Positions 1 through 64,000 of a stretch of 64,000 nucleotides of DNA are shown one piece after another. The stretch comes from Fimbriimonas sp. (lineage in GTDB: Bacteria; Armatimonadota; Fimbriimonadia; Fimbriimonadales; Fimbriimonadaceae). The position numbers and the translations under genes were made by a program. The notes beneath the pieces were generated by a model that saw only the letters and a program-made list of their open reading frames with translations, did no database searches and was not told the DNA's origin. Position 1 is the first letter of the stretch. Each line of letters starts with the position of its first letter. Location of the stretch: assembly GCA_031292555.1 (NCBI GenBank), contig JARLGV010000023.1, forward strand, positions 1 to 64,000. Reading direction: 5' to 3'.

Positions 1-308
1 TCTCGTGGCTCATGTTGGAAAGGAAGTTCGACTTGGCTTTGTTGGCGGTTTCGGCCGCTTCCTTGGCAGCCTGAAGACCCATATTCACTTGCTTGAGCAA
101 TTCGGCTTCTCGCTTCGACCACTCCGCCTGGTGCCGATATTTTGCCCATTCTGGGCTGACCCATAGATCGCCACTTGCCGCCAAAGGGCAGTTGCGGGAT
201 AAAAGCCAGCAATGCGGCGCCGGAATGGGTGACGGATGTCTTGGGATGGTAGGAAGCCTTGGGCGCATGAGCCCAGGCAACGAAGGGGCGCACCAGATCG
301 GCAAACAT
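1..308 (-). CDS. 5' part of a histidine kinase gene, cut by the window edge, apparent frameshift
   Basis: Reading leftward, the last codons before the window edge (13 to 2) give MSHE, preceded by KAKSNFLSN and a charged helical stretch rich in Glu, Ala and Lys. This is the start of a HisKA phospho-acceptor domain after its linker coil. Upstream, this frame becomes proline-rich and unconvincing. A neighbouring frame from an ATG at 308 (MFADLVRPFVAWAHAP...) instead looks coding, with GC-rich third positions, as far as about position 176. The simplest reading is one gene starting near 308 with a one-base indel around 170-180, either a real lesion or an assembly error. It is divergent from the STAND gene, whose best start is 367. 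The motif is certain; the exact start and the frameshift are inferred. Confidence 0.55.
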   Translation of the reverse strand, partial: MFADLVRPFVAWAHAPKASYHPKTSVTHSGAALLAFIPQLPFGGKWRSMGQPRMGKISAPGGVVEARSRIAQASEYGSSGCQGSGRNRQQSQVELPFQHEPR

Positions 309-366
309 GCACGATGTTCTTAGTGATAAGCTTCGTCCACCACGGTGCCGAGGTGAAGCTGCCGAA

Positions 367-3300
367 ATGTCCTCGCAAACGAAAACGTTTCGAATCTTCG
401 TGAGCTCGACTTTCGAGGACTTGAAAGACGAGCGAAATGCCCTGCAAGGGGTATTTAGGGATCTCCAGACACTCTGCGAGCATCATGGTTGCCAGTTTCA
501 AGCGATCGACCTTCGCTGGGGCGTAAGCGAAGAGGCCTCTCGCGACCAGCAGACAATGAACATCTGTCTCGCTGAACTGGAGCGATGCAAAGAGGTAAGT
601 CCTCGCCCGAATTTCATCATTCTCCTTGGCGATCGCTATGGCTGGATTCCGTTACCGCCACAGATCGAAGCGAGCGAATTCGAAAGCGTCAGGGCTGCCG
701 CCCAAAGCCCTGCCCTGCTAGACGACTGGTACCTCCTGGATTCCAATGCGATCCCAAGCGAGTATGTGTTGCGCCCCAGAAGCCGTGACATCCTTGAAGA
801 GGCCGATTACGATACGTGGATGAGGATCGAGACCGACATACGGGAAGCACTGCATAGCGGGATCGCGGCCCTCGGTTGGGAATCGCGCGACCCGAGGCGC
901 GTGAAATACGAGTACTCGGCAACTCACCAGGAGATTCTTCGGGGGGCGCTTGAACTTCCCGATGAACGCGAGCACGTGTCCGCATACTTCCGCAACATCG
1001 AGAATCTCGACGAGCTGCCTGAAGATAGCCGGTACGTTGACGATCGACATGACAGCGTCAAGGCGCTGAAGCGAGAAGTCGCCGTGACACCGGGAGTGAA
1101 GGTTTCATCCTATCCGGCTCACTGGAACGGCAACACCCTTGAATGTGATGTTGCCGCACTGGCCTCCGACGTTTACGAATTCCTCCACCGAGTTATTTTG
1201 GAGGAGGTCAGGGCACTAAACGAGGCGGATGGACTCACCCAGGAGGACCTTGCGCATGGGCGATTTGGCGAGGAGCGCTCCCGGCACTTTGTCGGCCGAA
1301 CCGATGCCCTCCGCGACATCGGCGAGTATCTGAGCGGCGTTTCGTCATCCCCGCTCTTGGTCTATGGTCCTTCGGGAATCGGCAAATCGGCTCTGATTGC
1401 CAAGGCCGTGGAACAAGCCATGAAGGGCAATGGCGCGGCGGTCGTGATCCAGCGGTACGTCGGCGCGACACCCAATTCGACGGAAATCCGATCGCTGCTG
1501 GAGAACCTTTTCTTGGAGATTGCGAGGAGCTACGGCATGGCTGAGGCTCAGACTCCGATCGATTTCAGGGAGCTCACAAGTAGGCTTCAGGACCAGTTGG
1601 CTTTGGCCAGCGCCACTCGTCCACTAATCGTGTTTCTCGATTCGCTGGACCAACTGAGCGATACCCAAAACTCCCACAGCCTTAGTTGGCTTCCTGCCAA
1701 GCTTCCTCCCCACGTAAGGTTTGTTGTCTCGGTCTTGGAGTGTGACGGTGAGACCGGTCGGTGTCTCCAAAGTGCCAAAGAGAGATTGCCGGGCGCCTCG
1801 TTCCTTCGCTTGACTGATTTGTCTCCAATGGAAGGCGCCGCGATGCTGAGCGGTTGGCTAGAAAGCGAGGCGCCGAATCGCAAGCGAACGTTAACGGCAG
1901 ACCAGCACGCGTTAGTAATGGCAGGCTTCAAAGTCTGCCCCATGCCGCTCTACCTGCGGCTCGCGTTCGCGGAAGCCAGGCACTGGAGATCTTTTGAGCA
2001 GCCGAGGCCGCTTCCAGAGGATATTTCTGGGATCGTGAAGCAGATGCTCGAAAGGCTCTCTGGCCCCAAAGAGCATGGGCCGGTCCTTACGCGAACGTTT
2101 CTTGGACTGCTGGCATCGGCCCGATTCGGCCTGTCGGAAACGGAGGTCCTCGATTTGCTGACAGCAGACGATAGGGTTCACCGGGATCTCAGAGAGCGCT
2201 CGGCCCGATCGCCTGAAGCAGAGGGCATACCCATGGCTGTTTGGCTGAGACTCTACGAGGACGTCCGGCCCTACCTGATGGTCAGATTGGCTCAGGGGAC
2301 TCCGCTTCTGGACTTTTTCCATCGCGAAGTTGGCGAGACAATTCGAGGTGAATTTGCTTCGCCGGAACTGCACAAGCAGGTTGCCGAGTTCTTTCTGCAC
2401 CCAAGGCCGGATTCGTCGAAGGCGGCTGCCCACCGGCGGTGCGCTGAGCTTCCATACCAATTGACGTCCTCGGGATGTATGTGGGAGGAGCTGGAAGCGT
2501 TGTTGACGGATATCGATTTCATCGAGGTCAAGGGCCGAGCCGGCATGGTTCACGATCTCGTTGCGGACTACGCCCGAGCGGAAGATAGTTGGCCCGACCG
2601 GGGGACAGAATCACGCCTCAAGTCCGAGCGAAAGCGGATCGTCGAACAGTACGCGGATGACCTCGCCGAATCAGCCGGATCGCTCTCCGATGCCCCACTG
2701 CCATGCCCGCCCAAGACTGTGCCCATAGAGGCGCCGGTGGACGGGAGCGAACCCCGAGAATCGACCGCATTCGATCGCGTCGATGGGTTCGGGACTATTA
2801 TCGGTCAAAACGTCTGGGAGCTAACCGCCGGTCGAGTGCCGTTCTTTCAGGTTGCATGGAACAGCTCCGATTCCGGGCCAGTGGCAGAGTGTCTCAGGAA
2901 ATTGGCCGAGATGGGAAGCTCGCCGACAAGTCCGTGGCTTAAGCAACTAACGCGGCCGAAATTCGCTCGAAGACCTTCAAAGGTATTGGAGCTCAGGGTA
3001 AGCGAAAACGCGATCAGAACCATCTGCCTGACGGTGGACGGCCGTCATGCCGTCTCAGGAGAATACTGCGCCATTCGCGTATGGGATCTGACCACTGGCG
3101 AGTGCGTTAAGGTCTTGGAGGGGCATCGAGGATACGTTTATTCCATTGCCTTGACGTCTGACGGCAGATTCGCTTTATCGGGGGCCGAAGGCAAGAGCAT
3201 TCGCTTCTGGAACCTGGCTACCGGCGATTGCCTCAAGGCGATTGGGCTCGACGATGAGGTCTGGTCGGTTGCGATGACGCCGGACGGAACCCGCGCCCTC

Positions 3301-5073
3301 ACCGCGAGCGGTGGATTCGTCCAATGCTGGGATGTGCAGGCGGAGCATTGCGACTGGAGCTTGTTCGTGCGTGACCTCAGAAGTGTCGCAATGGATGCAA
3401 GGGGCCGGTTAGGGGTCACGGCAGGAGATGGGATCCATATCAGAGACCTTCGTGACGGCTCTGAGATCGGCACTCTTGGCGAATCGAAAGCAACCTGCGT
3501 CTCTTTGACGCCTGATGGCGAATTCGTGATTGCCGGAGGGCGAGATGGGACGGTCCGCCTTTGGCGGACAAGAACCGAGGAGTGCCTTGCCACTCTCCAT
3601 GGGCCCGATTCCGGGATAAATGCGGTCTCCATTACGCCCGACGGCAGTCGTGGAGTCTCTGCCGGAGGGACCGTTGTCCACATCTGGGATCTGAAGACTG
3701 GCCGTTGCATCAGGACACTGCGCGGGCACCAGGATGTTGTTCAGTCGGCAGTGATCTCGGTCGACGGCACCCGAGTCGTTTCCGGCAGCCGGGATGGCAC
3801 CTTTGTTGTGTGGGACGCCTTGAGCGACGACGTGCCTGATCAGGCACTCGAAAACTCCGCGACGGTCATCGCAGTCTCGCCGGATAATTCGCTAGCCGTT
3901 TCGGGAGGGCATCGATCGCTAACGACTTGGAGTCTTTCCGATGGCAAACCGATGGCTCGACTATCCGGGCATCATGGCAGGGTTTTGTGTTTGGCTATTG
4001 CCCCGGATGGGAAAAGGGTCGTTTCCGGAGGTGAGGACAATAGAGTTGCCATTTGGGATATTCAGTCTGGTGCTTGCCTCCACCTTTGCAAGGGCCATCG
4101 CGACAACGTCACGTCTGTCGAGGTGACGCGCGATGGCTCGCGCGTCGTCTCGCGAAGCAACGACGGCACAGTGAGACTGTGGAACATCGAAACCGGAAAG
4201 ACACTACGTGAGCTGAAGTTACCGGGGGCAGTTGTCGCACTCACGCCGGATGGCAGCAGGATAATCCAGGCCGGCCGTGAGATGAACGTCTGGGATCTGG
4301 CCGATGGCGCCTGTACCGCGATCGCCGATGTGCCGGGAGACATATATTCGGTCGCGGTGACTCCCGATGGCCGGTGTGCGGTCACCGGACATAGAGATGG
4401 TCGCGTCGTGATTTCGGATATCGTTGGTGGCCACTTCGTGAGAACCCTGGGTGAGTGCCAGGACACGATCGTCGCAATCTCCATGTCTCCGGACGGAGCA
4501 AGGATTGTCATGGAGGGTCGGAACCATATTCTGTATGTGTGGGATCTAGGCGACGGCGGACGCCGCATCAGTCTTGCCGGTCACGGTGAGAAGGTCACGA
4601 GCATGTGCATCGCACTCGACGGCTCGGCTGCGGTATCCGCACCCAGGTTTCGACGATACTACGGCCCTGAACACAACACGCTCAAAGTCTGGAACCTCGA
4701 AACAGGCAGTGTGCACCTATGCGGCCTTCGAGAAGTTCTTTGCGTTGCGGCATGCTCGCAGGGATTCGTTGCCGGTCTAGAAGGCGAGGGTATCGAGGTT
4801 TTCTCTTTGGATAATTTCGGCACAAAGGTGCCAGTCGTCACAGCCGTCCGAGTTTTTCGGCATGATGTTGGCCGATGGGAAGATCACCTGACCGTCGACT
4901 GCTCCTGGTGTGGTCACCGATTTAATGCCGATCCTTACTTCAGCTATGGCGAATCTGACGAGGCATCCCTCAATTCGTCTGGAATCAACTTGAGATCGCA
5001 CGACATTCGATGCCCAACGTGCAGCCAGGCGTTGCGTCTGAACGCAGTCCCATGCGACTTCCGTGGCCCTTAG
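367..5073 (+). CDS. DUF4062-NACHT/STAND NTPase with two WD40 propellers and C-terminal zinc ribbon
   Basis: About 1568 aa from the ATG at 367. An in-frame ATG at 307 is less likely because it would overlap the divergent kinase gene. Domain order: DUF4062 at residues about 6-110 (FRIFVSSTFEDLKDERN); a NACHT-type P-loop ATPase with Walker A GPSGIGKS (334-341) and Walker B LIVFLDSLD (420-428); a helical middle section; 14 WD40-like repeats from about 872 to 1450, enough for two seven-bladed propellers; and a final CxxC...CxxC pair from about 1512, probably a zinc ribbon. No signal peptide, so it should be cytoplasmic. The layout is that of STAND regulators such as TEP1-like and bacterial NACHT-WD40 proteins, in which repeats sense a ligand and the ATPase oligomerises. 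The DUF4062 would be the effector or adaptor. The substrate is unknown and no other defence gene lies beside it. Confidence 0.85.
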   Translation: MSSQTKTFRIFVSSTFEDLKDERNALQGVFRDLQTLCEHHGCQFQAIDLRWGVSEEASRDQQTMNICLAELERCKEVSPRPNFIILLGDRYGWIPLPPQIEASEFESVRAAAQSPALLDDWYLLDSNAIPSEYVLRPRSRDILEEADYDTWMRIETDIREALHSGIAALGWESRDPRRVKYEYSATHQEILRGALELPDEREHVSAYFRNIENLDELPEDSRYVDDRHDSVKALKREVAVTPGVKVSSYPAHWNGNTLECDVAALASDVYEFLHRVILEEVRALNEADGLTQEDLAHGRFGEERSRHFVGRTDALRDIGEYLSGVSSSPLLVYGPSGIGKSALIAKAVEQAMKGNGAAVVIQRYVGATPNSTEIRSLLENLFLEIARSYGMAEAQTPIDFRELTSRLQDQLALASATRPLIVFLDSLDQLSDTQNSHSLSWLPAKLPPHVRFVVSVLECDGETGRCLQSAKERLPGASFLRLTDLSPMEGAAMLSGWLESEAPNRKRTLTADQHALVMAGFKVCPMPLYLRLAFAEARHWRSFEQPRPLPEDISGIVKQMLERLSGPKEHGPVLTRTFLGLLASARFGLSETEVLDLLTADDRVHRDLRERSARSPEAEGIPMAVWLRLYEDVRPYLMVRLAQGTPLLDFFHREVGETIRGEFASPELHKQVAEFFLHPRPDSSKAAAHRRCAELPYQLTSSGCMWEELEALLTDIDFIEVKGRAGMVHDLVADYARAEDSWPDRGTESRLKSERKRIVEQYADDLAESAGSLSDAPLPCPPKTVPIEAPVDGSEPRESTAFDRVDGFGTIIGQNVWELTAGRVPFFQVAWNSSDSGPVAECLRKLAEMGSSPTSPWLKQLTRPKFARRPSKVLELRVSENAIRTICLTVDGRHAVSGEYCAIRVWDLTTGECVKVLEGHRGYVYSIALTSDGRFALSGAEGKSIRFWNLATGDCLKAIGLDDEVWSVAMTPDGTRALTASGGFVQCWDVQAEHCDWSLFVRDLRSVAMDARGRLGVTAGDGIHIRDLRDGSEIGTLGESKATCVSLTPDGEFVIAGGRDGTVRLWRTRTEECLATLHGPDSGINAVSITPDGSRGVSAGGTVVHIWDLKTGRCIRTLRGHQDVVQSAVISVDGTRVVSGSRDGTFVVWDALSDDVPDQALENSATVIAVSPDNSLAVSGGHRSLTTWSLSDGKPMARLSGHHGRVLCLAIAPDGKRVVSGGEDNRVAIWDIQSGACLHLCKGHRDNVTSVEVTRDGSRVVSRSNDGTVRLWNIETGKTLRELKLPGAVVALTPDGSRIIQAGREMNVWDLADGACTAIADVPGDIYSVAVTPDGRCAVTGHRDGRVVISDIVGGHFVRTLGECQDTIVAISMSPDGARIVMEGRNHILYVWDLGDGGRRISLAGHGEKVTSMCIALDGSAAVSAPRFRRYYGPEHNTLKVWNLETGSVHLCGLREVLCVAACSQGFVAGLEGEGIEVFSLDNFGTKVPVVTAVRVFRHDVGRWEDHLTVDCSWCGHRFNADPYFSYGESDEASLNSSGINLRSHDIRCPTCSQALRLNAVPCDFRGP

Positions 5074-5165
5074 GTGCGGGGAGCTTCGCAGGCCGAGGTT
5101 GTTGCGAACACTCATGGTCATTCGGCCGTCGAGGGGCAGCGATCGCATTCGACTATCATGGGTGC

Positions 5166-5420
5166 ATGATAGTGACGATCCAAGCGAATGTCGTCTGCAC
5201 GATCGAGGATGGCTTTCATCTCATGAACCTCGCCCGCCAAGAGGTCGAAGCGACCAAGGCTCCCGAGGACCGGAAGAACTACTATCCGGACTCGCCCACA
5301 TCCGCACTCGAAATCATCATTCGGCAGGCAATTGCTCAACGGCTCCTGACTTGCGGTGGCGTCGTGCTACACGAGATCGGGCATCACGTCCAGTCGCTGG
5401 ACATCCCCCTCGAGCCCTGA
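5166..5420 (+). CDS. small protein of unknown function (84 aa)
   Basis: The reading frame is open from 5010, but the ATG at 5166 gives the convincing part (MIVTIQANVVCTIEDG...). The protein is compact and mixed alpha/beta in character. It contains HEIGHH near its C-terminus, which formally fits the HExxH zinc-protease signature. At 84 aa it is too short for a metalloprotease domain and shows no further ligand. I do not recognise the family. It lies 90 bases after the STAND gene on the same strand and could be co-transcribed with it. Confidence 0.4.
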   Translation: MIVTIQANVVCTIEDGFHLMNLARQEVEATKAPEDRKNYYPDSPTSALEIIIRQAIAQRLLTCGGVVLHEIGHHVQSLDIPLEP

Positions 5421-5480
5421 CGCCGTTGTTGGCGCCGGTATCTCTTCGCCTCGCGAGTGGGTGTATAAGTAGCTTAGCTA

Positions 5481-6857
5481 TCACTCATCGAACAAACTGG
5501 ATTGGCGCATATCCTCCATGCCCAGTTCCTTCCACATCCAAGTGGAGTCGTAATCGGCCATACCGACGCGGTTCGGATTTGCCCGTAAGCCGTCTTCAAG
5601 AGACACAAGCCACTTGCTAAGCTGCTTTCGCCCCTTGACCGACTTGGCAAGTTCGCGCGGCGCTTGGTCCCTAAGGGCTGCCACGGGTTGATCGAGAAGC
5701 ATGCGGAACTGCTCGTCAAGATATGCGTGCATCCGGATCCGAAAATCGGTTTCCTCCTCCTCGGTCATCGGCGCAAGAGGAAGGGAATCATCTTCTTCGT
5801 CATCCTCGTCGTCGTCAAGTTCCGTAATTGAGACCTCCTCGACCGAGTCGCCAAGCATTTCCTCGAGTGTGGCGACTGCCTCTTCGATGCGGGCTTGGTC
5901 ACAACTCTCAATGAGAACGTCTACCCCCGAGATCCATAGGATCGCCTTGAGGCTCGCCTCGGGGTTTGTCCGGTCGGTATGCCAGAGCCAAATGAAATCC
6001 CTAGGAAGCAGTCGATCGAGATCGGGATGATTATCCAGGAAGGCGACAAGCGGCTCAAGTTCGGACGTGTAAGTGATGGACGCCTGGAAGACAGTTTCCG
6101 GATCGCGTTCATTGGCAAGCGAGGGAGCACTCGCCATGACCAGGAGTACGCTTGCAGCCCACATACCTGAAAGTGCAGGGGCTGCCCCCTTCATGACTCG
6201 TTGCCGCACCAGATTTCGCTGGCGAGGGTCCTTTCGAAGATACTTTTCAACGTTGAGCAGCTCCGCCTTGAGGGCGTCGTCGAATGCTTGCTGGAACATC
6301 GCGAGCGTCTCGTCGTTAATGACGAGAATCGAACCGGCAAGATGATCTCTGTCGTCAACGGTGACAATCCGGGTTGCAATGGTGTCGCCAGTCGACAGCC
6401 CGGCAGTCAGGAACTCGTCGTCAATCTGTATCGGCCGCAAGCCGTCTGACACGTCCCGCAGAAGCACAGACTCATACGGAGTGCGTTCAACGACGTGGTA
6501 CAAGCGAACAACTGAGCCGCGAAAGACCTTAAGGAAGTCTACGTCGGCCTTCTCGAGAGCCGATCCGAACTCTTCGAGATACTCGTCCAGCGCATTGCGA
6601 GGAGTCGACTCGTATTCCGTGGTCAGAAAGTCGTCGAAGCTACACCGCACTGCTCTCGCAAATAGAGGAGCGGGTAATCCCATAAGGATTTCGTCCACCG
6701 ACCCTTCGAACGTGCTCGCCAACTCGGCATAGAATTCGCGGTCGTGGGCCAGATACGTGTCCATCCAGTCGCTAGACTGCACCCATTCTAGGACCGGCAG
6801 AACCGCCGTATCGTAACCCGGAACATAATCGGGATCCATTAGAAAATCGTAGCCCAT
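5481..6857 (-). CDS. acidic protein of unknown function with MbcA/ParS/Xre-like C-terminal module
   Basis: 458 aa. The first 220 residues are globular and unrecognised. A hydrophobic stretch at about 222-245 (GMWAASVLLVMASAPSLA) could be a buried helix or a single membrane segment. A very acidic linker (DDDEDDEEDD) lies near 340-355. Residues about 365-425 (AYLDEQFRMLLDQPVAALRDQAPRELAKS...) resemble the short 'D.P...L.G.TPREA..' helical module often found at the C-termini of SEC-C-type proteins and related to the DUF2384 fold. That match is by eye. It converges on the small gene to its left. Function unknown. Confidence 0.6.
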   Translation of the reverse strand: MGYDFLMDPDYVPGYDTAVLPVLEWVQSSDWMDTYLAHDREFYAELASTFEGSVDEILMGLPAPLFARAVRCSFDDFLTTEYESTPRNALDEYLEEFGSALEKADVDFLKVFRGSVVRLYHVVERTPYESVLLRDVSDGLRPIQIDDEFLTAGLSTGDTIATRIVTVDDRDHLAGSILVINDETLAMFQQAFDDALKAELLNVEKYLRKDPRQRNLVRQRVMKGAAPALSGMWAASVLLVMASAPSLANERDPETVFQASITYTSELEPLVAFLDNHPDLDRLLPRDFIWLWHTDRTNPEASLKAILWISGVDVLIESCDQARIEEAVATLEEMLGDSVEEVSITELDDDEDDEEDDSLPLAPMTEEEETDFRIRMHAYLDEQFRMLLDQPVAALRDQAPRELAKSVKGRKQLSKWLVSLEDGLRANPNRVGMADYDSTWMWKELGMEDMRQSSLFDE

Positions 6858-7426
6858 GAAGGGTTGGAATGCATCAGCTATTTCTTTCGGACCAATTGTC
6901 CTCGGCTGCCCTAAAACCTTCGCGCGGCAACTGGATCGCCACCGCAGGATCCTTCTTCTTTAAGTACCGCGAATGAAGGAGGCGCCGCCTTAGGACCAAG
7001 AAATGTGGGGAAATTCAGGGAGCCTGAGAAGGGCGTTGCGGCCAAGAACGTTAGCCAGGAATGCCAACCCAGGTAATGAGGTTGGCAGAGGTGCCTCGTA
7101 AGCAAACTATATAAGTTGCAATCTCACGGAGATGGATTCCCCTGTAGAATGGACGGCAAGATTCCAGTGTGGATGCTTCGTCGGCACTGCCCCGGACAAC
7201 CCAGCGATGACCGGGCGTGCATGCGGCCCATTTGGGGCCGGGTTCCGGCGGCGTATTGCACTCAGGCCCGGCCACTTGTCCCACCATGCTGCACATCGCC
7301 TCCGTCTATGGATTTGAGCCTAAAGACTGGTATTTGCAGGGTCGGAGATGGCATGGGTTTCGTGCTACGCTTCGAGTATGGAAGCTTCACCTCACTGGGA
7401 CCTTAGTGGTGATAGCTACTGTCGCA
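6858..7426. other. 569-base intergenic region, no gene seen
   Basis: This stretch lies between two divergent genes, the acidic protein and the acyl-CoA dehydrogenase. Open frames inside it have arginine- and proline-rich translations without any family resemblance. It should contain the promoters of both neighbours, but I could not find a convincing -35/-10 pair. Confidence 0.5.
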
Positions 7427-9661
7427 ATGCAAACTCTTACTGCTCGACCAACTGAACCCGCTCTCGAAACACTACCCGGCGACGATGTTCGCCAAATCAT
7501 GTGGCGATTCGCCCACCGATACGACTTGGCAATGATCGTGCAGGCCGCCCGCGGTGTGGCCCGCGGACCGGTAGCCCGATTGGTGGCGGCAGGAGGCCGC
7601 AACACCCACGAATGGACGCCGGAAAAGGCAGAGATCCTGGCGGAATACGAGGCGGCCGGTCTCTCGGCCGTATACTTCGATCCTGCGAGAGGGGGACTCA
7701 TCGAGGGACCCAAGAACATGGCGGTCTCCTTGATCGCCTTCGAATTGGCTTGGGTAGACGCTGGTGCGGCCACCAGCAGTCTCGCTGCCTACTTGGGCTT
7801 GGCGCCAATTCATGAGCGCGGCACCGCGCAGCAGCGCGAGCGCTACCTGCAGCCGACCCAACCGGAGAATCCGTCGGCTCCCTGGCACGCAGCCTTCGCG
7901 TTGACCGAACCGATCCCGTTTGTGGGCGTGGATACCGGTGTGCTGGGCGGCAAGGTCCGGATCGCGGAGTGGAAGGACGGCGAAGAACCTGTTCTGGATA
8001 TCGACAAGCGCGGTAGATTCATCACCAACATGGCAGTGGCGAATCTCGTCACCGCAGCGGTCGACTCGGACGATCCCCGAATCAAAGGCAGTTGCATGGT
8101 CATCCTCGAAGATACCGACCCCGGACTCTTCGACCGAGGAATTCCCGCCCGGAAGATGGTGCATCAGCTCTCCTCGACGCGCGATCCCGTTTTCCGTTTG
8201 AAGATCCCGGCGTGGCGGATCGTGGGCGGCTACCAGGTCGTGGACGGGGTTATCGTCCCCAATTTCAGCCATTCCGAAGTGATCGAAGCGGTCTTCCGCC
8301 GTACCCGCGCCGCCGTTGGCTTGATGACGGCGGCGAAGCTGCTCTCAGCGGTCGAACCGGTTATTCGCTACCAACGCAGCCGGTTCCGGGGCGGCGAAGC
8401 CGGCCAGCCGGGTTCGCTTCGCCACGATATCGGTCTGCAGATGAAGCAGGACGTGGTGCAGCGACTTGTCGATGTTTGGGCAACGGGAGAGGCGAGCGCT
8501 TCGCTTGGCTTTGCTGCCGCCCGCCAATCTGATGCGCTCGAACCACTGGAGAGACGCAAGGATCGGATCTTCGAGGAGCTTATGCTTGACGGCGCCCGTG
8601 GGAAGTCGAGGGCGTTGGCCGCTGCCTATCCTGGTGCGATCGAATTCATAGCCCTTACGGCCCTGGCCTCTGAGGACCGAGATCTAGCCCGTTACGAGTC
8701 GCTACTGAACGATGAGCTGACTCAGTTCGTACTGACCGATTCGCTATCAGGGGTCTTATGCGCGGCGTGCAAGCTCTGGAATACGGGTCACGGCGCCAAC
8801 ATGATGCGCGAAGCGGTGAGTTTGATGGGCGGCTACGGAATCACCGAAGACTGCCCGGGCTTCCTGGGACACAAATGGGTCGACGCCCAATTGGAGGCAA
8901 CGTACGAAGGTCCAGAAGCCGTTCAGCGCCGCCAACTGGCGGTTACGATGACGAACCCGGTCTTCTTGGCTCAATTCCGCCAGTGGGCAGTCGAATTGCG
9001 ACGACGAGCGGCGACCCATGCCGGCACCGGAGCATGCACCCTGGCGTCGGCGATGGAGATCTGGCTCTGGACCCTCGACCACCTTGGCACGGCTCGCGAT
9101 GCAAATGGTCAGAAGCTGTATCAGGTGAATCGTCAGGGAGTGACCTTCCCGCTTGCCGACGCTTTGTGTTGGCTACTTGCGGCGCGGCACTTCATTGTCG
9201 ACGTCATGGAATTGGAGGCAGAGGGCCCGAATCATCCGACCGTCGCACCCGGTCTTCCCGGCTTGGTGCAGTTCATGAGTGACATGGCCCACGTGCAATC
9301 GGCGCGAACGGCCGGTGAGGTCGGGCGCATTTGCGCAGAGTTGGTCTTTGGATACAACCGGCATCCGTCTTGGACGGAAGAGAATTGCGAGGCCTGCTAC
9401 CACGCTGACGAGTTGGATGCCTTGGAGGGCATTATCGCCGGCATCTCGGGATGTGCCTATGCGGTTTCGGACGTCATCGACGAGGACGGAAACCCGCCGC
9501 AAAAAGCCGGCCCGTGTGTCCGATTCGGAGGCGTGGACCAGTTCGTGAAGATGCGCACCAAGCTGGACGGGTGTCTGACCGGGTCGCGGCTTGCGAAGGA
9601 CCGAGCGGCCGACGCCTTGACCAAAGTAGTGATTCCAGAGGCGTTGGACTACCCGGTATGA
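7427..9661 (+). CDS. acyl-CoA dehydrogenase family flavoprotein (744 aa)
   Basis: The frame is open from 7217, but the residues before the ATG at 7427 do not look coding, so I start there; the ribosome site is weak. The N-terminal helical domain (EYEAAGLSAVYFDPARGG), the beta domain (AFALTEP..., then SCMVILEDTDPGL) and the C-terminal flavin domain (NMMREAVSLMGGYGITED, then LEATYEG) follow the acyl-CoA dehydrogenase order. The Glu in YEG fits the catalytic base of the MCAD-type active site. About 150 further C-terminal residues make it longer than a normal 380-aa enzyme. The three genes that follow encode its electron acceptors, so it should oxidise an acyl-CoA and pass electrons to ETF. The substrate is not evident. 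Confidence 0.85.
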   Translation: MQTLTARPTEPALETLPGDDVRQIMWRFAHRYDLAMIVQAARGVARGPVARLVAAGGRNTHEWTPEKAEILAEYEAAGLSAVYFDPARGGLIEGPKNMAVSLIAFELAWVDAGAATSSLAAYLGLAPIHERGTAQQRERYLQPTQPENPSAPWHAAFALTEPIPFVGVDTGVLGGKVRIAEWKDGEEPVLDIDKRGRFITNMAVANLVTAAVDSDDPRIKGSCMVILEDTDPGLFDRGIPARKMVHQLSSTRDPVFRLKIPAWRIVGGYQVVDGVIVPNFSHSEVIEAVFRRTRAAVGLMTAAKLLSAVEPVIRYQRSRFRGGEAGQPGSLRHDIGLQMKQDVVQRLVDVWATGEASASLGFAAARQSDALEPLERRKDRIFEELMLDGARGKSRALAAAYPGAIEFIALTALASEDRDLARYESLLNDELTQFVLTDSLSGVLCAACKLWNTGHGANMMREAVSLMGGYGITEDCPGFLGHKWVDAQLEATYEGPEAVQRRQLAVTMTNPVFLAQFRQWAVELRRRAATHAGTGACTLASAMEIWLWTLDHLGTARDANGQKLYQVNRQGVTFPLADALCWLLAARHFIVDVMELEAEGPNHPTVAPGLPGLVQFMSDMAHVQSARTAGEVGRICAELVFGYNRHPSWTEENCEACYHADELDALEGIIAGISGCAYAVSDVIDEDGNPPQKAGPCVRFGGVDQFVKMRTKLDGCLTGSRLAKDRAADALTKVVIPEALDYPV

Positions 9662-9698
9662 AGCGGAGCTTTTTGGGGAATCGGAGTCGCCAGGTTCG

Positions 9699-11549
9699 AT
9701 GAACTCCGATTCCTCTCAACCGTTGGAAGAGCGCCTGACCCTCGATGCGGATATCGTATGTGTCGGTTTCGGGCCCGCCACCGGAGGCTTTCTCACGACC
9801 TTGTCGCGCGAGATGCTCCATCCCGATGGCTCGCCTGCTCTTGAGAGCCCGACGGCGCCCGGGCTGCCCCTGCAAGTGTTGTGCTACGAGCGCGCCGCCG
9901 ACTTGGGCTTCGGGGTTTCGGGGGCGGTCACCCGGGGAAGAGGCATTCGAGCCAGTTTTCCCGATTTGGATCCTGCGTCCATTCCAATGGCGGCGAAAGT
10001 CGGCAAGGAGAAGGTGGTCTACCTACTTGACCCGGTCGGCGCAAGTCGGCGGCCGTCGAGCCTGAGAGCAGCGGACAGTTTGATTCGGCTGCTTCCGAAG
10101 GCCTTTGGCTGCCAAGAACAAGGCGTCGAACTTCGATGGACGCCCCCTTTTCTCCATAAGACAGACGGTCTCGTGCTGGCGATCGGCCAGTTCAATCAAT
10201 GGGTTGCCTCCCAACTGATGGGAGCCGCCCAGTTATGGCCGGGCGTGCCGGTCAAGGAAGCCCTGATCGAGCAGGACGCCGTCGTGGGCGTGCGTTTGAT
10301 GGACCAGGGCACCGACAGATCGGGCAAACCGGAGCAGGGTTACATGCCCGGTATGGACGTTCGAGCTGCACTGACGGTAGTGGGTGACGGCCCCGTAGGC
10401 GCCGTTGGCCGGCAGTTGGATCGTGAGTTCGGCGTGCCGGAGGGCCACTCCGAGCACGACTGGGCGGTAGGGATGAAGATGGTGGTGGAGTTGCGGGAGG
10501 GAGTCGACCTCGCGCCGGGCACTGTTTTTCACACGTTCGGCTATCCGGAACCTGAGATATTCGGCTTCCTCTACATTCATCCGGACCGTGTCGCATCGCT
10601 TGGCGTGTTCGTTCCTTCTTCCCTCTTGCATCCCGCCCGTACGGCCTACCGCACGATGCAGCACTGGATGCTTCACCCGTATTTGTGGCGTTATCTGGAG
10701 GGCGGGAAGTTACGATCGTGGGGCGCCAAGAGCCTACAGGAATCGGGCTTGCGCGGTGAGCCGATCCTGGCCGGTAACGGTTACGCCCGAATCGGCGAGG
10801 GCTCCGGCAGCACGAATGTTCTGACCGGGTCGGGGGTTGATGAGGCTTGGATGACCGGCGTTCTGCTTGCAGAAGGGGTCGTCGAACTGATAAAGGCGGG
10901 GAAGCCGTTCAGTAAGGACAACCTTGAGCAGGCTTACGTTCAGAAGCGGCGCGCGTCGTGGGTTGAGAGCGAGGGCAAGGTCGCCGCGAAGGCGAGAGAC
11001 GGATTTCAACGCGGAGTGATCGCCGGGATGTTCGGCATGGCGCTTGCCGCGTTCACCGGTGGACGCCTGGCAATCCCCGGCAAACAACGGCCAATGCCAT
11101 CCCTCGAAGAGGCGTACCGAGGCCGGATCTCGCCAGCTGAAATCGAAAAGATCCAGGATGGGTGCTATGCCTCCGGGACCTCTCTTCACGATGCCCTAAT
11201 GAACAAGGCGGGTTGGCCAAGCATCCCCCATGACGGCCAATTGCTCGTGAGCCACCAAGACGCTCTACTTCTGGGTGGAAAGGTCCAAGCTGGTCCCGGC
11301 TATGCCGACCACGTCGTCTTCGTGAAACCCGACGAGTGCGAGAAGTGCGATACGAAGGTTTGTATCGAGCTTTGTTCGGGCGAGGCGATTACGCCGGGAC
11401 CGGATGGCATTCCTCAGTTCGATCGCGATAAATGCATTCATTGCGGCGCCTGCCTCTGGAACTGTTCACGCGCCGATGTGTCCAAACATGAGTTGGGGAA
11501 CATCGCTTTCAAGGCCGGCGCCGGCGGTCTTCACTCGGCGGAGAACTAA
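9699..11549 (+). CDS. ETF-quinone oxidoreductase / FixC-FixX fusion
   Basis: 616 aa. The N-terminus has an FAD-binding fold (DADIVCVGFGPATGG, about residues 17-31) and central FixC-like sequence. The C-terminus carries a ferredoxin-like domain with Cys motifs CxxCx4Cx3C (about 547-560) and CIHCGACLWNC (about 579-589), replacing the separate FixX protein. Such proteins take electrons from reduced ETF and pass them to membrane quinone. It starts 37 bases after the acyl-CoA dehydrogenase, and etfB begins two bases after its stop. This supports one operon in which fatty or branched acyl-CoA oxidation feeds the respiratory chain. Confidence 0.85.
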   Translation: MNSDSSQPLEERLTLDADIVCVGFGPATGGFLTTLSREMLHPDGSPALESPTAPGLPLQVLCYERAADLGFGVSGAVTRGRGIRASFPDLDPASIPMAAKVGKEKVVYLLDPVGASRRPSSLRAADSLIRLLPKAFGCQEQGVELRWTPPFLHKTDGLVLAIGQFNQWVASQLMGAAQLWPGVPVKEALIEQDAVVGVRLMDQGTDRSGKPEQGYMPGMDVRAALTVVGDGPVGAVGRQLDREFGVPEGHSEHDWAVGMKMVVELREGVDLAPGTVFHTFGYPEPEIFGFLYIHPDRVASLGVFVPSSLLHPARTAYRTMQHWMLHPYLWRYLEGGKLRSWGAKSLQESGLRGEPILAGNGYARIGEGSGSTNVLTGSGVDEAWMTGVLLAEGVVELIKAGKPFSKDNLEQAYVQKRRASWVESEGKVAAKARDGFQRGVIAGMFGMALAAFTGGRLAIPGKQRPMPSLEEAYRGRISPAEIEKIQDGCYASGTSLHDALMNKAGWPSIPHDGQLLVSHQDALLLGGKVQAGPGYADHVVFVKPDECEKCDTKVCIELCSGEAITPGPDGIPQFDRDKCIHCGACLWNCSRADVSKHELGNIAFKAGAGGLHSAEN

Positions 11550-11551
11550 AT

Positions 11552-12373
11552 ATGCCCTTGAGCTTTCATATCGTAGTCTGCGGGAGCCTTGTGCCCGATC
11601 CGCTCCAGACGTTGGACGTGGCGGTCGGCGCCACCGGTCCCGCGCTTAAGAACGAGCAGATGATGCCGGCGGTTTTGGATCCGTGGGCGGGTCATGCACT
11701 CTACGAAGCCGCCCACCTCGCCGCCCAATTTGCCGGAAGCAAAGTCTGGCTGGTCAGTCTTAGCCCTAAGGCCAAACTGCAGCAGGTCATGATGACGGTT
11801 GCCCAGAAAGCGCCGTTCGAACTGGTCGCCCTCGACGGCTCGGCAAGCGGCTTCACCGACGCCACCGAAACTGCCATCGCCCTTGCCGAGGCTATTGAGG
11901 CGATTCCCGGTCTCGACCGATCCAAACTGCTGCTTTTCGGCGGCTGGGAGTCTGCGTCTCGAGGCGCCGGAGTCACACTCCAGGTCGTCGGCGAACGTCT
12001 CGGCATCTTCGATCAATTTCAGGGAGTCGATGAGCTGAAGGTCGACTCGGACGGATCGTTGCGAATCTTGGAACGACTGGAAGGCGGGCAGCAGCAGATC
12101 TCAGTATGTGCCGGCGCCCCTGCGTTGTTGGGCTGGGCGACCGGAAATCTGCCCGAGCCCCGAAACAACCCGCAGGTGGGAATGACCAACATGCGGACGA
12201 TCATGCCTGCGTTGCAGCGCGCCAAGCCGACGCCGGTGTCGTCCGGAGTGAGCTATTCCAGCGTCACGCTGCCCGAGCAGCGCCGAACCACCCGGATCGT
12301 AAAGGATCTGTCGGCGGACCAAGTCGCCGAGGATATCGTGGCCTGGCTCGGCAATCCGCCGCAGAACCCTTGA
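11552..12373 (+). CDS. etfB: electron transfer flavoprotein beta subunit
   Basis: 273 aa. It has ETF-beta features: an early LDPWAGHALYEAAHLA segment (the 'D..AVEEAL' region), GGWESASRGAG in the nucleotide-binding part, and a late LPEPRNNPQVGMTNMRTIMPALQRAKP block equivalent to the 'NEPRYPSLPNIMKAKKK' signature. The start lies two bases after the quinone oxidoreductase stop, so translation is probably coupled. With EtfA it forms a soluble heterodimer that shuttles electrons from the dehydrogenase. The sequence is divergent from classical EtfB, as is its partner. Confidence 0.8.
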   Translation: MPLSFHIVVCGSLVPDPLQTLDVAVGATGPALKNEQMMPAVLDPWAGHALYEAAHLAAQFAGSKVWLVSLSPKAKLQQVMMTVAQKAPFELVALDGSASGFTDATETAIALAEAIEAIPGLDRSKLLLFGGWESASRGAGVTLQVVGERLGIFDQFQGVDELKVDSDGSLRILERLEGGQQQISVCAGAPALLGWATGNLPEPRNNPQVGMTNMRTIMPALQRAKPTPVSSGVSYSSVTLPEQRRTTRIVKDLSADQVAEDIVAWLGNPPQNP

Positions 12374-12407
12374 CCACGAACCCAGTTTTGCTTTTCAGCT
12401 AGAACCA

Positions 12408-13457
12408 ATGGAAACCCTCTTAGTCCTCGCATTCGTTGAGTCTGATGGCTCGCTCGCTCCTTCCGCTTTAGCGTCCGTGCATACGGCCCGCGCGCTGGAC
12501 CAGGCGCTGGGCAACCCCGGCTATGCGGTGGGTTTGATCGGTGAAAGGGTCGAGACTGCCCTGTCTCAGCTTGCAGGAAGTGGAGTCGCAAGAGCTTTTG
12601 CGGTGACGGGGGAGGAGTTCGCGCAGCCTCGGTACGCTACCGACTCTGCCGCTGCTGAAGCGCTTGCCCGCGCTGCCGGAGCCACTCTCGTTCTGGCGGC
12701 CGGAACGCTTAGGGCCTCGCGGGTACTGCCCGGGGTGGGCCATCGTTTGAGCGGGCGAACCGATACCCACATCACCGCCTTGTCGGTCGATGGCGGGAAC
12801 TTGAGCGTCACGCGATGGTTCTATCGCCAGAGAATCGAGGGGATCTACCTGCGCGAGCAACGTCCTTGGGTGCTTTTGCTCGAACCGGGCTGTTCGCCTG
12901 CTTCCACATATGAGGTTGGCGACGGTCCCGCGCTCGGCGTCGAGATTGTCTCAGTTTCGGTGACGGCCGAATTGCAGCGGACTCAGGTAACGGGCCGGCA
13001 GACGCCGCCCGCCGACCAGCAGACGATTCGTCCCGACGCAGAACTCCTCTTCGTGGCGGGCGCCGGCTGGACGAAGAAGCAGTCCGACGGCCAAGTTCGG
13101 GCTGGCGAAGCCGAACGGTTGATCCTGGATTTTCTCCACCAAAGTCGTGCGTCGTTGGGCAGCAGCAAGTCGCTAGTCGACGTGAGCGGGGAAGGCCAGG
13201 CCGTCCTTTCGTGCCTTACCCACTTGAACCAGGTAGGTCAAACCGGGTCAACGCCACGACACGCAAAGGGTCTTTCGACATGCTGTCACGGAGAAGAGCC
13301 TCACGCCGTCGGCTGGCGCTTCATTCGCGAACGCCGCGCGATCAACCTGGACGCCAACTGCGGCTGGGCGAGAGGCAAGGCTGACGTGCTCTACGTCGCC
13401 GATGCCTTTGCGGTGATGGAGAAGGTCAACGCCCTGCTTGAAAATCGCACTTGCTAA
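12408..13457 (+). CDS. etfA: electron transfer flavoprotein alpha subunit (divergent)
   Basis: 349 aa. The C-terminal FAD domain keeps NQVGQTG and RRAINLDAN (the 'QVGQTG' and 'AINxD' signatures). The segment that usually reads GISGAIQHLAG is replaced by LSTCCHGEEPHAVGW, and the 'APIF..ADYGIVGD' block by CGWARGKADVLYVADAF. The first about 190 residues match the N-terminal nucleotide-fold domain only loosely. Position right after etfB makes the assignment strong. The altered FAD loop suggests changed flavin tuning or a divergent ETF group. It is the last gene of the operon; a small hairpin follows at 13478-13500. Confidence 0.75.
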   Translation: METLLVLAFVESDGSLAPSALASVHTARALDQALGNPGYAVGLIGERVETALSQLAGSGVARAFAVTGEEFAQPRYATDSAAAEALARAAGATLVLAAGTLRASRVLPGVGHRLSGRTDTHITALSVDGGNLSVTRWFYRQRIEGIYLREQRPWVLLLEPGCSPASTYEVGDGPALGVEIVSVSVTAELQRTQVTGRQTPPADQQTIRPDAELLFVAGAGWTKKQSDGQVRAGEAERLILDFLHQSRASLGSSKSLVDVSGEGQAVLSCLTHLNQVGQTGSTPRHAKGLSTCCHGEEPHAVGWRFIRERRAINLDANCGWARGKADVLYVADAFAVMEKVNALLENRTC

Positions 13458-13477
13458 TGGAGATTTCGATGAAGGGC

Positions 13478-13500
13478 CAGCGCTTTGGCAATTGGCGCTG
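13478..13500 (+). terminator. weak hairpin after the ETF operon
   Basis: CAGCGC and GCGCTG form a six-base stem about 20 bases after the etfA stop. It is followed by CTGGTTTGAG rather than a clean T-run. It may end or attenuate the operon before the lipoprotein gene. Confidence 0.3.
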
Positions 13501-13556
13501 CTGGTTTGAGTCACACTTCTGTAAGCAGACTATTATTCGATTCTGCAGGTGTTCGC

Positions 13557-14345
13557 ATGCAACTTAGAAGTGCTGGTTTGGTCTCGTTGGTCTTCCTCAG
13601 TATTGTCCTATCCGGTTGCGGCGGCTCCGGCGGTGGTCCGACCGGAAGCGTCTCGCTCTCGAACGGGCTCATCCACGAATGGAAGTTTAACGGGAACGCA
13701 AATGACTCGGTCGGCGCCTTGAACGGGACGACAGTCGGGGCGGTCACGTATGCCAAGGGCATGGTTGGGCAGGGAATCGTGCTGGACGGCAGCACGATGG
13801 GAGTTACTTTGCCGCCGGTGACGGACATGCAGTTTCAGGGGTCGTTTTCCTTGAGCGCGTGGGCCAGCATCTATGCGTACCCGTCGACTTCTCAAGGGGC
13901 CAGCCAGATCATCTTCGACGGCGACGACCGGGGTGGGCTCGACCCTTACTATGTTTCGATCAGTCCTTATGGGACGCTTCAGTTCGAGATCTGCGGCGCG
14001 GCCGTTCCAAATGAAGGCTTGCCAATTTTTGGGGGACATGTGCCGCTGAACACGTTCGTGCTTATCTCGGCGACCTACGACCAGCCCTCCGGGACAATGA
14101 GGCTTTACGAGAACGGTCAATTGGTCAGTGAACTGATCAGCGATTCGCAACTGACCCCGGTCGTTCCGCTCGATCCGACCTCGAACCCCGGCATCGGCAT
14201 CGGGACGAACAACGCCTTTCCCGTTTCAAGCTATCGCTACTGCTGGGACGGCGAAATCAACGATCTGCGTGTGTACAACCGCGCTCTCTCCGCAAGTGAA
14301 GTCCAAGCTCTCCACTCACAAGGCCTTGCCGCGTCGAAGGGGTGA
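13557..14345 (+). CDS. secreted LamG/concanavalin-like lipoprotein
   Basis: 262 aa from the ATG at 13557; the open frame begins at 13485 but only the later start gives a signal sequence. A lipoprotein signal (LVFLSIVLSGC, lipobox LSGC) is followed by a Gly/Ser linker. The rest is a single laminin-G/concanavalin A-like jellyroll: GLIHEWKFNGNANDSVG, SFSLSAWASIYA, SATYDQPSGTMRLYENGQL, and the closing EINDLRVYNRALSASEVQAL typical of LamG_3 domains. Such domains bind carbohydrate or protein at the cell surface. It follows the ETF operon on the same strand but is functionally unrelated. Confidence 0.8.
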   Translation: MQLRSAGLVSLVFLSIVLSGCGGSGGGPTGSVSLSNGLIHEWKFNGNANDSVGALNGTTVGAVTYAKGMVGQGIVLDGSTMGVTLPPVTDMQFQGSFSLSAWASIYAYPSTSQGASQIIFDGDDRGGLDPYYVSISPYGTLQFEICGAAVPNEGLPIFGGHVPLNTFVLISATYDQPSGTMRLYENGQLVSELISDSQLTPVVPLDPTSNPGIGIGTNNAFPVSSYRYCWDGEINDLRVYNRALSASEVQALHSQGLAASKG

Positions 14346-14398
14346 TCGACACAGACGCTGCAACTGACGCTGCCATCCTCATCGTAAGCCCTCCCGCG

Positions 14399-14923
14399 TC
14401 AGACGTCCTCGTCTCCGTCCTCGTCCACTTCATCGTATTCCTCGGGAAGAAACTCGTGTTGCGGTAGCCAAGGTCTTGGGTAGGGCGGGATCTCGGAGGG
14501 TGGGAGCGGCTCGTTTGGGCACTCGACGACATGTTCGGCTCGTCGTTCGGGGGACGCGTAGTATCTGAGCCAAATCTGGACATCCTCAGGACCATAGCTT
14601 CCGATAGGCGACCAGTGGGTTGCGGCGTCAGGAATCCCCACGAAGCAGACGGTCTGCTCGTCGCAGTAGTCGAGAAGTTCGTTGTAGAGCTCTCGATCGG
14701 ACAAGTGGTCGGTATCCTCGATGAACACTTGGAGGTCGCCGAGCGACCATATCAAGTCCGTCAAGCTGCGGGACAGATCCTCATCGCTCAGCGTGTCGGG
14801 ATCTTCCGGCGTCCAACCGCACTTTTCGAGTTCGAGAAAGAGCGTCGTCTGGCTCTTGCCCGTTAGGAACGAGTCCAGTCGCTGAAGGTATTCGGGCATA
14901 TCGCTGTCGTCGTGCGGCTCCAT
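14399..14923 (-). CDS. acidic protein of unknown function (174 aa)
   Basis: Cytoplasmic in appearance, with no signal or membrane segment. It is rich in Asp and Glu throughout (TPEDPDTLSDEDLSRSLTDLIWSL; C-terminus EEYDEVDEDGDEDV). A proline-rich segment (PPSEIPPYPRPWLP) precedes the acidic tail. I do not recognise the family; small acidic proteins of this kind are common as orphan or immunity-type genes, but nothing here shows a partner. It sits between the LamG lipoprotein (convergent) and the DUF4185-like gene. Confidence 0.6.
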   Translation of the reverse strand: MEPHDDSDMPEYLQRLDSFLTGKSQTTLFLELEKCGWTPEDPDTLSDEDLSRSLTDLIWSLGDLQVFIEDTDHLSDRELYNELLDYCDEQTVCFVGIPDAATHWSPIGSYGPEDVQIWLRYYASPERRAEHVVECPNEPLPPSEIPPYPRPWLPQHEFLPEEYDEVDEDGDEDV

Positions 14924-14958
14924 GGATGCATGATAACAGCGTTAAGGACCTGGTGGAC

Positions 14959-16086
14959 TTACTTGGTCCACTTGGCACGGACAAAGCGAGGGAAGTAGAG
15001 CGACATGTCCTTCACCAGGGTCGGGAAGTTCAGGCTGTTCGTGCAATAGGTAGCGACGACGTCGAACCCGGGCGCCGATTGTTCGGGGTGCATCTTAGCC
15101 GAGTAGATCATGATTTTCGGCTCCGTCCGTTCCGGAGGGAGATAGAACGTCTGTGCGCCCGAGTAGGGGCCGGAAAGCGAGTGGGCCGTCTCGTAGGCGA
15201 GGGTTGCGCCCCCGAACCCGGAAGTTTGAATCAACACGAATGGTGCCGGCGTTTTCGTTGGGAACACCGTGAACTCGGATTGGAGGACGCTGGCCACGGC
15301 GGTAGGTGCGTTGATTTTGTCGGCAGTCAACCATCCTCGACGTCCGGCGAACCACTCGGTTCCGGTCAGCGTGTTGGCCGCAATCGCCGAGATCGGCCAT
15401 CGGGCAAGGTAGGTGGGAACCTGATTGAGGAGTCCGGCGCTGAACGCGTACAAATACCCACGATCGACCAATGAAGCGGCGCCGAGAGTGACGCCGAACT
15501 GCTGCTCCGTCTTCAGCTTGGTGACGACCCATTTCGATGGATCGGCTTGAGGGTTTTCGATGGCGACCGCCGTCCATCCCACTCCTTCAAACCCGAGGCC
15601 GTTCGAGACCGCCTTGAGTTCGTTCAGAAACAGGATCAGCCGGGACCCGATCCTAACGCCGTCGCCGGGCCAATACCAGGTGCTTGCGGTCGGCGCGCCG
15701 AAGAACGAACTGGGGCGCGTCCCCGTCTCGTTCCAGTGGTATTTCATGCTCGCGGTGGTGGGATCGTATCCGGTTTGGATCGCGATGCAATTGCGGACCA
15801 TTACCGAATCGCTTCTGCTCCGTGCCGCGGTGTTGGCGATGAAGCTGTCTCCAAACAACCACAACACCCGTCCGCCGCCGAGGTCGATCGAGTAAGCGCT
15901 GTCCCCACCGATCCACTTCGGATCCTTTTTGAACATCGCCTCCGCTTCCGGCCAAGGCTCGGCCAGCAGCTTCGGACTGCTCGGGGCCAGCCTGCCGACC
16001 CGGCCGGCCGAGACCAACCCCGAGGCTCCTCCCGCCAGAGCCAGCGTCAGCAGATTCCGCCGCGAGAAAGGTTGATCGGTGAACAT
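14959..16086 (-). CDS. Tat-exported DUF4185-like beta-propeller protein
   Basis: 375 aa. The N-terminus FSRRNLLTLALAGGASGLVSA is a twin-arginine signal, so it is exported folded. The mature part (DSAYSIDLGGGRVLWLFGDSFIA, SVMVRNCIAIQTGYDP, LILFLNELKAVSNGLGFEGVGWTAVAI) matches the DUF4185/DUF5005 style of five-bladed propeller related to GH43/GH68 folds. Some members act on sugars, but no catalytic residues can be assigned by eye. It is the last gene of a leftward run: halogenase-like flavoprotein, SBP-permease fusion, permease, this gene. That placement suggests a role with the imported carbohydrate. Confidence 0.7.
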   Translation of the reverse strand: MFTDQPFSRRNLLTLALAGGASGLVSAGRVGRLAPSSPKLLAEPWPEAEAMFKKDPKWIGGDSAYSIDLGGGRVLWLFGDSFIANTAARSRSDSVMVRNCIAIQTGYDPTTASMKYHWNETGTRPSSFFGAPTASTWYWPGDGVRIGSRLILFLNELKAVSNGLGFEGVGWTAVAIENPQADPSKWVVTKLKTEQQFGVTLGAASLVDRGYLYAFSAGLLNQVPTYLARWPISAIAANTLTGTEWFAGRRGWLTADKINAPTAVASVLQSEFTVFPTKTPAPFVLIQTSGFGGATLAYETAHSLSGPYSGAQTFYLPPERTEPKIMIYSAKMHPEQSAPGFDVVATYCTNSLNFPTLVKDMSLYFPRFVRAKWTK

Positions 16087-16201
16087 CGTTTAAGCGCCCA
16101 GGTATTCGGCCAGAATGGCGAATGCGCGCAAGGCCCGGAAGCATGATACGCCGAACACGAATGTCTGGAGTTGGGAAAAGGCCGCCAGGCGATTATCCTG
16201 A

Positions 16202-17854
16202 TCAGCCCTTTAGGCCGGTCGTCGCGATGCCCGACATGATATAGCGCTGGGCGATCAGAAACAGGCAGGCGACCGGGATCATCGACAGCAGTGCCCCTGC
16301 CATCAAGAGGGGGCGATTGTCCACATAAGGCGAGCGGAAGTACTCGAGGCCGAGGCTGACGGTTCGGTAATTGGGGTTGTCTAGATAGATCAGCGGTCCG
16401 AGAACGTCCTGCCAAGAGGCGACGAAGGTGAACAGCCCGACGATGATGAGGACGGGACCGCAGTTCGGCAGGATAATGCTCCGGTAGACGCGAATCGCGT
16501 TCGCTCCGTCGATCTCGGCCGACTCGTCCAGTTCACGGGGAAGGCCGAGCATGAACTGGCGGATTAAGAAGACGTTGAATGCCCCGGCCGTAAACTGCGG
16601 CACGATGAGCGGCAGGAAACTGTCGATCCAGCCGATCGACTTGTAGATCGAAAACAGCGGTATCAAGGTGACTTGCGCCGGCAGCATCAGGGTTGCCAGC
16701 AAGACGATGAACAGGGCGTTGCGCCCCTTGAAGTTCAGACGGGCGAATCCGAATGCCACGAAACTGCTGCTCAATATCTGGCCGAGCACCGCCATGACGC
16801 TGATAAACAGGCTGTTCCGCATGAAGAGCAGGAAGCCGCTCGACTTGGTGCCGATCGATGCCTCGGGTCCCTTCAGCGCCTTCTCGAAGTTGTCCCAATG
16901 TGCGCTGAAGAAGCGGATATCTTGGTGTGGAACGTCTTTTAGGACGGCGACGGAACCGAGTGGGCCCGATTTCGCATCGGTGGTGAACAGGAGTTCCGAG
17001 TAGCCGTTGTCGGTTTGCCTGACGATTTTGGCCACCACCGCCAAGTGCTTGGCCCCTATCGCGTTGACGGGCATCGCCTTGAGCTCCAGTTCTGCGGTGG
17101 ACCAGCTTGTTGGTTTCACTTTATCGTCGGCGAACCACTGGACAAGTTGGGTGGCCTTACCATCCTTGAGCTGGAGGTAGTACGCGCCTTCGTCCGATGG
17201 GGAGTGAGGACTTATTCGGTTACGGCCTTGGCCCCCTCTCCCGGTTCGTTCCTCACCGACCTCTCCCTCGGAGGGGCGAGGTGCTGGGCCGCTGTTGGCC
17301 GAGGGAGTGGCTCGACTAGGGTAGGTTCCGTTCCCAGACTCGGTAAGTGGACTCTTTCGGCTTCTATTATCTCCCCCTCTCCCGGTTCGTTCCTCACCGA
17401 CATCTCCCTCGGAGGGGCGAGGTGCTGGGCCGCTGTTGGCCGAGGGAGTGGCTCGACTAGGGTGGGTTCCGTTCCCAGACTCGGTAAGTGGGCTCTTTCG
17501 GCTTCTGTTTTCTCCCCCTCTCCCGGTTCGTTCCTCACCGACATCTCCCTCGGAGGGGCGAGGTGGTGGGCTGCTGTGTGCCGAGGGGGCGCCTTGATTT
17601 ACGTCGGCTTGAAGCAGGTCGGGCGACTGGGCTAGGCGCAGCCATTGGCTGCCGTCGGCGACGAAGATCCGTTGCTTAGTGTTGGCCTCCAAATCGACGG
17701 TTAGCCGTTCGGCGGGATACATCGAGGGCGGTTCGAGGTCCATGCCGGCTACCGATTTAAGCGAGCTGATCACGACCCAGTAGAACGGGAATAGAAACAG
17801 AGTGCAGACCATCAAGAGGACGATGTAGATCGGGAGCGGTCGGAGTCGCTTCAT
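16202..17854 (-). CDS. carbohydrate ABC transporter permease (MalG type) with repeat-bearing periplasmic loop
   Basis: 550 aa from the ATG at 17854, which overlaps the TGA of the preceding gene (ATGA), so the two are translationally coupled. TM1 is at about residues 7-27 (PIYIVLLMVCTLFLFPFYW). The C-terminal 280 residues are a standard MalG-type permease with the EAA loop (ELDESAEIDGANAIRVYRSIILP). Between TM1 and TM2 is a loop of about 250 residues, where the second permease in this window (54621-55505, 294 aa) has almost none. Residues about 85-208 of that loop come from a 141-base tandem DNA repeat. The remaining loop sequence (YYLQLKDGKATQLVQWFADD...) looks like a true small periplasmic domain. 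It should pair with the fused SBP-permease to import an oligosaccharide. Confidence 0.85.
   Translation of the reverse strand: MKRLRPLPIYIVLLMVCTLFLFPFYWVVISSLKSVAGMDLEPPSMYPAERLTVDLEANTKQRIFVADGSQWLRLAQSPDLLQADVNQGAPSAHSSPPPRPSEGDVGEERTGRGGENRSRKSPLTESGNGTHPSRATPSANSGPAPRPSEGDVGEERTGRGGDNRSRKSPLTESGNGTYPSRATPSANSGPAPRPSEGEVGEERTGRGGQGRNRISPHSPSDEGAYYLQLKDGKATQLVQWFADDKVKPTSWSTAELELKAMPVNAIGAKHLAVVAKIVRQTDNGYSELLFTTDAKSGPLGSVAVLKDVPHQDIRFFSAHWDNFEKALKGPEASIGTKSSGFLLFMRNSLFISVMAVLGQILSSSFVAFGFARLNFKGRNALFIVLLATLMLPAQVTLIPLFSIYKSIGWIDSFLPLIVPQFTAGAFNVFLIRQFMLGLPRELDESAEIDGANAIRVYRSIILPNCGPVLIIVGLFTFVASWQDVLGPLIYLDNPNYRTVSLGLEYFRSPYVDNRPLLMAGALLSMIPVACLFLIAQRYIMSGIATTGLKG
17231..17592. repeat. 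141-base tandem repeat, two full copies and one partial, inside a permease gene
   Basis: The marker CCGGTTCGTT recurs at 17241, 17382 and 17523, exactly 141 bases apart. Copies 1 and 2 differ at only a handful of bases; copy 3 diverges after about 60-70 bases. Because 141 is a multiple of three, the repeat stays in frame and encodes a 47-residue unit rich in Pro, Ser, Gly and Arg (PRPSEGDVGEERTGRGG, then SRATPSANSGPA). Base composition (runs such as CTCTCCC and GAGGGGCGAGG) resembles the spacer repeats at 51.7-52.4 kb, so it looks like an intergenic-type repeat that inserted and then expanded in a coding loop. Confidence 0.9.
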
Positions 17855-20280
17855 GCCTCTGCCTCCGAATAGACAAAGCGCCGCGCCACCCGCAACTGGA
17901 CGTAGGTGATCGCAAAAATGATCAGGAAGAGAACGATCGCGTAGCTGCACGCGACGCCCATCCGGAGATTGTTGAATGCCTGGTCGTAGATGTTCACCGA
18001 GTAGAACCGGAGCGCATCGTTCGGCGACCCAATTGTGGTCGAATCGGACGCAAAGAACAGTGCCGGCGTAAACACCTGGAACGAGCCGATGGTCGTCATT
18101 ACCACCATAAATAGGATCACCGGCGAAAGCATCGGGATCGTGATCTTCAGGAATTTGCGCGTCAGGCTTGCTCCGTCCAGGTCCGCCGCTTCATACAGGG
18201 CCGCCGGAATCTGCTTCATTCCCGCGTAATAGATGATCATCGCGCCGCCAATCCAAAACACGTTCATCAAAACAACGGACATGAATGCATGGGCCGCATC
18301 CGTCCAGTCGATCGGCCGGATATGGAGCCAGGAGAGGATGTAGTTGAGGGCGCCGTGATCCTTGTTGAGCATGTTCACCCACAGCACAGCAGTTTCCGCG
18401 CCGGTGAACAGGGCCGGGAAATAGATGATCGCCTTGAACAGATCGGTGCCGCGAATCCGCATCGTCAGCAAGCCGGCGGTGAAGAGCCCGCCGCACAGCG
18501 AGATTGGGATGACCACGATCGCATAGAGGAACGTGTTCTTGACTCCGATCAGGAATTTGCTGTCGAACAGGAGTCCGGAATAGGTCTGGAAGCCGATCCA
18601 GTGAGGCGCAGAGATCATGTTCCAGTTCGTGAATGAAAGACCCAACGCGGCGATGATCGGTCCGACGATAAAGCAAACGAGCCCAAGCAACCAAGGTGCG
18701 ATGAACAGATAACCGACCGCCTTGTGCTTTCGGTCATCCTGCGAGAGTTCGCTTCTGCGTTCACGGCCAACGCCCTTCACGTAGAAAATCGACCCGGCCA
18801 CGATGGCCAGAACCGCCAGGAAAGGCAACGCGAAGCGCACGAAGAGTCCAGGTTCGTGCGGCCTCTCCGAGTCTATTGCGGTTTGGATATCGGAATCCAA
18901 ATCCGGCAGGCGGTTGCGGATCGTCTTTTCGACAAACGCGTTCATGCCGGCGACGAAGACGCGGTAATCGTTCGGCGAAATCGCTCCGCTGTGCCGGGGA
19001 ACCGCGGCCAAGCGCGATTCGTATTCGGCGTCGAGCGTGTCCTCGACCTTGTTGACCCAGTTGTCTCGCGCGGATAGGAGATCCGTCGATGATGCGGTCA
19101 GATAGGGAGCGGCGATCTCCATATCCTTCAGATAGGCCTCGCAATTCGGGAAGCCGAAAGCGTTGTGCACGAGAGCGTCGGTCGCCGTCCGAATAGACGG
19201 GATACCTTTCAACGTAGCCGTCTGCTGGCGCTGGATACTCAGCGAAGTCATGAACTCCAGAAGTTTCCAGGCTTCCTTCGGGTGCTTGGAATGCGAGTAG
19301 ATCGCCAAGGAATTGACGCTGATCATCGTACGAGAGCCGGGGCCGCGCGGCATGGGGGTGATTCCGAAGTGGACACCGCCCTCCCTCAACTGCTTGAGCG
19401 CCCACGGTCCGGTGGTTCCCATCGCGAATTTAGGGGAAATCAGGATTGTGTCGGCATTGTTCGTAAACGCTCCGTCGGCGATCGGTTTTTGGCCGAGCGT
19501 GGTTCGATCGCCATATTGAGACTGGAAGATGGCGATCAGGGCCTTCGCGAGCGGCTCATTGCCGCGAACGGTGCTCCGGGTCGGATTCACCGGTCGATCG
19601 GTGAAGTCTCCGCCGTACATCGTTGCCATCGTCAGGTCCCAGTTCTGGGCCGCCGCCATCCCGTATTGGGCAAAGGAGCCATCGGGCTTCCTTAGCGTCA
19701 ACCGGCGGGAGAGCGACTGAAACTGCTCCCACGTCATGGCCCGGTCTTCGCGGGGCCAATCTTGTTTCCCGATTCCGCTTTGCTCCAGCAGGTCGGTCGA
19801 GTAGATCAGACACCAGCTTGCGATATCGGTGGGAAGGGCGAACAGGCTGCCGTTCCAACGGCAATTCGCGAGTGCTTGGGGAAAGAAGTCGGAAAACGAA
19901 AATCCGCTTTCCTTTGCCAGGCCGTCGAGAGGCATCAGAGCTCCGCGCGCGGCCCAGATCCCGAAGCTCCCGCTGTAGAACTCCATGACGTCCGGTGCGA
20001 GGCCGGATGCCATCTGGGTCTGAACCTTCGCCCAGTATTGCCCCCAGGGATATACGGATACGTCGAGGCGTACTTCGGGATGCTCATGGACGAACGCATT
20101 GCAGAACCTCCTGGCGTCGGTTACCTCGTTCGCTCCACCCCACATCGAGTACCGAATGGTCGTCTTGGGGCCCTGGTAGGTTGTGTTCTCGACGATCTCA
20201 GCGCGAGCAAGCGTCGCTGCAAGCGCAACGCAAATACCGGCCAAGCGGACCATGCAATGCAGGGCCATTTCTACAATCAT
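17851..20280 (-). CDS. ABC transporter solute-binding protein fused to MalF-type permease
   Basis: About 809 aa. Several in-frame ATGs exist (20325, 20280, 20268, 20253); I use 20280, and all of the later ones leave the signal sequence MVRLAGICVALAATLARA. Residues up to about 440 are a family-1 sugar-binding protein (TTIRYSMWGGANEV, MASGLAPDVMEFYSG, SKHPKEAWKLLEFM). A hydrophobic segment (FALPFLAVLAIVAGSIFYV) then leads into a complete MalF-type permease: AVGYLFIAPWLLGLVCFIVG and an EAA motif YEAADLDGASLTRKFLKITIPML. Tethering the binding protein to the translocator means it cannot diffuse. No ATPase gene is nearby. The next gene overlaps by ATGA. The same fusion recurs at 55.5-57.9 kb. Confidence 0.88.
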   Translation of the reverse strand: MIVEMALHCMVRLAGICVALAATLARAEIVENTTYQGPKTTIRYSMWGGANEVTDARRFCNAFVHEHPEVRLDVSVYPWGQYWAKVQTQMASGLAPDVMEFYSGSFGIWAARGALMPLDGLAKESGFSFSDFFPQALANCRWNGSLFALPTDIASWCLIYSTDLLEQSGIGKQDWPREDRAMTWEQFQSLSRRLTLRKPDGSFAQYGMAAAQNWDLTMATMYGGDFTDRPVNPTRSTVRGNEPLAKALIAIFQSQYGDRTTLGQKPIADGAFTNNADTILISPKFAMGTTGPWALKQLREGGVHFGITPMPRGPGSRTMISVNSLAIYSHSKHPKEAWKLLEFMTSLSIQRQQTATLKGIPSIRTATDALVHNAFGFPNCEAYLKDMEIAAPYLTASSTDLLSARDNWVNKVEDTLDAEYESRLAAVPRHSGAISPNDYRVFVAGMNAFVEKTIRNRLPDLDSDIQTAIDSERPHEPGLFVRFALPFLAVLAIVAGSIFYVKGVGRERRSELSQDDRKHKAVGYLFIAPWLLGLVCFIVGPIIAALGLSFTNWNMISAPHWIGFQTYSGLLFDSKFLIGVKNTFLYAIVVIPISLCGGLFTAGLLTMRIRGTDLFKAIIYFPALFTGAETAVLWVNMLNKDHGALNYILSWLHIRPIDWTDAAHAFMSVVLMNVFWIGGAMIIYYAGMKQIPAALYEAADLDGASLTRKFLKITIPMLSPVILFMVVMTTIGSFQVFTPALFFASDSTTIGSPNDALRFYSVNIYDQAFNNLRMGVACSYAIVLFLIIFAITYVQLRVARRFVYSEAEA

Positions 20281-20427
20281 CGCACATCTCTGAAGGTGGC
20301 AGTGAGGCATTGTTCCACACTGCATTTCGACTTCATCTGACAGGCATCCGGTGTTGTCGATGGCGTCGAAACGGCGCCCTGACCCTCGCTCTGCGGTCAG
20401 CCCCTAAACCCACTTGGGGGAACAGCT

Positions 20428-22107
20428 CTACTTGCAGACGGGAGCCTTCACAAATGGGAGTCCGGAGACAACGGAGCCGACGATCCAGCCTTCGGTAATC
20501 ATCGCCTCCAGCACCTCCAAGATATGCAGGTTCAGCTCCCTTTCAGACGTCAATAGGAGGGGCAACGCCGACTTGGTGACGAGAGCGATCACCTTCGTGA
20601 TCTCGCCTTCCTGTTTCAGTGCCTCAAGTATCAGGTAGTACATTCGGTCGAGAAACAGCGTCTTGTTGTCTCGCCGTAGCGTGCGGGTTTCCCTTATCTG
20701 CCCCTCACGATAGGAGGCCGTCCTATAGGCGTTCGCCCCCTCCAGGTTCAGTTGGAGCCAGTTGTATTTGTCCAGTTCCCATTCGGCTGTGGAACCGCTG
20801 AACCGGGACACCGTCCGTTTGACCGCCGAAATCCGATAGGTGCCGGCTGCCGGATGGGGATCCCACGTATCGTCGGTGAATCCTCCGGAGCCAATCCATC
20901 GGAACGCTTCCTCCGCCGAGAGGGTTAGCCCGGCTTCCTCGGCGATCGTCATGCAGTAGTCCTGAAGGTCGGTGAACATCTTGTTGGCGGAGTACCAGTA
21001 GTCGGCGAATCGGATGTGGTTGAGGATGTTCTGCTTTTGGGTTCGCTGATACTCGCCCTTGATCCAGGCTGGGTCCAGTTTTCTCCGCTCGAGTTCCAGA
21101 ATCGAATAGGCCACCTTGCGCGAACCGACCATTGCCAACGTGATTCCAGCCGACAAAATCGGATCGGCAAAGCCGGAGCTATCTCCGGCAAGGAACCAGT
21201 TATCGCCGACGATCTGTTCGGCGATATAGCTCCAATCGCGATCAGCCTGGAGCTGGTATTCGCGGCGAGCGCCCCTGAGCAATTCGGCGATATGAGGTTC
21301 CTCCTCGACCGCTTTGAGGTAGATCTCCTCACGGCTTAGGCCGGATTGCTTGAAGTACTCGGCGGGGGTGACCAGGCCAACCGACGTCCGCGTGTTGCCG
21401 ATGGTGATGAACCAAAGCCAACCCCAGCCCAGGCTCATGATCTGGATGTGGGTGCCGTCCGGTCCTTCCCGCTTCGCCCATGCCGCGTCTTGCCAATAGT
21501 CGTAGATTGCGATGTTTCGAAGGGTTGTCGGGGAATCGACTGGGACGGCAAGCGCTCTTCGAAGGATCCCGCTTACGCCGGAGGCATCGACGTAATGCTT
21601 TGCAACAACTTTACCGTCGACGATTCGATCGCAATCGACGATCAGCTCGGCAACCCGGCCATCCTGGACTCGGACCTCCGTCACCTTGGCATCCTCAAAC
21701 ACTCTCGCCCCGCACTCCAGAGCGTGGTCAAGGAGGATCTTGTCGAACACGCCGCGATCGACCTGGAACGCGGTCTTGGTTCGTTGACCCTCGAAACGCG
21801 CGGGACGGGCGGTGTCGACGTATTTCTGTCCCGGAATGAACGAGAAATCGAACGGATCGGGGGTGGCGCCCCATTTGAGGGAGGCACCCAGCTTAACCGG
21901 GAAGTTCTGTTCCTCGATCTTCTCCCACGCGCCGATCTCGTTGAGAATCCTGCCGGTAGGCGGGAGGAGGCTCTCGCCTACATGTTCGCGCGGAAAGGAC
22001 TCCCTTTCGAGGATGAGCACCTTCAGATGAGGCATGTACTTCCGAAGAAGACACGCGACCGTGGTGCCGCTCGGACCTCCGCCAATAATCGCAACATCGC
22101 ATTTCAT
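20428..22107 (-). CDS. FAD-dependent halogenase-like flavoprotein
   Basis: 559 aa. The N-terminal CDVAIIGGGPSGTTVACLL is an FAD-binding fold. HVGESLLP and FPVKLGASLKWG follow the pattern of flavin-dependent halogenases, where a conserved Lys (here K72) carries or directs hypohalous acid. GWGWLWFITIG stands where halogenases have the WxWxIP motif, and GDNWFLAGDSSGFADPILSAGI is the second flavin motif. The Trp motif is imperfect, so it may be a halogenase of the phenol/pyrrole type, or a related monooxygenase or geranylgeranyl reductase-like enzyme. It precedes the SBP-permease gene by about 100-150 bases on the same strand. No partner flavin reductase or biosynthetic cluster is visible. Confidence 0.7.
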   Translation of the reverse strand: MKCDVAIIGGGPSGTTVACLLRKYMPHLKVLILERESFPREHVGESLLPPTGRILNEIGAWEKIEEQNFPVKLGASLKWGATPDPFDFSFIPGQKYVDTARPARFEGQRTKTAFQVDRGVFDKILLDHALECGARVFEDAKVTEVRVQDGRVAELIVDCDRIVDGKVVAKHYVDASGVSGILRRALAVPVDSPTTLRNIAIYDYWQDAAWAKREGPDGTHIQIMSLGWGWLWFITIGNTRTSVGLVTPAEYFKQSGLSREEIYLKAVEEEPHIAELLRGARREYQLQADRDWSYIAEQIVGDNWFLAGDSSGFADPILSAGITLAMVGSRKVAYSILELERRKLDPAWIKGEYQRTQKQNILNHIRFADYWYSANKMFTDLQDYCMTIAEEAGLTLSAEEAFRWIGSGGFTDDTWDPHPAAGTYRISAVKRTVSRFSGSTAEWELDKYNWLQLNLEGANAYRTASYREGQIRETRTLRRDNKTLFLDRMYYLILEALKQEGEITKVIALVTKSALPLLLTSERELNLHILEVLEAMITEGWIVGSVVSGLPFVKAPVCK

Positions 22108-22158
22108 GCCGTTCTATCTCCCACGCTGAAGGCGATGGCCCCTCGCGGTGTCCTAGCT

Positions 22159-22164
22159 ATTATA
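22159..22164 (-). promoter_or_regulatory. possible -10 element for the halogenase-like gene
   Basis: TATAAT on the minus strand about 52 bases before the ATG at 22107. No good -35 lies at the expected distance (GCTGAT), so this is only a candidate. Confidence 0.25.
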
Positions 22165-22566
22165 GGGGGATGCGAGTCGCCATCAGCCCGGTCTCCCGCC
22201 GCGTGACTACTAAGGAAGGTCCACTTCTCTAGGGAAGCAACAGGCGAAGCGGCGACGCCTGACTCATTGAGTTCGATCAGGATAGGGTAGGCCTACTGTC
22301 AGCTGGCACTCCCGCTTTGCCCCATTCGACCTACGCGAGTGCTCCCGCGAGTCTGGCCGCCTTTCGGTATACGCAGACAGTTGATACGCTTTGGCCGGTA
22401 TCGTTAGGATCATTACAGGTGATGCGATGTGGACCAGGACGGGCCTTCAGGTCATAACCACAGCCAGCCTGTGAACTGTGGCAAGCTAGGCTGCCAAATT
22501 GGAGTAGAGATCTACTTGACTACCGCACGCCCCTAAAGTAGACACAACCTGACACCGCCCGACACC
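22165..22566. other. intergenic region before GH35, no gene seen
   Basis: About 400 bases between the divergent halogenase-like and GH35 genes. There are no open frames with protein-like composition, and I see no clear operator or promoter for the GH35 gene. Confidence 0.45.
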
Positions 22567-24945
22567 ATGGTAGAAATCATCGATCGCCGAATTGTTATCG
22601 ACGGGAAGCCCCGGCTTGTTATTGCCGGGGAGGTCCAGTATTTCCGGTTGAAGCGGAGCGAGTGGCGGGAGCGGGTTCGGCAGGCCAAGGACGGGGGGCT
22701 TAACGCGATTGCGAGCTACATTCCTTGGATCTTCCACGAGGAGATCGAGGGCGAGATCGATGTCACCGGGCGGAAACGGACGGAGCATGACGTGGCGGCG
22801 TTCATCGACCTGTGCCACGAGGAAGGGCTCTGGTTCTTGGCGAGGCCGGGGCCATATCAGATGGCGGAACTCAAGAACGAGGGGCTGCCTTATTGGATTT
22901 TCACGAAGTACCCCGATGCGCTCTCCGAGACCTGGGGCGGCAAGCGGGCGACCGGCAAGAACGTCGACTACCTCCATCCGGGATTCCTGGCGTCGGCGCG
23001 CAAGTGGTATGCCGGCATCATGCCCGTTCTGTCCAAGCGGTTGCAGCAGTACGGCGGCAACGTGATCGGGGTCCAACTCGACAACGAGATCGGGATGCTG
23101 ATGTGCTGGAACGAGCAGGCCATCCTCAACGAGGACGTACAGTGCGGGGTGGCCGCCTACGCGCAGCACAAATATGGGCCTGAGGCAGCCAACGCCAGGT
23201 ACGGGTTCGACCTAGCCGATCCGGAGGTCCGGCGCAAGAACTTCTGGAAGGGGGATTTCCCCAAGGCGCTCGCCTTTCACGCCGACTATATCGAGTTCAT
23301 CCGGGAACGCTTTGCCCAATACGTCGCCACCCTTCGATCGTACGCGGAAGAGAACGGAGTCAAAGACGTGCCGTTCATTATCAACATTCAAGGGACAGGC
23401 GGCGGAAAGGCTCGAACATACCCGCTCGGAATCAGCGAGACGATGCGCTGCTTCAACCAAGCGCCCGGCTACCTGCCGTCGAGCGATCAATATCTTAACG
23501 AACTGACCCGCGCCAACGTCACTGACCTCTACATGCTCAACGCCGTCACCGCATGCGTCAGCCGACCCGAGCAGCCCCTTAGCGCCATCGAGTTTCAGGC
23601 CGGAACGGGCGACTACGGCGAGAACGGCGCCGAGCGGATGACCGGCGCGGCGGCCGACTTCAAGGTGCGGATGTGCCTGGTTCAGGGCAATCGGATGTTG
23701 AGCCACTACACCTTCACTGCCGGCATCAACCCGAAGTTGGAGGTGCCTCACGGTGATGGCAATGAAACGATCGGCACTGGAGGCGAGGAGCACGACCCAA
23801 CCTCCGCGCCCATCGGTATCGGAGGGAAGCTCGACCCCGTCTACTTCACGACCCGGGACACCAATCGAACGATGCTGGCGGTGGGTGACCTGCTCGCTGA
23901 CATGGACGAGGAACTCGACGACATCCGGCTTGGTTTCGTGCCCGACTACTATTCGACCGACGTGAAGCCGCCCGGCCCGATGCGGGAGTTGGCGGACAAG
24001 CTTGAGAGTTCCAGGGAGCGGATCGAGGCGCTGATGCGTCCGCTACTCGATCGCTCGTTCTCGTTTACTGCCGTCAACCTGCAGGGGGAAATACCGGCTG
24101 ATTGCCGCTCGATCGTTTTCGCCTGCGCCTCTTGCCTCCAGCATGAGGTCCAAGATCGGCTGCTCGCGTTCACGGCGAACGGGGGAACGCTACTCCTAAT
24201 GGGTCGCGTCCCGACCGAGGATCTGGAGGGGAATCCGGCAACCCTGCTGATCGATCGCCTCGGCGGGAAACCGGGTGAGTTGATGTCGAGCGAGGGGAGG
24301 CACATGGCGATCCAGGGAAGCGGCTGGGCAAGGCACGAGCCACCGGTTGCGGCATGGGAGTTGCAGCCGTTCGTTGCGAAGGGGACGCCGTTCCTGAGTG
24401 TCCTCGGTTCCGGCGAAGTGTGTGGCGCGACGTTCAAAGTCGGCAAGGGAAAGGTGGTTCTGATCACCTGCGAGCCACCGGGCAGCCGCAGTTTCTGGGA
24501 CGGCGTGCTCGCCGAACTAGGCATCCGACCCCGCGTCACCCACGACTACGCCTTCGGCGGGATTGTGCTCAATCGGGTGCGCGACCGCAAGGGTCAGCGG
24601 TTCATCAGCCTCCTCAACCTCGACCTGATCGACAAGGAGTTCACGATTCGAGAGGAGGCGAAGATCCTGTTCGGTGGCAAGCTGCTGCTGCCCGGCAAGA
24701 AGGCAAAGCTGCTGCCGATCGGGGTCCGGGTCGGGGGGCTGCAGGTCGCCTGGTCCACCGCCGAGGTGACTGAGGTGAGCCACGCGGGAGTCTCGTTCCG
24801 CCAATCCACGGGAGTCGAACGGGCGAGCTTCGTTGGTTCGGTTAGAGTAGGGAGGGGAGGCCGGATCGTCGGTCAGTCGGCTGGATCGACATTGGTCGAT
24901 GTCGAGCCCGGCTTCGGGACGGTGACCGTGACACCGGTTTCCTGA
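22567..24945 (+). CDS. glycoside hydrolase family 35-like beta-galactosidase
   Basis: 792 aa. The TIM barrel comes first: VIAGEVQYFRLKRSEWRERV, GGLNAIASYIPWIFHEE and LARPGPYQMAELKNEGLPYW, the last close to the GH35 signature GPYICAEW..GG.P.W. The acid/base Glu is E174 in VQLDNEIGM, and E342 in SAIEFQAGTGDYG stands at the nucleophile position. C-terminal beta domains follow from about residue 480. No signal peptide is visible, so it probably acts in the cytoplasm on imported oligosaccharide. It is a single gene, divergent from the flavoprotein and convergent with GH127. Confidence 0.85.
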   Translation: MVEIIDRRIVIDGKPRLVIAGEVQYFRLKRSEWRERVRQAKDGGLNAIASYIPWIFHEEIEGEIDVTGRKRTEHDVAAFIDLCHEEGLWFLARPGPYQMAELKNEGLPYWIFTKYPDALSETWGGKRATGKNVDYLHPGFLASARKWYAGIMPVLSKRLQQYGGNVIGVQLDNEIGMLMCWNEQAILNEDVQCGVAAYAQHKYGPEAANARYGFDLADPEVRRKNFWKGDFPKALAFHADYIEFIRERFAQYVATLRSYAEENGVKDVPFIINIQGTGGGKARTYPLGISETMRCFNQAPGYLPSSDQYLNELTRANVTDLYMLNAVTACVSRPEQPLSAIEFQAGTGDYGENGAERMTGAAADFKVRMCLVQGNRMLSHYTFTAGINPKLEVPHGDGNETIGTGGEEHDPTSAPIGIGGKLDPVYFTTRDTNRTMLAVGDLLADMDEELDDIRLGFVPDYYSTDVKPPGPMRELADKLESSRERIEALMRPLLDRSFSFTAVNLQGEIPADCRSIVFACASCLQHEVQDRLLAFTANGGTLLLMGRVPTEDLEGNPATLLIDRLGGKPGELMSSEGRHMAIQGSGWARHEPPVAAWELQPFVAKGTPFLSVLGSGEVCGATFKVGKGKVVLITCEPPGSRSFWDGVLAELGIRPRVTHDYAFGGIVLNRVRDRKGQRFISLLNLDLIDKEFTIREEAKILFGGKLLLPGKKAKLLPIGVRVGGLQVAWSTAEVTEVSHAGVSFRQSTGVERASFVGSVRVGRGGRIVGQSAGSTLVDVEPGFGTVTVTPVS

Positions 24946-25246
24946 CCCAGCCTGTGGACCTGGATTGTCAAAGACCGATAGCGATGTTTGCTCACGATGT
25001 GATCTCTTTTGGGCCGTAACTAGAACTCAACGAAGCCCAGGATCGAATGGCGCCAGATCAGCGGGTACAGGTATCCGCAGGTGCGGGAACGACCCTCGCT
25101 CGGGCTATGTGCCCGGAGGCTTCGGAGCGAACGATGGAGTGAATCGCTTGACACTTTGCTTTTCGGCCCTGCCGATGGCGGACCGAAGTCCACCAGACTT
25201 AGGCGGAATGATTCCGCGCTCCTGGGAGCAACTTTCGCGTCCTCGC
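24946..25246. other. spacer between convergent GH35 and GH127 genes
   Basis: About 300 bases; any open frames are arginine- and proline-rich and unconvincing. I see no terminator with a T-run. Confidence 0.45.
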
Positions 25247-27649
25247 CTAGTTCACTCTCCACTCCAGGATGCCGGCGGACCAGTCGGGTTGGAGTTGGAC
25301 TTCGAGGCGGATGGCGGTGGTTTGGGTTGGTTTGAACGTCACGTGATTGAAGCGGTCCAACTCCGTTCCGTAGGCGATGGCGCCTTCTACCGGCTTCCAT
25401 TCATCTCCGCTCTTGACCAGCACTCGCCAGGTCTGGGGGACGCGGCATTCGCGATGGATGCGGCGCTCGTCCCACCAGTAGACGTCGACCGACCGAACCT
25501 GCTGCACGTGGTCGAAGTCGTATTGCACCCACTCGTTCGTGCCCCGGTGATCCCACCAGGTGAATCGGGGAATCGACTCGTCGTCGGATGCGGCAGGTTC
25601 GAGGCCGTCGTTAAGAGCGGCAACCGTGTCCAGGTTGAAGCAGTGCGACGTCGACGGCTTGGCATGGGTGGCAAGGGAAGGCGGGGGCGGAAGCTTTGCG
25701 GTCGCGTTCGTATCGGGAATCCACACCATCATCTCAGAGGGCGAGCGGTTTGCGTTTGCGAAATAGGGGATGGCGGTGAGCCGCTGATGGATTGGGCCGG
25801 TATCGCCCGCCCGATACAGATTGGACCCTTCTGGGGCGTTGCCCAGCCGATCGGCATCAGCCTGGATCACGGTCACTCCGTCCAACAAGTCCTTACGCTG
25901 CTCGTCAGCGAGAAAGGCGGACGAAGGCAAGAGCAGACCGCTGAGGTGACCACCGTTGTCAACACCTTCGAGGCAGTAGACGAGTGGTCCGCGCTGGAGA
26001 GCGACACGTCCGCGATCGGCATCGACCCGCGGGTCGGCGTGCATCCTCTGAACTGGCATCGGCAGCTCGAGTTCGACTTCGTCTCCCTTCTCCCACTTTC
26101 GGACGATGGAGGCGTATCCCCGCAGTCGGACGCTTTCGGCGACCCGCTGTCCGTTGACATGGATCTGGGGATGGAGGCACCACGAGGGCAGGCGCAAATT
26201 CAGTCCAAATCGGGAGGGCGACGCGGGGTGGACATGGATGACGACCTTGCCATGCCAAGGATATTCGGTCGTCTGGCGAAGCTCCACACTGGCGTCCTTG
26301 AGCTTCACATGGGCCAGACTTCCGATGTACAGGTTCGCGTAGATATTGTCGTCGTCTTGGGCGTAAATGTAGCTCGGCAATGCCCCCATTGCCTTGAGGA
26401 ACATCGGTGGGCAGCACGGACAACCGTGCCAATGCCATCGCGTTCGCTGCTTTCCTGCTTCAAGTGGGTTCTCGTAGAAATAGGTGTCTCCCTTCAGGGA
26501 GACGCCGGCTAGCAAGCCGTTGTACAGCACGCGTTCGAGTTCGTCGGCATAGGTAGCCTCGCCGAACTGTAGGTTCATCTCGTGATGGAAGAAGGCGGCG
26601 GCGACCGATGCGCAGGTCTCGGCGTAGCCCGTGTTGGGAAGGTAGAAGTCGGCGCCGAATTTCTCGTCGTTGCTCTCCGCGCCAACTCCGCCGGTTAGGT
26701 ACATTCGGCGCGTGACCATGTTCTCCCAAAGCCGCTTGGCCGCCACCAGCAACTCCGGACGCTGAGCGGCGTCGCCGGCCGCAACGAGGCCGCAGCAGAG
26801 GAGCATCGCCCGGACCGCATGGCCCTCGATCGTCTGCTGCTCGACGACGGGGATCTCATCCTGGTCGTAGGCGCCAAAGTCTTCCCGTCCGTCGTGGTGA
26901 CCGCGGGCATCGATCCAGAATTCGGCCAGATGGAGGTAGTCCGCCTCATGCACCTGGACACGGAGCCGTTTCTTGAGATCGGGATGCTCTTGGTAGAGTT
27001 GGTAGAGGCGAACCAACGATTCCTCGCCGAGGGCGTGTCCGGGCACCACATTCCACTTGGGAGGTGGACCCATAGTGGACGCCATGAGGTTAGCCATTCG
27101 GGTGGCGACCTCCAACAGGCGGGTTTTGCCGGTCGCACGGTAGTAGTGCACCGCCGCCTCGACCAGCGCGCCCGCATTGTAGAGGTCATGCTGCCATCGG
27201 TCGTTCCCGCCGTTTCGTCCCCAACGATGGGTCGGTTCCTTGAGCTGGGTATAGGTGTTCAGGTACCCGTCGGGATCACGGGCCGCCGCCGCCGCTATCC
27301 TTTCGATATAGCTGTCGATCTGGGATTCGAGTTTGGAATCCGGTTTGGCCGCCAAGAAGTCGGCTGATCCCCGGATCATCTCGTAGATGAGCCCGTCATA
27401 CCAAGGCGGTCCGCCATGCTCGCCGCCGGCTCCCGAACTGATTTTGTCGAAGTTGGCGAGCGCTCCGTCCTTCTCGAACTTTGTGAAGCAGTCCGGAATC
27501 GTCACTTCGCGCCAAACCTTCATCTTGGGCGCCCAGAAGTCGTCGTCGATCTTGACCTGCTTAATGGGAACGGCTTTCATTACCCGTGTCTCTCCTTGCT
27601 TGAAAGGATATCCGGCAGCAACGATGAAGGCGGCGAGCGATAAGATCAT
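25247..27649 (-). CDS. GH127 beta-L-arabinofuranosidase with C-terminal discoidin-like domain
   Basis: 800 aa. MILSLAAFIVAAGYPF is a signal sequence, so it is exported. The alpha/alpha barrel (DUF1680) has the GH127 metal/catalytic set: Glu344 and Cys346 in GYAETCAS and the cysteines of CPCCPP (410-415), equivalent to the Zn-binding Glu and cysteines and the Cys nucleophile of HypBA1. An RVALQRGPLVYCLEG block closes the family core. The last about 130 residues (TWWDHRGTNEWVQYDFDHVQQVRSVDVYWWD) form an F5/8 type C-like carbohydrate-binding domain. It removes terminal L-arabinofuranose from plant polymers. It is the third gene of a leftward operon behind a pilin-like protein and a small membrane protein. 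Confidence 0.88.
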   Translation of the reverse strand: MILSLAAFIVAAGYPFKQGETRVMKAVPIKQVKIDDDFWAPKMKVWREVTIPDCFTKFEKDGALANFDKISSGAGGEHGGPPWYDGLIYEMIRGSADFLAAKPDSKLESQIDSYIERIAAAAARDPDGYLNTYTQLKEPTHRWGRNGGNDRWQHDLYNAGALVEAAVHYYRATGKTRLLEVATRMANLMASTMGPPPKWNVVPGHALGEESLVRLYQLYQEHPDLKKRLRVQVHEADYLHLAEFWIDARGHHDGREDFGAYDQDEIPVVEQQTIEGHAVRAMLLCCGLVAAGDAAQRPELLVAAKRLWENMVTRRMYLTGGVGAESNDEKFGADFYLPNTGYAETCASVAAAFFHHEMNLQFGEATYADELERVLYNGLLAGVSLKGDTYFYENPLEAGKQRTRWHWHGCPCCPPMFLKAMGALPSYIYAQDDDNIYANLYIGSLAHVKLKDASVELRQTTEYPWHGKVVIHVHPASPSRFGLNLRLPSWCLHPQIHVNGQRVAESVRLRGYASIVRKWEKGDEVELELPMPVQRMHADPRVDADRGRVALQRGPLVYCLEGVDNGGHLSGLLLPSSAFLADEQRKDLLDGVTVIQADADRLGNAPEGSNLYRAGDTGPIHQRLTAIPYFANANRSPSEMMVWIPDTNATAKLPPPPSLATHAKPSTSHCFNLDTVAALNDGLEPAASDDESIPRFTWWDHRGTNEWVQYDFDHVQQVRSVDVYWWDERRIHRECRVPQTWRVLVKSGDEWKPVEGAIAYGTELDRFNHVTFKPTQTTAIRLEVQLQPDWSAGILEWRVN

Positions 27650-27674
27650 TCACTAATTGGATACCACGATTGGT

Positions 27675-27718
27675 GCTCCGCCGCCCGGAGCGGTCACCGG
27701 CGTTAGCCGCCGGCGACC
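27675..27718 (-). promoter_or_regulatory. two intercistronic hairpins between small membrane gene and GH127
   Basis: Hairpin A pairs GGTC/CCGGCG (27692-27702) with CGCCGG/GACC (27708-27718) around a five-base loop that includes the stop codon of the small gene. Hairpin B is GCTCCG-CCGCC-CGGAGC (27675-27691). No T-run follows, so they look like mRNA processing or stabilising elements, or weak attenuators, rather than a terminator. Confidence 0.6.
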
Positions 27719-28011
27719 TTGTCGTCTCCGTGCTTGACCTTCCACCAGTGGTCGGTTTTGTCCCGGAGTTCCTGCTCCGAAAGATCGGGGCGGTTCAGCT
27801 TCAGGTTGTTGTAGTACTGCTCCTTATCCAGGTTTGCGCCGGATGCGCCAGCACGTCCGGCGCCGTGGGCCACCGGGGACGGGTGGCCGTAGTTCGGGTT
27901 TCGCGATTCCCCAGGAGGTCCCGAAAGCGTCTCGCGGGCCAGGGCAGCCAGAGCAATCACTCCGACGACCCCGAGCGCGATGGCGATGACGGTGCCCTTG
28001 TTCATCTCCAT
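27703..28011 (-). CDS. small membrane-anchored protein, unknown function
   Basis: 102 aa from the ATG at 28011 (or 100 aa from 28005). The first 28 residues hold a single membrane segment (GTVIAIALGVVGVIALAALA). The outside part is Gly/Pro/Ala-rich, then a charged helix with LDKEQYYNNLKLNRPDLSEQELRDKTD. It begins 20 bases after the pilin-like gene on the same strand and precedes GH127, so it is part of that operon. It could help anchor or process the pilin-like protein. The LacI-controlled operon has a small lipoprotein in the same slot, but their sequences are not alike. Confidence 0.7.
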   Translation of the reverse strand: MEMNKGTVIAIALGVVGVIALAALARETLSGPPGESRNPNYGHPSPVAHGAGRAGASGANLDKEQYYNNLKLNRPDLSEQELRDKTDHWWKVKHGDDKVAGG

Positions 28012-28031
28012 TTTCGTGCCGCCAGCCAAGA

Positions 28032-28901
28032 CTAGTACACCTGCTGGCCGTTCGCGACGAAGTTGTCGATCAACTGCTGCTGCAGGCCTCGAATGTCGGA
28101 ATCCTGGAGGGTTCCCGGATTTGTCCACATGAAGCTCGACCCGGTTTGGAAGGTTTGTCCTGCTCGCAGCCGCTTGACGTGTCCATCGAAGAACGAATAG
28201 ATGCCGCCTTGGTTGTGCCAATAAGCCATCGGTCCCGTGCCAACTGCCCAGGTGTTGAGGTCGCCGGATGAGTTATGTGAAGCCGCGGTAAACGACACCC
28301 ACCAGTAGCCGAGGCCCTCCCACCAGCCTCGACCGGATTCCAGCAACAGCAGGTTGGCCGGGTTCTCGGCGGCCGTCATCGCCATGATGCCGGTATTCGT
28401 CGCCCCGTATGTAGCCGCATCGTTTCCTACGATATTCGACGCACATGGGATCTTGTAGTCGGCTTGCCAATTGGAACCGCCGTCCAGAGCGAATTGCTCC
28501 GCCTGGGTCGCACAGACGTCGGCGATGACTGCTCCATCGTTCCAGCCATCGCCGGGATTGGCGGAGTCTCCGGAAAGCTCGTTGGAAGCGCTGGGCGCGT
28601 TCGGGTCGAGCCATGCTCCGGCACTCTTGACGTACGGATAGACCGCCGAACGCCACGTGTACCAAGAGCCCCACACGACGTTGTCGGTCCAGAACCGCTG
28701 CTCCGGCATCATGTCGTCGGAGTCGTTGGTGTACATGATGTAGGCGAGGGCGATCTGCTTTGAGTTGCTGACGGCAGTGGTTGTCTTCGCGGCCCGCTTA
28801 GCGGTTGCGAAGACAGGGAAGAGGATGGAAGCGAGAATCGCAATAATTGCAATGACGACAAGTAGCTCAATGAGCGTGAAGGCTTTCGATGATTTGTGCA
28901 T
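28032..28901 (-). CDS. prepilin-type secreted protein with DGH motif (DUF1559-like)
   Basis: 289 aa from the ATG at 28901; the frame extends further upstream but without a sensible leader. KAFTLIELLVVIAIIAILASILFPVFATAKR is a type IV prepilin leader and hydrophobic helix, cleaved by PilD-type peptidase before the Phe. The globular part is Trp- and Gly-rich. Near the C-terminus, YSFFDGHVKRL is the DGH motif of the 'H-X9-DG' pilin-like proteins abundant in Planctomycetes and Armatimonadota. It is the first gene of the operon pilin / small membrane protein / GH127, divergent from the GntR-LacI regulator, so it is probably made only when the sugar is present. Confidence 0.88.
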   Translation of the reverse strand: MHKSSKAFTLIELLVVIAIIAILASILFPVFATAKRAAKTTTAVSNSKQIALAYIMYTNDSDDMMPEQRFWTDNVVWGSWYTWRSAVYPYVKSAGAWLDPNAPSASNELSGDSANPGDGWNDGAVIADVCATQAEQFALDGGSNWQADYKIPCASNIVGNDAATYGATNTGIMAMTAAENPANLLLLESGRGWWEGLGYWWVSFTAASHNSSGDLNTWAVGTGPMAYWHNQGGIYSFFDGHVKRLRAGQTFQTGSSFMWTNPGTLQDSDIRGLQQQLIDNFVANGQQVY

Positions 28902-29006
28902 ATAGAGAACGGCTCCTTCGACGTTTGCTGGTCGGATATGAAATGCCTGCTTGGTACCAGTATTGTAAGGCAAGACTCATGGACTGGCAAGGATTCGGAT
29001 GAAAAT

Positions 29007-29046
29007 CTGACAGATTGGTCTGGCTTGGTATATACTTCTTGTATAT
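29007..29046 (+). promoter_or_regulatory. promoter and operator of the GntR-LacI regulator
   Basis: CTGACA (29007-29012), an 18-base spacer and TATACT (29031-29036) form a good -35/-10 pair reading rightward. The -10 lies inside a perfect inverted repeat, ATATACTTCTTGTATAT (29030-29046), whose half-sites are 6 bases with a 5-base spacer. This is similar in shape to AraR-type operators, and it fits autorepression and control of the divergent pilin operon. Confidence 0.6.
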
Positions 29047-30140
29047 TGGTACATCCAAAGAGTTCGACTCGCTACCACCAGATCGCTGCCCGAATTCGAA
29101 CGAGGATCCTTCAGGGCGAACTGGCGGCGGGGGTTCGAGTCGGCTCGGAACGTGCTCTCGGGTTGGAATACCAAGCCCAGCGGACTACAGTTCGTCAAGC
29201 TCTCGCTCTTCTTGAGAACGAGGGACATTTGGTCAAGGACCGTCGTGGAGCGTTCGTGGTCCAAGCATCGGTGCAGCCGGCGAACACCTTTCTCGTCATT
29301 GTTCATTCAGGAACTGGCTCGAATCTGTCGGCGCTGTTCGAGGGATTCGCATGCGTCGCCGAAGAGAAAGGTTTTGAGGCGCGCCGAGTCACCAACGATC
29401 CTTTGGCCGACTCCGCCGTCACTCAGGTCCCCTATGCCGATTCACTTCCAAAGGAGATCGCGGGCGTACTGATTTGGCCGCACTTTCCCATTGACACGGC
29501 CCAGATCCAGAAAATAATGGAGCGAGTGCCTGTCGTCCTGGCAGATCGGCGCATCATCGGCTTGGCGGCCGATTGCGTGCGATTCGACGATATCGCAGGC
29601 GGCAGAATCGTGACCCAGCATTTGCTCGAATTAGGACATCGTCGGATCGCGTTCTTGACGGACGAAGTATTTGCCGAGACGGTTCAGGCACGCTGGCAAG
29701 GGTATATCCTGGCCCACGAGGAAGCCGGCGTTCCCTGCGATCCACGGCTAAGCCTCCTGTACCAATACATCCAGCCTGACATCTTCGGGCAGACTATGCG
29801 GTGGCTTGTTTCGACTCCCGAGGCGCGACCGACCGCCGTCGTTTGCGCAAACGACGTCGTGGCACTTGGTCTCCTTCGGTTTCTCGCCAGCGAGGGCATA
29901 CGGGTCCCCGAGGACATTTCAGTCACCGGCTTCGGCGACGCGATCCCCGAATACACCGCTGCCGTGTCGCTAACGACTGTCTACCAAGCGTTCTATGAAG
30001 TCGGCAGCGAGGCAGCTCGACTGCTCATCGAACGGTCGTCCCAGTCCGAGGCGGAGCGCCGAGTCGACATCCGCGACATCGCTCTTCCAGTTCACGTGGT
30101 CCCGCGCGGGTCGACAGCCAAGCCATCGCCTGGCTCGTAA
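29046..30140 (+). CDS. GntR-type HTH fused to LacI-type sugar-binding domain (AraR-like regulator)
   Basis: About 364 aa from the TTG at 29046. This start puts RYHQIAARIRTRILQGEL at the usual distance from the N-terminus of a GntR domain; an ATG at 28896 would lie upstream of the apparent promoter. The winged HTH covers about residues 1-75 (QRTTVRQALALLENEGHLVKDRRGAFVV). A periplasmic-binding-type effector domain follows (GRIVTQHLLELGHRRIAFLTD, PTAVVCANDVVALGLLRFLASEGIRVPEDISVTGFGD). This is the architecture of AraR and similar repressors. It is divergent from the pilin/GH127 operon, so L-arabinose or an arabinoside is a reasonable effector guess. Confidence 0.85.
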   Translation: MVHPKSSTRYHQIAARIRTRILQGELAAGVRVGSERALGLEYQAQRTTVRQALALLENEGHLVKDRRGAFVVQASVQPANTFLVIVHSGTGSNLSALFEGFACVAEEKGFEARRVTNDPLADSAVTQVPYADSLPKEIAGVLIWPHFPIDTAQIQKIMERVPVVLADRRIIGLAADCVRFDDIAGGRIVTQHLLELGHRRIAFLTDEVFAETVQARWQGYILAHEEAGVPCDPRLSLLYQYIQPDIFGQTMRWLVSTPEARPTAVVCANDVVALGLLRFLASEGIRVPEDISVTGFGDAIPEYTAAVSLTTVYQAFYEVGSEAARLLIERSSQSEAERRVDIRDIALPVHVVPRGSTAKPSPGS

Positions 30141-30168
30141 CCAGTGCGAGGCTGGGTGCGGTAGGAAC

Positions 30169-31224
30169 TCAGACGTCATCGATTGCCGGATCGTCAAGTC
30201 GAACCCGCCTGCCTTGTCTAGAGGAAACGTATGTCGCCAAGACCATCCGCAATGCCGTGCGTCCGTCCTGTGCGGTTGCGATTGGCGGGCGTTCACCGCG
30301 CAGAAACGCGGCCAGAGGTGCTGCCAAGCCGGCGATCCGCTCGCCATGGCCTGCCGGCGATGCGATTTCGCTTATCGTCCAGGCGCCGCACGCGCTTTCA
30401 TACCACTTTTGGCCGATCGAACCATTAGGTCGCGGGACGTTGCAGCTGGGCACATCGCCGTAGTTCTGGATGATCGTTCCCCGGTCGAATACGATTTCAA
30501 CGGTGTTCTCGTGTGCTGGGCACGTAAAGCTGCAGACGACCTCGGCAAGCGGTCCACCTGGATAGCGGAAGATCGCGATGCCGGTATCGTTTGCGACCGC
30601 CGGATCGAGCAAGGTCTCGACTTCGGCGGTGACCGTCTCAGGAGCGCCGAGCAGCCACAGGATGAAGTCGATTGCGTGCGCCGAGTCGTCGGCCCAGATG
30701 TCGCGGTTCAGCTTGGGATCGTTGTGCCAACTCTTGGCAAACCAGTCCCAAAGGTGGACGCCCAGCCCATGCCGACGCCTGACCATAAGAACTTTGCCCA
30801 AGGTGCCTCCTTCCATGACCTTCTTGATCTCTAGGTTCTGGGGATCGACGCGCATTTGCCACGCCAATGTAAACGGAACACCTGCTGTCTCAACTGCCGT
30901 AACGATCCGATCTGCTTCTGTCATCGTCAGCGAAATCGGCTTCTGCAGCACGATCGCCTTGCCCGCCGCCGCCGCCAACTCGACCAGATCCGCATGACGC
31001 GAGGTCTCTGAAGCGATGACCACTGCCTCGACGTCTTCGAGAAGCTCGGCGATCGTCATGCTGGGCCGGAGCCCAAATCCTTCGGCCGCCTTGGTAAGTC
31101 GTTCGGCGTCGTGGTCCCATCCCGCGACCACCTTGATGCCAAGCTCTGGCTTGTCCCTCCACTGTGTGCAATAGGCATGAACATGCCCATGCGCAAAACC
31201 CAAGACTCCAACACTGATAGCCAT
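30169..31224 (-). CDS. Gfo/Idh/MocA family sugar oxidoreductase
   Basis: 351 aa. The N-terminal Rossmann fold (ISVGVLGFAHGHVHAY) has GFAHGH in place of the usual GxGxxG/A. VLQKPISLTMTEADRIV corresponds to the EKP motif with its catalytic-site Lys, and WADDSAHAIDFILWLLG holds the D...H pair of the active site. Members oxidise or reduce sugars and inositols with NAD(P). It converges on the GntR-LacI regulator gene with 28 bases between stops, and the tail-to-tail layout suggests a shared carbohydrate context but not co-transcription. Confidence 0.82.
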   Translation of the reverse strand: MAISVGVLGFAHGHVHAYCTQWRDKPELGIKVVAGWDHDAERLTKAAEGFGLRPSMTIAELLEDVEAVVIASETSRHADLVELAAAAGKAIVLQKPISLTMTEADRIVTAVETAGVPFTLAWQMRVDPQNLEIKKVMEGGTLGKVLMVRRRHGLGVHLWDWFAKSWHNDPKLNRDIWADDSAHAIDFILWLLGAPETVTAEVETLLDPAVANDTGIAIFRYPGGPLAEVVCSFTCPAHENTVEIVFDRGTIIQNYGDVPSCNVPRPNGSIGQKWYESACGAWTISEIASPAGHGERIAGLAAPLAAFLRGERPPIATAQDGRTALRMVLATYVSSRQGRRVRLDDPAIDDV

Positions 31225-31436
31225 CGTGCGCCCGTCGTTCCAGTGTCAACATACCTGCCCAGGCCGTCCATTGGGGCACAGGACGGCACGGGCAAAGGAT
31301 ATGTATCGGTGAACGATATCTGCAATTCCCGTGGGAATAGACTACTAATTCTCTGGACTACTCGACTCTCGACCTTCCAAGTCAGAATCGATCTCGTTTT
31401 CCAGGGGAGGTCAATATCGCACAAGATATCGTAATC

Positions 31437-32726
31437 GTGGGAGGAGGCGCCTCGGGCGCATTGGTGGCGGCCAATTTGCTGCGCCGCGCAAGCCAAGGGG
31501 ACCGTGTCACAGTCGTTGATCCTTGCTCGGAACTCGGACGCGGAGTCGCGTACGCCAACCTCGATCCTTGCATGCTTCTGAACGTTCGGGCCGGAGGCAT
31601 GAGCGCTTTCCCAGAGGAGCCCGGACATTTTGTCCTCTGGCTAGAGCAGGAGGGCCTCGCGGCAGACGGCGAATCATCGACCGTGTTTGCCTCCCGTCGA
31701 GACTACGGCGCCTATCTGGGCAACGTGCTCGACTCATGCCAAGCCGAGTCCGCAGGCGAACTGGTCCGGGTGCATGACTTGGCCCAAGGGATCGTGGCGA
31801 ATGATGAGATGGCGGTCGTCACTGACCACAGTGGTCGAATCAGGGCGGATCGAGTCGTGCTCGCGATCGGAAACCGTCCTCCTACGTGTCCAGCCTCGCT
31901 ATCTCGATTTGCTTCCCACCCTCGGTTCATTGCCAATCCATGGGATCACCTCCAGATCGGCAAGGTGGATTCAGACGAGGTCGTTTTCATCCTGGGGGCC
32001 GGCCTAACGATGGTCGACGTCGTTCTCCTTCTCACGCGGAACAACCACCGTGGAAGGATCGTCGTCAGATCGCGGCGAGGGCTCATGCCAAAGCCACACC
32101 GGCTTGGCCAACCTACCCCGATGGCGCAGCTACCGGCTTCGGACGAACTGTTCAAGTCGGTGATCCAACTGATGCGAGCGTCCGGTGACGACTGGCGCTC
32201 GGCCTTGGATGGACTTCGGCCACATACTGTCGAAGTTTGGGAATCTCTGTCCTGGAGAGACCGGAAGCGATTTCTCACCCATCTGCGACCGTTTTGGGAT
32301 GTCTTCCGTCACCGGATGCCGGAATGTGCCGCCGAGCAGATTCAAGAAGGGATCGACTCGGGACAGCTAGACGCACGGGCAGGTCGGGTTTGCAACGTGA
32401 GGGAAGTAACTGATGGCTTTGAAGTCACAGTTTCCGGGTGTGCTGAACCAATCTTCGCCAATCGAATCGTGAATTGCACGGGGCCATCGCTCGACCTAAG
32501 AATCGAGAAGGTCCCCATTCTGGAGTCGGTGGTTCACGCCGGGCTGGCCGACTACGATCCATTTGGCCTTGGGTTGAACGTCGACCGTGACGGTCGCACT
32601 GAGGAGGCCGGCCGCATTTGGGCACTCGGCCCACTATGCCGAGGCTGCCGATGGGAGACCACCGCCATTCCGGAGATCAGGGTACAAGCTGCCCGGATAG
32701 CCCTGAACATCATGGATGGCCAGTAG
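31437..32726 (+). CDS. FAD/NAD(P)-binding protein, YdhS-like (COG4529 type)
   Basis: About 429 aa from the GTG at 31437. This start truncates the first beta strand: codons from 31410 read VNIAQDIVIVGGGASG, so the real start is probably upstream. The strong Shine-Dalgarno GGGGAGG (31404-31410) sits at ideal distance from an ATC codon at 31416, and no ATG, GTG or TTG is available in frame there. The protein has LGRGVAYANLDPCMLLNVRAGGMSAF, characteristic of this family, and a second dinucleotide motif ILGAGLTMVDVVLLL. Its reaction is not established; family members are putative flavin oxidases or hydroxylases. No linked partner. Confidence 0.75.
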   Translation: MGGGASGALVAANLLRRASQGDRVTVVDPCSELGRGVAYANLDPCMLLNVRAGGMSAFPEEPGHFVLWLEQEGLAADGESSTVFASRRDYGAYLGNVLDSCQAESAGELVRVHDLAQGIVANDEMAVVTDHSGRIRADRVVLAIGNRPPTCPASLSRFASHPRFIANPWDHLQIGKVDSDEVVFILGAGLTMVDVVLLLTRNNHRGRIVVRSRRGLMPKPHRLGQPTPMAQLPASDELFKSVIQLMRASGDDWRSALDGLRPHTVEVWESLSWRDRKRFLTHLRPFWDVFRHRMPECAAEQIQEGIDSGQLDARAGRVCNVREVTDGFEVTVSGCAEPIFANRIVNCTGPSLDLRIEKVPILESVVHAGLADYDPFGLGLNVDRDGRTEEAGRIWALGPLCRGCRWETTAIPEIRVQAARIALNIMDGQ

Positions 32727-32806
32727 ATCACCCGGCCTCGCAGTTCTAGCCAAATCTCTGCCTATCACACGCCGACCGAATCGTCCACGAGTTGTATGAT
32801 TACGGC

Positions 32807-33508
32807 ATGCCCGAGGCATTCTTGTTGTGTCCAAATTGCGGAAACGAGCTGGCGTTGAAGTTCTGCGCGAATTGCGGACAGCGGCAAGTCGATGGCCTGC
32901 CTGCATTCGGCGAGATCCTTCACGAAGTGCTGGGTGCGGTGTTCTCCTACGACGGCAAACTTTGGCGAACCCTCAAGACCCTTGCCGCTACACCGGGGCA
33001 GCTTACGGTTGAATACGCAAGTGGAAGGCGTGCCGCCTTCTTGGGGCCATGGCAACTCTTCATCTGGTTGCAGGCGATCACCTTCACCGTGCATCAGGCC
33101 TTCTTCGATCCCGACGCTCGATACACTCACAACAAGTCGCTCGCGATTTTGGCGCTGGGCTTGGTGCTTTCGATCGCGCTCTGGGCGTTCGAGCCAAAGG
33201 GCAAGGCCGCCCTGACTCATGCCGTTCTTGCCGCCTCTCACATGTGGTCGTTTCTGATGATCGTGTTGCTCATCGAATACGCGGTTGCCGTACCGTTGGG
33301 AACAACTCTCATTGGTCGCGGTCTCCTTGACCGAAGCTTCCCGATTGGCGAAGCAGTGACTTGGATTGCAATCGCCGCGATGGAGCCGTATCTGCTCCTG
33401 TCCCTAAAGCGAGTGTACAGGAAATCGTGGCCCGCCACCGCTCTTCGATGGGTGGGTGTAAACGGGGCGGTACTCGCCGGCATGATCGGCCTTGCCAGAT
33501 ACATCTAG
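32807..33508 (+). CDS. DUF3667-like zinc-ribbon membrane protein
   Basis: About 233 aa from the ATG at 32807. CPNCGNELALKFCANCGQRQ at residues about 8-27 is a two-CxxC zinc ribbon. It is followed by FGEILHEVLGAVFSYDGKLWRTLKTLAATPGQL, the usual DUF3667 amphipathic block, and then four or five membrane helices. The family function is unknown. It stands alone between the YdhS-like gene and the pseudogene. Confidence 0.75.
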   Translation: MPEAFLLCPNCGNELALKFCANCGQRQVDGLPAFGEILHEVLGAVFSYDGKLWRTLKTLAATPGQLTVEYASGRRAAFLGPWQLFIWLQAITFTVHQAFFDPDARYTHNKSLAILALGLVLSIALWAFEPKGKAALTHAVLAASHMWSFLMIVLLIEYAVAVPLGTTLIGRGLLDRSFPIGEAVTWIAIAAMEPYLLLSLKRVYRKSWPATALRWVGVNGAVLAGMIGLARYI

Positions 33509-33660
33509 CCATTTTCGCGGTTTGTCGGTGTCCCACGGATTGCCCAATTACCGGGCAGATTGACGCCAAGAGCTTGCCCAAAAATGGGTTCAAACATGAC
33601 TCAAACCTGGTTCATTGTGCCGGCTCTCGTCCTAAGGTTGCTTGTGGCGATGTCATCGGG

Positions 33661-34269
33661 ATGGGCGAGATCCTAAGCGCTGACAACTACGCAGAATGCT
33701 TGCTGAAGGAATATATCTATCCGTCGGCCAACCGCTATCTGTCCCGATTGACGGAGGAGCCGCGGAGGCAGTATCTCGCCAAGAACGCGTGAATCAATTG
33801 ATCCGGGATCGAGGCGACCTTCACGTTTGCCGATTATCTGGCGCATATCGGTCGAATGAAGAGCCTTCCTGCATTCGATGGGTTCGCGATGACAAACGCG
33901 GAGCCGATCGAGTTTGGGAGCAAGACGACGAATGCGCGGCACTTCACCGACTTCAGCCTCCAACATGCCACGGGCAACGCGAAAGCAAAGGTGGACCCTG
34001 AGGTGTCGAACCATGTCGACCTGATGAACCCGATGTTCTTCATCGGGCGGCGAAACCCTGGCTGTGCACAGAACTGGTGGATTCGTCACGGCTCATCGGG
34101 TCGGGATACGTCCCTGCCGATCATCGTGAACCTGGCGACAACCCTCGAGAATCAAGAGAGGAACGTCGATGCCCTCCTTTACTGGGACGCCGGCCACGGC
34201 GTCGACGCGGATCCCGAGCAATTCGTTGCCTGGGTCGGGAAGCCCACCGGATTTGTGAGGCACAAGTAA
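33661..34269 (+). pseudogene. C-terminal remnant of a tannase/feruloyl esterase-like hydrolase, two in-frame TGA codons
   Basis: One frame reads MGEILSADNYAECLLKEYI...RQYLAKNA, TGA, IN, TGA, SGIEATFTFADYLAHIGRMKSLPAFDGF..., then NARHFTDFSLQHATGN, NPGCAQNWWIRHG, DTSLPIIVNLATTLENQ and LLYWDAGHGVDADPEQFVAWVG, ending at TAA 34269. This is the C-terminal third of secreted alpha/beta-hydrolases of the tannase-like group, with the catalytic His in DAGHG. The N-terminal lipase core with the nucleophile Ser is absent. The two TGA codons (33790-33792 and 33799-33801) stand where, from memory, homologs have Trp (W-I-x-W), so two TGG to TGA changes would explain them. There is no frameshift. A hairpin follows the stop. 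Confidence 0.75.
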
Positions 34270-34286
34270 ACGTCAATGATCTATGT

Positions 34287-34310
34287 GAGAGCCTCCTTAG
34301 CGGGGCTCTC
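34287..34310 (+). terminator. hairpin after the esterase remnant
   Basis: GAGAGCC and GGCTCTC form a perfect seven-base stem with a ten-base loop, 18 bases after the pseudogene stop. There is no T-run. It is probably the old terminator of the esterase gene. Confidence 0.45.
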
Positions 34311-34437
34311 GCGTTGATCAATTGCTTGGGTGCGACCGGGCCTTTTGGGAAGGCTCAAGACGCTTGTTTTGTGATCAGTAAATCCTAACTAGCCGGTAGT
34401 AAACGCCATGTATGGCTTAATCTTATGAAAATGTGAT

Positions 34438-34452
34438 AAAGAGATCCTCTTT
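34438..34452. promoter_or_regulatory. palindrome in the hipBA promoter region
   Basis: AAAGAGATCCTCTTT is a perfect inverted repeat (six-base arms, ATC centre) 60 bases before hipB, in a distinctly AT-rich stretch (about 34380-34511). It is a good candidate for the HipB operator, though it does not match the E. coli TATCC-N8-GGATA site. Confidence 0.45.
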
Positions 34453-34511
34453 TCGTCTTGCATATTAACCTAGAGATCATAATTGCTCCATAATGTGATT
34501 GATTGATCCCA

Positions 34512-34742
34512 ATGGACGAGAAACCAGCGATTCCTATCGAGCTTATCGAGCAGATCAAACGAGCCCGAAAGCAGGCACGGCTGTCGCAAGATGACCTTGC
34601 GGCACTTGCCTCAACTTCGCGCAGGCCTGTCTATTTGCTCGAGAGCGGGCGCGGAGCCGTGAGGGTCGACACCCTCGTCCGCATTTTGGACGCGCTTGGG
34701 CTTGAACTCCAAATACGACCCAAAGGAGCCGTCGATCGCTGA
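34512..34742 (+). CDS. hipB: HipB-like antitoxin, Xre-family HTH
   Basis: 76 aa from the ATG at 34512. It is a single Cro/CI-type helix-turn-helix: IKRARKQARLSQDDLAALASTSRRPVYLLESGRGAVRVDTLVRILDALGLEL, ending LQIRPKG like other HipB proteins. It binds its own promoter and neutralises HipA. The 3' end overlaps the hipA reading frame, typical of a co-translated toxin-antitoxin pair. Confidence 0.85.
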   Translation: MDEKPAIPIELIEQIKRARKQARLSQDDLAALASTSRRPVYLLESGRGAVRVDTLVRILDALGLELQIRPKGAVDR

Positions 34743-35922
34743 CTACCGCTCGGTCGACAACCTGAGGGTCTACTGCGAGGACGAGCACGTGGGCGACCTC
34801 CGGCGTACCCCTAAAGGTTGCGTGTTCCAATACACGGACGCATTCTTGAACTCTGATCAAAGGCCGATCGCTCTCCATCTCCCCAAAGACCCAAACGGTC
34901 TGATCGTAGAAGGCATCGCCAATCTGCCGACTTACTTTGCGGGGCTTCTGCCCGAAGGCGTCATGCTTTCTGCGATTCGGAACCTAGTCGGATCGGCGCC
35001 AGATGACCTTTTCGCCATTTTGGCGGCAACTGGCTCCGATGCGATCGGTGACATCGACGTACGCATTCCTGGCGAAACTGCTCATTCGAAACCCCTCGAC
35101 CTTGAGCAAGCTGTCCACCTCATTGAGGCGCTTCTTCACCGAAGAATCAATACGCTTGGCGATCAGATCACCGCAATTCCCGGGGTCCAGCCCAAATTGT
35201 CGATCGGATCGATCGTTCGTTCGGGGCGAAAGACGACCTACATCGCCAAGTTCGAGTCTCCGGACTTCCCTAATCTACTAAGGAATGAATTCGAGTGCAT
35301 GCGGCTTGCCAAGCGCTGTCGACTAAATGTCGCCGATGTCGAGACTAGGCAGAGAGCATTGATCATCCACCGCTTTGACCGCAAAGTCATCGGTCCTGCG
35401 AAGAAGATCGTAAAGGCGCATGTGGAGGACCTGTGCCAAGCCATGGATCTGTTTCCGAACGCCAAATACTCCATGGAGTATCGCGATCTTATGGTGGCAA
35501 TGCAGAGACTGGGAACTTCCAAAGCCACGCTCCTCGATGCTCTTCGGCTATACGTTTTTAGCTACATCATCGGTAACGGCGATATGCATGCCAAGAACAT
35601 CAGCATGATCCTCGACAGAGAAACAGGACAGTGGCGGCTGTCCCCGGCTTACGATTTGCTGTCCACCTTGCCCTACTGCGAGGTCCTGCCGGGAGCGGAT
35701 CGCATGGCGCTTGCCCTCGCCGGCGGGTCATTCGGGCGGTTCACCGTCGCCGAGTTCGTGGCTTTTGGAGCCGAATTCGAACTGACTGAGGTCGCAGTTG
35801 TGAGGATGCTGAAAGCGGTCTCCCAGGCGGTTCTCAGTCACGTGCAAAATGTTGTTTGCGGTGTCCTGACTGCCAAGGTTGTCGAAACCATGATGCTAAG
35901 GGCAGAATCATTGCGGCCTTGA
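34696..35922 (+). CDS. hipA: HipA-like serine/threonine kinase toxin
   Basis: 408 aa from a TTG at 34696 (a second TTG is at 34702); no ATG or GTG exists near the true N-terminus, which lies inside hipB. The N-terminal couple domain (LRVYCEDEHVGDLRR...YFAGLLPEG) is complete. Kinase motifs are GVQPKLSIG (P-loop-like), IGNGDMHAKNISM (catalytic loop with Asp, Asn) and LSPAYDLLST (metal-binding Asp). Thus it looks active. HipA toxins phosphorylate glutamyl-tRNA synthetase or other targets and cause growth arrest. The non-ATG start and overlap would keep toxin levels below antitoxin. Confidence 0.87.
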   Translation: MGLNSKYDPKEPSIADYRSVDNLRVYCEDEHVGDLRRTPKGCVFQYTDAFLNSDQRPIALHLPKDPNGLIVEGIANLPTYFAGLLPEGVMLSAIRNLVGSAPDDLFAILAATGSDAIGDIDVRIPGETAHSKPLDLEQAVHLIEALLHRRINTLGDQITAIPGVQPKLSIGSIVRSGRKTTYIAKFESPDFPNLLRNEFECMRLAKRCRLNVADVETRQRALIIHRFDRKVIGPAKKIVKAHVEDLCQAMDLFPNAKYSMEYRDLMVAMQRLGTSKATLLDALRLYVFSYIIGNGDMHAKNISMILDRETGQWRLSPAYDLLSTLPYCEVLPGADRMALALAGGSFGRFTVAEFVAFGAEFELTEVAVVRMLKAVSQAVLSHVQNVVCGVLTAKVVETMMLRAESLRP

Positions 35923-36026
35923 TCAAGTAGACGATGAGCCGCAACGACTGCTCCCTGCTCGCCAGGTTCACGTTCAAGATGTCAAGGTTCGGAGGCCAAG
36001 ATCCGAACCTCGACAAATCAAGATTG

Positions 36027-37598
36027 CTACCTCACGTTCTCTTTCGCCAAGGCTTGCTGCAGTCCAGGGGCGGGATAGGGCTCGTTAGCGGCCTTTCGTA
36101 GGTAGGAGACCGCGGTGGGGTGGTCGCCGAGTTTGAGGTAGGCCTGGTAGAGCGCGAAGTAAAGGTCTCCCTCCGCCCAAGGGCCGATTCCCTGAGATTC
36201 CTCCTTCCGCCGCAAAGCGAGTTCTCCCTCGATGTTGGCGATCAGCGCCTTTGCATCTGGGCCTTGAATAAGGGCGCTGCGACGGACGCTGAGTTCTTCG
36301 CGGAGAACGTCATCATCCACCGTCGGTGCGATCCCCATGAGCGGCGTCCAGTCGGGCAGCAACGGCGTGGATGCAGTCGAAAAGTGACGTCGGTAGACCT
36401 TGCTTTGGTCTGCATTGAATCTGACGTTCACCGTCAATGGTTGCCATGGGGTTGACTTTGCCGGTACGAACCAGGCGCCCTGCAACACTTCACCATCGCG
36501 CAATATGATCCCCGAACGAAAGCGTTCGCTAGGTCCGTCGACATAGGGTTGCAGGTTACCGGTCTTCAAGTAATCGCCTCCAAGCGATGATGTCACCTCA
36601 ATGCTCGGGTGTATAGACATGAAGTGGGGGTGAAAACTCCGGATGTTGTTCTGGGACGCCGACAACATTTCACCGGACTCCCGATGCCGATCCGTAACCG
36701 TCTCCCCATCGGTATAAAGGACAAAGATGTGGCCGTTTGGATTGACGTCGACGGCTCGAATGGCGATTGCCTTGTGCATCCAGGGGTAGACGACCAACGG
36801 CGTTTCTATTCGATCTTTGAACTCCGATCGTTCCTTGTCCAGGTCGACGATAGGCAGGGTTGGATCGAAATGAAGCGAGAATAGTCCCGCGTCGAGGGGG
36901 TGATCGAAACGGGCACGAGCCAGGCCCGACATGTGCCATCCATGAACCGTTTTGGACTCCATCTCAAACGCGACCGGCATGGATGTCTTTTGGTTGGCAA
37001 GAACGACGAGACGCTCGGCGCCATTGGAGTTGGAAATCGTCACTTTCATTACGTCGGCGCCCTCAAACTGACCCACGCCGACATCGATGCGATCGCGCCA
37101 GTTCCATCGGGCCATGTCGGCGATCATCGAGCGAACGCTGAATCCGCTCGGATTGTAGGCGGCGGGACCGTTGGGTGACGACTTGACGGTTATTCGCTTC
37201 AGATTCGGATCCATTCGCCAAAGCTTCCCGGCCTCCCAAATCGCAACCGAGGAACCGCGCTCCATCCGCCACTTTCCCCGATTGTACAGTTCGCGGCCGC
37301 TCAGCTTCTGGGATCCATCGGGCAGGATCGTGTACTCGTCGATTTCGGCCGTCTTGGCATCGTCAACCGCGCCTTCGATCTTGTGGAGGTTGTAAACAGC
37401 CAGCGCGGTCGGGCCCAGTCCGACTAGGACCGCGACCGTAGATAGTGTAAACGCAGCCACCACAACCGAACGCCTGATGCGTTGGGTCCTACGGGTTGCG
37501 GCAAGTCGCGCCGTGATTGCAGTCTGGCTCGCTCGGTGGGCTTTGGCATCGGGCTCAAATCCAGGGTAAGCGTTTGAGATCTCTTCGTATAGCGTCAT
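36027..37598 (-). CDS. membrane anti-sigma-like protein with TPR-like tail
   Basis: 523 aa from the ATG at 37598, which overlaps the sigma factor stop codon (ATGA). The first about 60 residues are cytoplasmic, with a helical MTLYEEISNAYPGFEPDAKA start; one membrane helix follows (RSVVVAAFTLSTVAVLVGLGPTALAVYNL). The external part begins with an LolA/DUF2092-like block (KWRMERGSSVAIWEAGKLWRMDPNLKRI) and ends with a short TPR-like segment (GDLYFALYQAYLKLGDHPTAVSYLRKAA). I read it as the regulator of the ECF factor encoded just upstream. The standard anti-sigma zinc motif (HxxxCxxC) is absent. Confidence 0.75.
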   Translation of the reverse strand: MTLYEEISNAYPGFEPDAKAHRASQTAITARLAATRRTQRIRRSVVVAAFTLSTVAVLVGLGPTALAVYNLHKIEGAVDDAKTAEIDEYTILPDGSQKLSGRELYNRGKWRMERGSSVAIWEAGKLWRMDPNLKRITVKSSPNGPAAYNPSGFSVRSMIADMARWNWRDRIDVGVGQFEGADVMKVTISNSNGAERLVVLANQKTSMPVAFEMESKTVHGWHMSGLARARFDHPLDAGLFSLHFDPTLPIVDLDKERSEFKDRIETPLVVYPWMHKAIAIRAVDVNPNGHIFVLYTDGETVTDRHRESGEMLSASQNNIRSFHPHFMSIHPSIEVTSSLGGDYLKTGNLQPYVDGPSERFRSGIILRDGEVLQGAWFVPAKSTPWQPLTVNVRFNADQSKVYRRHFSTASTPLLPDWTPLMGIAPTVDDDVLREELSVRRSALIQGPDAKALIANIEGELALRRKEESQGIGPWAEGDLYFALYQAYLKLGDHPTAVSYLRKAANEPYPAPGLQQALAKENVR

Positions 37599-38128
37599 CG
37601 TGTCTCCTCCACTTGAAGTTCCATGCGGGACTCGAGTCGAACTCTTTCCTTCGCTCGTTGCAAGAGCGCCTTTACGCTGCCAGGTGACCGGTGCATTACG
37701 TGGGCGATTTGCTGGACCGACAGATCCTCCAACGCCTGTAGGAGCAGAGCCTCGCGTTGGTCGGCGGGAAGCGCTTCCACCCACTCCCGTACGGCAATTG
37801 CCCTTTCGGATATCGAATGAACGGCCGGCTCCGGTCCATGGACGCCGGCCCGCTTTTGCCGACGCAGATGGTCGGCAAGCTTTCGGCGTGCGATGCCGTA
37901 GAGCCAGCTAAGGGGTTCTACGTTTCTTGGCACTTTGGCGCCCACTGTTGCGGCGAACGTCTCAGCCGTCAAGTCCTGGGCATCGTCCGGAGTGGAAACC
38001 CGGCGGGAGAAGTAACGATGGACTGCATCGAAGTGGTCCTCGAAGAGTTCGTCCGGTCCAAGTTTGCCTTGGTGGGCGACCGTGGCACATTTGTCAGGAT
38101 CCGCTTTGAGGGAAAGAGAGTGTTGCAT
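37595..38128 (-). CDS. ECF-type RNA polymerase sigma factor
   Basis: 177 aa. Region 2: FEDHFDAVHRYFSRRVSTPDDAQDLTAETFAATVGAK and LSWLYGIARRKLADHLRRQKR. Region 4: ALPADQREALLLQALEDLSVQQIAHVMHRSPGSVKALLQRAKERVR, a normal HTH. Regions 2 and 4 are joined by a short linker, as in ECF sigma factors of group IV. Translation is coupled to the membrane anti-sigma-like gene. It probably controls a surface-related stress response; I found no obvious target promoter. Confidence 0.9.
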   Translation of the reverse strand: MQHSLSLKADPDKCATVAHQGKLGPDELFEDHFDAVHRYFSRRVSTPDDAQDLTAETFAATVGAKVPRNVEPLSWLYGIARRKLADHLRRQKRAGVHGPEPAVHSISERAIAVREWVEALPADQREALLLQALEDLSVQQIAHVMHRSPGSVKALLQRAKERVRLESRMELQVEETR

Positions 38129-38179
38129 CGTCTCACTTGCCTATTCGAAATCGCACCCGATTCGGACCGGTGATTTCGA

Positions 38180-39403
38180 CTAGGCGTTTGCCCGGGCCGG
38201 AAACAGCGCATGATCCAGAATCGGGATACCGGTTCCTCGGGCATGCTCGTTCGACTCATTGACGAACAGCACGAACACGACGGTAGCGACGAATGCTAGC
38301 CCGGCCGCAACTTCGAACATCGCAGGCAGACCATACCGGTCTGCAACGAAGCCCATTATCGCTGGGCCGACCGCACCCGCTGCCGCCGTCACCAGAGATA
38401 GCTGGGCCTGAAGCACACCACGGGTTCGGTGGTCGGCCTGGTCATTCACGAATGCGATCGCCACCGCGCCGACGATCCCGAAATTGAGCCCGTGGAGCGA
38501 CTGCGCGCCAAGTACCCACCAGGGGCCAGTCGCCGCCGAGTAGATAAGAAGGCGCAGCGGTAGCAGCAGATACGAAACGGCGAGCACTGGACGCCGCCCG
38601 TAACGATCCGAAAGGGCTCCCGAGTAGCGCATCACAAGAGTCTCGCTGAGGACTCCGGGGATGAAAACGCAACTCAGCATCAGGCCCCGGCCGCCGACAT
38701 GCTGCATGAAGAGAGAGATGAAGTTGGTCGCTCCGTATAGCGACACGATATATAGGAAATCAACGGCGAGAAAACGTCTGAGGTTTGGCCGGATCAACTT
38801 CTTTGACGGCTCGGGATCGTCGTCGGTGGCCACGGGACGGCGAGGATCGGGGAGCCACCTGGCAAGCGCGGCGATGCCGAGAAAGAGCATCGGACCGGTC
38901 TCGAACATCAGGTTCAAAGGGTTGCGACCGTGACCACCCTCCGGTTTCAGGAGTAAGCCGACGGCGAGAGCCACGAACATGTATGCGATGGAGCCCCATA
39001 CGCGGTAGTTGGCGTAAGTGGCGCCTCCTTTCCCCTTCTCGGCAAGCCGACCCACAAGTACGCCACCCACTCCTTGCATGTATAGGCTGGCATTCGCGCC
39101 CAAGGCGACTGCAAGCAGAAAGGCGGGAGCGCCATGGAGGAGCGGGAAAGACATGTAGGCGAGGGCCGCGACGACCGACATCAACGCCACGAAGGGCCGT
39201 CTTGAGTCCAGGCGGTCCGATAGCTTTCCAAGCAGCGGTTGAATAAGGAGTGCCATGGCTGCACCCGAACCGGCAACCAGTCCGATCTGTGATTTGGATA
39301 GGCCCGCTTCAAATAGGTAAATCGGGACGAACGGTTGAAGAAATCCGTTGACGGAAGTGGTCAGGCCAAGATAGAGCGAGAGCAAGCGGCCATCCCGGGT
39401 CAC
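38180..39403 (-). CDS. major facilitator superfamily transporter
   Basis: 407 aa from a GTG at 39403. It has about 12 membrane helices, with MFS signatures after TM2 (GKLSDRLDSRRPF) and in the second half (GALSDRYGRRPVL). It belongs to the MFS_1-like/nucleoside-sugar type by overall look. It is divergent from the AraC gene, which probably regulates it. The substrate is unknown. Confidence 0.85.
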   Translation of the reverse strand: MTRDGRLLSLYLGLTTSVNGFLQPFVPIYLFEAGLSKSQIGLVAGSGAAMALLIQPLLGKLSDRLDSRRPFVALMSVVAALAYMSFPLLHGAPAFLLAVALGANASLYMQGVGGVLVGRLAEKGKGGATYANYRVWGSIAYMFVALAVGLLLKPEGGHGRNPLNLMFETGPMLFLGIAALARWLPDPRRPVATDDDPEPSKKLIRPNLRRFLAVDFLYIVSLYGATNFISLFMQHVGGRGLMLSCVFIPGVLSETLVMRYSGALSDRYGRRPVLAVSYLLLPLRLLIYSAATGPWWVLGAQSLHGLNFGIVGAVAIAFVNDQADHRTRGVLQAQLSLVTAAAGAVGPAIMGFVADRYGLPAMFEVAAGLAFVATVVFVLFVNESNEHARGTGIPILDHALFPARANA

Positions 39404-39522
39404 GCTCCATTATGGCCGTCCTCGGGCGATCGATGGGTTACCCAAACCTGGATCCACGCCTCGGACTCCCTGATGTCCGGTTTTCTGCCTCACGGTCTGA
39501 TATCCTATCCGTTCATCCGGAA

Positions 39523-40302
39523 ATGAACGCGGTCAAGCTCAATCCCAATATGTCGGAGTTGGCGTCTGGAGCACCATGCGTGCTGTCGGGCTTAGCGACT
39601 GAGTACGACGCGACATATGCAGGGCCGGCTTCCTGCAAGACCGTTCTGCTCGGTGAAGCACGGCTCGAAGTCGAGGGCCGTTCGCTGCGCCTCAAGCCTG
39701 GATTGATGGTTGTCGTCGGCAAGGACGTCCCTTACCGCCTCATCATCGATTCAACACGGCCCGTCGAGACGCTCTCCTACTTCTGGGATGGGCTTGTCGC
39801 TAGTGACCTGCCATGGTATGTAACGCAGCGAAGCCTGAATGCTGAGGCATTCTCTCCTCGAATTATCGGCGAATCGGTTGACCTTGACGATTTCTGCCAC
39901 GTGATGTCGGATCACGTCGAGGCTGAGTCCCCCCGAATCCAGACGGGCCTCGCCACTTGCGCTAGCAGGGACGAAACCCGTGCCGACTTGATGGCGATCC
40001 TGTCGGAAGTGCGCAATCGGATCTTAGCCTGTCCTGAAGGTCACCTGACGTTGATGGCGTTGGGCGGGGAAGTTGGCTTGTCTCCCTTTCACTTACAAAG
40101 GCTTTACCGTCAAGTGTACGGATTGACGCCGAATCAGGACCAAACGCTCCAGCGATGCCGGTTGGCGAGCCGTGAATTGATGCGGGGAGTCAGCTGCTCG
40201 GACGTCGCCATGTTGGTCGGCTTCGAAAGTCCATCCGCATTCTCTCGTGCCTTTCGACGGGAAATGGGCGTGCCTCCGTCCATTTTCGCAAGATCGGTAT
40301 AG
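39523..40302 (+). CDS. AraC-family transcriptional regulator
   Basis: About 259 aa from the ATG at 39523; an earlier in-frame start at 39412 would leave only 8 bases to the divergent MFS gene. The N-terminal half is a cupin-like effector domain (CKTVLLGEARLEVEGRSLRLKPGLMVVVGKDVPYRL). The C-terminal half has two HTH motifs: LMALGGEVGLSPFHLQRLYRQVYGLTPNQ and VSCSDVAMLVGFESPSAFSRAFRREMGVPPSIF. It is the likely activator of the divergent transporter. Confidence 0.85.
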   Translation: MNAVKLNPNMSELASGAPCVLSGLATEYDATYAGPASCKTVLLGEARLEVEGRSLRLKPGLMVVVGKDVPYRLIIDSTRPVETLSYFWDGLVASDLPWYVTQRSLNAEAFSPRIIGESVDLDDFCHVMSDHVEAESPRIQTGLATCASRDETRADLMAILSEVRNRILACPEGHLTLMALGGEVGLSPFHLQRLYRQVYGLTPNQDQTLQRCRLASRELMRGVSCSDVAMLVGFESPSAFSRAFRREMGVPPSIFARSV

Positions 40303-40374
40303 CGAACGCGGCAGGCGATGGAAGACAATCGTCCCTGAAATCGCGACGCGCCGGAACGGCCGCAAGCAAAAGCC

Positions 40375-41031
40375 ATGAACACGAAAGAGACTTCACTTTG
40401 GACACTTCTTCACGCTCGGGCGTGGGGCGATGTGCGACGAATCATCGAGCAGAATCCGGATTCGGTGGACTTGCTCGATCACTCGGGTGGGACTACATCG
40501 ATCTATCTAGCCTTCAACGGCCAACTCGAACTCGCGCACCTGGCTGCCGATCGCAGGTCTGATTTGACGATGGCCGAGTGTGCCGTGCTGGGTCGTTGGA
40601 AGTCGTTAGGAGTGGCGATCGCGAGAAACCCGGGTCAGGTGAGCGACTTATCGCCCGAGGGCTTTTCGCCGCTTCACCTTGCGGGCGCCTTCCGGAGCTA
40701 CGACTGTGCCGCATTGCTGATCGCAAACGGAGCCAATTTGAATGTCAAGGCGAACAGCTCCATCGCAAGGAACTCTCCTCTAGGGGCAACCGCCTTTGGC
40801 GGTGACTCCAAGATAATCGAGTTGCTTCTATGCGCGGGAGCCGATCCGAATGTCGCCGATGACGGTGGATTTACGCCGTTGCATCTTGCGGCGGATAGCG
40901 GCAACCTCGAGATCGCCGAACTTCTCGTCCGGTTTGGCGCCGACCGGATGGCCATCGCCAACGGAAAGTCGGCGGCAGAGTTTGCCGCTGCGAAAGGACA
41001 TTCCGAGCTCGCTTCGTTCCTCCGTTACTAG
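40375..41031 (+). CDS. ankyrin-repeat protein
   Basis: 218 aa, cytoplasmic. Ankyrin units are clear from about residue 95: GFSPLHLAGAFRSYDCAALLIANGANLNVKA, SPLGATAFGGDSKIIELLLCAGADPNVAD, GGFTPLHLAADSGNLEIAELLVRFGADR, KSAAEFAAAKGHSELASFL. The N-terminal part (WTLLHARAWGDVRRIIEQNPDSVDLLD) is a degenerate unit. Such proteins bind other proteins; no partner can be named. It starts 72 bases after the AraC gene on the same strand. Confidence 0.8.
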   Translation: MNTKETSLWTLLHARAWGDVRRIIEQNPDSVDLLDHSGGTTSIYLAFNGQLELAHLAADRRSDLTMAECAVLGRWKSLGVAIARNPGQVSDLSPEGFSPLHLAGAFRSYDCAALLIANGANLNVKANSSIARNSPLGATAFGGDSKIIELLLCAGADPNVADDGGFTPLHLAADSGNLEIAELLVRFGADRMAIANGKSAAEFAAAKGHSELASFLRY

Positions 41032-41103
41032 TCTTTGCGATTACCATAGGGCTTGGTCGCTTGCACAGACTGCCGAGACCGTTGGAATCCGGTAAGACAA
41101 GAC

Positions 41104-41994
41104 ATGACTGTCCTTTTGATGGCTCTGGTCATGCCCATCGTCGCCTGCACTCTGAGAAGCTCTGCAAGCATTTCCGAAGGGCAGAAAGCAGGCGCGTCGA
41201 AATCGGAAGCAACGGTTTGCGCATTTAGGGTCGACGACCGCGAGCGACGCTATCTGGTCGATCTGCCGCATGACCTGAAGGCGGGAGACGGTCTGATTTT
41301 GGTCTGTCACGGATTTGGAGACAGCCCGGAGTCGATTCGAGACTACTCGGGCTTCCTCGATGTCATCGACCGGCATCAGTTCGTCTTCGCTTATCTCGAG
41401 GGCACAAGGGACCGCGAAGGGAAGCGGAATCATCAGGTGGAGTACGCCTTTCAGGACCCCAAGATCGATGACGTGAAATACGCGCGCATGGTCGTTGATC
41501 GACTCGTCCGACGATATCGGCTGAACCGAAAACACGTGTTCTGCACCGGCATGTCGAACGGAGCCGACTTCAGCTACTACCTGGCCCGCCAGCCCAAGCC
41601 GTTCGTCGCCGCGATCGCGCCGATCGCGGGAGCAATGATGGCTTGTTGGGATCGTCATTTGACCCGTCAAAGCCGCATGTCGGTCATGGAAGTTCACGGC
41701 ACCGCCGATGAGGTCACGCTTTGGGCGGGAGACATGGCGAATCGCGACGGATGGGGCGCTTACCTATCCGTAGACGCTCTGGCAAAGTGGTGGTCGGGTG
41801 CCCTGGGGTTGAAGAAGGTCGATCGTCGTGACGAGGGAGACGTTCACCTGACTCGTTGGTGGACGGATCAGGACCAATCCGAGTACCTGCTCTTCACGAT
41901 TCCCGGCGGTAAGCACGTCTGGCCGGCCAATGTCGGGGACCCCGGCAAGAGCCTGGCGGAGGCGATCGTCGAGTTCTTCGAGAGCAAAATATAA
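41104..41994 (+). CDS. secreted esterase lipoprotein, PHB-depolymerase/feruloyl-esterase type
   Basis: About 296 aa from the ATG at 41104. MTVLLMALVMPIVAC is a lipoprotein-like signal (Cys about 15). The alpha/beta-hydrolase core follows the LpqC/PhaZ pattern: RRYLVDLPHDLKAGDGLILVCHGFGDSPES, TGMSNGADFSYYLA with nucleophile S151 in GxSxG, VMEVHGTADEVTLW with the acid Asp, and IPGGKHVWP with the catalytic His. It probably cleaves feruloyl or acetyl esters on plant polysaccharide. It follows the ankyrin gene but is not tightly linked. Confidence 0.82.
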   Translation: MTVLLMALVMPIVACTLRSSASISEGQKAGASKSEATVCAFRVDDRERRYLVDLPHDLKAGDGLILVCHGFGDSPESIRDYSGFLDVIDRHQFVFAYLEGTRDREGKRNHQVEYAFQDPKIDDVKYARMVVDRLVRRYRLNRKHVFCTGMSNGADFSYYLARQPKPFVAAIAPIAGAMMACWDRHLTRQSRMSVMEVHGTADEVTLWAGDMANRDGWGAYLSVDALAKWWSGALGLKKVDRRDEGDVHLTRWWTDQDQSEYLLFTIPGGKHVWPANVGDPGKSLAEAIVEFFESKI

Positions 41995-42174
41995 GGTGAT
42001 AACAAGCCGCTTCGAGCTGTTTTGGAAGCCGAGTCGACCCTAACGCCGCGCATCGGCATACTACGATACGTGTGCTTGTGCTGTGGCCGTCCGGTTTGCA
42101 TCCGGGCAGATCTGGAAGCAGGGGAAGCCCGGCATGCGGTGGGTAAGAGCGAAGGCTAAGCGACTCCTTCGACG

Positions 42175-42915
42175 CTACCAATGAAGTTCAATGCCGAGTG
42201 CGACGTAGTTGAACGTGGAGTAGCTGTATGCGCTTCCGGACCCTGTGCCTCCGTCGAGGTACCGTGTCTGAAGCTTTACCGAAGCGGCTGGTGTGAGCGA
42301 ATAGGCCAAGGCAAGTCCGAAGTCGAGGGCGCCGCCCTGTGGGGCGACAAGACCGTCGAACTCGAATTCGGCACGCAACCGGCCGTCGAACGATCGAGTC
42401 GCGTCGAGGTAGAAAAGCGGCACCGGGCCGAGGTTGTAGAACGAGGCGGTCTTCGAACCTTGGGCCAGGGAGACGTTCGCGTCCCGAACGAAGAACGTCC
42501 ATCCGGCGCGGATGTCGGCGCCGTCTATGGGCCGCCACCTATGCCACCACGTGAACCGGTAGTTGTTGAAGATGTAGCGTCCCGCCGTCTCAGTCCCGGG
42601 GTCGAACGTCACTCCGCTGAAGACAACCTTGTTCGGCAGCTTTCCGACTCCGAATGCATTGAGCGGCGCAACGACGATCCGGTATCCGGAGGTCTCCTCG
42701 CCATGAATGATCGCCGTGAGCCGACTGTAGTAAAACGGTCCCCTGCCGATGAGATCGCGGTAGCTGAACTTCGTTCCGTCGGCCGGAATGGCGCTCGTGT
42801 TGCGAGTCTGGTAGGCAAAGCCCCCTTCGAGGTTGACACGCACGGATTCATGAGTTTGTGCCGCCGCCACGCCCAAACTGAAAACTGCTCCGATGATCCA
42901 TCTTCTCGCGTGCAT
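42175..42915 (-). CDS. outer-membrane beta-barrel-like protein
   Basis: 246 aa with a signal sequence (WIIGAVFSLGVAAAQT). The mature protein alternates hydrophobic and polar residues, as in beta-barrels: VRVNLEGGFAYQTR, YYSRLTAIIHG, RYIFNNYRFTWWHRWRP, LRAEFEFDGLVAPQGGALDFGLALAYSL, ASVKLQTRYLDGG, FNYVALGIELHW. It ends in an aromatic residue, the usual recognition signal for BAM insertion. This supports a diderm cell envelope. The family is not recognised. Confidence 0.65.
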   Translation of the reverse strand: MHARRWIIGAVFSLGVAAAQTHESVRVNLEGGFAYQTRNTSAIPADGTKFSYRDLIGRGPFYYSRLTAIIHGEETSGYRIVVAPLNAFGVGKLPNKVVFSGVTFDPGTETAGRYIFNNYRFTWWHRWRPIDGADIRAGWTFFVRDANVSLAQGSKTASFYNLGPVPLFYLDATRSFDGRLRAEFEFDGLVAPQGGALDFGLALAYSLTPAASVKLQTRYLDGGTGSGSAYSYSTFNYVALGIELHW

Positions 42916-43141
42916 TGCGGGAAGACTGTACCTAAAGTGAAGGTTCTCAAATGACGCTAATGAACAACATCCCGAGCCCCAATCGTCGCAGCCACCATGC
43001 CGATCTCAATCGGGCACGAGACTGGGTGTCGAACCTTCGGCCAGCCATTTCAGGGCAGACCCGTTGGGCATCGGCCGCGATTGTTCTCGAACGAGATGGT
43101 CAGCCGGTTCGCTGACGGTATGGTTACGTATACTGGGAACC

Positions 43142-44110
43142 GTGCTGACCGTCCTTGCTTGCCTTGCCATTAACGGCCTTCCCCGATTCGGATCTTGGGT
43201 GCTATTCGACGACGACGGGCGGTCGATGGCTCGTTTTGAGGCCCACGTAAAGTGCTTCGACTCGGCGAGCGGGCAGTTCTACTCGTGCACAAAAGACGGG
43301 TTGATCGAGCACGTCCGGGGGATTCCGGAAACCACGTTCAAACGGTTCGTCGACATTGGAAAGAAGAACCATGTCGCCACCTATGGTCTCGTCGGCGACG
43401 GCGGGCTTGGCACTAAGGGCGTCGAGTACTTCCTCGGCGATCCGGCCAGGATGCAGGCGCAGGCCAAGGCGCTTGCCGATTTGGCGGTGGCAGACGGTCT
43501 CACGGGAATCGACCTGGACTACGAGAGCATGAAGGCGGAGGACAGGGACAACTACAGCCACTACGTCGAGATCGTGGCTCAGGAACTCCATCGCCGGCAC
43601 AAACTGCTTGCGATCGCCCTTTGCGCCAAGGACACCGAACCGGGCGACTGGAGTGGATCGCAATCCATGGACTACGAGAGGATCGGTAAGGCCGTCGACC
43701 GGGCGAGAATCATGACCTACGATCAGCACGAAGAGAGTGGCGCGGCTGGACCGGTCGCCGATATCGCATGGGTCAAGCAAGTCATGGCGCATGCGATTGC
43801 TTTGATCCCGAAGAACAAGCTCGAGTTGGGCATTCCGTCGTACGGCTACAATTGGTCGAGCCCCCGCGCACATGGCGTGAACTGGACGGAGTTCTCGGCG
43901 CTACCGGGCGCGATCGACGCGGGACGAGACCCTGCCTCCAACGAACTGGTCCTCAAAACATCAGACGGCGTCGCCTGGTTCTGCGACTCTGTGTCGGAGC
44001 GTCCCAAACTCGATCTGGCCAAGAGCTTGGGCATTCGAGGCGTCTATATGTGGGTCTCCGGATCCGAAGACCCGAAGTGGTGGGACATCTTCGAAAAACC
44101 TGGCAAATAG
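43142..44110 (+). CDS. GH18 chitinase-like glycoside hydrolase
   Basis: About 322 aa from a GTG at 43142, preceded by GGGAA; the open frame also allows a TTG at 43064. MLTVLACLAINGLP is a signal sequence. The TIM barrel has LTGIDLDYESM, the GH18 DxxDxDxE-type motif with D124, D126 and catalytic E128, and later RARIMTYDQHEESG (the MxYD motif), KLELGIPSYGYNW and GIRGVYMWVSGSED. It resembles the spore-protein YaaH/SleL group, which acts on N-acetylglucosamine glycans such as peptidoglycan, as much as true chitinases. Confidence 0.85.
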   Translation: MLTVLACLAINGLPRFGSWVLFDDDGRSMARFEAHVKCFDSASGQFYSCTKDGLIEHVRGIPETTFKRFVDIGKKNHVATYGLVGDGGLGTKGVEYFLGDPARMQAQAKALADLAVADGLTGIDLDYESMKAEDRDNYSHYVEIVAQELHRRHKLLAIALCAKDTEPGDWSGSQSMDYERIGKAVDRARIMTYDQHEESGAAGPVADIAWVKQVMAHAIALIPKNKLELGIPSYGYNWSSPRAHGVNWTEFSALPGAIDAGRDPASNELVLKTSDGVAWFCDSVSERPKLDLAKSLGIRGVYMWVSGSEDPKWWDIFEKPGK

Positions 44111-44136
44111 GCTCCTAGCTTGACGCCCCCTTAGGG

Positions 44137-44556
44137 ATGGCTATATTGCGGGCACTGTTGCACGTGTCCCTTCCCTTGGTCTACCAGGCAGCGATGGTGA
44201 CGGTGGATTACAGCGAGGGCGGCAAGCGGTTCCGGCAACTCATGTTTGTCGTGATCGAGGACATGATCAAACTCAAAGTTGGGATGTGGATGAGCAAGAG
44301 CACGATCGCCTTTCGAGCCCCCGCCGCGGAATTCAAGGCAGCGTTGCCAATCGGGCTGAAGGTCCAGCAGTCGGTTCAGATCAACATGGATTGGCTTGCG
44401 GCAGAAATGAATGGCGCTGCCGCAAGGACGAATACCGTCGCGGGGACTTTCCAGCGAAGTGAGGTGCTCGACGCCCAGATGGTGAAGAACCGGATGGACA
44501 CTAACGCCGCCATCAATCATCAGATCCAGAAGATCCTAACGAAAGTGGAGGGCTGA
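44137..44556 (+). CDS. hypothetical protein (139 aa)
   Basis: It begins 27 bases after the GH18 stop on the same strand. It has a weakly hydrophobic N-terminus (ILRALLHVSLPLVYQAAMVTV), then a mixed helical sequence (QLMFVVIEDMIKLKVGMWMSKSTIAFR, FKAALPIGLKVQQSVQINMDWLAAEMNGAAARTN). No family recognised; it could be a small structural or secreted protein. The codon pattern looks coding. Confidence 0.5.
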   Translation: MAILRALLHVSLPLVYQAAMVTVDYSEGGKRFRQLMFVVIEDMIKLKVGMWMSKSTIAFRAPAAEFKAALPIGLKVQQSVQINMDWLAAEMNGAAARTNTVAGTFQRSEVLDAQMVKNRMDTNAAINHQIQKILTKVEG

Positions 44557-44982
44557 GGCTCTCGTTACGCTCCATGACCAGTTAAGCACTTACCCGCAAA
44601 ATGCGGATTACGTGCCGGCGGCACTTGAATGTCATTCTCGTCGACATTTTGGGCCAAGTGGGTCTCTGGGCCGGATATGCCGTCGGGCGCAATACCGATC
44701 AGACGTCCTCGCGCGACAGCGTAAAGCTAACGCCGGCCAACCCATGTCGTGCTTGAACAACAAGCGGTTTGCACGATGCACATGAAATATTGCGCGTATA
44801 GTGAGTAGAACCGTTGCCTGTAGCGAACGCGTCCCTAACTCCACAGGACTATGATCCGTTCGAGAGGTGGTAGGCAAATCGTCGCAGATCGACCGGGGCA
44901 TCGGGGCGCGGCAGGCGTGTTAATTGTGGACAAGGGGGTGATTGGCACTCCGTGAGACGTACAGAAAGTGAGAATCCCTCCA
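44557..44982. other. 426-base intergenic region, no gene seen
   Basis: It lies between the hypothetical gene and the hybrid kinase on the same strand. I see no protein-like open frame, and no promoter pair with acceptable spacing: TTGCAC at 44769 and TATAGT at 44797 are 22 bases apart. Confidence 0.4.
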
Positions 44983-47550
44983 ATGAGTAGTCCCCTCGGT
45001 TCGCTTGACCTTTTCGATTTCGCCAAGATCGCCGTTTTCCCACCCAAGGGGCTAGAAAACCTTGCCGAGGATGACCCAATCTGGACGTTCAACGTCGGAA
45101 GGCGACGGGATGCACTCTATTCGGTAGGGGATAAGGCATCAGGCGAGTGGAACGCGCTGCTCGCCGAATACCTTCATGACACGGGTGCATACGTTGAGTC
45201 TTTCGGGCCCGCGAATCGTGCCCGAGGAATCGCGACTGAAACAGGAAACGAACGCCTTCACGTTCGTGCTCTCCTTTCGCATGTCAGTAGCGAGTTGTCA
45301 ACCGGCGCTTTTCGTCCCGCGAAAACCCACATCGACAAAGTGGCCTCGATTGCGGGGGTAACGAGCGATCCATATATCCTGGGGGCCCATGCTCTATTGG
45401 AGGCTGAGTTCCTCCTGTACGGCGATGCGGCGCCTCCCGACTCCTTGCACCCGACGATCGTGCTTTGTCGCGACGCCTCGCGATGGTTTGAGGAGTGCGG
45501 CGAATTCGACCTCGCGGTGCGTGCTCGGTATCACGGCGCCAATGCGATCGCCCGAACTGGGGCGTACATTGCTGCGATCAGGGACATCGAGGCCGCGATG
45601 GACTTTGCGTTGAGTCACGACGCATGGAAGTACGCCGGCCGACTTTTGCAGATGGCGGCGACGGCGGCCGCCGATCAGGGCTATCGGATCGGGGTCGAAG
45701 ACGCCACCCGGAAGGCGATCGTATGGTGCCAGTTTGTCGGCGACTTCTGGGGGCGCATCCAATCGATCTTCGCCCTTGGCCGTCTGATCTCCTACACGAT
45801 TCCCGCCGGCCAACCAAGTCAAATGGCTGGTCCCGAGCGGTATTTGAGGCAAGCGCAAGAGGAAGCCGAACTCCATGGAGCGACGCCTTTGGTTGTCGAG
45901 ATCAAGAACTGGCTGGCTTGGCTTGAGAACAAGTGTGGCGTAACTGCTGAGCCAGGCGTCAGTACTGACGATTCCGTGGACGCCGATCAGCAAACGCGAC
46001 TCAACGACCTGATTACACGAACCTCAACGGTCTCTCGCACTATTGATCTGCGTATTTCCGCCCGATTGCAGGACGGCGTCGAAGACTCTCCAGACCCATT
46101 CTATGTCTTCGATTCGAGGCGTAACGAGGAGGGCAAGTGCGTCGACTTCTTGAACGAGTACCGCAATCCGGCAGGTAACCGGCTGCTGGGCCTTGGCCCC
46201 GCCTCGGTCGTCATGTTCTCGGAAACACTTGCCAGTCCCTTATTTGCCGACCTCTCGGGCGGATTGCTGAACGCCGTGGAGCGGAGGGAGGTCTTCGAGG
46301 ACGTGCGCGAGATCGGTGAAGCTCAGACAAGGCGCTGGTACAGACGTCGAATAGTCCCGAGCGGCGATGGCGCAATCCTCACCTTGCGCGACGTGACCGC
46401 CGAAAATCAGATTCAAGAGGCGCTTCGCAGCGCGGCCGAACTGGCTGAGAAATCGGTGCGGATGCAGTCAGATTTCCTCGCAAACATGAGTCACGAGATT
46501 CGGACTCCGATCAACGGAGTTCTCGGACTGGCGCGTCTGCTTTTGGAGGCTCCGCTCAGCAACGTTCACCGATCCTATGTTGAGGACATCATCGGAAGCG
46601 GAGATATCCTCCTTAGGGTAATCGGCAACGTGCTGGATTTATCAAGGCTCGAATCGGACAACTTCGAGATCGACTTGGCGCCGGTGGATCTCGGCGATTT
46701 GGTCGCCAGCACTGTGCGCCTATACCATGGGCAGGCGAAGGAAAAAGGACTCCGGCTCGCCTATTCGATAGATGTCTCGACGCCGCACACCGTGATGATG
46801 GATGGCGCCCGGTTGCGCCAGGTACTCGCCAACCTCATCGGCAACGCGGTGAAGTTCACGCCCAGCGGGTCAGTCGAGGTGATCGTCGCGTCGCTTGACG
46901 GAGTAGTGATTCTCGAAGTCAACGATACGGGAATGGGCATTCCAGATTCGAGGCTGGAGGCTATTTTCGAGCGTTTCCAACAGGCCACCGCAGACTCACG
47001 ATCGCTTGGGGGCTCCGGACTTGGCCTTGCCTTGGCCAAGGGGATCATCGAAAGGATGGGAGGAACCATAGAAGTACGCTCGAGCTGCCAACAGGGAAGC
47101 CAATTCGTTGTGCGCATCCCGATGGCAGAAGCCTCGCAGATTCCGGTGGAAGACCAGCATGCCGGATCCGTGCAATTCGAGGGAAAGAGAGTTCTGCTCG
47201 TCGATGACAACCGTGTCAATACTATCGTCTCAGAGCATGCTCTCGCTCGCGTAGGGTGTTCGGTGACAGTCGTGAGCGACGGACGGCAGGCGCTCTCCCA
47301 GATGGAATCGGAAGATTTCGACATCGTCTTCATGGACGTGCGTATGCCGGTCATGGACGGGCTGGAGGCAACCCGAGAGTTACGACAACGGGAAGGGTCC
47401 GATGCCCGGCGGGTTCCCGTCGTCGCCTTGACGGCAGGAGCATTGGTAGAAGAGCGCGATAGCTGCTTTGCGGCGGGAATGGACGACTACATCGCCAAGC
47501 CATTTACCGACGAGGCGCTCCTTAGGGTGCTGGTCCGTTGGCTAACTTAG
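44983..47550 (+). CDS. cytoplasmic hybrid histidine kinase with TPR-like sensor and receiver
   Basis: 855 aa from the ATG at 44983 (a GTG at 44968 is possible). No membrane helix. Residues about 60-330 are helical and TPR-like (HVRALLSHVSSELSTG, YILGAHALLEAEFLLYG, YAGRLLQMAATAAADQGYRIG). About 350-470 is a degenerate PAS-like domain (DSPDPFYVFDSRRNEEGKCVDFLNEYRNPAG). HisKA follows, with His504 in MSHEIRTPINGVLGL; then HATPase with NLIGNAVKFTPSG, VNDTGMGIP and GGSGLGLALAKGI; and a receiver, VLLVDDNRVN, with phospho-acceptor D785 in VFMDVRMPVMDG. An output regulator is not linked. It resembles the soluble sensors of GGDEF/hybrid kinase type that bind partner proteins. Confidence 0.88.
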   Translation: MSSPLGSLDLFDFAKIAVFPPKGLENLAEDDPIWTFNVGRRRDALYSVGDKASGEWNALLAEYLHDTGAYVESFGPANRARGIATETGNERLHVRALLSHVSSELSTGAFRPAKTHIDKVASIAGVTSDPYILGAHALLEAEFLLYGDAAPPDSLHPTIVLCRDASRWFEECGEFDLAVRARYHGANAIARTGAYIAAIRDIEAAMDFALSHDAWKYAGRLLQMAATAAADQGYRIGVEDATRKAIVWCQFVGDFWGRIQSIFALGRLISYTIPAGQPSQMAGPERYLRQAQEEAELHGATPLVVEIKNWLAWLENKCGVTAEPGVSTDDSVDADQQTRLNDLITRTSTVSRTIDLRISARLQDGVEDSPDPFYVFDSRRNEEGKCVDFLNEYRNPAGNRLLGLGPASVVMFSETLASPLFADLSGGLLNAVERREVFEDVREIGEAQTRRWYRRRIVPSGDGAILTLRDVTAENQIQEALRSAAELAEKSVRMQSDFLANMSHEIRTPINGVLGLARLLLEAPLSNVHRSYVEDIIGSGDILLRVIGNVLDLSRLESDNFEIDLAPVDLGDLVASTVRLYHGQAKEKGLRLAYSIDVSTPHTVMMDGARLRQVLANLIGNAVKFTPSGSVEVIVASLDGVVILEVNDTGMGIPDSRLEAIFERFQQATADSRSLGGSGLGLALAKGIIERMGGTIEVRSSCQQGSQFVVRIPMAEASQIPVEDQHAGSVQFEGKRVLLVDDNRVNTIVSEHALARVGCSVTVVSDGRQALSQMESEDFDIVFMDVRMPVMDGLEATRELRQREGSDARRVPVVALTAGALVEERDSCFAAGMDDYIAKPFTDEALLRVLVRWLT

Positions 47551-47557
47551 GATTGGA

Positions 47558-48619
47558 TCATAGCGGCAAGAGGCATGCGCCGCCACATTTCATGAATGTG
47601 GGCCCGATCGGCCGAGACTTCAGCGACTGCGTGTTCCAAAGATATAGGCGCTGAAGCGTCGCGGATCCGGGCTTCTTGTAGCCACCGATCCACTCGTTCG
47701 TCGATCCGACGAACCATTTGCCGTCGGCGCTGATACTTTCCAAACTCTCGAAATCGACGAATTCATAGACGCCGCGATGGAGGTCCACCTCGTATAGGGT
47801 CCGGTAGCCGCCGTCACTCATGAAGTGGTGGTTTTGGAGAAGGACTAGGTCGCTCCGGTGAGGAACATGGCGAACCGAACGGCTTTCCTCATCGCTGATC
47901 CCGATGTCGGCGTCGGACAAGCCCAGCGAGTGGCCCAACCCACGGTAGGAGTGCGGTGTGCCGGCACGGGCGGTGACCGGCCGCAGCCAATGAAGCACCT
48001 TGCCTGACCGATCGATCATGGCCACTTTGCCTTGGTCGTCGAATGCGGCGAACAAGCGATCGTCGTCGATCCAGGCGGGCGAATAGATCTTTGAGTTCAT
48101 TGAAGCGACGTTCCCGTTCAGGATATCGACGACGACCGCATTGGCTTCAAACGAGTTGAATAGGTGGAATCGTCCGCTGGGGCTCGAAACCGCCATGAAC
48201 GTATCTTTGCCCAAGTCTCGGACCAGCTTTCCCTCGCGATCCATGAGGCGCATGTCGCGGCCGCTGGCGGAAAGGAAGTAGGGCCAGTGGTCGGTGACCG
48301 GAATATTCGAAACTGGGATCTCTCGGAGTTTTCCGGTCGCGATATCGATGGCGAAACTGCGGTCGGCTTGTCCCTTGGTGGAGCGACTGAAGTCGACCTC
48401 TTTGCCGCTCTTGGATAGGCGGGGCACCTTGTCATCCCCATCGCCGAATGTCAACTGCCGAAGCCCGGTTCCGTCGGAGTGGATCCGGTAGAGGCTGTAA
48501 CGACCTGAGGGGAGGACATATCCCGATCGCGAGACATACGGCTGGGCACTGAACACAATGTCGGCGCACTGGACGGCGCTCGTCCGCCCGAAAAGGAACA
48601 GCGCCGCAAGCAGATTCAT
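47558..48619 (-). CDS. secreted TolB/WD40-like beta-propeller protein
   Basis: 353 aa. A short signal sequence (MNLLAALFLFGRTSAVQC) precedes propeller repeats of TolB type: YSLYRIHSDGTGLRQLTFGDGDDKVPRLSKSGKEVDFSR, FAIDIATGKLREIPVSN, MAVSSPSGRFHLFNSF, ISADGKWFVGS. It may be lipid-anchored or periplasmic. It converges on the kinase gene with 7 bases between stops. Function unknown. Confidence 0.7.
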   Translation of the reverse strand: MNLLAALFLFGRTSAVQCADIVFSAQPYVSRSGYVLPSGRYSLYRIHSDGTGLRQLTFGDGDDKVPRLSKSGKEVDFSRSTKGQADRSFAIDIATGKLREIPVSNIPVTDHWPYFLSASGRDMRLMDREGKLVRDLGKDTFMAVSSPSGRFHLFNSFEANAVVVDILNGNVASMNSKIYSPAWIDDDRLFAAFDDQGKVAMIDRSGKVLHWLRPVTARAGTPHSYRGLGHSLGLSDADIGISDEESRSVRHVPHRSDLVLLQNHHFMSDGGYRTLYEVDLHRGVYEFVDFESLESISADGKWFVGSTNEWIGGYKKPGSATLQRLYLWNTQSLKSRPIGPTFMKCGGACLLPL

Positions 48620-48898
48620 CGCCTCATTATAGGAAGTCGGTCGGTCGACCGTCTTCGGCAGACCCTCTCGACAGAAGAAACACGGAATTTTACGGATGCC
48701 CGGGCACCACTGATATGGTTGGCAGGCACGACTTTAGTGGCGCTCTTCGACCTCGCTCATAAGTCGCCTTCGAAACAGGCTCCTTGTCGCCTCCAGAACT
48801 CGATGGCATGGGCTGAAGCCCAAGAAACTTGGGCGGATTGAATTCCGCGGTCCTTGGGGTGGGTGATTGTTCTGATGTCGGTATCGTAGGACTGGGTT

Positions 48899-50218
48899 GT
48901 GTCCCAACCCTCCTTGTTCTTGATATCCCTTGCCGCTACGGCATGTTTGCACATTGCCCTGGCCGGACCCCGTCCCGACGAACCCCAGACCGGGCATGTG
49001 CTGACCGGAAATGCGGCGATGGGGGATTGGACCACCGACGCCCCGGGGGTTCGGCGCAGGATTACAGCAGGCGACCTACCCAAGCCGTATGCAACCCGGT
49101 CGATCGACAACGGCCCAAGTATCGTTCGCCGTCCGGACGGCGCGTGGCCGAAGGTGCCGAACGGATTTAGAGTCACCGAATACATCACCGGCCTCAATAA
49201 CCCGAGGGAGATCGTGACCGCTCCAAACGGGGACCTGTTCATCGCGGAGAGCGAGCCGGGACGAATCCGAGTCCTGCGAGGGCTGACCGCCGATGGCAAG
49301 CCGGCGGTGAACCACGTGTTCGCCTCCCGCCTTCGACAGCCGTTCGGTATCGCGTTCTATCCGGCCGGCCCGCGCCCCAAGTGGCTCTACATCGCCAATA
49401 CCGATTCGGTCGTCCGGTTCCCGTACCGCAACGGCGACCTCCAAGCCGCCGGGTCGGAGGAGACGGTGGTGGCGGAGCTTCCCGGCGGCGGACGCTTGCG
49501 CGGTGGCGGACACTGGACGCGCGATATCCGGTTCAGCGCGGACGGTAGGAAGATGTACGTTTCGGTCGGCTCGCTGACCAACGACCATGAAGACCCGCGC
49601 GCCCGCGACGAACGCAGGGCCGACATCCTCGAATACGATCCGGACGGCAAGCACGAGCGGATCTATGCCTCCGGTATCCGCAACGCGGTCGGTCTGGCGA
49701 TCCACCCGAAGACAGGCGAGCTATGGTGCTCGGTCAATGAGCGAGACGGTCTGGGGGACAACCTGGTGCCCGACTACATCACGCGGGTCAAAGAGGGCGG
49801 TTTCTATGGTTGGCCCTGGTTCTACATAGGATCCAACTACGATCCACGCCACGTCGGTGAGCGGCCCGACCTGAAGGACAAGGTCCTGGTCCCCGAGGTC
49901 TTGGTCGGATCCCACTACGCCTCGCTCTGCATGACGTTCTACACCGGATCGAGCTTTCCACGCGAGTACCGCTTCGAGGGATTCGCCTCCGAGCATGGCT
50001 CATGGAACCGGGCTCGCCGCGTCGGATACAAGGTGATCCGGGTCGTGGCTCGAAACGGCGCGCCGACCGGCGAGTTCGAAGACTTCATGACCGGTTTCGT
50101 GACGCCCGATGGAGACGTATGGGGCCGCCCGGTCGGAGTGACGGTCGCTCAAGACGGCGCCCTCATGGTGACCGACGATGCCTCCGGCACCGTCTGGCGC
50201 GTTCAATACGGAAAGTAG
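48899..50218 (+). CDS. PQQ-type sugar (sorbosone/glucose) dehydrogenase-like protein
   Basis: 439 aa from a GTG at 48899. MSQPSLFLISLAATACLHIALAG is a signal sequence. The six-bladed propeller of soluble glucose/sorbosone dehydrogenases follows: FRVTEYITGLNNPREIVTAPNGDLFIAES, LRQPFGIAFYP, KMYVSVGSLTNDHEDPRARDERRADILEYDPDGKHERIYASGIRNAVGLAIHP, VKEGGFYGWPW, FASEHGSWNRARRVGYKVIRV. It should oxidise an aldose in the periplasm using PQQ. It is followed by, and converges on, two ThuA-like genes. Confidence 0.85.
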   Translation: MSQPSLFLISLAATACLHIALAGPRPDEPQTGHVLTGNAAMGDWTTDAPGVRRRITAGDLPKPYATRSIDNGPSIVRRPDGAWPKVPNGFRVTEYITGLNNPREIVTAPNGDLFIAESEPGRIRVLRGLTADGKPAVNHVFASRLRQPFGIAFYPAGPRPKWLYIANTDSVVRFPYRNGDLQAAGSEETVVAELPGGGRLRGGGHWTRDIRFSADGRKMYVSVGSLTNDHEDPRARDERRADILEYDPDGKHERIYASGIRNAVGLAIHPKTGELWCSVNERDGLGDNLVPDYITRVKEGGFYGWPWFYIGSNYDPRHVGERPDLKDKVLVPEVLVGSHYASLCMTFYTGSSFPREYRFEGFASEHGSWNRARRVGYKVIRVVARNGAPTGEFEDFMTGFVTPDGDVWGRPVGVTVAQDGALMVTDDASGTVWRVQYGK

Positions 50219-50228
50219 TGTTTTGCCC

Positions 50229-50954
50229 CTACCCCTTCGATGCCCAGAAGATCGCGTTTCGGAAAAGATGGGTATACGCCTCGTTATCGAATAGGTCGGG
50301 CGAATGCCCCATGAAGATGTAGACATTGCGCGCCTTCACCCTCGGGTTCGACCAGACAACCGGGTGGTCGCCCATCTTGATCTTGGAATCCGGCTGGTAG
50401 GACGCTTCGTCGACGTTGGCGATCACGTGGACGTTCGGGCGTGGGTCCTTGTCGTAGGTGTACCATTCCTCGGTCGTCACCGGGAACGATGCGGGTACGC
50501 CTCGCATAACCGGGTGCTTGCGGTCCTCAACCCGGACGTTCGCGCGCGCGAACGTTGATATATAGTCCTTCCACCGTATGCCGCCCATAAAGTCGGAAAA
50601 CCAGTTCCACATCGGAAAACCGTCGAATTCGCCAAGCAGACTGGCGTGGTGCAGGCCGATCCATCCGCCGCGACCCTCCTCGATGTACCGCTGGAATGCG
50701 GTGACCGCCCTATCCTTCCATCCGTACGGCGGATAGTCGAGTTGGATGAACAGCTTGTAATGGGATAGCGACGTCTCGTCGATCGTATCGGTGTCGTGGA
50801 TGTAGTCGACGGCGAATCCGTTCTTGGCCGCGAGGTCGTCCAGCCACGGCTTGGCTCGGGCGGTGAATGCGGCATGATGCCCACCGATCTGATAGAGGAC
50901 GAGGGCCCGGAAAGCCGGCGGATGGGCCACCAGAAGCATCAAGCCGGGGATCAT
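50229..50954 (-). CDS. ThuA-domain protein (second of a tandem pair)
   Basis: 241 aa from the ATG at 50954, which overlaps the stop of the preceding ThuA gene (ATGA). It has a class I glutamine amidotransferase-like fold of ThuA type: FRALVLYQIGGHHAAFTARAKPWLDDLAAKNGFAVDYIHDTDTIDE, GGWIGLHHASLLGEFDGFPMWNWFSDFMGG, HPVMRGVPASFPVTTEEWYTYDKDPRPNVHVIANV, MGDHPVVWSNPRVKARNVYIFMGHSPDLF. ThuA proteins are linked to trehalose and other disaccharide use; their reaction is thought to concern keto-sugar or glycan handling. MIPGLMLLVAHPPAF is a short hydrophobic N-terminus that may be a weak signal. Confidence 0.82.
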   Translation of the reverse strand: MIPGLMLLVAHPPAFRALVLYQIGGHHAAFTARAKPWLDDLAAKNGFAVDYIHDTDTIDETSLSHYKLFIQLDYPPYGWKDRAVTAFQRYIEEGRGGWIGLHHASLLGEFDGFPMWNWFSDFMGGIRWKDYISTFARANVRVEDRKHPVMRGVPASFPVTTEEWYTYDKDPRPNVHVIANVDEASYQPDSKIKMGDHPVVWSNPRVKARNVYIFMGHSPDLFDNEAYTHLFRNAIFWASKG

Positions 50955-51709
50955 TTGGACGCCGCCCAGCCGATCGCGTTCTTTAGGAGGTGCAGGTAGT
51001 CCTTGTTCTCCAAGATCGACGGATCGTGGCCGATCGCGATGTAGACCATGCGATGAAAATGCTCGTTGACCCAGATGATCGGATGGTCGCCCATCGGCTT
51101 GTTCGGGTGGTAGGTCGACTCGTCGGCAGTTGCCAAGACACGCACGTTCCCGCGAGGGCTCTTGTCGAACTCGTACCACTCGTCCCCGACCTCGAATCGG
51201 TGGGGAAGCCCCTTGGTGACTGGATGACGGCTATCCTCCACGACGACGGTTCCCTTTTGATAGTAGGGGTGGGGTGAGTAAAGGACGCCTCCCATGAACC
51301 CTTCGAACCATTCCCAATAGGTGCTCTTGGGGTCCATGAACTCCCGCCCGGTGAGTCCGGCAGCATGGATGCCGACCCAGCCGTGGCCGGCTTCGATGAA
51401 TCGTTGAAGAGCTTGCTGCTGTGGTGGCGTCATGTCGAAGGGCGCCAGATGAAGCATCACGAATGCCTGGTAGTGCATGAGGTTGTCGTCGTTGATCGTA
51501 TCGGCGTCGTCCGTGAAGTCGACCTCGAAGTGGTTCTCCTCCGCCATCTTCTCAAGCACCGGCTTCGCCGCCGAGATCATCTTGAGGTGGTCCTTGGCCC
51601 GCGAAGCCACCACGAGAACACGGAACTTCGGCGTCGGCTTCAGCGGTTCGAGCGCTGCCAAGCAGAGAGGGAAGGAAAGCAAAGCAAGAAACCCAGTGAG
51701 GATCGCCAT
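50951..51709 (-). CDS. ThuA-domain protein (first of a tandem pair), exported
   Basis: 252 aa from the ATG at 51709; upstream codons of the open frame come from the repeat-rich spacer and are not coding. MAILTGFLALLSFPLCLAAL is a signal sequence. ThuA fold: FRVLVVASRAKDHLKMISAAKPVLEKMAEENHFEVDFTDDADTINDD, GHGWVGIHAAGLTGREF, HPVTKGLPHRFEVGDEWYEFDKSPRGNVRVLATADE, MGDHPIIWVNEHFHRMVYIAIGHDPSIL. It is paralogous to the next gene, with which it overlaps by four bases. The pair probably arose by duplication. Confidence 0.83.
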   Translation of the reverse strand: MAILTGFLALLSFPLCLAALEPLKPTPKFRVLVVASRAKDHLKMISAAKPVLEKMAEENHFEVDFTDDADTINDDNLMHYQAFVMLHLAPFDMTPPQQQALQRFIEAGHGWVGIHAAGLTGREFMDPKSTYWEWFEGFMGGVLYSPHPYYQKGTVVVEDSRHPVTKGLPHRFEVGDEWYEFDKSPRGNVRVLATADESTYHPNKPMGDHPIIWVNEHFHRMVYIAIGHDPSILENKDYLHLLKNAIGWAASK

Positions 51710-51737
51710 TTCAATTCCAGTTTGACACCGAGAGGCG

Positions 51738-52320
51738 AAATGGCGAGGGAGCGCATCACTCGGCTGTGGCGAACCCGTAGGTTGGCTGGGAGTCGGTAGT
51801 CGCGCTCCCTCGCCCCCCGCGAAGCGAACAGGGGGTAGAGGGTGGGGAGAGGGGGATTCAGTAAGCCGCCGACGCAGTCGGAATTCCTTGATCCAATACA
51901 GTCTCTTCGATGGCACGGACCTTTCTCAGGAGGCGGCGGAATGAAATTGGAGCCAGGGGCGCGTTTCCTGAAAACCTCCCTCACCCCACCCTCTCCCTCC
52001 TCGGAAGGAAGGCGAGGGAGCGCGACCGTCCGGTCGCAGCCCACCTCCGGGTTGGCACGAGACCTGTACTGACGTTCCCTCGCCCCCAGCGAAGCGAACA
52101 GGGGGTAGAGGGCGGGGAGAGGGGGAAAACCATAAGCCGCCGACGAAGTCGGAAGTCCAATTCTCATTCGGCCCCATCATTGGAACTGACTGGCTAGAGA
52201 GCACCGAAATGTAATGGTCTGGGCAGAAATGATGAGCCAGGGGCGCGACTGCGGAAACCACCCTCCCCTCTCCCTCCTCGGAAGGAAGGCGAGGGAACCG
52301 GACTCCCGGCCGTTGACGTC
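51738..52320. repeat. intergenic repeat element, two copies with hairpin structure
   Basis: Two copies of a block are offset by 270-283 bases. Shared parts: GCGAAGCGAACAGGGGGTAG (51819 and 52089), GCCGCCGACG..GTCGG (about 51864 and 52136), GAGCCAGGGGCGCG (51950 and 52233) and CTCGGAAGGAAGGCGAGGG (about 52000 and 52277). The parts form inverted repeats: CGAGGGAGCGC (51738-51748) with GCGCTCCCTCG (51802-51812), and the half near 51980-52020 with the half near 52070-52120. The latter would fold into a long imperfect stem. No gene or transposase is present. It looks like a mobile non-coding (MITE/REP-like) element. The run to 52409 holds only this element and flanking spacer. Confidence 0.75.
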
Positions 52321-52409
52321 ACGCGAGTTGGTCGGACGTCCGTACTCGCGACCAAAAGCCGATGGGAAGCTCCCGCCTGACCCCCAAAACCGACCGACTT
52401 GAGGGAAGT

Positions 52410-53177
52410 CTACTGGTAGACCTTTACGTACTTCACGATGTACTTGCTCGGGAAAATCTTGGGGTCGATTCCTTTGGCGCCGCCCCACCAACCGCCGATT
52501 GCCAGGTTTAGGATGATGTAGAACGGGTCGCGGAACGGCCATGCGTTGAACGTGTCAACGTCGCGTTTCACCTCGTAAACGTTCTTTCCATCCATGTAGA
52601 ACGCGATCGAAGCGGGACGCCAGTCCAGGCCGAACTTGTGAAACTCTAGGGGATTGTCGGACGCGACGACTTTCGTTCGCTGTTTGGGTTTTGTCCAGTT
52701 GAAGTCTTCGCAATGCAGCGAGAAGTGGAAGTTCTTGATGTCGAAGCCGACGTTCTCCATGATGTCGATCTCGCCGCATTTGGGCCATCCCACCGGTTGC
52801 CCGCCTGGGTTTCGCAGTCGGTCGTTGAGCATCCAAAACGCCGGCCAAGTGCCGTTACCGGGCGGGACCTGGACTTCCGCCTCGAAGTAGCCGTACTTCC
52901 AAGCCTTCACGCTTTGAAGGCGGGTGGATGTGTATTTGCCGCCTTTATTAAGCGCCTGAATGACGAGTCCCTTCTTCGTGAGGAATGCATTGTCGCCGGG
53001 CCCACTTGCATACTTCTCCGCTTCGTTGTTGTAGACCGGACCGTCATCAAACTTCCAATCCTTTGACGAAATCGTCTTGGCCTTGGTGAAGTCGCTATCA
53101 AAGACCAAGTGTCGTCCCGCCATTGGCGAGGACTGAGTGAGCAGCGCGGCTGCGAGAATGGAATGCAGAAAGATCAT
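52410..53177 (-). CDS. GH16 family endo-beta-glucanase (laminarinase-like), exported
   Basis: 255 aa. MIFLHSILAAALLTQSS is a signal sequence. The jellyroll core has the GH16 catalytic motif ExDxxE in CGEIDIMENVG: E136, D138, E141. Substrate-cleft features include YGYFEAEVQVPPGNGTWPAFWMLND and, late, FYIILNLAIGGWWGG. The first Glu is the nucleophile and the second the acid/base. It hydrolyses beta-1,3 or mixed-linkage glucans, or agar-like galactans. It is divergent from the beta-helix gene, and the operator at 53305-53320 lies 128 bases before its start, so it may belong to the LacI regulon. Confidence 0.9.
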   Translation of the reverse strand: MIFLHSILAAALLTQSSPMAGRHLVFDSDFTKAKTISSKDWKFDDGPVYNNEAEKYASGPGDNAFLTKKGLVIQALNKGGKYTSTRLQSVKAWKYGYFEAEVQVPPGNGTWPAFWMLNDRLRNPGGQPVGWPKCGEIDIMENVGFDIKNFHFSLHCEDFNWTKPKQRTKVVASDNPLEFHKFGLDWRPASIAFYMDGKNVYEVKRDVDTFNAWPFRDPFYIILNLAIGGWWGGAKGIDPKIFPSKYIVKYVKVYQ

Positions 53178-53304
53178 CGATGACGCCCCTGGTGGTTCTT
53201 ACAGCAAGGATGCGCGGTAAATCGTTTATTCAAGTAGCCCGTAGGGGGCGCCGGAGAGGAGTGGCAGCGACGCATTGGGCGCGAATCAAGTAGAATCTAA
53301 TGCG

Positions 53305-53320
53305 AATGAACGCGTTCATT
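53305..53320. promoter_or_regulatory. LacI operator, copy 1
   Basis: AATGAACGCGTTCATT is a perfect 16-base palindrome 17 bases before the ATG of the beta-helix gene. It has the same core, TGAACGCGTTCA, as the sites at 59184, 59205 and 60469. A TAGAAT hexamer lies just before it (53291-53296), so a repressor here would block early transcription. Confidence 0.8.
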
Positions 53321-53336
53321 CAATTGGTTGGCCCCT

Positions 53337-54620
53337 ATGCAGTATCTCCTGACTCTCGCTTGCCTGATTTTTGCTGCAGCAGTTCGCGCACCTCAGACGG
53401 GGCACCGAGCCCGACAGATCTTTGTCGCAGCGGATGGTGACGATTCTGGCGCCGGAACGATGGAGCGTCCGTTTCGGACCGTTCAACGTGGCGCCGATGC
53501 GGCGGGACCCGGCGACACCGTCACGATTCGGGGCGGCCACTATCCCGAACAAGTCAAGCTGACGCGTTCCGGAAACTACTTTGGACGAGCCATCACCATT
53601 CAGTCTGATGCGGGCGCGCAAGTCATTCTCGCCGGCGTCGACACCGACGGACAGGATCATCTCGTCCTAAAAGGGTTGACGGTGAAGAACGCGTCGTTTC
53701 TGGGAATCGCCGTGAGGGGCTCCTATCGCGTGAAGGTTGAAGAGTGCCGGGTCGAGGGTTGTCCGGGGTCCGGAATCTACGTTGACAAGTCGAACGACGT
53801 GACGATCTCCAAGTGCGATGTTGCCGACGCTTGCCACTCAGGCGGCGAGGAATCGGTAAGCATCAAGCGGTCGGCAAACGTCGTCTTCGAAGACAGCATC
53901 GTCCACGACACCGGCCACGAGGGGATCGACGTAAAAGAAGGGAGCCGGAATGTCGTCGTGCGGCGCAATCGGGTTTGCCACGTGGAACGACAGGGGCTTT
54001 ATGCGGATGCCTGGGACGCCGATACGGGCGAGATTCGATTCGAGAACAACGTCATTTTTGACTGCCTGGTCGGCTTGGTGGCCTGCACCGAGAGTGGCGG
54101 GCTACTGCACGATGTCGCTTTCGTCGGCAACGTCGTCTACGATTGCCGTGGACCGGGCATGATGGTGGCGAAATGGGGTTCTGCTCGCATGTCTCACCGA
54201 ATCCGAAACGTCTCTTACCTGAATAACACCGTTGTCAACTGCGGTGGGCCGGGAAAGAACGGAATATGGGGTGGAGGCATGCTGATGGAGAACGATCAAG
54301 CAGAAAACGTGATAATCGTAAACAACGTATTCAGCGGGAATCCGTTCGCTCAACTGCGCGTTACTCTCGGTTTGGCTCCGAAGCGGATCATCGCTCATCA
54401 CAACCTGATCGATGGTCCGGGCGAGAATCTGACCCATGCAAATGTGGTGGCAGCTGCCAAGTTCGTCGATGCAACTGCCAAGGATTTCCGCCTCGCTCCC
54501 GGTTCACCCGGACTTGACGCCGGGGCATTGCTCGCTGAGGTAGTCGGCACCGACGTCGCAGGAAAGCAACGGGTTCATCGTGCCAAGGTCGATATCGGCG
54601 CGTTCAGATCTGGGCAATAG
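53337..54620 (+). CDS. secreted right-handed beta-helix protein (pectate lyase-like fold)
   Basis: 427 aa from the ATG at 53337. MQYLLTLACLIFAAAVRA is a signal sequence. FVAADGDDSGAGTMERPFRTVQRGADAAGPGDTVTIRGGHY is the DUF1565-like opening of this group. Beta-helix coils follow: LKGLTVKNASFLGIAVRGSYRVKVEECRVEGCPGSGIYVDKS, NVVFEDSIVHDTGHEGIDVKEGSRNVVVRRNRV, ending FRLAPGSPGLDAG. Such proteins are polysaccharide lyases, epimerases or glycosidases; catalytic residues cannot be assigned. It is directly under a LacI operator and tail-to-tail with the permease gene, with no gap. Confidence 0.83.
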   Translation: MQYLLTLACLIFAAAVRAPQTGHRARQIFVAADGDDSGAGTMERPFRTVQRGADAAGPGDTVTIRGGHYPEQVKLTRSGNYFGRAITIQSDAGAQVILAGVDTDGQDHLVLKGLTVKNASFLGIAVRGSYRVKVEECRVEGCPGSGIYVDKSNDVTISKCDVADACHSGGEESVSIKRSANVVFEDSIVHDTGHEGIDVKEGSRNVVVRRNRVCHVERQGLYADAWDADTGEIRFENNVIFDCLVGLVACTESGGLLHDVAFVGNVVYDCRGPGMMVAKWGSARMSHRIRNVSYLNNTVVNCGGPGKNGIWGGGMLMENDQAENVIIVNNVFSGNPFAQLRVTLGLAPKRIIAHHNLIDGPGENLTHANVVAAAKFVDATAKDFRLAPGSPGLDAGALLAEVVGTDVAGKQRVHRAKVDIGAFRSGQ

Positions 54621-55505
54621 CTACTTGCCGCCGGTCAGCGTGATGCCGCGCGCAAAGTACTTCTGCCCGACTGCGAAGATCGCGAAGATGGGGATCAGAA
54701 CCACCATCGATCCTGCCATGAGAAGCCCGAAGTCAGTCTTGTGGGCTTGCTGGAGAGATCTCAACCCGACCTCGAGCGTCATGAGATCCGGATCGTTCAG
54801 CATCAAAAGCGGTCCGATGAGGTCTTTGAATCCTCCGACGAAGCCGAGTACACCGAGTGTCGCAAGCACGGGAGCGCAATTCGGCAGGATCAACCGCCAG
54901 AAGATCGTCGAGTTGGTCGCCCCGTCGATTTTGGCTGCCTCGTCCATCTCCCGAGGAATTGCGAGCATGAACTGGCGGATCAGGAAAATCGAGAAGGCCC
55001 CGCCTCCGAAGAAGGCCGGAATGAGGAACGGCTTGTAGGTGTTGATCCAACCCAGCTTGGCGTACAGCACGTAGCCCGGAATCATCGTCACCACACCGGG
55101 GAGCATCATCGTGCTAAGCAGAATGACGAAGAAGCGATCGCGACCCCGGAACTGCAATCGGGCGAACGGGAAGGCAACCATTGCAGCCGTCACTACGCTG
55201 GCAAGCGTTGGTACGGCCGCCAAGAACAGAGTGTTGAAGAACTTTCGGATGAAGTTCAGGTCTGGATCGGTCAGAACGACCCTGTAGTTGTCCCATGTGG
55301 GCTGATGCGGCCAAGCCCACATCGAGCTGTTTCCGATCTCCGCATTTGTCTTCAACGAGATCGCCAGCATGATATATAGGGGTAGGAGGAAGAGCAAGGC
55401 GCCACAAATGAGGACGACTATTAAGGCTCCCTTTCCGAACCGTTCGGTGGCGCGGCCCTTTCGTGCGCTCTGCGCGTACCGTGTTGATTGGTCCGGGACG
55501 CTCAT
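54621..55505 (-). CDS. carbohydrate ABC transporter permease (MalG type)
   Basis: 294 aa from the ATG at 55505, overlapping the stop of the SBP-permease gene (ATGA). It has six membrane helices and the EAA motif (EMDEAAKIDGATNSTIFWRLILPNCAPVL). GALIVVLICGALLFLLPLYIMLAISLK is TM1. It is the normal size for the family. It forms the translocation pore with the fused upstream permease domain. It is the last gene of the LacI-controlled operon. Confidence 0.9.
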   Translation of the reverse strand: MSVPDQSTRYAQSARKGRATERFGKGALIVVLICGALLFLLPLYIMLAISLKTNAEIGNSSMWAWPHQPTWDNYRVVLTDPDLNFIRKFFNTLFLAAVPTLASVVTAAMVAFPFARLQFRGRDRFFVILLSTMMLPGVVTMIPGYVLYAKLGWINTYKPFLIPAFFGGGAFSIFLIRQFMLAIPREMDEAAKIDGATNSTIFWRLILPNCAPVLATLGVLGFVGGFKDLIGPLLMLNDPDLMTLEVGLRSLQQAHKTDFGLLMAGSMVVLIPIFAIFAVGQKYFARGITLTGGK

Positions 55506-57877
55506 TTGAGATCCCCTTCGTAATAGACCCATCGTCTGGCCAAAGCCAATTGGACCACCGTGAATAGCATGATCACGACGAACAGAATCCAAGCAATGGC
55601 GGAGGCGTAACCCATCTTCAGTTGGCCGAACGCCTGGTCGTAAAGCCATACCACCGCGAACAGTGTCGCGCGGTCTGGCCCACCTGACGTTATCACGAAC
55701 GCTTGTCCGAAGACCTGCAGCGCACCGATCACCCCCGTGATGAGGGAGAAGAAGATATAGGGCGTGAGAAGGGGCAGAGTGACCTTCCAGAACCGCCGGC
55801 CCGGTCCGGCCCCATCGATGGTGGCCGCCTCATAGTAACTTTGTGAGATCCCCTGAAGCCCGCCAAGGAAGATGATCGTTCCTCCGCCGGCCCCCCACAG
55901 ACCCATGATGATGAACGCCGGTATCACGGTCTTGGTGTTTCCGAACCAGTTGATGTTCTGTCCAGGCGTGCCTACCAAGGCACTCAGGATCGGACCAAGA
56001 TGAAGAAAGCCCGACTTGCCGTCTGCGCCGTAAAGAAGGGCGTTTATCAGTCCCTGGTCCTTGTCGAAGAGCCGCATCCAAATAAGCGACATTGCTACCG
56101 CACTGGCGAGCGACGGTAAGTAATACAGGGCTCGAAAAAGAGGGATGCCCTTCACCTTCTGGTTCAGCAGGAGCGCAAGGACGAGCGCCGAGACGATTCC
56201 GGCGGGAATGCTGAGGCCGGCGAACAGCAGCGTCTGACGCAAAGATACGAAGAGGGTGTCGTCGACATGGGGATTGACCAAGTCCGCGTAGTTGGCGAGG
56301 CCACGCCACTTGGGAGTCTGGATGATGTCCGAGTCGCTGAAGCTCAGCAGCAGGGAGTAGATCATCGGACCGAGGGTCAGGGCGATGCCGCAGAACCACG
56401 GGATGAGAAACAGATAGGCGCTTCGGTTCTCAGACCGCTCGGATTGGCTCAGTTTGCGGCCGAACTCCGGGCGATAGACCCAGAAGAGCAATCCCACAAC
56501 GATCGCGATGCCCACCCCGAGTCCGGCTGCAAACGGAAACGAAGGACCGCCCTCCCTGCGAATGGCAAGAGACAGGCGCGCCGGTTCGTCCTCCTGGAGC
56601 TTGGTTAGCATCTCCTTGGCCGTCTTCTCGCCCGCCAGAACGCCGTAATAGGCTCCATTGAGATCGTTTTGGACTCCGGCTGAGAACCATTGGGGAAGAT
56701 GCCGATTGTAAACGCGCATCGCCAGTCCAGCGGTGATCGCCAAATGTTGAGGTGGTGGATGGGTACCGGAGGGAGGCAGCCATACTCCGGGCGCCAAGGC
56801 GAGGGCCCGAATCGAAGGCTGAGTTTCGCCGGATTGAGCAATCTCGGTGAGGCCCGGTCGTCCACAGTACCACTTGATCCACTCCCAAGCCTCCTTGGGA
56901 TGTTGCGACGTGTTGAAAATGCCGATTCCGCCGCCCTCGCCGGGAAGATAGGTCGCCTCGCCGCGAGCGTACTTGGGGAAAGGCGCGATGTCCCAGTCTT
57001 CCGACATCTTCGTCCGCATGTCCCGAATCTCCCAGGCCCCGGATTGCAGCATCGCGATGCGACCCTTTCGGAATTCGTCCTGCATCGTGGACCCGGACCC
57101 CAGTGTCACGTCATTGTTGCTCGGCATCCAGTGGAATTTGTTCAAGCAATCCGCCGCAAACTGGAACACTTCGACGACTTTGGGGTCGGTCAAAAACAGC
57201 TTGGTCGGTTTTGCGTCGCTGTCCCACATCCGCACGTTGCTGGAAGTCAGAACGGTTTCCATCCAAAGCTGGGGCCATGCAGCAGCCAGGCCAAATTGAT
57301 ACGGGACGGCCGAACCCGGCTTCCGCTTCGTCAGTTGCTGCATCGTCCAGACGAAGTCCTTGTCGCGCAGTTCGGGCCGAACTTTCGTGTCCCAGGTCCA
57401 GGTCCCGTCGGGATAGGGGATTCCGGCTTCCCGAAACAGCCTCTTGTTGTAGTAGATGATCGCGGTGCAAGCAACATCGCGAGGCAACGCGTAGAGCTTT
57501 CCGTCGAGGGTTAGGGCGTCGACGATCGTGGAATACCTGCCCTTTAGGTCGACTTCGTCCCCGCCGAAATCGGGAAACTCGTTAAGTGGCTTGAGTGCAC
57601 CCCGGCTGGAGAAGGTAACGATGCGATTGGCGCTGAAGCCGGCACAGTCTGGCGCCACGTTTGCCGCGTACTCGGCGAGAAGCTTGTTTTCGTAGTTGTC
57701 TACGATCGGTTCTAGCTTGATCCGGATGCTCGGATGGCTGAACTCAAACTCCGCGATCTGGCGGTTCAGCAGCTTGAGGTTATCGCCGCCCGTTGCGGCG
57801 GCAAACCGGATCGTTACGGGATCCGCGCGGCAGACGGCGACGAGCAGACCGAGCAGAAGGGCGGAGAGAAGTCTCAT
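55502..57877 (-). CDS. ABC transporter solute-binding protein fused to MalF-type permease
   Basis: 791 aa. MRLLSALLLGLLVAVCRA is a signal sequence. Residues about 20-430 are a family-1 sugar-binding protein (VTIRFAAATGGDNLKLLNRQIAEFEFSHPSI, GKLYALPRDVACTAIIYYNKRLFREAGIPYPDGTWTWD, HPKEAWEWIKWY). A membrane helix (FAAGLGVGIAIVVGLLFWV) then leads into a full MalF-type permease from about 485 (AYLFLIPWFCGIALTLGP; EAA motif YEAATIDGAGPGRRFWKVTLPLL). This is the same design as the gene at 17851-20280, but the two are clearly diverged. It lies in the operon pilin / lipoprotein / this / permease. No ATPase subunit is near. Confidence 0.9.
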   Translation of the reverse strand: MRLLSALLLGLLVAVCRADPVTIRFAAATGGDNLKLLNRQIAEFEFSHPSIRIKLEPIVDNYENKLLAEYAANVAPDCAGFSANRIVTFSSRGALKPLNEFPDFGGDEVDLKGRYSTIVDALTLDGKLYALPRDVACTAIIYYNKRLFREAGIPYPDGTWTWDTKVRPELRDKDFVWTMQQLTKRKPGSAVPYQFGLAAAWPQLWMETVLTSSNVRMWDSDAKPTKLFLTDPKVVEVFQFAADCLNKFHWMPSNNDVTLGSGSTMQDEFRKGRIAMLQSGAWEIRDMRTKMSEDWDIAPFPKYARGEATYLPGEGGGIGIFNTSQHPKEAWEWIKWYCGRPGLTEIAQSGETQPSIRALALAPGVWLPPSGTHPPPQHLAITAGLAMRVYNRHLPQWFSAGVQNDLNGAYYGVLAGEKTAKEMLTKLQEDEPARLSLAIRREGGPSFPFAAGLGVGIAIVVGLLFWVYRPEFGRKLSQSERSENRSAYLFLIPWFCGIALTLGPMIYSLLLSFSDSDIIQTPKWRGLANYADLVNPHVDDTLFVSLRQTLLFAGLSIPAGIVSALVLALLLNQKVKGIPLFRALYYLPSLASAVAMSLIWMRLFDKDQGLINALLYGADGKSGFLHLGPILSALVGTPGQNINWFGNTKTVIPAFIIMGLWGAGGGTIIFLGGLQGISQSYYEAATIDGAGPGRRFWKVTLPLLTPYIFFSLITGVIGALQVFGQAFVITSGGPDRATLFAVVWLYDQAFGQLKMGYASAIAWILFVVIMLFTVVQLALARRWVYYEGDLK

Positions 57878-57935
57878 AGATAGGCGGCCACCGAGACTCG
57901 CACACCTATTCTAGAGGCACTATTCATGAGGATGT

Positions 57936-58169
57936 CTATTTGCCTGTGGGTGGAGGCGTGGCTCCGTTGACCGGCTTGCCCTTCTTGGATGCGTCGATCA
58001 TTCCCTGAACCCACGTTCGCATGCCTGGACTCAACGTGTTAATGTCCGGTTTCTTGCTGAACGAGGCTTTGAGTTCGGCGTCTTTAGCCGGATCCGCCTT
58101 TGATTCGCCGCATCCGCAAGCCAAAAGCGCGACTGCCGTCACCAAGAGAACTGTCCCAATTGCTTTCAT
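57936..58169 (-). CDS. small lipoprotein, unknown function
   Basis: 77 aa from the ATG at 58169. MKAIGTVLLVTAVALLACGC is a lipoprotein signal (lipobox LACG). The mature part is short and charged (LKASFSKKPDINTLSPGMRTWVQGMIDASKKG) with a Pro/Thr-rich end. It lies between the pilin-like gene and the SBP-permease gene, the same place the small membrane protein takes in the GH127 operon. It could tether the secreted pilin-like protein, but nothing in the sequence proves that. Confidence 0.7.
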   Translation of the reverse strand: MKAIGTVLLVTAVALLACGCGESKADPAKDAELKASFSKKPDINTLSPGMRTWVQGMIDASKKGKPVNGATPPPTGK

Positions 58170-58181
58170 CGACACTCCTTG

Positions 58182-58215
58182 CTGGGGCAAGCGGTGGGTT
58201 ACCGCCTGCCCCCAG
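58182..58215 (-). promoter_or_regulatory. strong intercistronic hairpin between pilin and lipoprotein genes
   Basis: CTGGGGCAAGCGGT (58182-58195) pairs with ACCGCCTGCCCCCAG (58201-58215) across a five-base loop, with one mismatch and one bulge. It lies just after the pilin stop and has no T-run. It should protect the upstream pilin message or dampen read-through, giving much more pilin than transporter, as in malE-malF spacers. Confidence 0.7.
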
Positions 58216-58221
58216 TTCGTC

Positions 58222-59094
58222 TTAGCGCGTGGAATCCCACATGTTGTTCTTGGGCTGATTGAAGCCGTCAGGGTTCGTTGTAGACGGCTTCATCGACTTG
58301 GCGTGGCCATCCGCGAACGTGAAGTTCGCCTGGCCGTTCGATGTCACCGACACCGCGCCGTTAGGACCGTGTCCGTAGTCTGTCGTCGCCAACAATGGGT
58401 CGGTGGCTGGTTTGAGCGAATTTCCATCAGGAATGCTCGCGTCGAGGTAAGCGGTGGTGCCGGTTTGGGCGCTGTTGTCCCACATCAGGTAACCCCACTC
58501 AAACGTCCACGAAGACACTTCCGGCATAGCCACTTGGGCGTCTACGTTGTATTTGGGGGCCAACATGATCGTGTTCGCCGGAAGCGTTACCGAGGTGGCA
58601 TTGATCGTGCCGTTCGTCCACCAAGGCGTCCAGCCCGGGTTTACAAGCGCTACGATGCCGCGCGGAGTGTTACCCACGAGGCCACCGGCGGCATCCCAGC
58701 CGCCGCCTGACAAGCAATTCGGCACGTAGGAGATCGCCGGTCCGAAGAACGAGTCGGAGCCGGAAGCGTTGATCGTAGCGGCCAACGGATCGAACGGCGA
58801 GTAGAACAACTGCGCCGACTTGATGTACGGCTGGATGTTGCTTGCCCAACTTGTCGCGGGCCACTCAGAGATGTTGCTGAAATCGTAGATGTTGCCCGTC
58901 GGATAGACGTCGTCATGATCGTTGCAATACATTGCAAAGGCCAGTCCGATCTGTTTGACGTTTGAAAGATCCGCGGTGCGTTTGGCTGCAGCCTTCGCTT
59001 GAGCGAAGACGGGGAACAGAATTGAGGCTAAGATCGCGATGATTGCGATAACGACGAGGAGTTCGATAAGCGTAAAGGCAGAATTGCGTTTCAT
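58222..59094 (-). CDS. prepilin-type secreted protein with DGH motif (DUF1559-like)
   Basis: 290 aa. MKRNSAFTLIELLVVIAIIAILASILFPVFAQAKAAAKR is a type IV prepilin leader plus hydrophobic helix. The following block (LSNVKQIGLAFAMYCNDHDDVYPTGN) is nearly the same as in the paralogue at 28032-28901, and the C-terminus has FTFADGHAKSMKPS, the DGH motif. The middle is Gly/Asn-rich and variable. It is first in the LacI-controlled ABC operon, directly behind two operators, so it is probably induced with the transporter. A role as surface fibre or minor pilin that captures or presents polysaccharide is an inference. Confidence 0.9.
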   Translation of the reverse strand: MKRNSAFTLIELLVVIAIIAILASILFPVFAQAKAAAKRTADLSNVKQIGLAFAMYCNDHDDVYPTGNIYDFSNISEWPATSWASNIQPYIKSAQLFYSPFDPLAATINASGSDSFFGPAISYVPNCLSGGGWDAAGGLVGNTPRGIVALVNPGWTPWWTNGTINATSVTLPANTIMLAPKYNVDAQVAMPEVSSWTFEWGYLMWDNSAQTGTTAYLDASIPDGNSLKPATDPLLATTDYGHGPNGAVSVTSNGQANFTFADGHAKSMKPSTTNPDGFNQPKNNMWDSTR

Positions 59095-59133
59095 ATCAGG
59101 TTAACCACCATTGGTTCTAGAACCCTTGCACCG

Positions 59134-59149
59134 ACAGTTTTGAAACTGT
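59134..59149. promoter_or_regulatory. inverted repeat in the leader of the pilin operon
   Basis: ACAGTTT-TG-AAACTGT lies between the operators and the pilin ATG, and GGTTCTAGAACC (59113-59124) lies closer to it. Both are perfect palindromes. They may be part of the promoter, a second operator or leader structure. Confidence 0.4.
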
Positions 59150-59183
59150 AAGTTGACGACGTTGTTCGTTCAGCCCAAGCCAT

Positions 59184-59195
59184 TGAACGCGTTCA
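59184..59195. promoter_or_regulatory. LacI operator, copy 2
   Basis: TGAACGCGTTCA, about 90 bases before the pilin start on the minus strand. Together with copy 3 it makes a pair spaced 21 bases centre to centre, two helical turns, suited to cooperative binding on one DNA face. Confidence 0.8.
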
Positions 59196-59204
59196 TCGCT
59201 TGGG

Positions 59205-59216
59205 TGAACGCGTTCA
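59205..59216. promoter_or_regulatory. LacI operator, copy 3
   Basis: TGAACGCGTTCA, identical to copy 2, between the lacI terminator and the pilin operon. Confidence 0.8.
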
Positions 59217-59252
59217 TCATACAACACCGAGCAGGGGCATGGAAGTGACTAG

Positions 59253-59275
59253 CAAAAAAAGTTATCGAAAACTTC
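59253..59275 (-). terminator. terminator of the lacI-type gene
   Basis: Reading leftward, AAGTT-TTCGAT-AACTT forms a short stem followed by a run of T (plus-strand A at 59254-59260), 13 bases after the regulator's stop. The stem is weak, but the T-run is clear. It separates the regulator from the pilin operon, which then has its own promoter. Confidence 0.5.
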
Positions 59276-59287
59276 TCGATCTGAACC

Positions 59288-60292
59288 CTAAGCCAAAAGT
59301 CTGGCGGTGGTGCCCTTTAAGATCAGCCTTGGTGGCAGCTTCACGCTTTCGCTTGGCATGGACGGATCGAGCACACGATCGATTGTCATCGATGCAGCGC
59401 GAAGGCCAATTTCGTGAAGGGGGTTTTCGATGGAAGTTAATTGGACGCCTTCATCGGCCGCATCCCAAAGATTGTCCACTCCGACGACCGAAATGTCACC
59501 CGGGACATGGATCCCCGCAGAATCGAACGCCTTAATCAGGCGAATTGCCATTCCGTCGTGCCATGCCATGATCCCGGTCGGTCGGTTGCGGCCCATGTCC
59601 CGAAGCTCAGTTACGAAGGCAGTCATGCTGAGTCGCTCATCCAGGAAGTAGCGTGGCGTGTCGCCGCCTGCGATGGAACAGAACCCGGCGTAACGCTCTT
59701 GACTGCTGACGTGGTCCTGATTGTGGGCGACGTACGCTAGCTTACGATGTCCAAGAGAGTGAAAGTGCTGGGCTACGATCCGGCCTGCTTCGAAGTTGTC
59801 GATGTCGATCGACGAGATGTGCTCAAGCCAGGCCGTCGTTCCGATCAAAACTACGGGCTCGCCCCGGCGCTGAAGAGAAGGAACGATGTCGTGGGACGGC
59901 TGTGGCGCCACGACGATCAGTCCGTCGCACCGCCCGTCGTATTTGCGGCGAACCGCGTTGCCCACATCGTCCCACATCGTTGCCACGAAAATCGTAATGC
60001 TCCACTGGTGGAAGGCCGCTCGCTCAAGGACACCGTCCAAGAGCAAGTGGAGGTACGAATTCCGGACGAGAGGATGCTCGAAAAGATCGGGGACGATCAT
60101 CCCGAGGTTCTTCACGATCTCGGGGCGCTGGTTCCGTTCGAAGGGAGGCGGCTTGTACCGTAGTTGGCGAATACTGGCGAGAATTCGCTCGCGGGACTCA
60201 GGATCGACGCGATCGTCACACCCATTCAGTACCTTCGAAACCGTCCCAATCGAGACTCCCGAGAGTTTGGCAACTTGGCGAATAGTAGACAT
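59288..60292 (-). CDS. LacI-family transcriptional regulator
   Basis: 334 aa. N-terminal HTH with hinge: TIRQVAKLSGVSIGTVSKVLNG...DRVDPESRERILASIRQLRYKP. The effector domain is of ribose-binding type: LGMIVPDLFEHPLVRNSYLHLLLDGVLE, DGLIVVAPQPS, GRIVAQHFHSLGHRKLAYVAHNQDHVSSQERYAGF, PTGIMAWHDGMAIRLIKAFDSAGIHVPGDISVVGVDN. LacI proteins bind palindromes with a central CG, and four copies of TGAACGCGTTCA surround this gene. It therefore probably represses the pilin/ABC operon, the beta-helix gene and GH9, and is released by an oligosaccharide. Confidence 0.92.
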   Translation of the reverse strand: MSTIRQVAKLSGVSIGTVSKVLNGCDDRVDPESRERILASIRQLRYKPPPFERNQRPEIVKNLGMIVPDLFEHPLVRNSYLHLLLDGVLERAAFHQWSITIFVATMWDDVGNAVRRKYDGRCDGLIVVAPQPSHDIVPSLQRRGEPVVLIGTTAWLEHISSIDIDNFEAGRIVAQHFHSLGHRKLAYVAHNQDHVSSQERYAGFCSIAGGDTPRYFLDERLSMTAFVTELRDMGRNRPTGIMAWHDGMAIRLIKAFDSAGIHVPGDISVVGVDNLWDAADEGVQLTSIENPLHEIGLRAASMTIDRVLDPSMPSESVKLPPRLILKGTTARLLA

Positions 60293-60468
60293 CTCATTCC
60301 TTCAGCGTCGCTAGCGCTTCGCGTACGAACACCTATGGGACGACCTTTGGTTGCGGTCCTTTCCGGTATCGCTCCAGCATTGTAACCACTGGCAATGCGT
60401 CAATATACACGAGCCCGATCTCCGTTCCACGCTCGATGCGTCCAGAGATCGAGCACTGTTCACCGCGA

Positions 60469-60480
60469 TGAACGCGTTCA
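60469..60480. promoter_or_regulatory. LacI operator, copy 4
   Basis: TGAACGCGTTCA, within the perfect 14-mer ATGAACGCGTTCAT, lies between the divergent lacI and GH9 genes, 86 bases before the GH9 start. A TATACT (60485-60490) directly follows it. It can control GH9 and perhaps the regulator itself. Confidence 0.8.
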
Positions 60481-60565
60481 TTACTATACTGCATGGGGCT
60501 TGTGCATCGATCTCTATCCGCGCATTGGCGCCTGTAAATCATTCATAGTCGGCATAGGCAAAACC

Positions 60566-63424
60566 ATGTCGATGATCGCGTTCATTTCGCTATCCATGTT
60601 GGCCCTCGCCCGATCGGGCGACTCCCACCTCGCCCAAAACTTAGTTCCCAATCCCCATTTCGCCATCGGCGATTCGGTGCCGGATGGCTGGACCTCGATT
60701 TATACCGCCAAAGGCAAGCTGGTGGCTGGTCGCGACACGAAGATCTTTGTGCATCCGCCCGCGTCACTCTCCTTAACCGGGACAACCGACGACGCGGACG
60801 GCAACGTTAGTGCCGAGCTTCCCGACGTCTCGGGGAAGACCCTTACGATCGATGGGTCGGTGCGTTGCGGCGGCGGAGTGACCGCTGCGCAGATCGCGCT
60901 CTTTCTGCAGGACGAGAGCTACAAGCAACTCGAATACCGACCGCTCGTCGATCGGTTCGGCTTCAAAGACGGAGTATGGACTCAGTTCCACGTTACGGCA
61001 GAGGTGCCGGCGAACGCCAAGCACGCCCGCCTGATTCTGTTGGAAGGCGGAAAGGGAACCGTATGGCTTGGCGAGATATCGGTCACTGATGCAGGCGCCG
61101 AGACGAAACGTGCCACCGCAACCCTCACGCCTCCGACGGTCCCGCCGACCGTGCGGACCGCCCAATCGCCGCGGCTGACCTCCATTGGCGCGATCGCGCC
61201 CGATGTCCTCGACATCCTCATCCAGGACGGACGCACGACTCCCAGTTCGATGACCGTCTATGCACCGAAGCCGGGTGATGAGCGGCTGCCCAAGGGGCAT
61301 CAACAGATTCTAAAGCGAAACGGCCAGGAGATCGGCTGGCTCATTGGCGCTCGGCACGATCATCTCGTATCCTACGAGCAACTGGTGGGCGACCCTCTCC
61401 AACCGGAATACGCCGGATACCTTGGGACCTATCGCGTATCTTCGCCCGACGATCTGGATTACCAGGGCGGCAAACAGGCGACTGCGCTCTTCCGCAAGAG
61501 CAAACCGAACGACTGGGAGATACCGCGCCAGCGATTTGCTTGGGAGCACCGGATCTACCTGAAGCTGCCGAGCCCACTGAAAGAAGGAAAGACCTACACC
61601 GTCGATTTCGGGAAGCTCAACGTTCAGCCTGGGACCTCGACGTTTGTCTTCCGACCAGCCGCTCAGGCTTCCGAGGCCATACATGTCAGTCAGGTCGGAT
61701 ACCGGCCAGATGACCCGTTCAAGCGCGCGTATCTCTCCTGCTGGAGAGGAACCGGCGGCGGTCAGGAATACGATCGGCCGATGACGTTCCGTATCGTCGA
61801 TGCCTCAACCGGCGCCACCGCACTTTCTGGGCCGGTTCGCTTGGGGAAATCGGCGTCGGAGCCCGAGCACATGGTTCGCGAAGAGAACTTCGTGAGAGCG
61901 GACGTGTATTGGATGGACTTCACCAGACTGACGAAGCCGGGCACCTATCGCGTCGTTGTCGACGGAGTCGGCTGCTCCTATCCGTTCCCGATCGCTGCCG
62001 ATGTCTGGGACCAAGCGTTCAAGGTGCAAATGCGCGGATTGGTGAACGAGCGGGCTGGAATCGCCCTGAAGCCGCCCTATGCCGATTTTGTGCGTCCGCC
62101 CGACGAAATGCCCAACGAGGGCCAGCAGATCACGGAATCGACATCCAGCGTTCTCAACGGCCAAGAGGCTTGGACCGCGCTGGTCAAGGGTGATACCGGC
62201 CAGCCGGTCAAAGGCGCCTACGGCGGATACCACGATGCGGGCGACTGGAACCCGAGGCGGGCAACCCATCTCAAGGTGACGATGGCGCATCTGGAAATGC
62301 TGGATATCTTCCCCGACCACTTTGCCAAGATGAGGCTCGGGCTGCCGGATTCGTCGAATCTGCCGGACGTACTGCAGGAGGCGCTGTGGGAGATCGATCT
62401 CTTTCGGCGACTCCAGAAGCCGGATGGAGGGGTCCCGTTCGGCCTGGAGACGGACGGCGATCCGGAGGACGGCGATGTCAGTTGGCTGACGACGATGCAC
62501 CTCTATGAGTTCGCTCCCGACTGCTATAGCTCGTGGACGTACGCTTCGGCGGCCGCCCGGGCAGCGAGGATCATGTCTCGATACGATGCGGCGAAGTCAC
62601 GGGGCTACGCAGCTTCAGCCGTGAAGGCAATGGAGTGGGGCGAAGCCCACATGGCTGAGGAGCGGCCAAAGCTGACATGGGAGATGACGGACGCTCGGAA
62701 CCTGGCCGCCGTCGAGATCTACTGGTTAACCCACGATCCGAAGTGGCACGAGGTGTTTCTTCAGGACACGTTGCTCAAGACATCTCGTCCGTATCTGTTC
62801 CAGTATGGAAAGGCAGTGCAACGCGATGCCGCCTTCGTCTATGCCCGGTTGCCTCAGGGGCTTGGAGAAGCAACGTATAAGCAGAACGCAGTTGACGGCC
62901 TGGAGATCATGGCGAAGAAATGTCTGGAGTACGCGACTGGCAACGCGTTCAACCTCACTAACTGTGATAAGGGACGGCCCCTAGGCTTTGCGTTCTATAC
63001 CGAAGCAGACGCAACCGATCTGTGCCGGGCGCACTTCTTTACTCACAAGTCTGAGTATCTGGCAGGAATCGTCACCGCATGTCAGTTCGCGACCGGAGCC
63101 AACCCGTCGAACCTGGTCTATACGACTGGCCTGGGCGCCAATCCGATCCAGCATCCGCTGCTGCTCGACAGCCGGCGTACCGGCCAGCCAGCACCGAAAG
63201 GCCTGACGGTCTTCGGTCCTATCGACTACGTTCAGTTCCACGACGACGGCACGATCTGGCCGATGAAATTCTTCCTCAACCAGCAGTGCATCCCGCCATC
63301 GAATCAGTGGCCGATCCCCGAGGCGTATTTCGACATCTACCTGTACCCGATCATCAACGAGTTCACCGTCGATACTTGGGCGGGCAATCTCTATGCATGG
63401 GGGTACCTGGCAGCGCGAAAGTAG
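60566..63424 (+). CDS. GH9 family cellulase/glucanase, exported
   Basis: 952 aa from the ATG at 60566; the longer frame from 60395 runs through the operator region and is not coding. MIAFISLSMLALARSGDS is a signal sequence. An N-terminal carbohydrate-binding-like jellyroll (NLVPNPHFAIGDSVPDGWTS) and linker precede the CelD-type Ig domain (IHVSQVGYRPDDPFKRAYLS) at about 370-470. The (alpha/alpha)6 barrel has GGYHDAGDWNPR with catalytic-base Asp557/Asp560 and ends with the proton donor E932 in IINEFTVD. GH9 enzymes cleave beta-1,4-glucan by inversion. With GH16 and the beta-helix protein it forms a glucan-degrading set under one LacI operator. Confidence 0.9.
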   Translation: MSMIAFISLSMLALARSGDSHLAQNLVPNPHFAIGDSVPDGWTSIYTAKGKLVAGRDTKIFVHPPASLSLTGTTDDADGNVSAELPDVSGKTLTIDGSVRCGGGVTAAQIALFLQDESYKQLEYRPLVDRFGFKDGVWTQFHVTAEVPANAKHARLILLEGGKGTVWLGEISVTDAGAETKRATATLTPPTVPPTVRTAQSPRLTSIGAIAPDVLDILIQDGRTTPSSMTVYAPKPGDERLPKGHQQILKRNGQEIGWLIGARHDHLVSYEQLVGDPLQPEYAGYLGTYRVSSPDDLDYQGGKQATALFRKSKPNDWEIPRQRFAWEHRIYLKLPSPLKEGKTYTVDFGKLNVQPGTSTFVFRPAAQASEAIHVSQVGYRPDDPFKRAYLSCWRGTGGGQEYDRPMTFRIVDASTGATALSGPVRLGKSASEPEHMVREENFVRADVYWMDFTRLTKPGTYRVVVDGVGCSYPFPIAADVWDQAFKVQMRGLVNERAGIALKPPYADFVRPPDEMPNEGQQITESTSSVLNGQEAWTALVKGDTGQPVKGAYGGYHDAGDWNPRRATHLKVTMAHLEMLDIFPDHFAKMRLGLPDSSNLPDVLQEALWEIDLFRRLQKPDGGVPFGLETDGDPEDGDVSWLTTMHLYEFAPDCYSSWTYASAAARAARIMSRYDAAKSRGYAASAVKAMEWGEAHMAEERPKLTWEMTDARNLAAVEIYWLTHDPKWHEVFLQDTLLKTSRPYLFQYGKAVQRDAAFVYARLPQGLGEATYKQNAVDGLEIMAKKCLEYATGNAFNLTNCDKGRPLGFAFYTEADATDLCRAHFFTHKSEYLAGIVTACQFATGANPSNLVYTTGLGANPIQHPLLLDSRRTGQPAPKGLTVFGPIDYVQFHDDGTIWPMKFFLNQQCIPPSNQWPIPEAYFDIYLYPIINEFTVDTWAGNLYAWGYLAARK

Positions 63425-63430
63425 GTTGAC

Positions 63431-63464
63431 GACGGCCTTAACCAGCATATTTAACAGGGCCGTC
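63431..63464 (+). terminator. hairpin after GH9
   Basis: GACGGCC and GGCCGTC form a perfect seven-base stem six bases after the GH9 stop, followed by CATTTATGA. The T-rich tail is short. It is a plausible terminator. Confidence 0.5.
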
Positions 63465-63507
63465 CATTTATGACTCGTTGGACAATGGGTTACTTTACCG
63501 GTTAACT

Positions 63508-64000
63508 ATGCTGAGGAAGGAACATGCGATAAGCAATAGGAGTGCATCGAATGCACTCGTGCGTCCCTTACTCTGGCGTCTATTGGCACTCGTCCTTCTC
63601 GTCCTTACTGCTCAGGTCAAGTCAGATTGCGCGTACGGCCAGACGGTTCTGCCTGATCGACTGTTATACAATCCGGTCTTTCCTGACGTGATCGCCGCCT
63701 CGGCAGACGGCAGGTACATCGCGGTTGGGGACTTTACGGGCGTACAGATCCTTGACGGCACGACCTACGGCCTCGTCAAGTGCCTTCCAATACCCGATCC
63801 GTATTTGGTTTGCGGCATTGCCTTCTCGCCGGACAGCAAGACCATCGCATTGTGCTTTGGCTCCTATCTGAACGGCGTTGAACTATGGGACACCGCATCG
63901 TTTACATTACGACGCAAGTTCAATCCGGCCAGTACGGCGGTCAATTCGATCGCCTTCTCACCCAACAGTAAGTTCCTGGTGGCAGGAGGAGGTTCCTACT
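63508..64000 (+). CDS. secreted WD40-like beta-propeller protein, 5' part, cut by window end
   Basis: The frame from the ATG at 63508 has no stop before the window end (164 codons). After a charged N-terminus comes a signal-like helix (PLLWRLLALVLLVLTAQV). Propeller repeats follow: VIAASADGRYIAVGDFTGVQILDGTTYGLVKC, CGIAFSPDSKTIALCFGSYLNGVELWDTASF and VNSIAFSPNSKFLVAGGGSY. It resembles the exported WD40 proteins of this phylum. It is downstream of GH9 on the same strand but separated by a probable terminator. Confidence 0.75.
   Translation, partial: MLRKEHAISNRSASNALVRPLLWRLLALVLLVLTAQVKSDCAYGQTVLPDRLLYNPVFPDVIAASADGRYIAVGDFTGVQILDGTTYGLVKCLPIPDPYLVCGIAFSPDSKTIALCFGSYLNGVELWDTASFTLRRKFNPASTAVNSIAFSPNSKFLVAGGGSY

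Follow-up and report, generated by a model that had tools for sequence, protein, structure and literature searches.

An in-frame tandem array in a permease gene

On the minus strand of the window (the whole 64-kb stretch of Fimbriimonas DNA analysed here), positions 16202–17854 hold a gene for an ABC transporter permease (BPD_transp_1, PF00528, E 3.1e-15), whose likely start by ORF analysis is the ATG at 17854, giving a protein of 550 residues. The 5' end of this ORF overlaps the 3' end of an 824-residue ORF directly upstream (17851–20325, minus strand), which combines an extracellular solute-binding protein with an ABC permease domain. Within the permease gene, TRF reported one array of period 141 at 17232–17587 (score 649, 2.5 copies, 95% matches, 0% indels); elsewhere in the window it found just one further array, a weak one (score 58). 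A repeat search placed copies in register at 17208–17348, 17349–17489 (91%) and 17490–17630 (70%). The period equals 3 × 47, the permease ORF is open across all copies, and the first two copies differ at 8 of 47 codons, five of these differences changing the residue. Taken together, TRF, the repeat search and the ORF confirm the original prediction of a 141-bp tandem repeat, present in frame as two full copies and a partial third. Its predicted size of about 120 residues was slightly too small: the stretch comes to 405 bp, or 135 codons (∼17191–17595).

Empty sites in related permeases

Whole-genome and public-contig searches yielded four orthologues (71% identity for L019, 70% for L020, 65% for L021 and 65% for L038, a Fimbriimonadaceae MAG), which align with the permease from its first transmembrane segment to its end and lack the repeat region only. 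Each of them has six residues between a conserved LL (VL in L038) and GAY, and the window permease reads LL-QADVNQ, then the insert, then GAYYLQ, such that its flanks without the insert amount to the same six residues. Because four orthologues aligned end to end lack exactly this stretch, it is, as judged from the alignments, a late insertion into the permease gene. The suspected insertion was thus borne out by sites that are empty at precisely this point, and it also withstood the comparison proposed against it, namely that orthologues might carry the same 47-residue units: the four compared here are without them, and none were seen among the matches.

Borders and parts of the insert

The insert (17191–17595, minus strand, one flanking AAGGCGC counted) is bordered by a 7-bp direct repeat, with AAGGCGC at 17589–17595 on the left (5' on the coding strand) and again at 17184–17190 on the right, 405 bp apart and hence at a multiple of three. 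This pair is a weak candidate for a target duplication, because when the 30-nt flanks were shuffled a direct repeat this long and nearly in the right register arose in ∼3% of trials.

Between these borders, palindromic cores of ∼52 nt alternate with 89-bp spacers. We described the core by a covariance model, R1, which was built from 13 copies, seeded partly from the permease locus, and may lump related subfamilies. In coding order, core copy 1 (17512–17563; 69.2 bits, E 2.3e-21, at a locus that is itself among the R1 seeds) is followed by spacer 1 (17423–17511), core copy 2 (17371–17422; 69.2 bits), spacer 2 (17282–17370), which is near-identical to spacer 1, and core copy 3 (17230–17281; 71.5 bits), which belongs to the partial unit and after which 39 bp of different sequence lead to the right border. 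All of these parts are given on the minus strand.

The encoded residues are unlike those of the rest of the permease: 77% are P, S, G, R, E, N or D and 11% are hydrophobic, as opposed to 35% and 52% elsewhere in the protein. Predicted membrane helices 1 and 2 enclose the insert, which the usual topology for permeases of this type would place in the periplasm, where the predicted peptide may be tolerated as a flexible or disordered loop. A structure prediction from three sequences was of too low quality to be of use (mean pLDDT 33, pTM 0.20); in this same poor model the insert had the lowest pLDDT and no secondary structure.

A dispersed core with two hairpins

A search of the own genome with the whole 141-bp unit returned, apart from the local copies, a single partial match of 47 bp (C106:96063), so the unit as such is not dispersed, and the 89-bp spacers occur nowhere else in the own genome or in 19 congeners. 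Parts of the unit, by contrast, match many places in congeners, and alignment of these matches delimits the ∼52-nt core, composed of hairpin 1 (of the type CCTCTCC-loop-GGAGAGG), hairpin 2 (CGGT...ACCG, with a conserved GA/GA internal loop closed by G-C) and then GGGNGAGG. Conservation among the relatives' copies ends at the borders of this core. The proposed kinship to repeats elsewhere is therefore right for the core, which is dispersed in the genome and in relatives, and wrong for the spacer, which is confined to the locus, and for the unit as a whole.

In the own genome, R1 found four strong copies, three of them in the permease insert, as well as weaker ones, several of which lie in arrays of ∼245–270 bp, some at contig ends. 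Within the genus, matches at E≤1 numbered 93 in G002, 78 in G006, 77 in G010 and 33 in G003. Across the family, 28 of 61 genomes had matches at E≤1e-3 (up to 95 per genome; 75 in G082), and across the phylum, under stricter filters, 15 of 151 had matches at E≤1e-6. The distribution across Fimbriimonadaceae is thus patchy, with genomes carrying anywhere from 0 to ∼95 copies, and genomes that contributed no seeds (G096, G082, G077 and G029) reach up to 54 bits. Cores have inverted neighbours in regions L125, L128, L131, L138–L140, L205–L207, L209–L213 and L217.

Among 69 aligned R1 matches, 91.4% of the cells assigned to stems were paired, compared to 45–50% when the partners were slid, and 41 cells showed changes on both sides, although this statistic is biased towards structure because the alignment was fitted to R1 and includes the seeds. 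On this evidence from covariation, we describe the core as two hairpins. Shuffled sequences folded just as well as the 141-bp unit when folding of single-strand DNA was predicted, and the structural argument is based on covariation instead. The element had no match in Rfam and the repeat none in plasmids, and PADLOC returned nothing.

In-frame copies in conserved genes of relatives

We inspected 100 regions around high-scoring copies, picked by score and not by position, which together with one region of the own genome contain 155 copies; copies within long frames were checked with Pfam, and unsupported shadow frames in the GC-rich relatives were left uncounted. Beside the window permease, at least 11 Pfam-supported insertions in unrelated protein genes are in frame, a minimum from those regions that were annotated and not a census. 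The hosts are alaS (an inverted pair), trmD and a class II ribonucleotide reductase gene in G002; a THUMP-like protein in G010, for which the evidence is weaker, with Pfam on one side only; and, in G096, alaS, mazG, ubiE and genes for an epimerase/DUF1731 protein, a phage-integrase-family recombinase, a family 2 glycosyltransferase and a DUF5107 protein.

Most of the peptides encoded by the core are of two kinds, a sense form '(S)P..GEVGER..PGEG' and an antisense form '..LTDLSPKGRG'; in genes for unrelated proteins a single DNA core appears in both orientations and in various phases, and it occurs between genes as well. The core is open in 3.4–4.7 of the six frames, compared to 3.2–4.4 in shuffled sequences, at most a slight excess.

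The alaS gene was compared in 20 genomes of the genus and in G096. The insert of G096 follows EMFYW, those of G002 and G010 lie in another variable loop, and G012 carries SPSPQRGEGRGEG at a third place, while most other species in the alignment are without inserts. As the sites differ between species, these insertions are independent. Variable loops of alaS have taken palindromic inserts at no fewer than three sites across species (L186, L128, L254, L255 and L261).

Origin of the permease array

Insertion of a dispersed palindromic element, followed by tandem duplication in place, very probably explains the array. A short, non-coding, hairpin-forming repeat of the REP/RPE type would have entered the gene behind the first transmembrane segment, probably as a composite of two ∼52-nt cores and a spacer, with a length and phase that keep the frame open, so that it could be tolerated as an additional stretch of Pro, Ser, Gly and charged residues. 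One round of slippage or recombination involving the directly repeated cores would then have produced core-spacer-core-spacer-core with its period of 141. The two spacers are near-identical and absent elsewhere, and therefore the second appears to have been duplicated in place, the array growing after insertion. Relatives have cores in same-orientation pairs or triplets, spaced by 61–165 bp (L180, L196, L207 and L210), which are a plausible starting state of the form core-spacer-core. The family itself is patchily spread, and its in-frame entry into other genes has recurred. We infer both the transposition-like nature of the insertion and the order of events; that the own genome has only one other strong core copy counts against this reading.

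Four other explanations deserve consideration. The element could be a REP moved by a RAYT (Y1_Tnp) transposase, that is, a REPtron system. Y1_Tnp matches are indeed common in several element-rich genomes (13 in G002, 26 in G010 and 12 in G096), and the own genome has two such genes. However, the element lay near only one of 30 Y1_Tnp loci scanned with ∼1.5 kb of flank, the GTAG tag is absent from the core ends, and G006 and G082, with 78 and 75 element matches, have no Y1_Tnp match at all, which suggests that the element can do without a RAYT in the same genome. We thus give RAYT-driven movement only a small chance of being correct.

Slippage or duplication confined to the coding sequence of the permease itself, with no mobile-type element involved, would account for a spacer that is not dispersed, and tandem duplication has certainly taken part. 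Yet the orthologues hold no possible seed sequence at the site, and the core matches copies at many places in the own and other genomes, which makes purely local growth quite improbable.

An artefact or collapsed repeat of the 140-contig draft assembly might be suspected from the palindrome-rich arrays at several of its contig ends, but the copies differ at scattered sites, between single-copy flanks and in an unbroken frame, and we regard such an error as very improbable. Finally, an old functional permease repeat, lost by the compared orthologues, would fit the exact periods and the frame kept in all copies, but is extremely improbable in light of the four genus and family orthologues without it and of a core whose copies in genes for unrelated proteins run in either orientation and in more than one phase, and which lies between genes too.

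Relation to known repeats

The insertion-and-duplication reading of the permease array invites comparison with three groups of small bacterial repeats. Rickettsia RPEs have been found in 19 reading frames, and a guanylate kinase with an RPE is still active (PMC2229807). Akin to these (PMC2229807, PMC10969869, PMC3767692), the Fimbriimonadaceae elements are small dispersed palindromes found between genes and in frame in unrelated conserved genes, tRNA-related enzymes are among the hosts, and a dedicated transposase is not known. They differ in belonging to another phylum and having another sequence, in their core of ∼52 nt as opposed to 100–150 bp for RPEs, and in that one insert has grown into a 141-bp tandem array.

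GTAG/CGTC REPs (PMC3733652) are likewise short stem-loops, patchy among species and often arranged as closely spaced inverted pairs or groups; intragenic tagged REPs occur in several species (PMC3733652), and some such copies give in-frame peptides. Here, in contrast, the core has two hairpins instead of one and carries no tag (GTAG/CGTC near the core ends was at or below chance in G002, G010, G096 and G082), and no RAYT association was found across the 30 loci and the two element-rich genomes described above. Because the tag is missing and a RAYT link is not supported, we keep the element out of the tagged REP superfamilies. ERIC and the Correia/NEMIS MITEs (PMC2229807, PMC10969869) resemble it as small non-autonomous repeats whose transcripts form stem-loops, with in-frame fusions to ORFs in some cases, and MITE fusions to ORFs are known (PMC10969869); they differ from it in that matching IS ends were not identified here and a target duplication is weakly supported.

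By analogy, then, the element works like an RPE, a likeness claimed for its behaviour only. It can also be called a REP in the broad sense, as a dispersed short palindromic stem-loop with up to ∼95 matches per genome and covarying pairs, found in BIME-like close inverted pairs and groups. In-frame palindromic insertion is a kind of event that is already known; what adds interest is that it recurs in housekeeping genes of this lineage, on which we found no earlier report. A literature search that reached few subscription papers found no paper on REPs in Armatimonadetes, which is no proof of novelty.

In-frame palindromic repeats in conserved genes are best known from Rickettsia, an intracellular bacterium with a reduced genome, and here they occur in another phylum, where alaS was hit independently in several species and one case, the permease, grew to a 47-residue tandem repeat. 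This offers a comparative system for how non-coding repeats become protein sequence and how well they are tolerated. A bolder proposal would be that Fimbriimonadaceae harbour an active palindromic element, moved by something other than a RAYT, which enters essential genes in frame and grows into low-complexity segments of variable copy number. We consider this doubtful; if true, it would amount to a route from non-coding selfish DNA to new disordered protein regions.

Other copies in the same genome

The other strong copy of the own genome (L095 1501–1553, corresponding to G000 C106:96056–96108) lies between two tandem paralogous M28-peptidase-like genes, ∼20 nt past the end of the first. Within the window, positions 61728–61771 give a weak R1 match (16.5 bits, E 0.0012), and 51769–52303 hold a diverged array, spaced at ∼270 bp, whose two units are GC-rich palindromes of another sort. 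Arrays similar to the latter lie at the ends of contigs C73, C31, C75 and C58 and are probably what breaks the assembly there.
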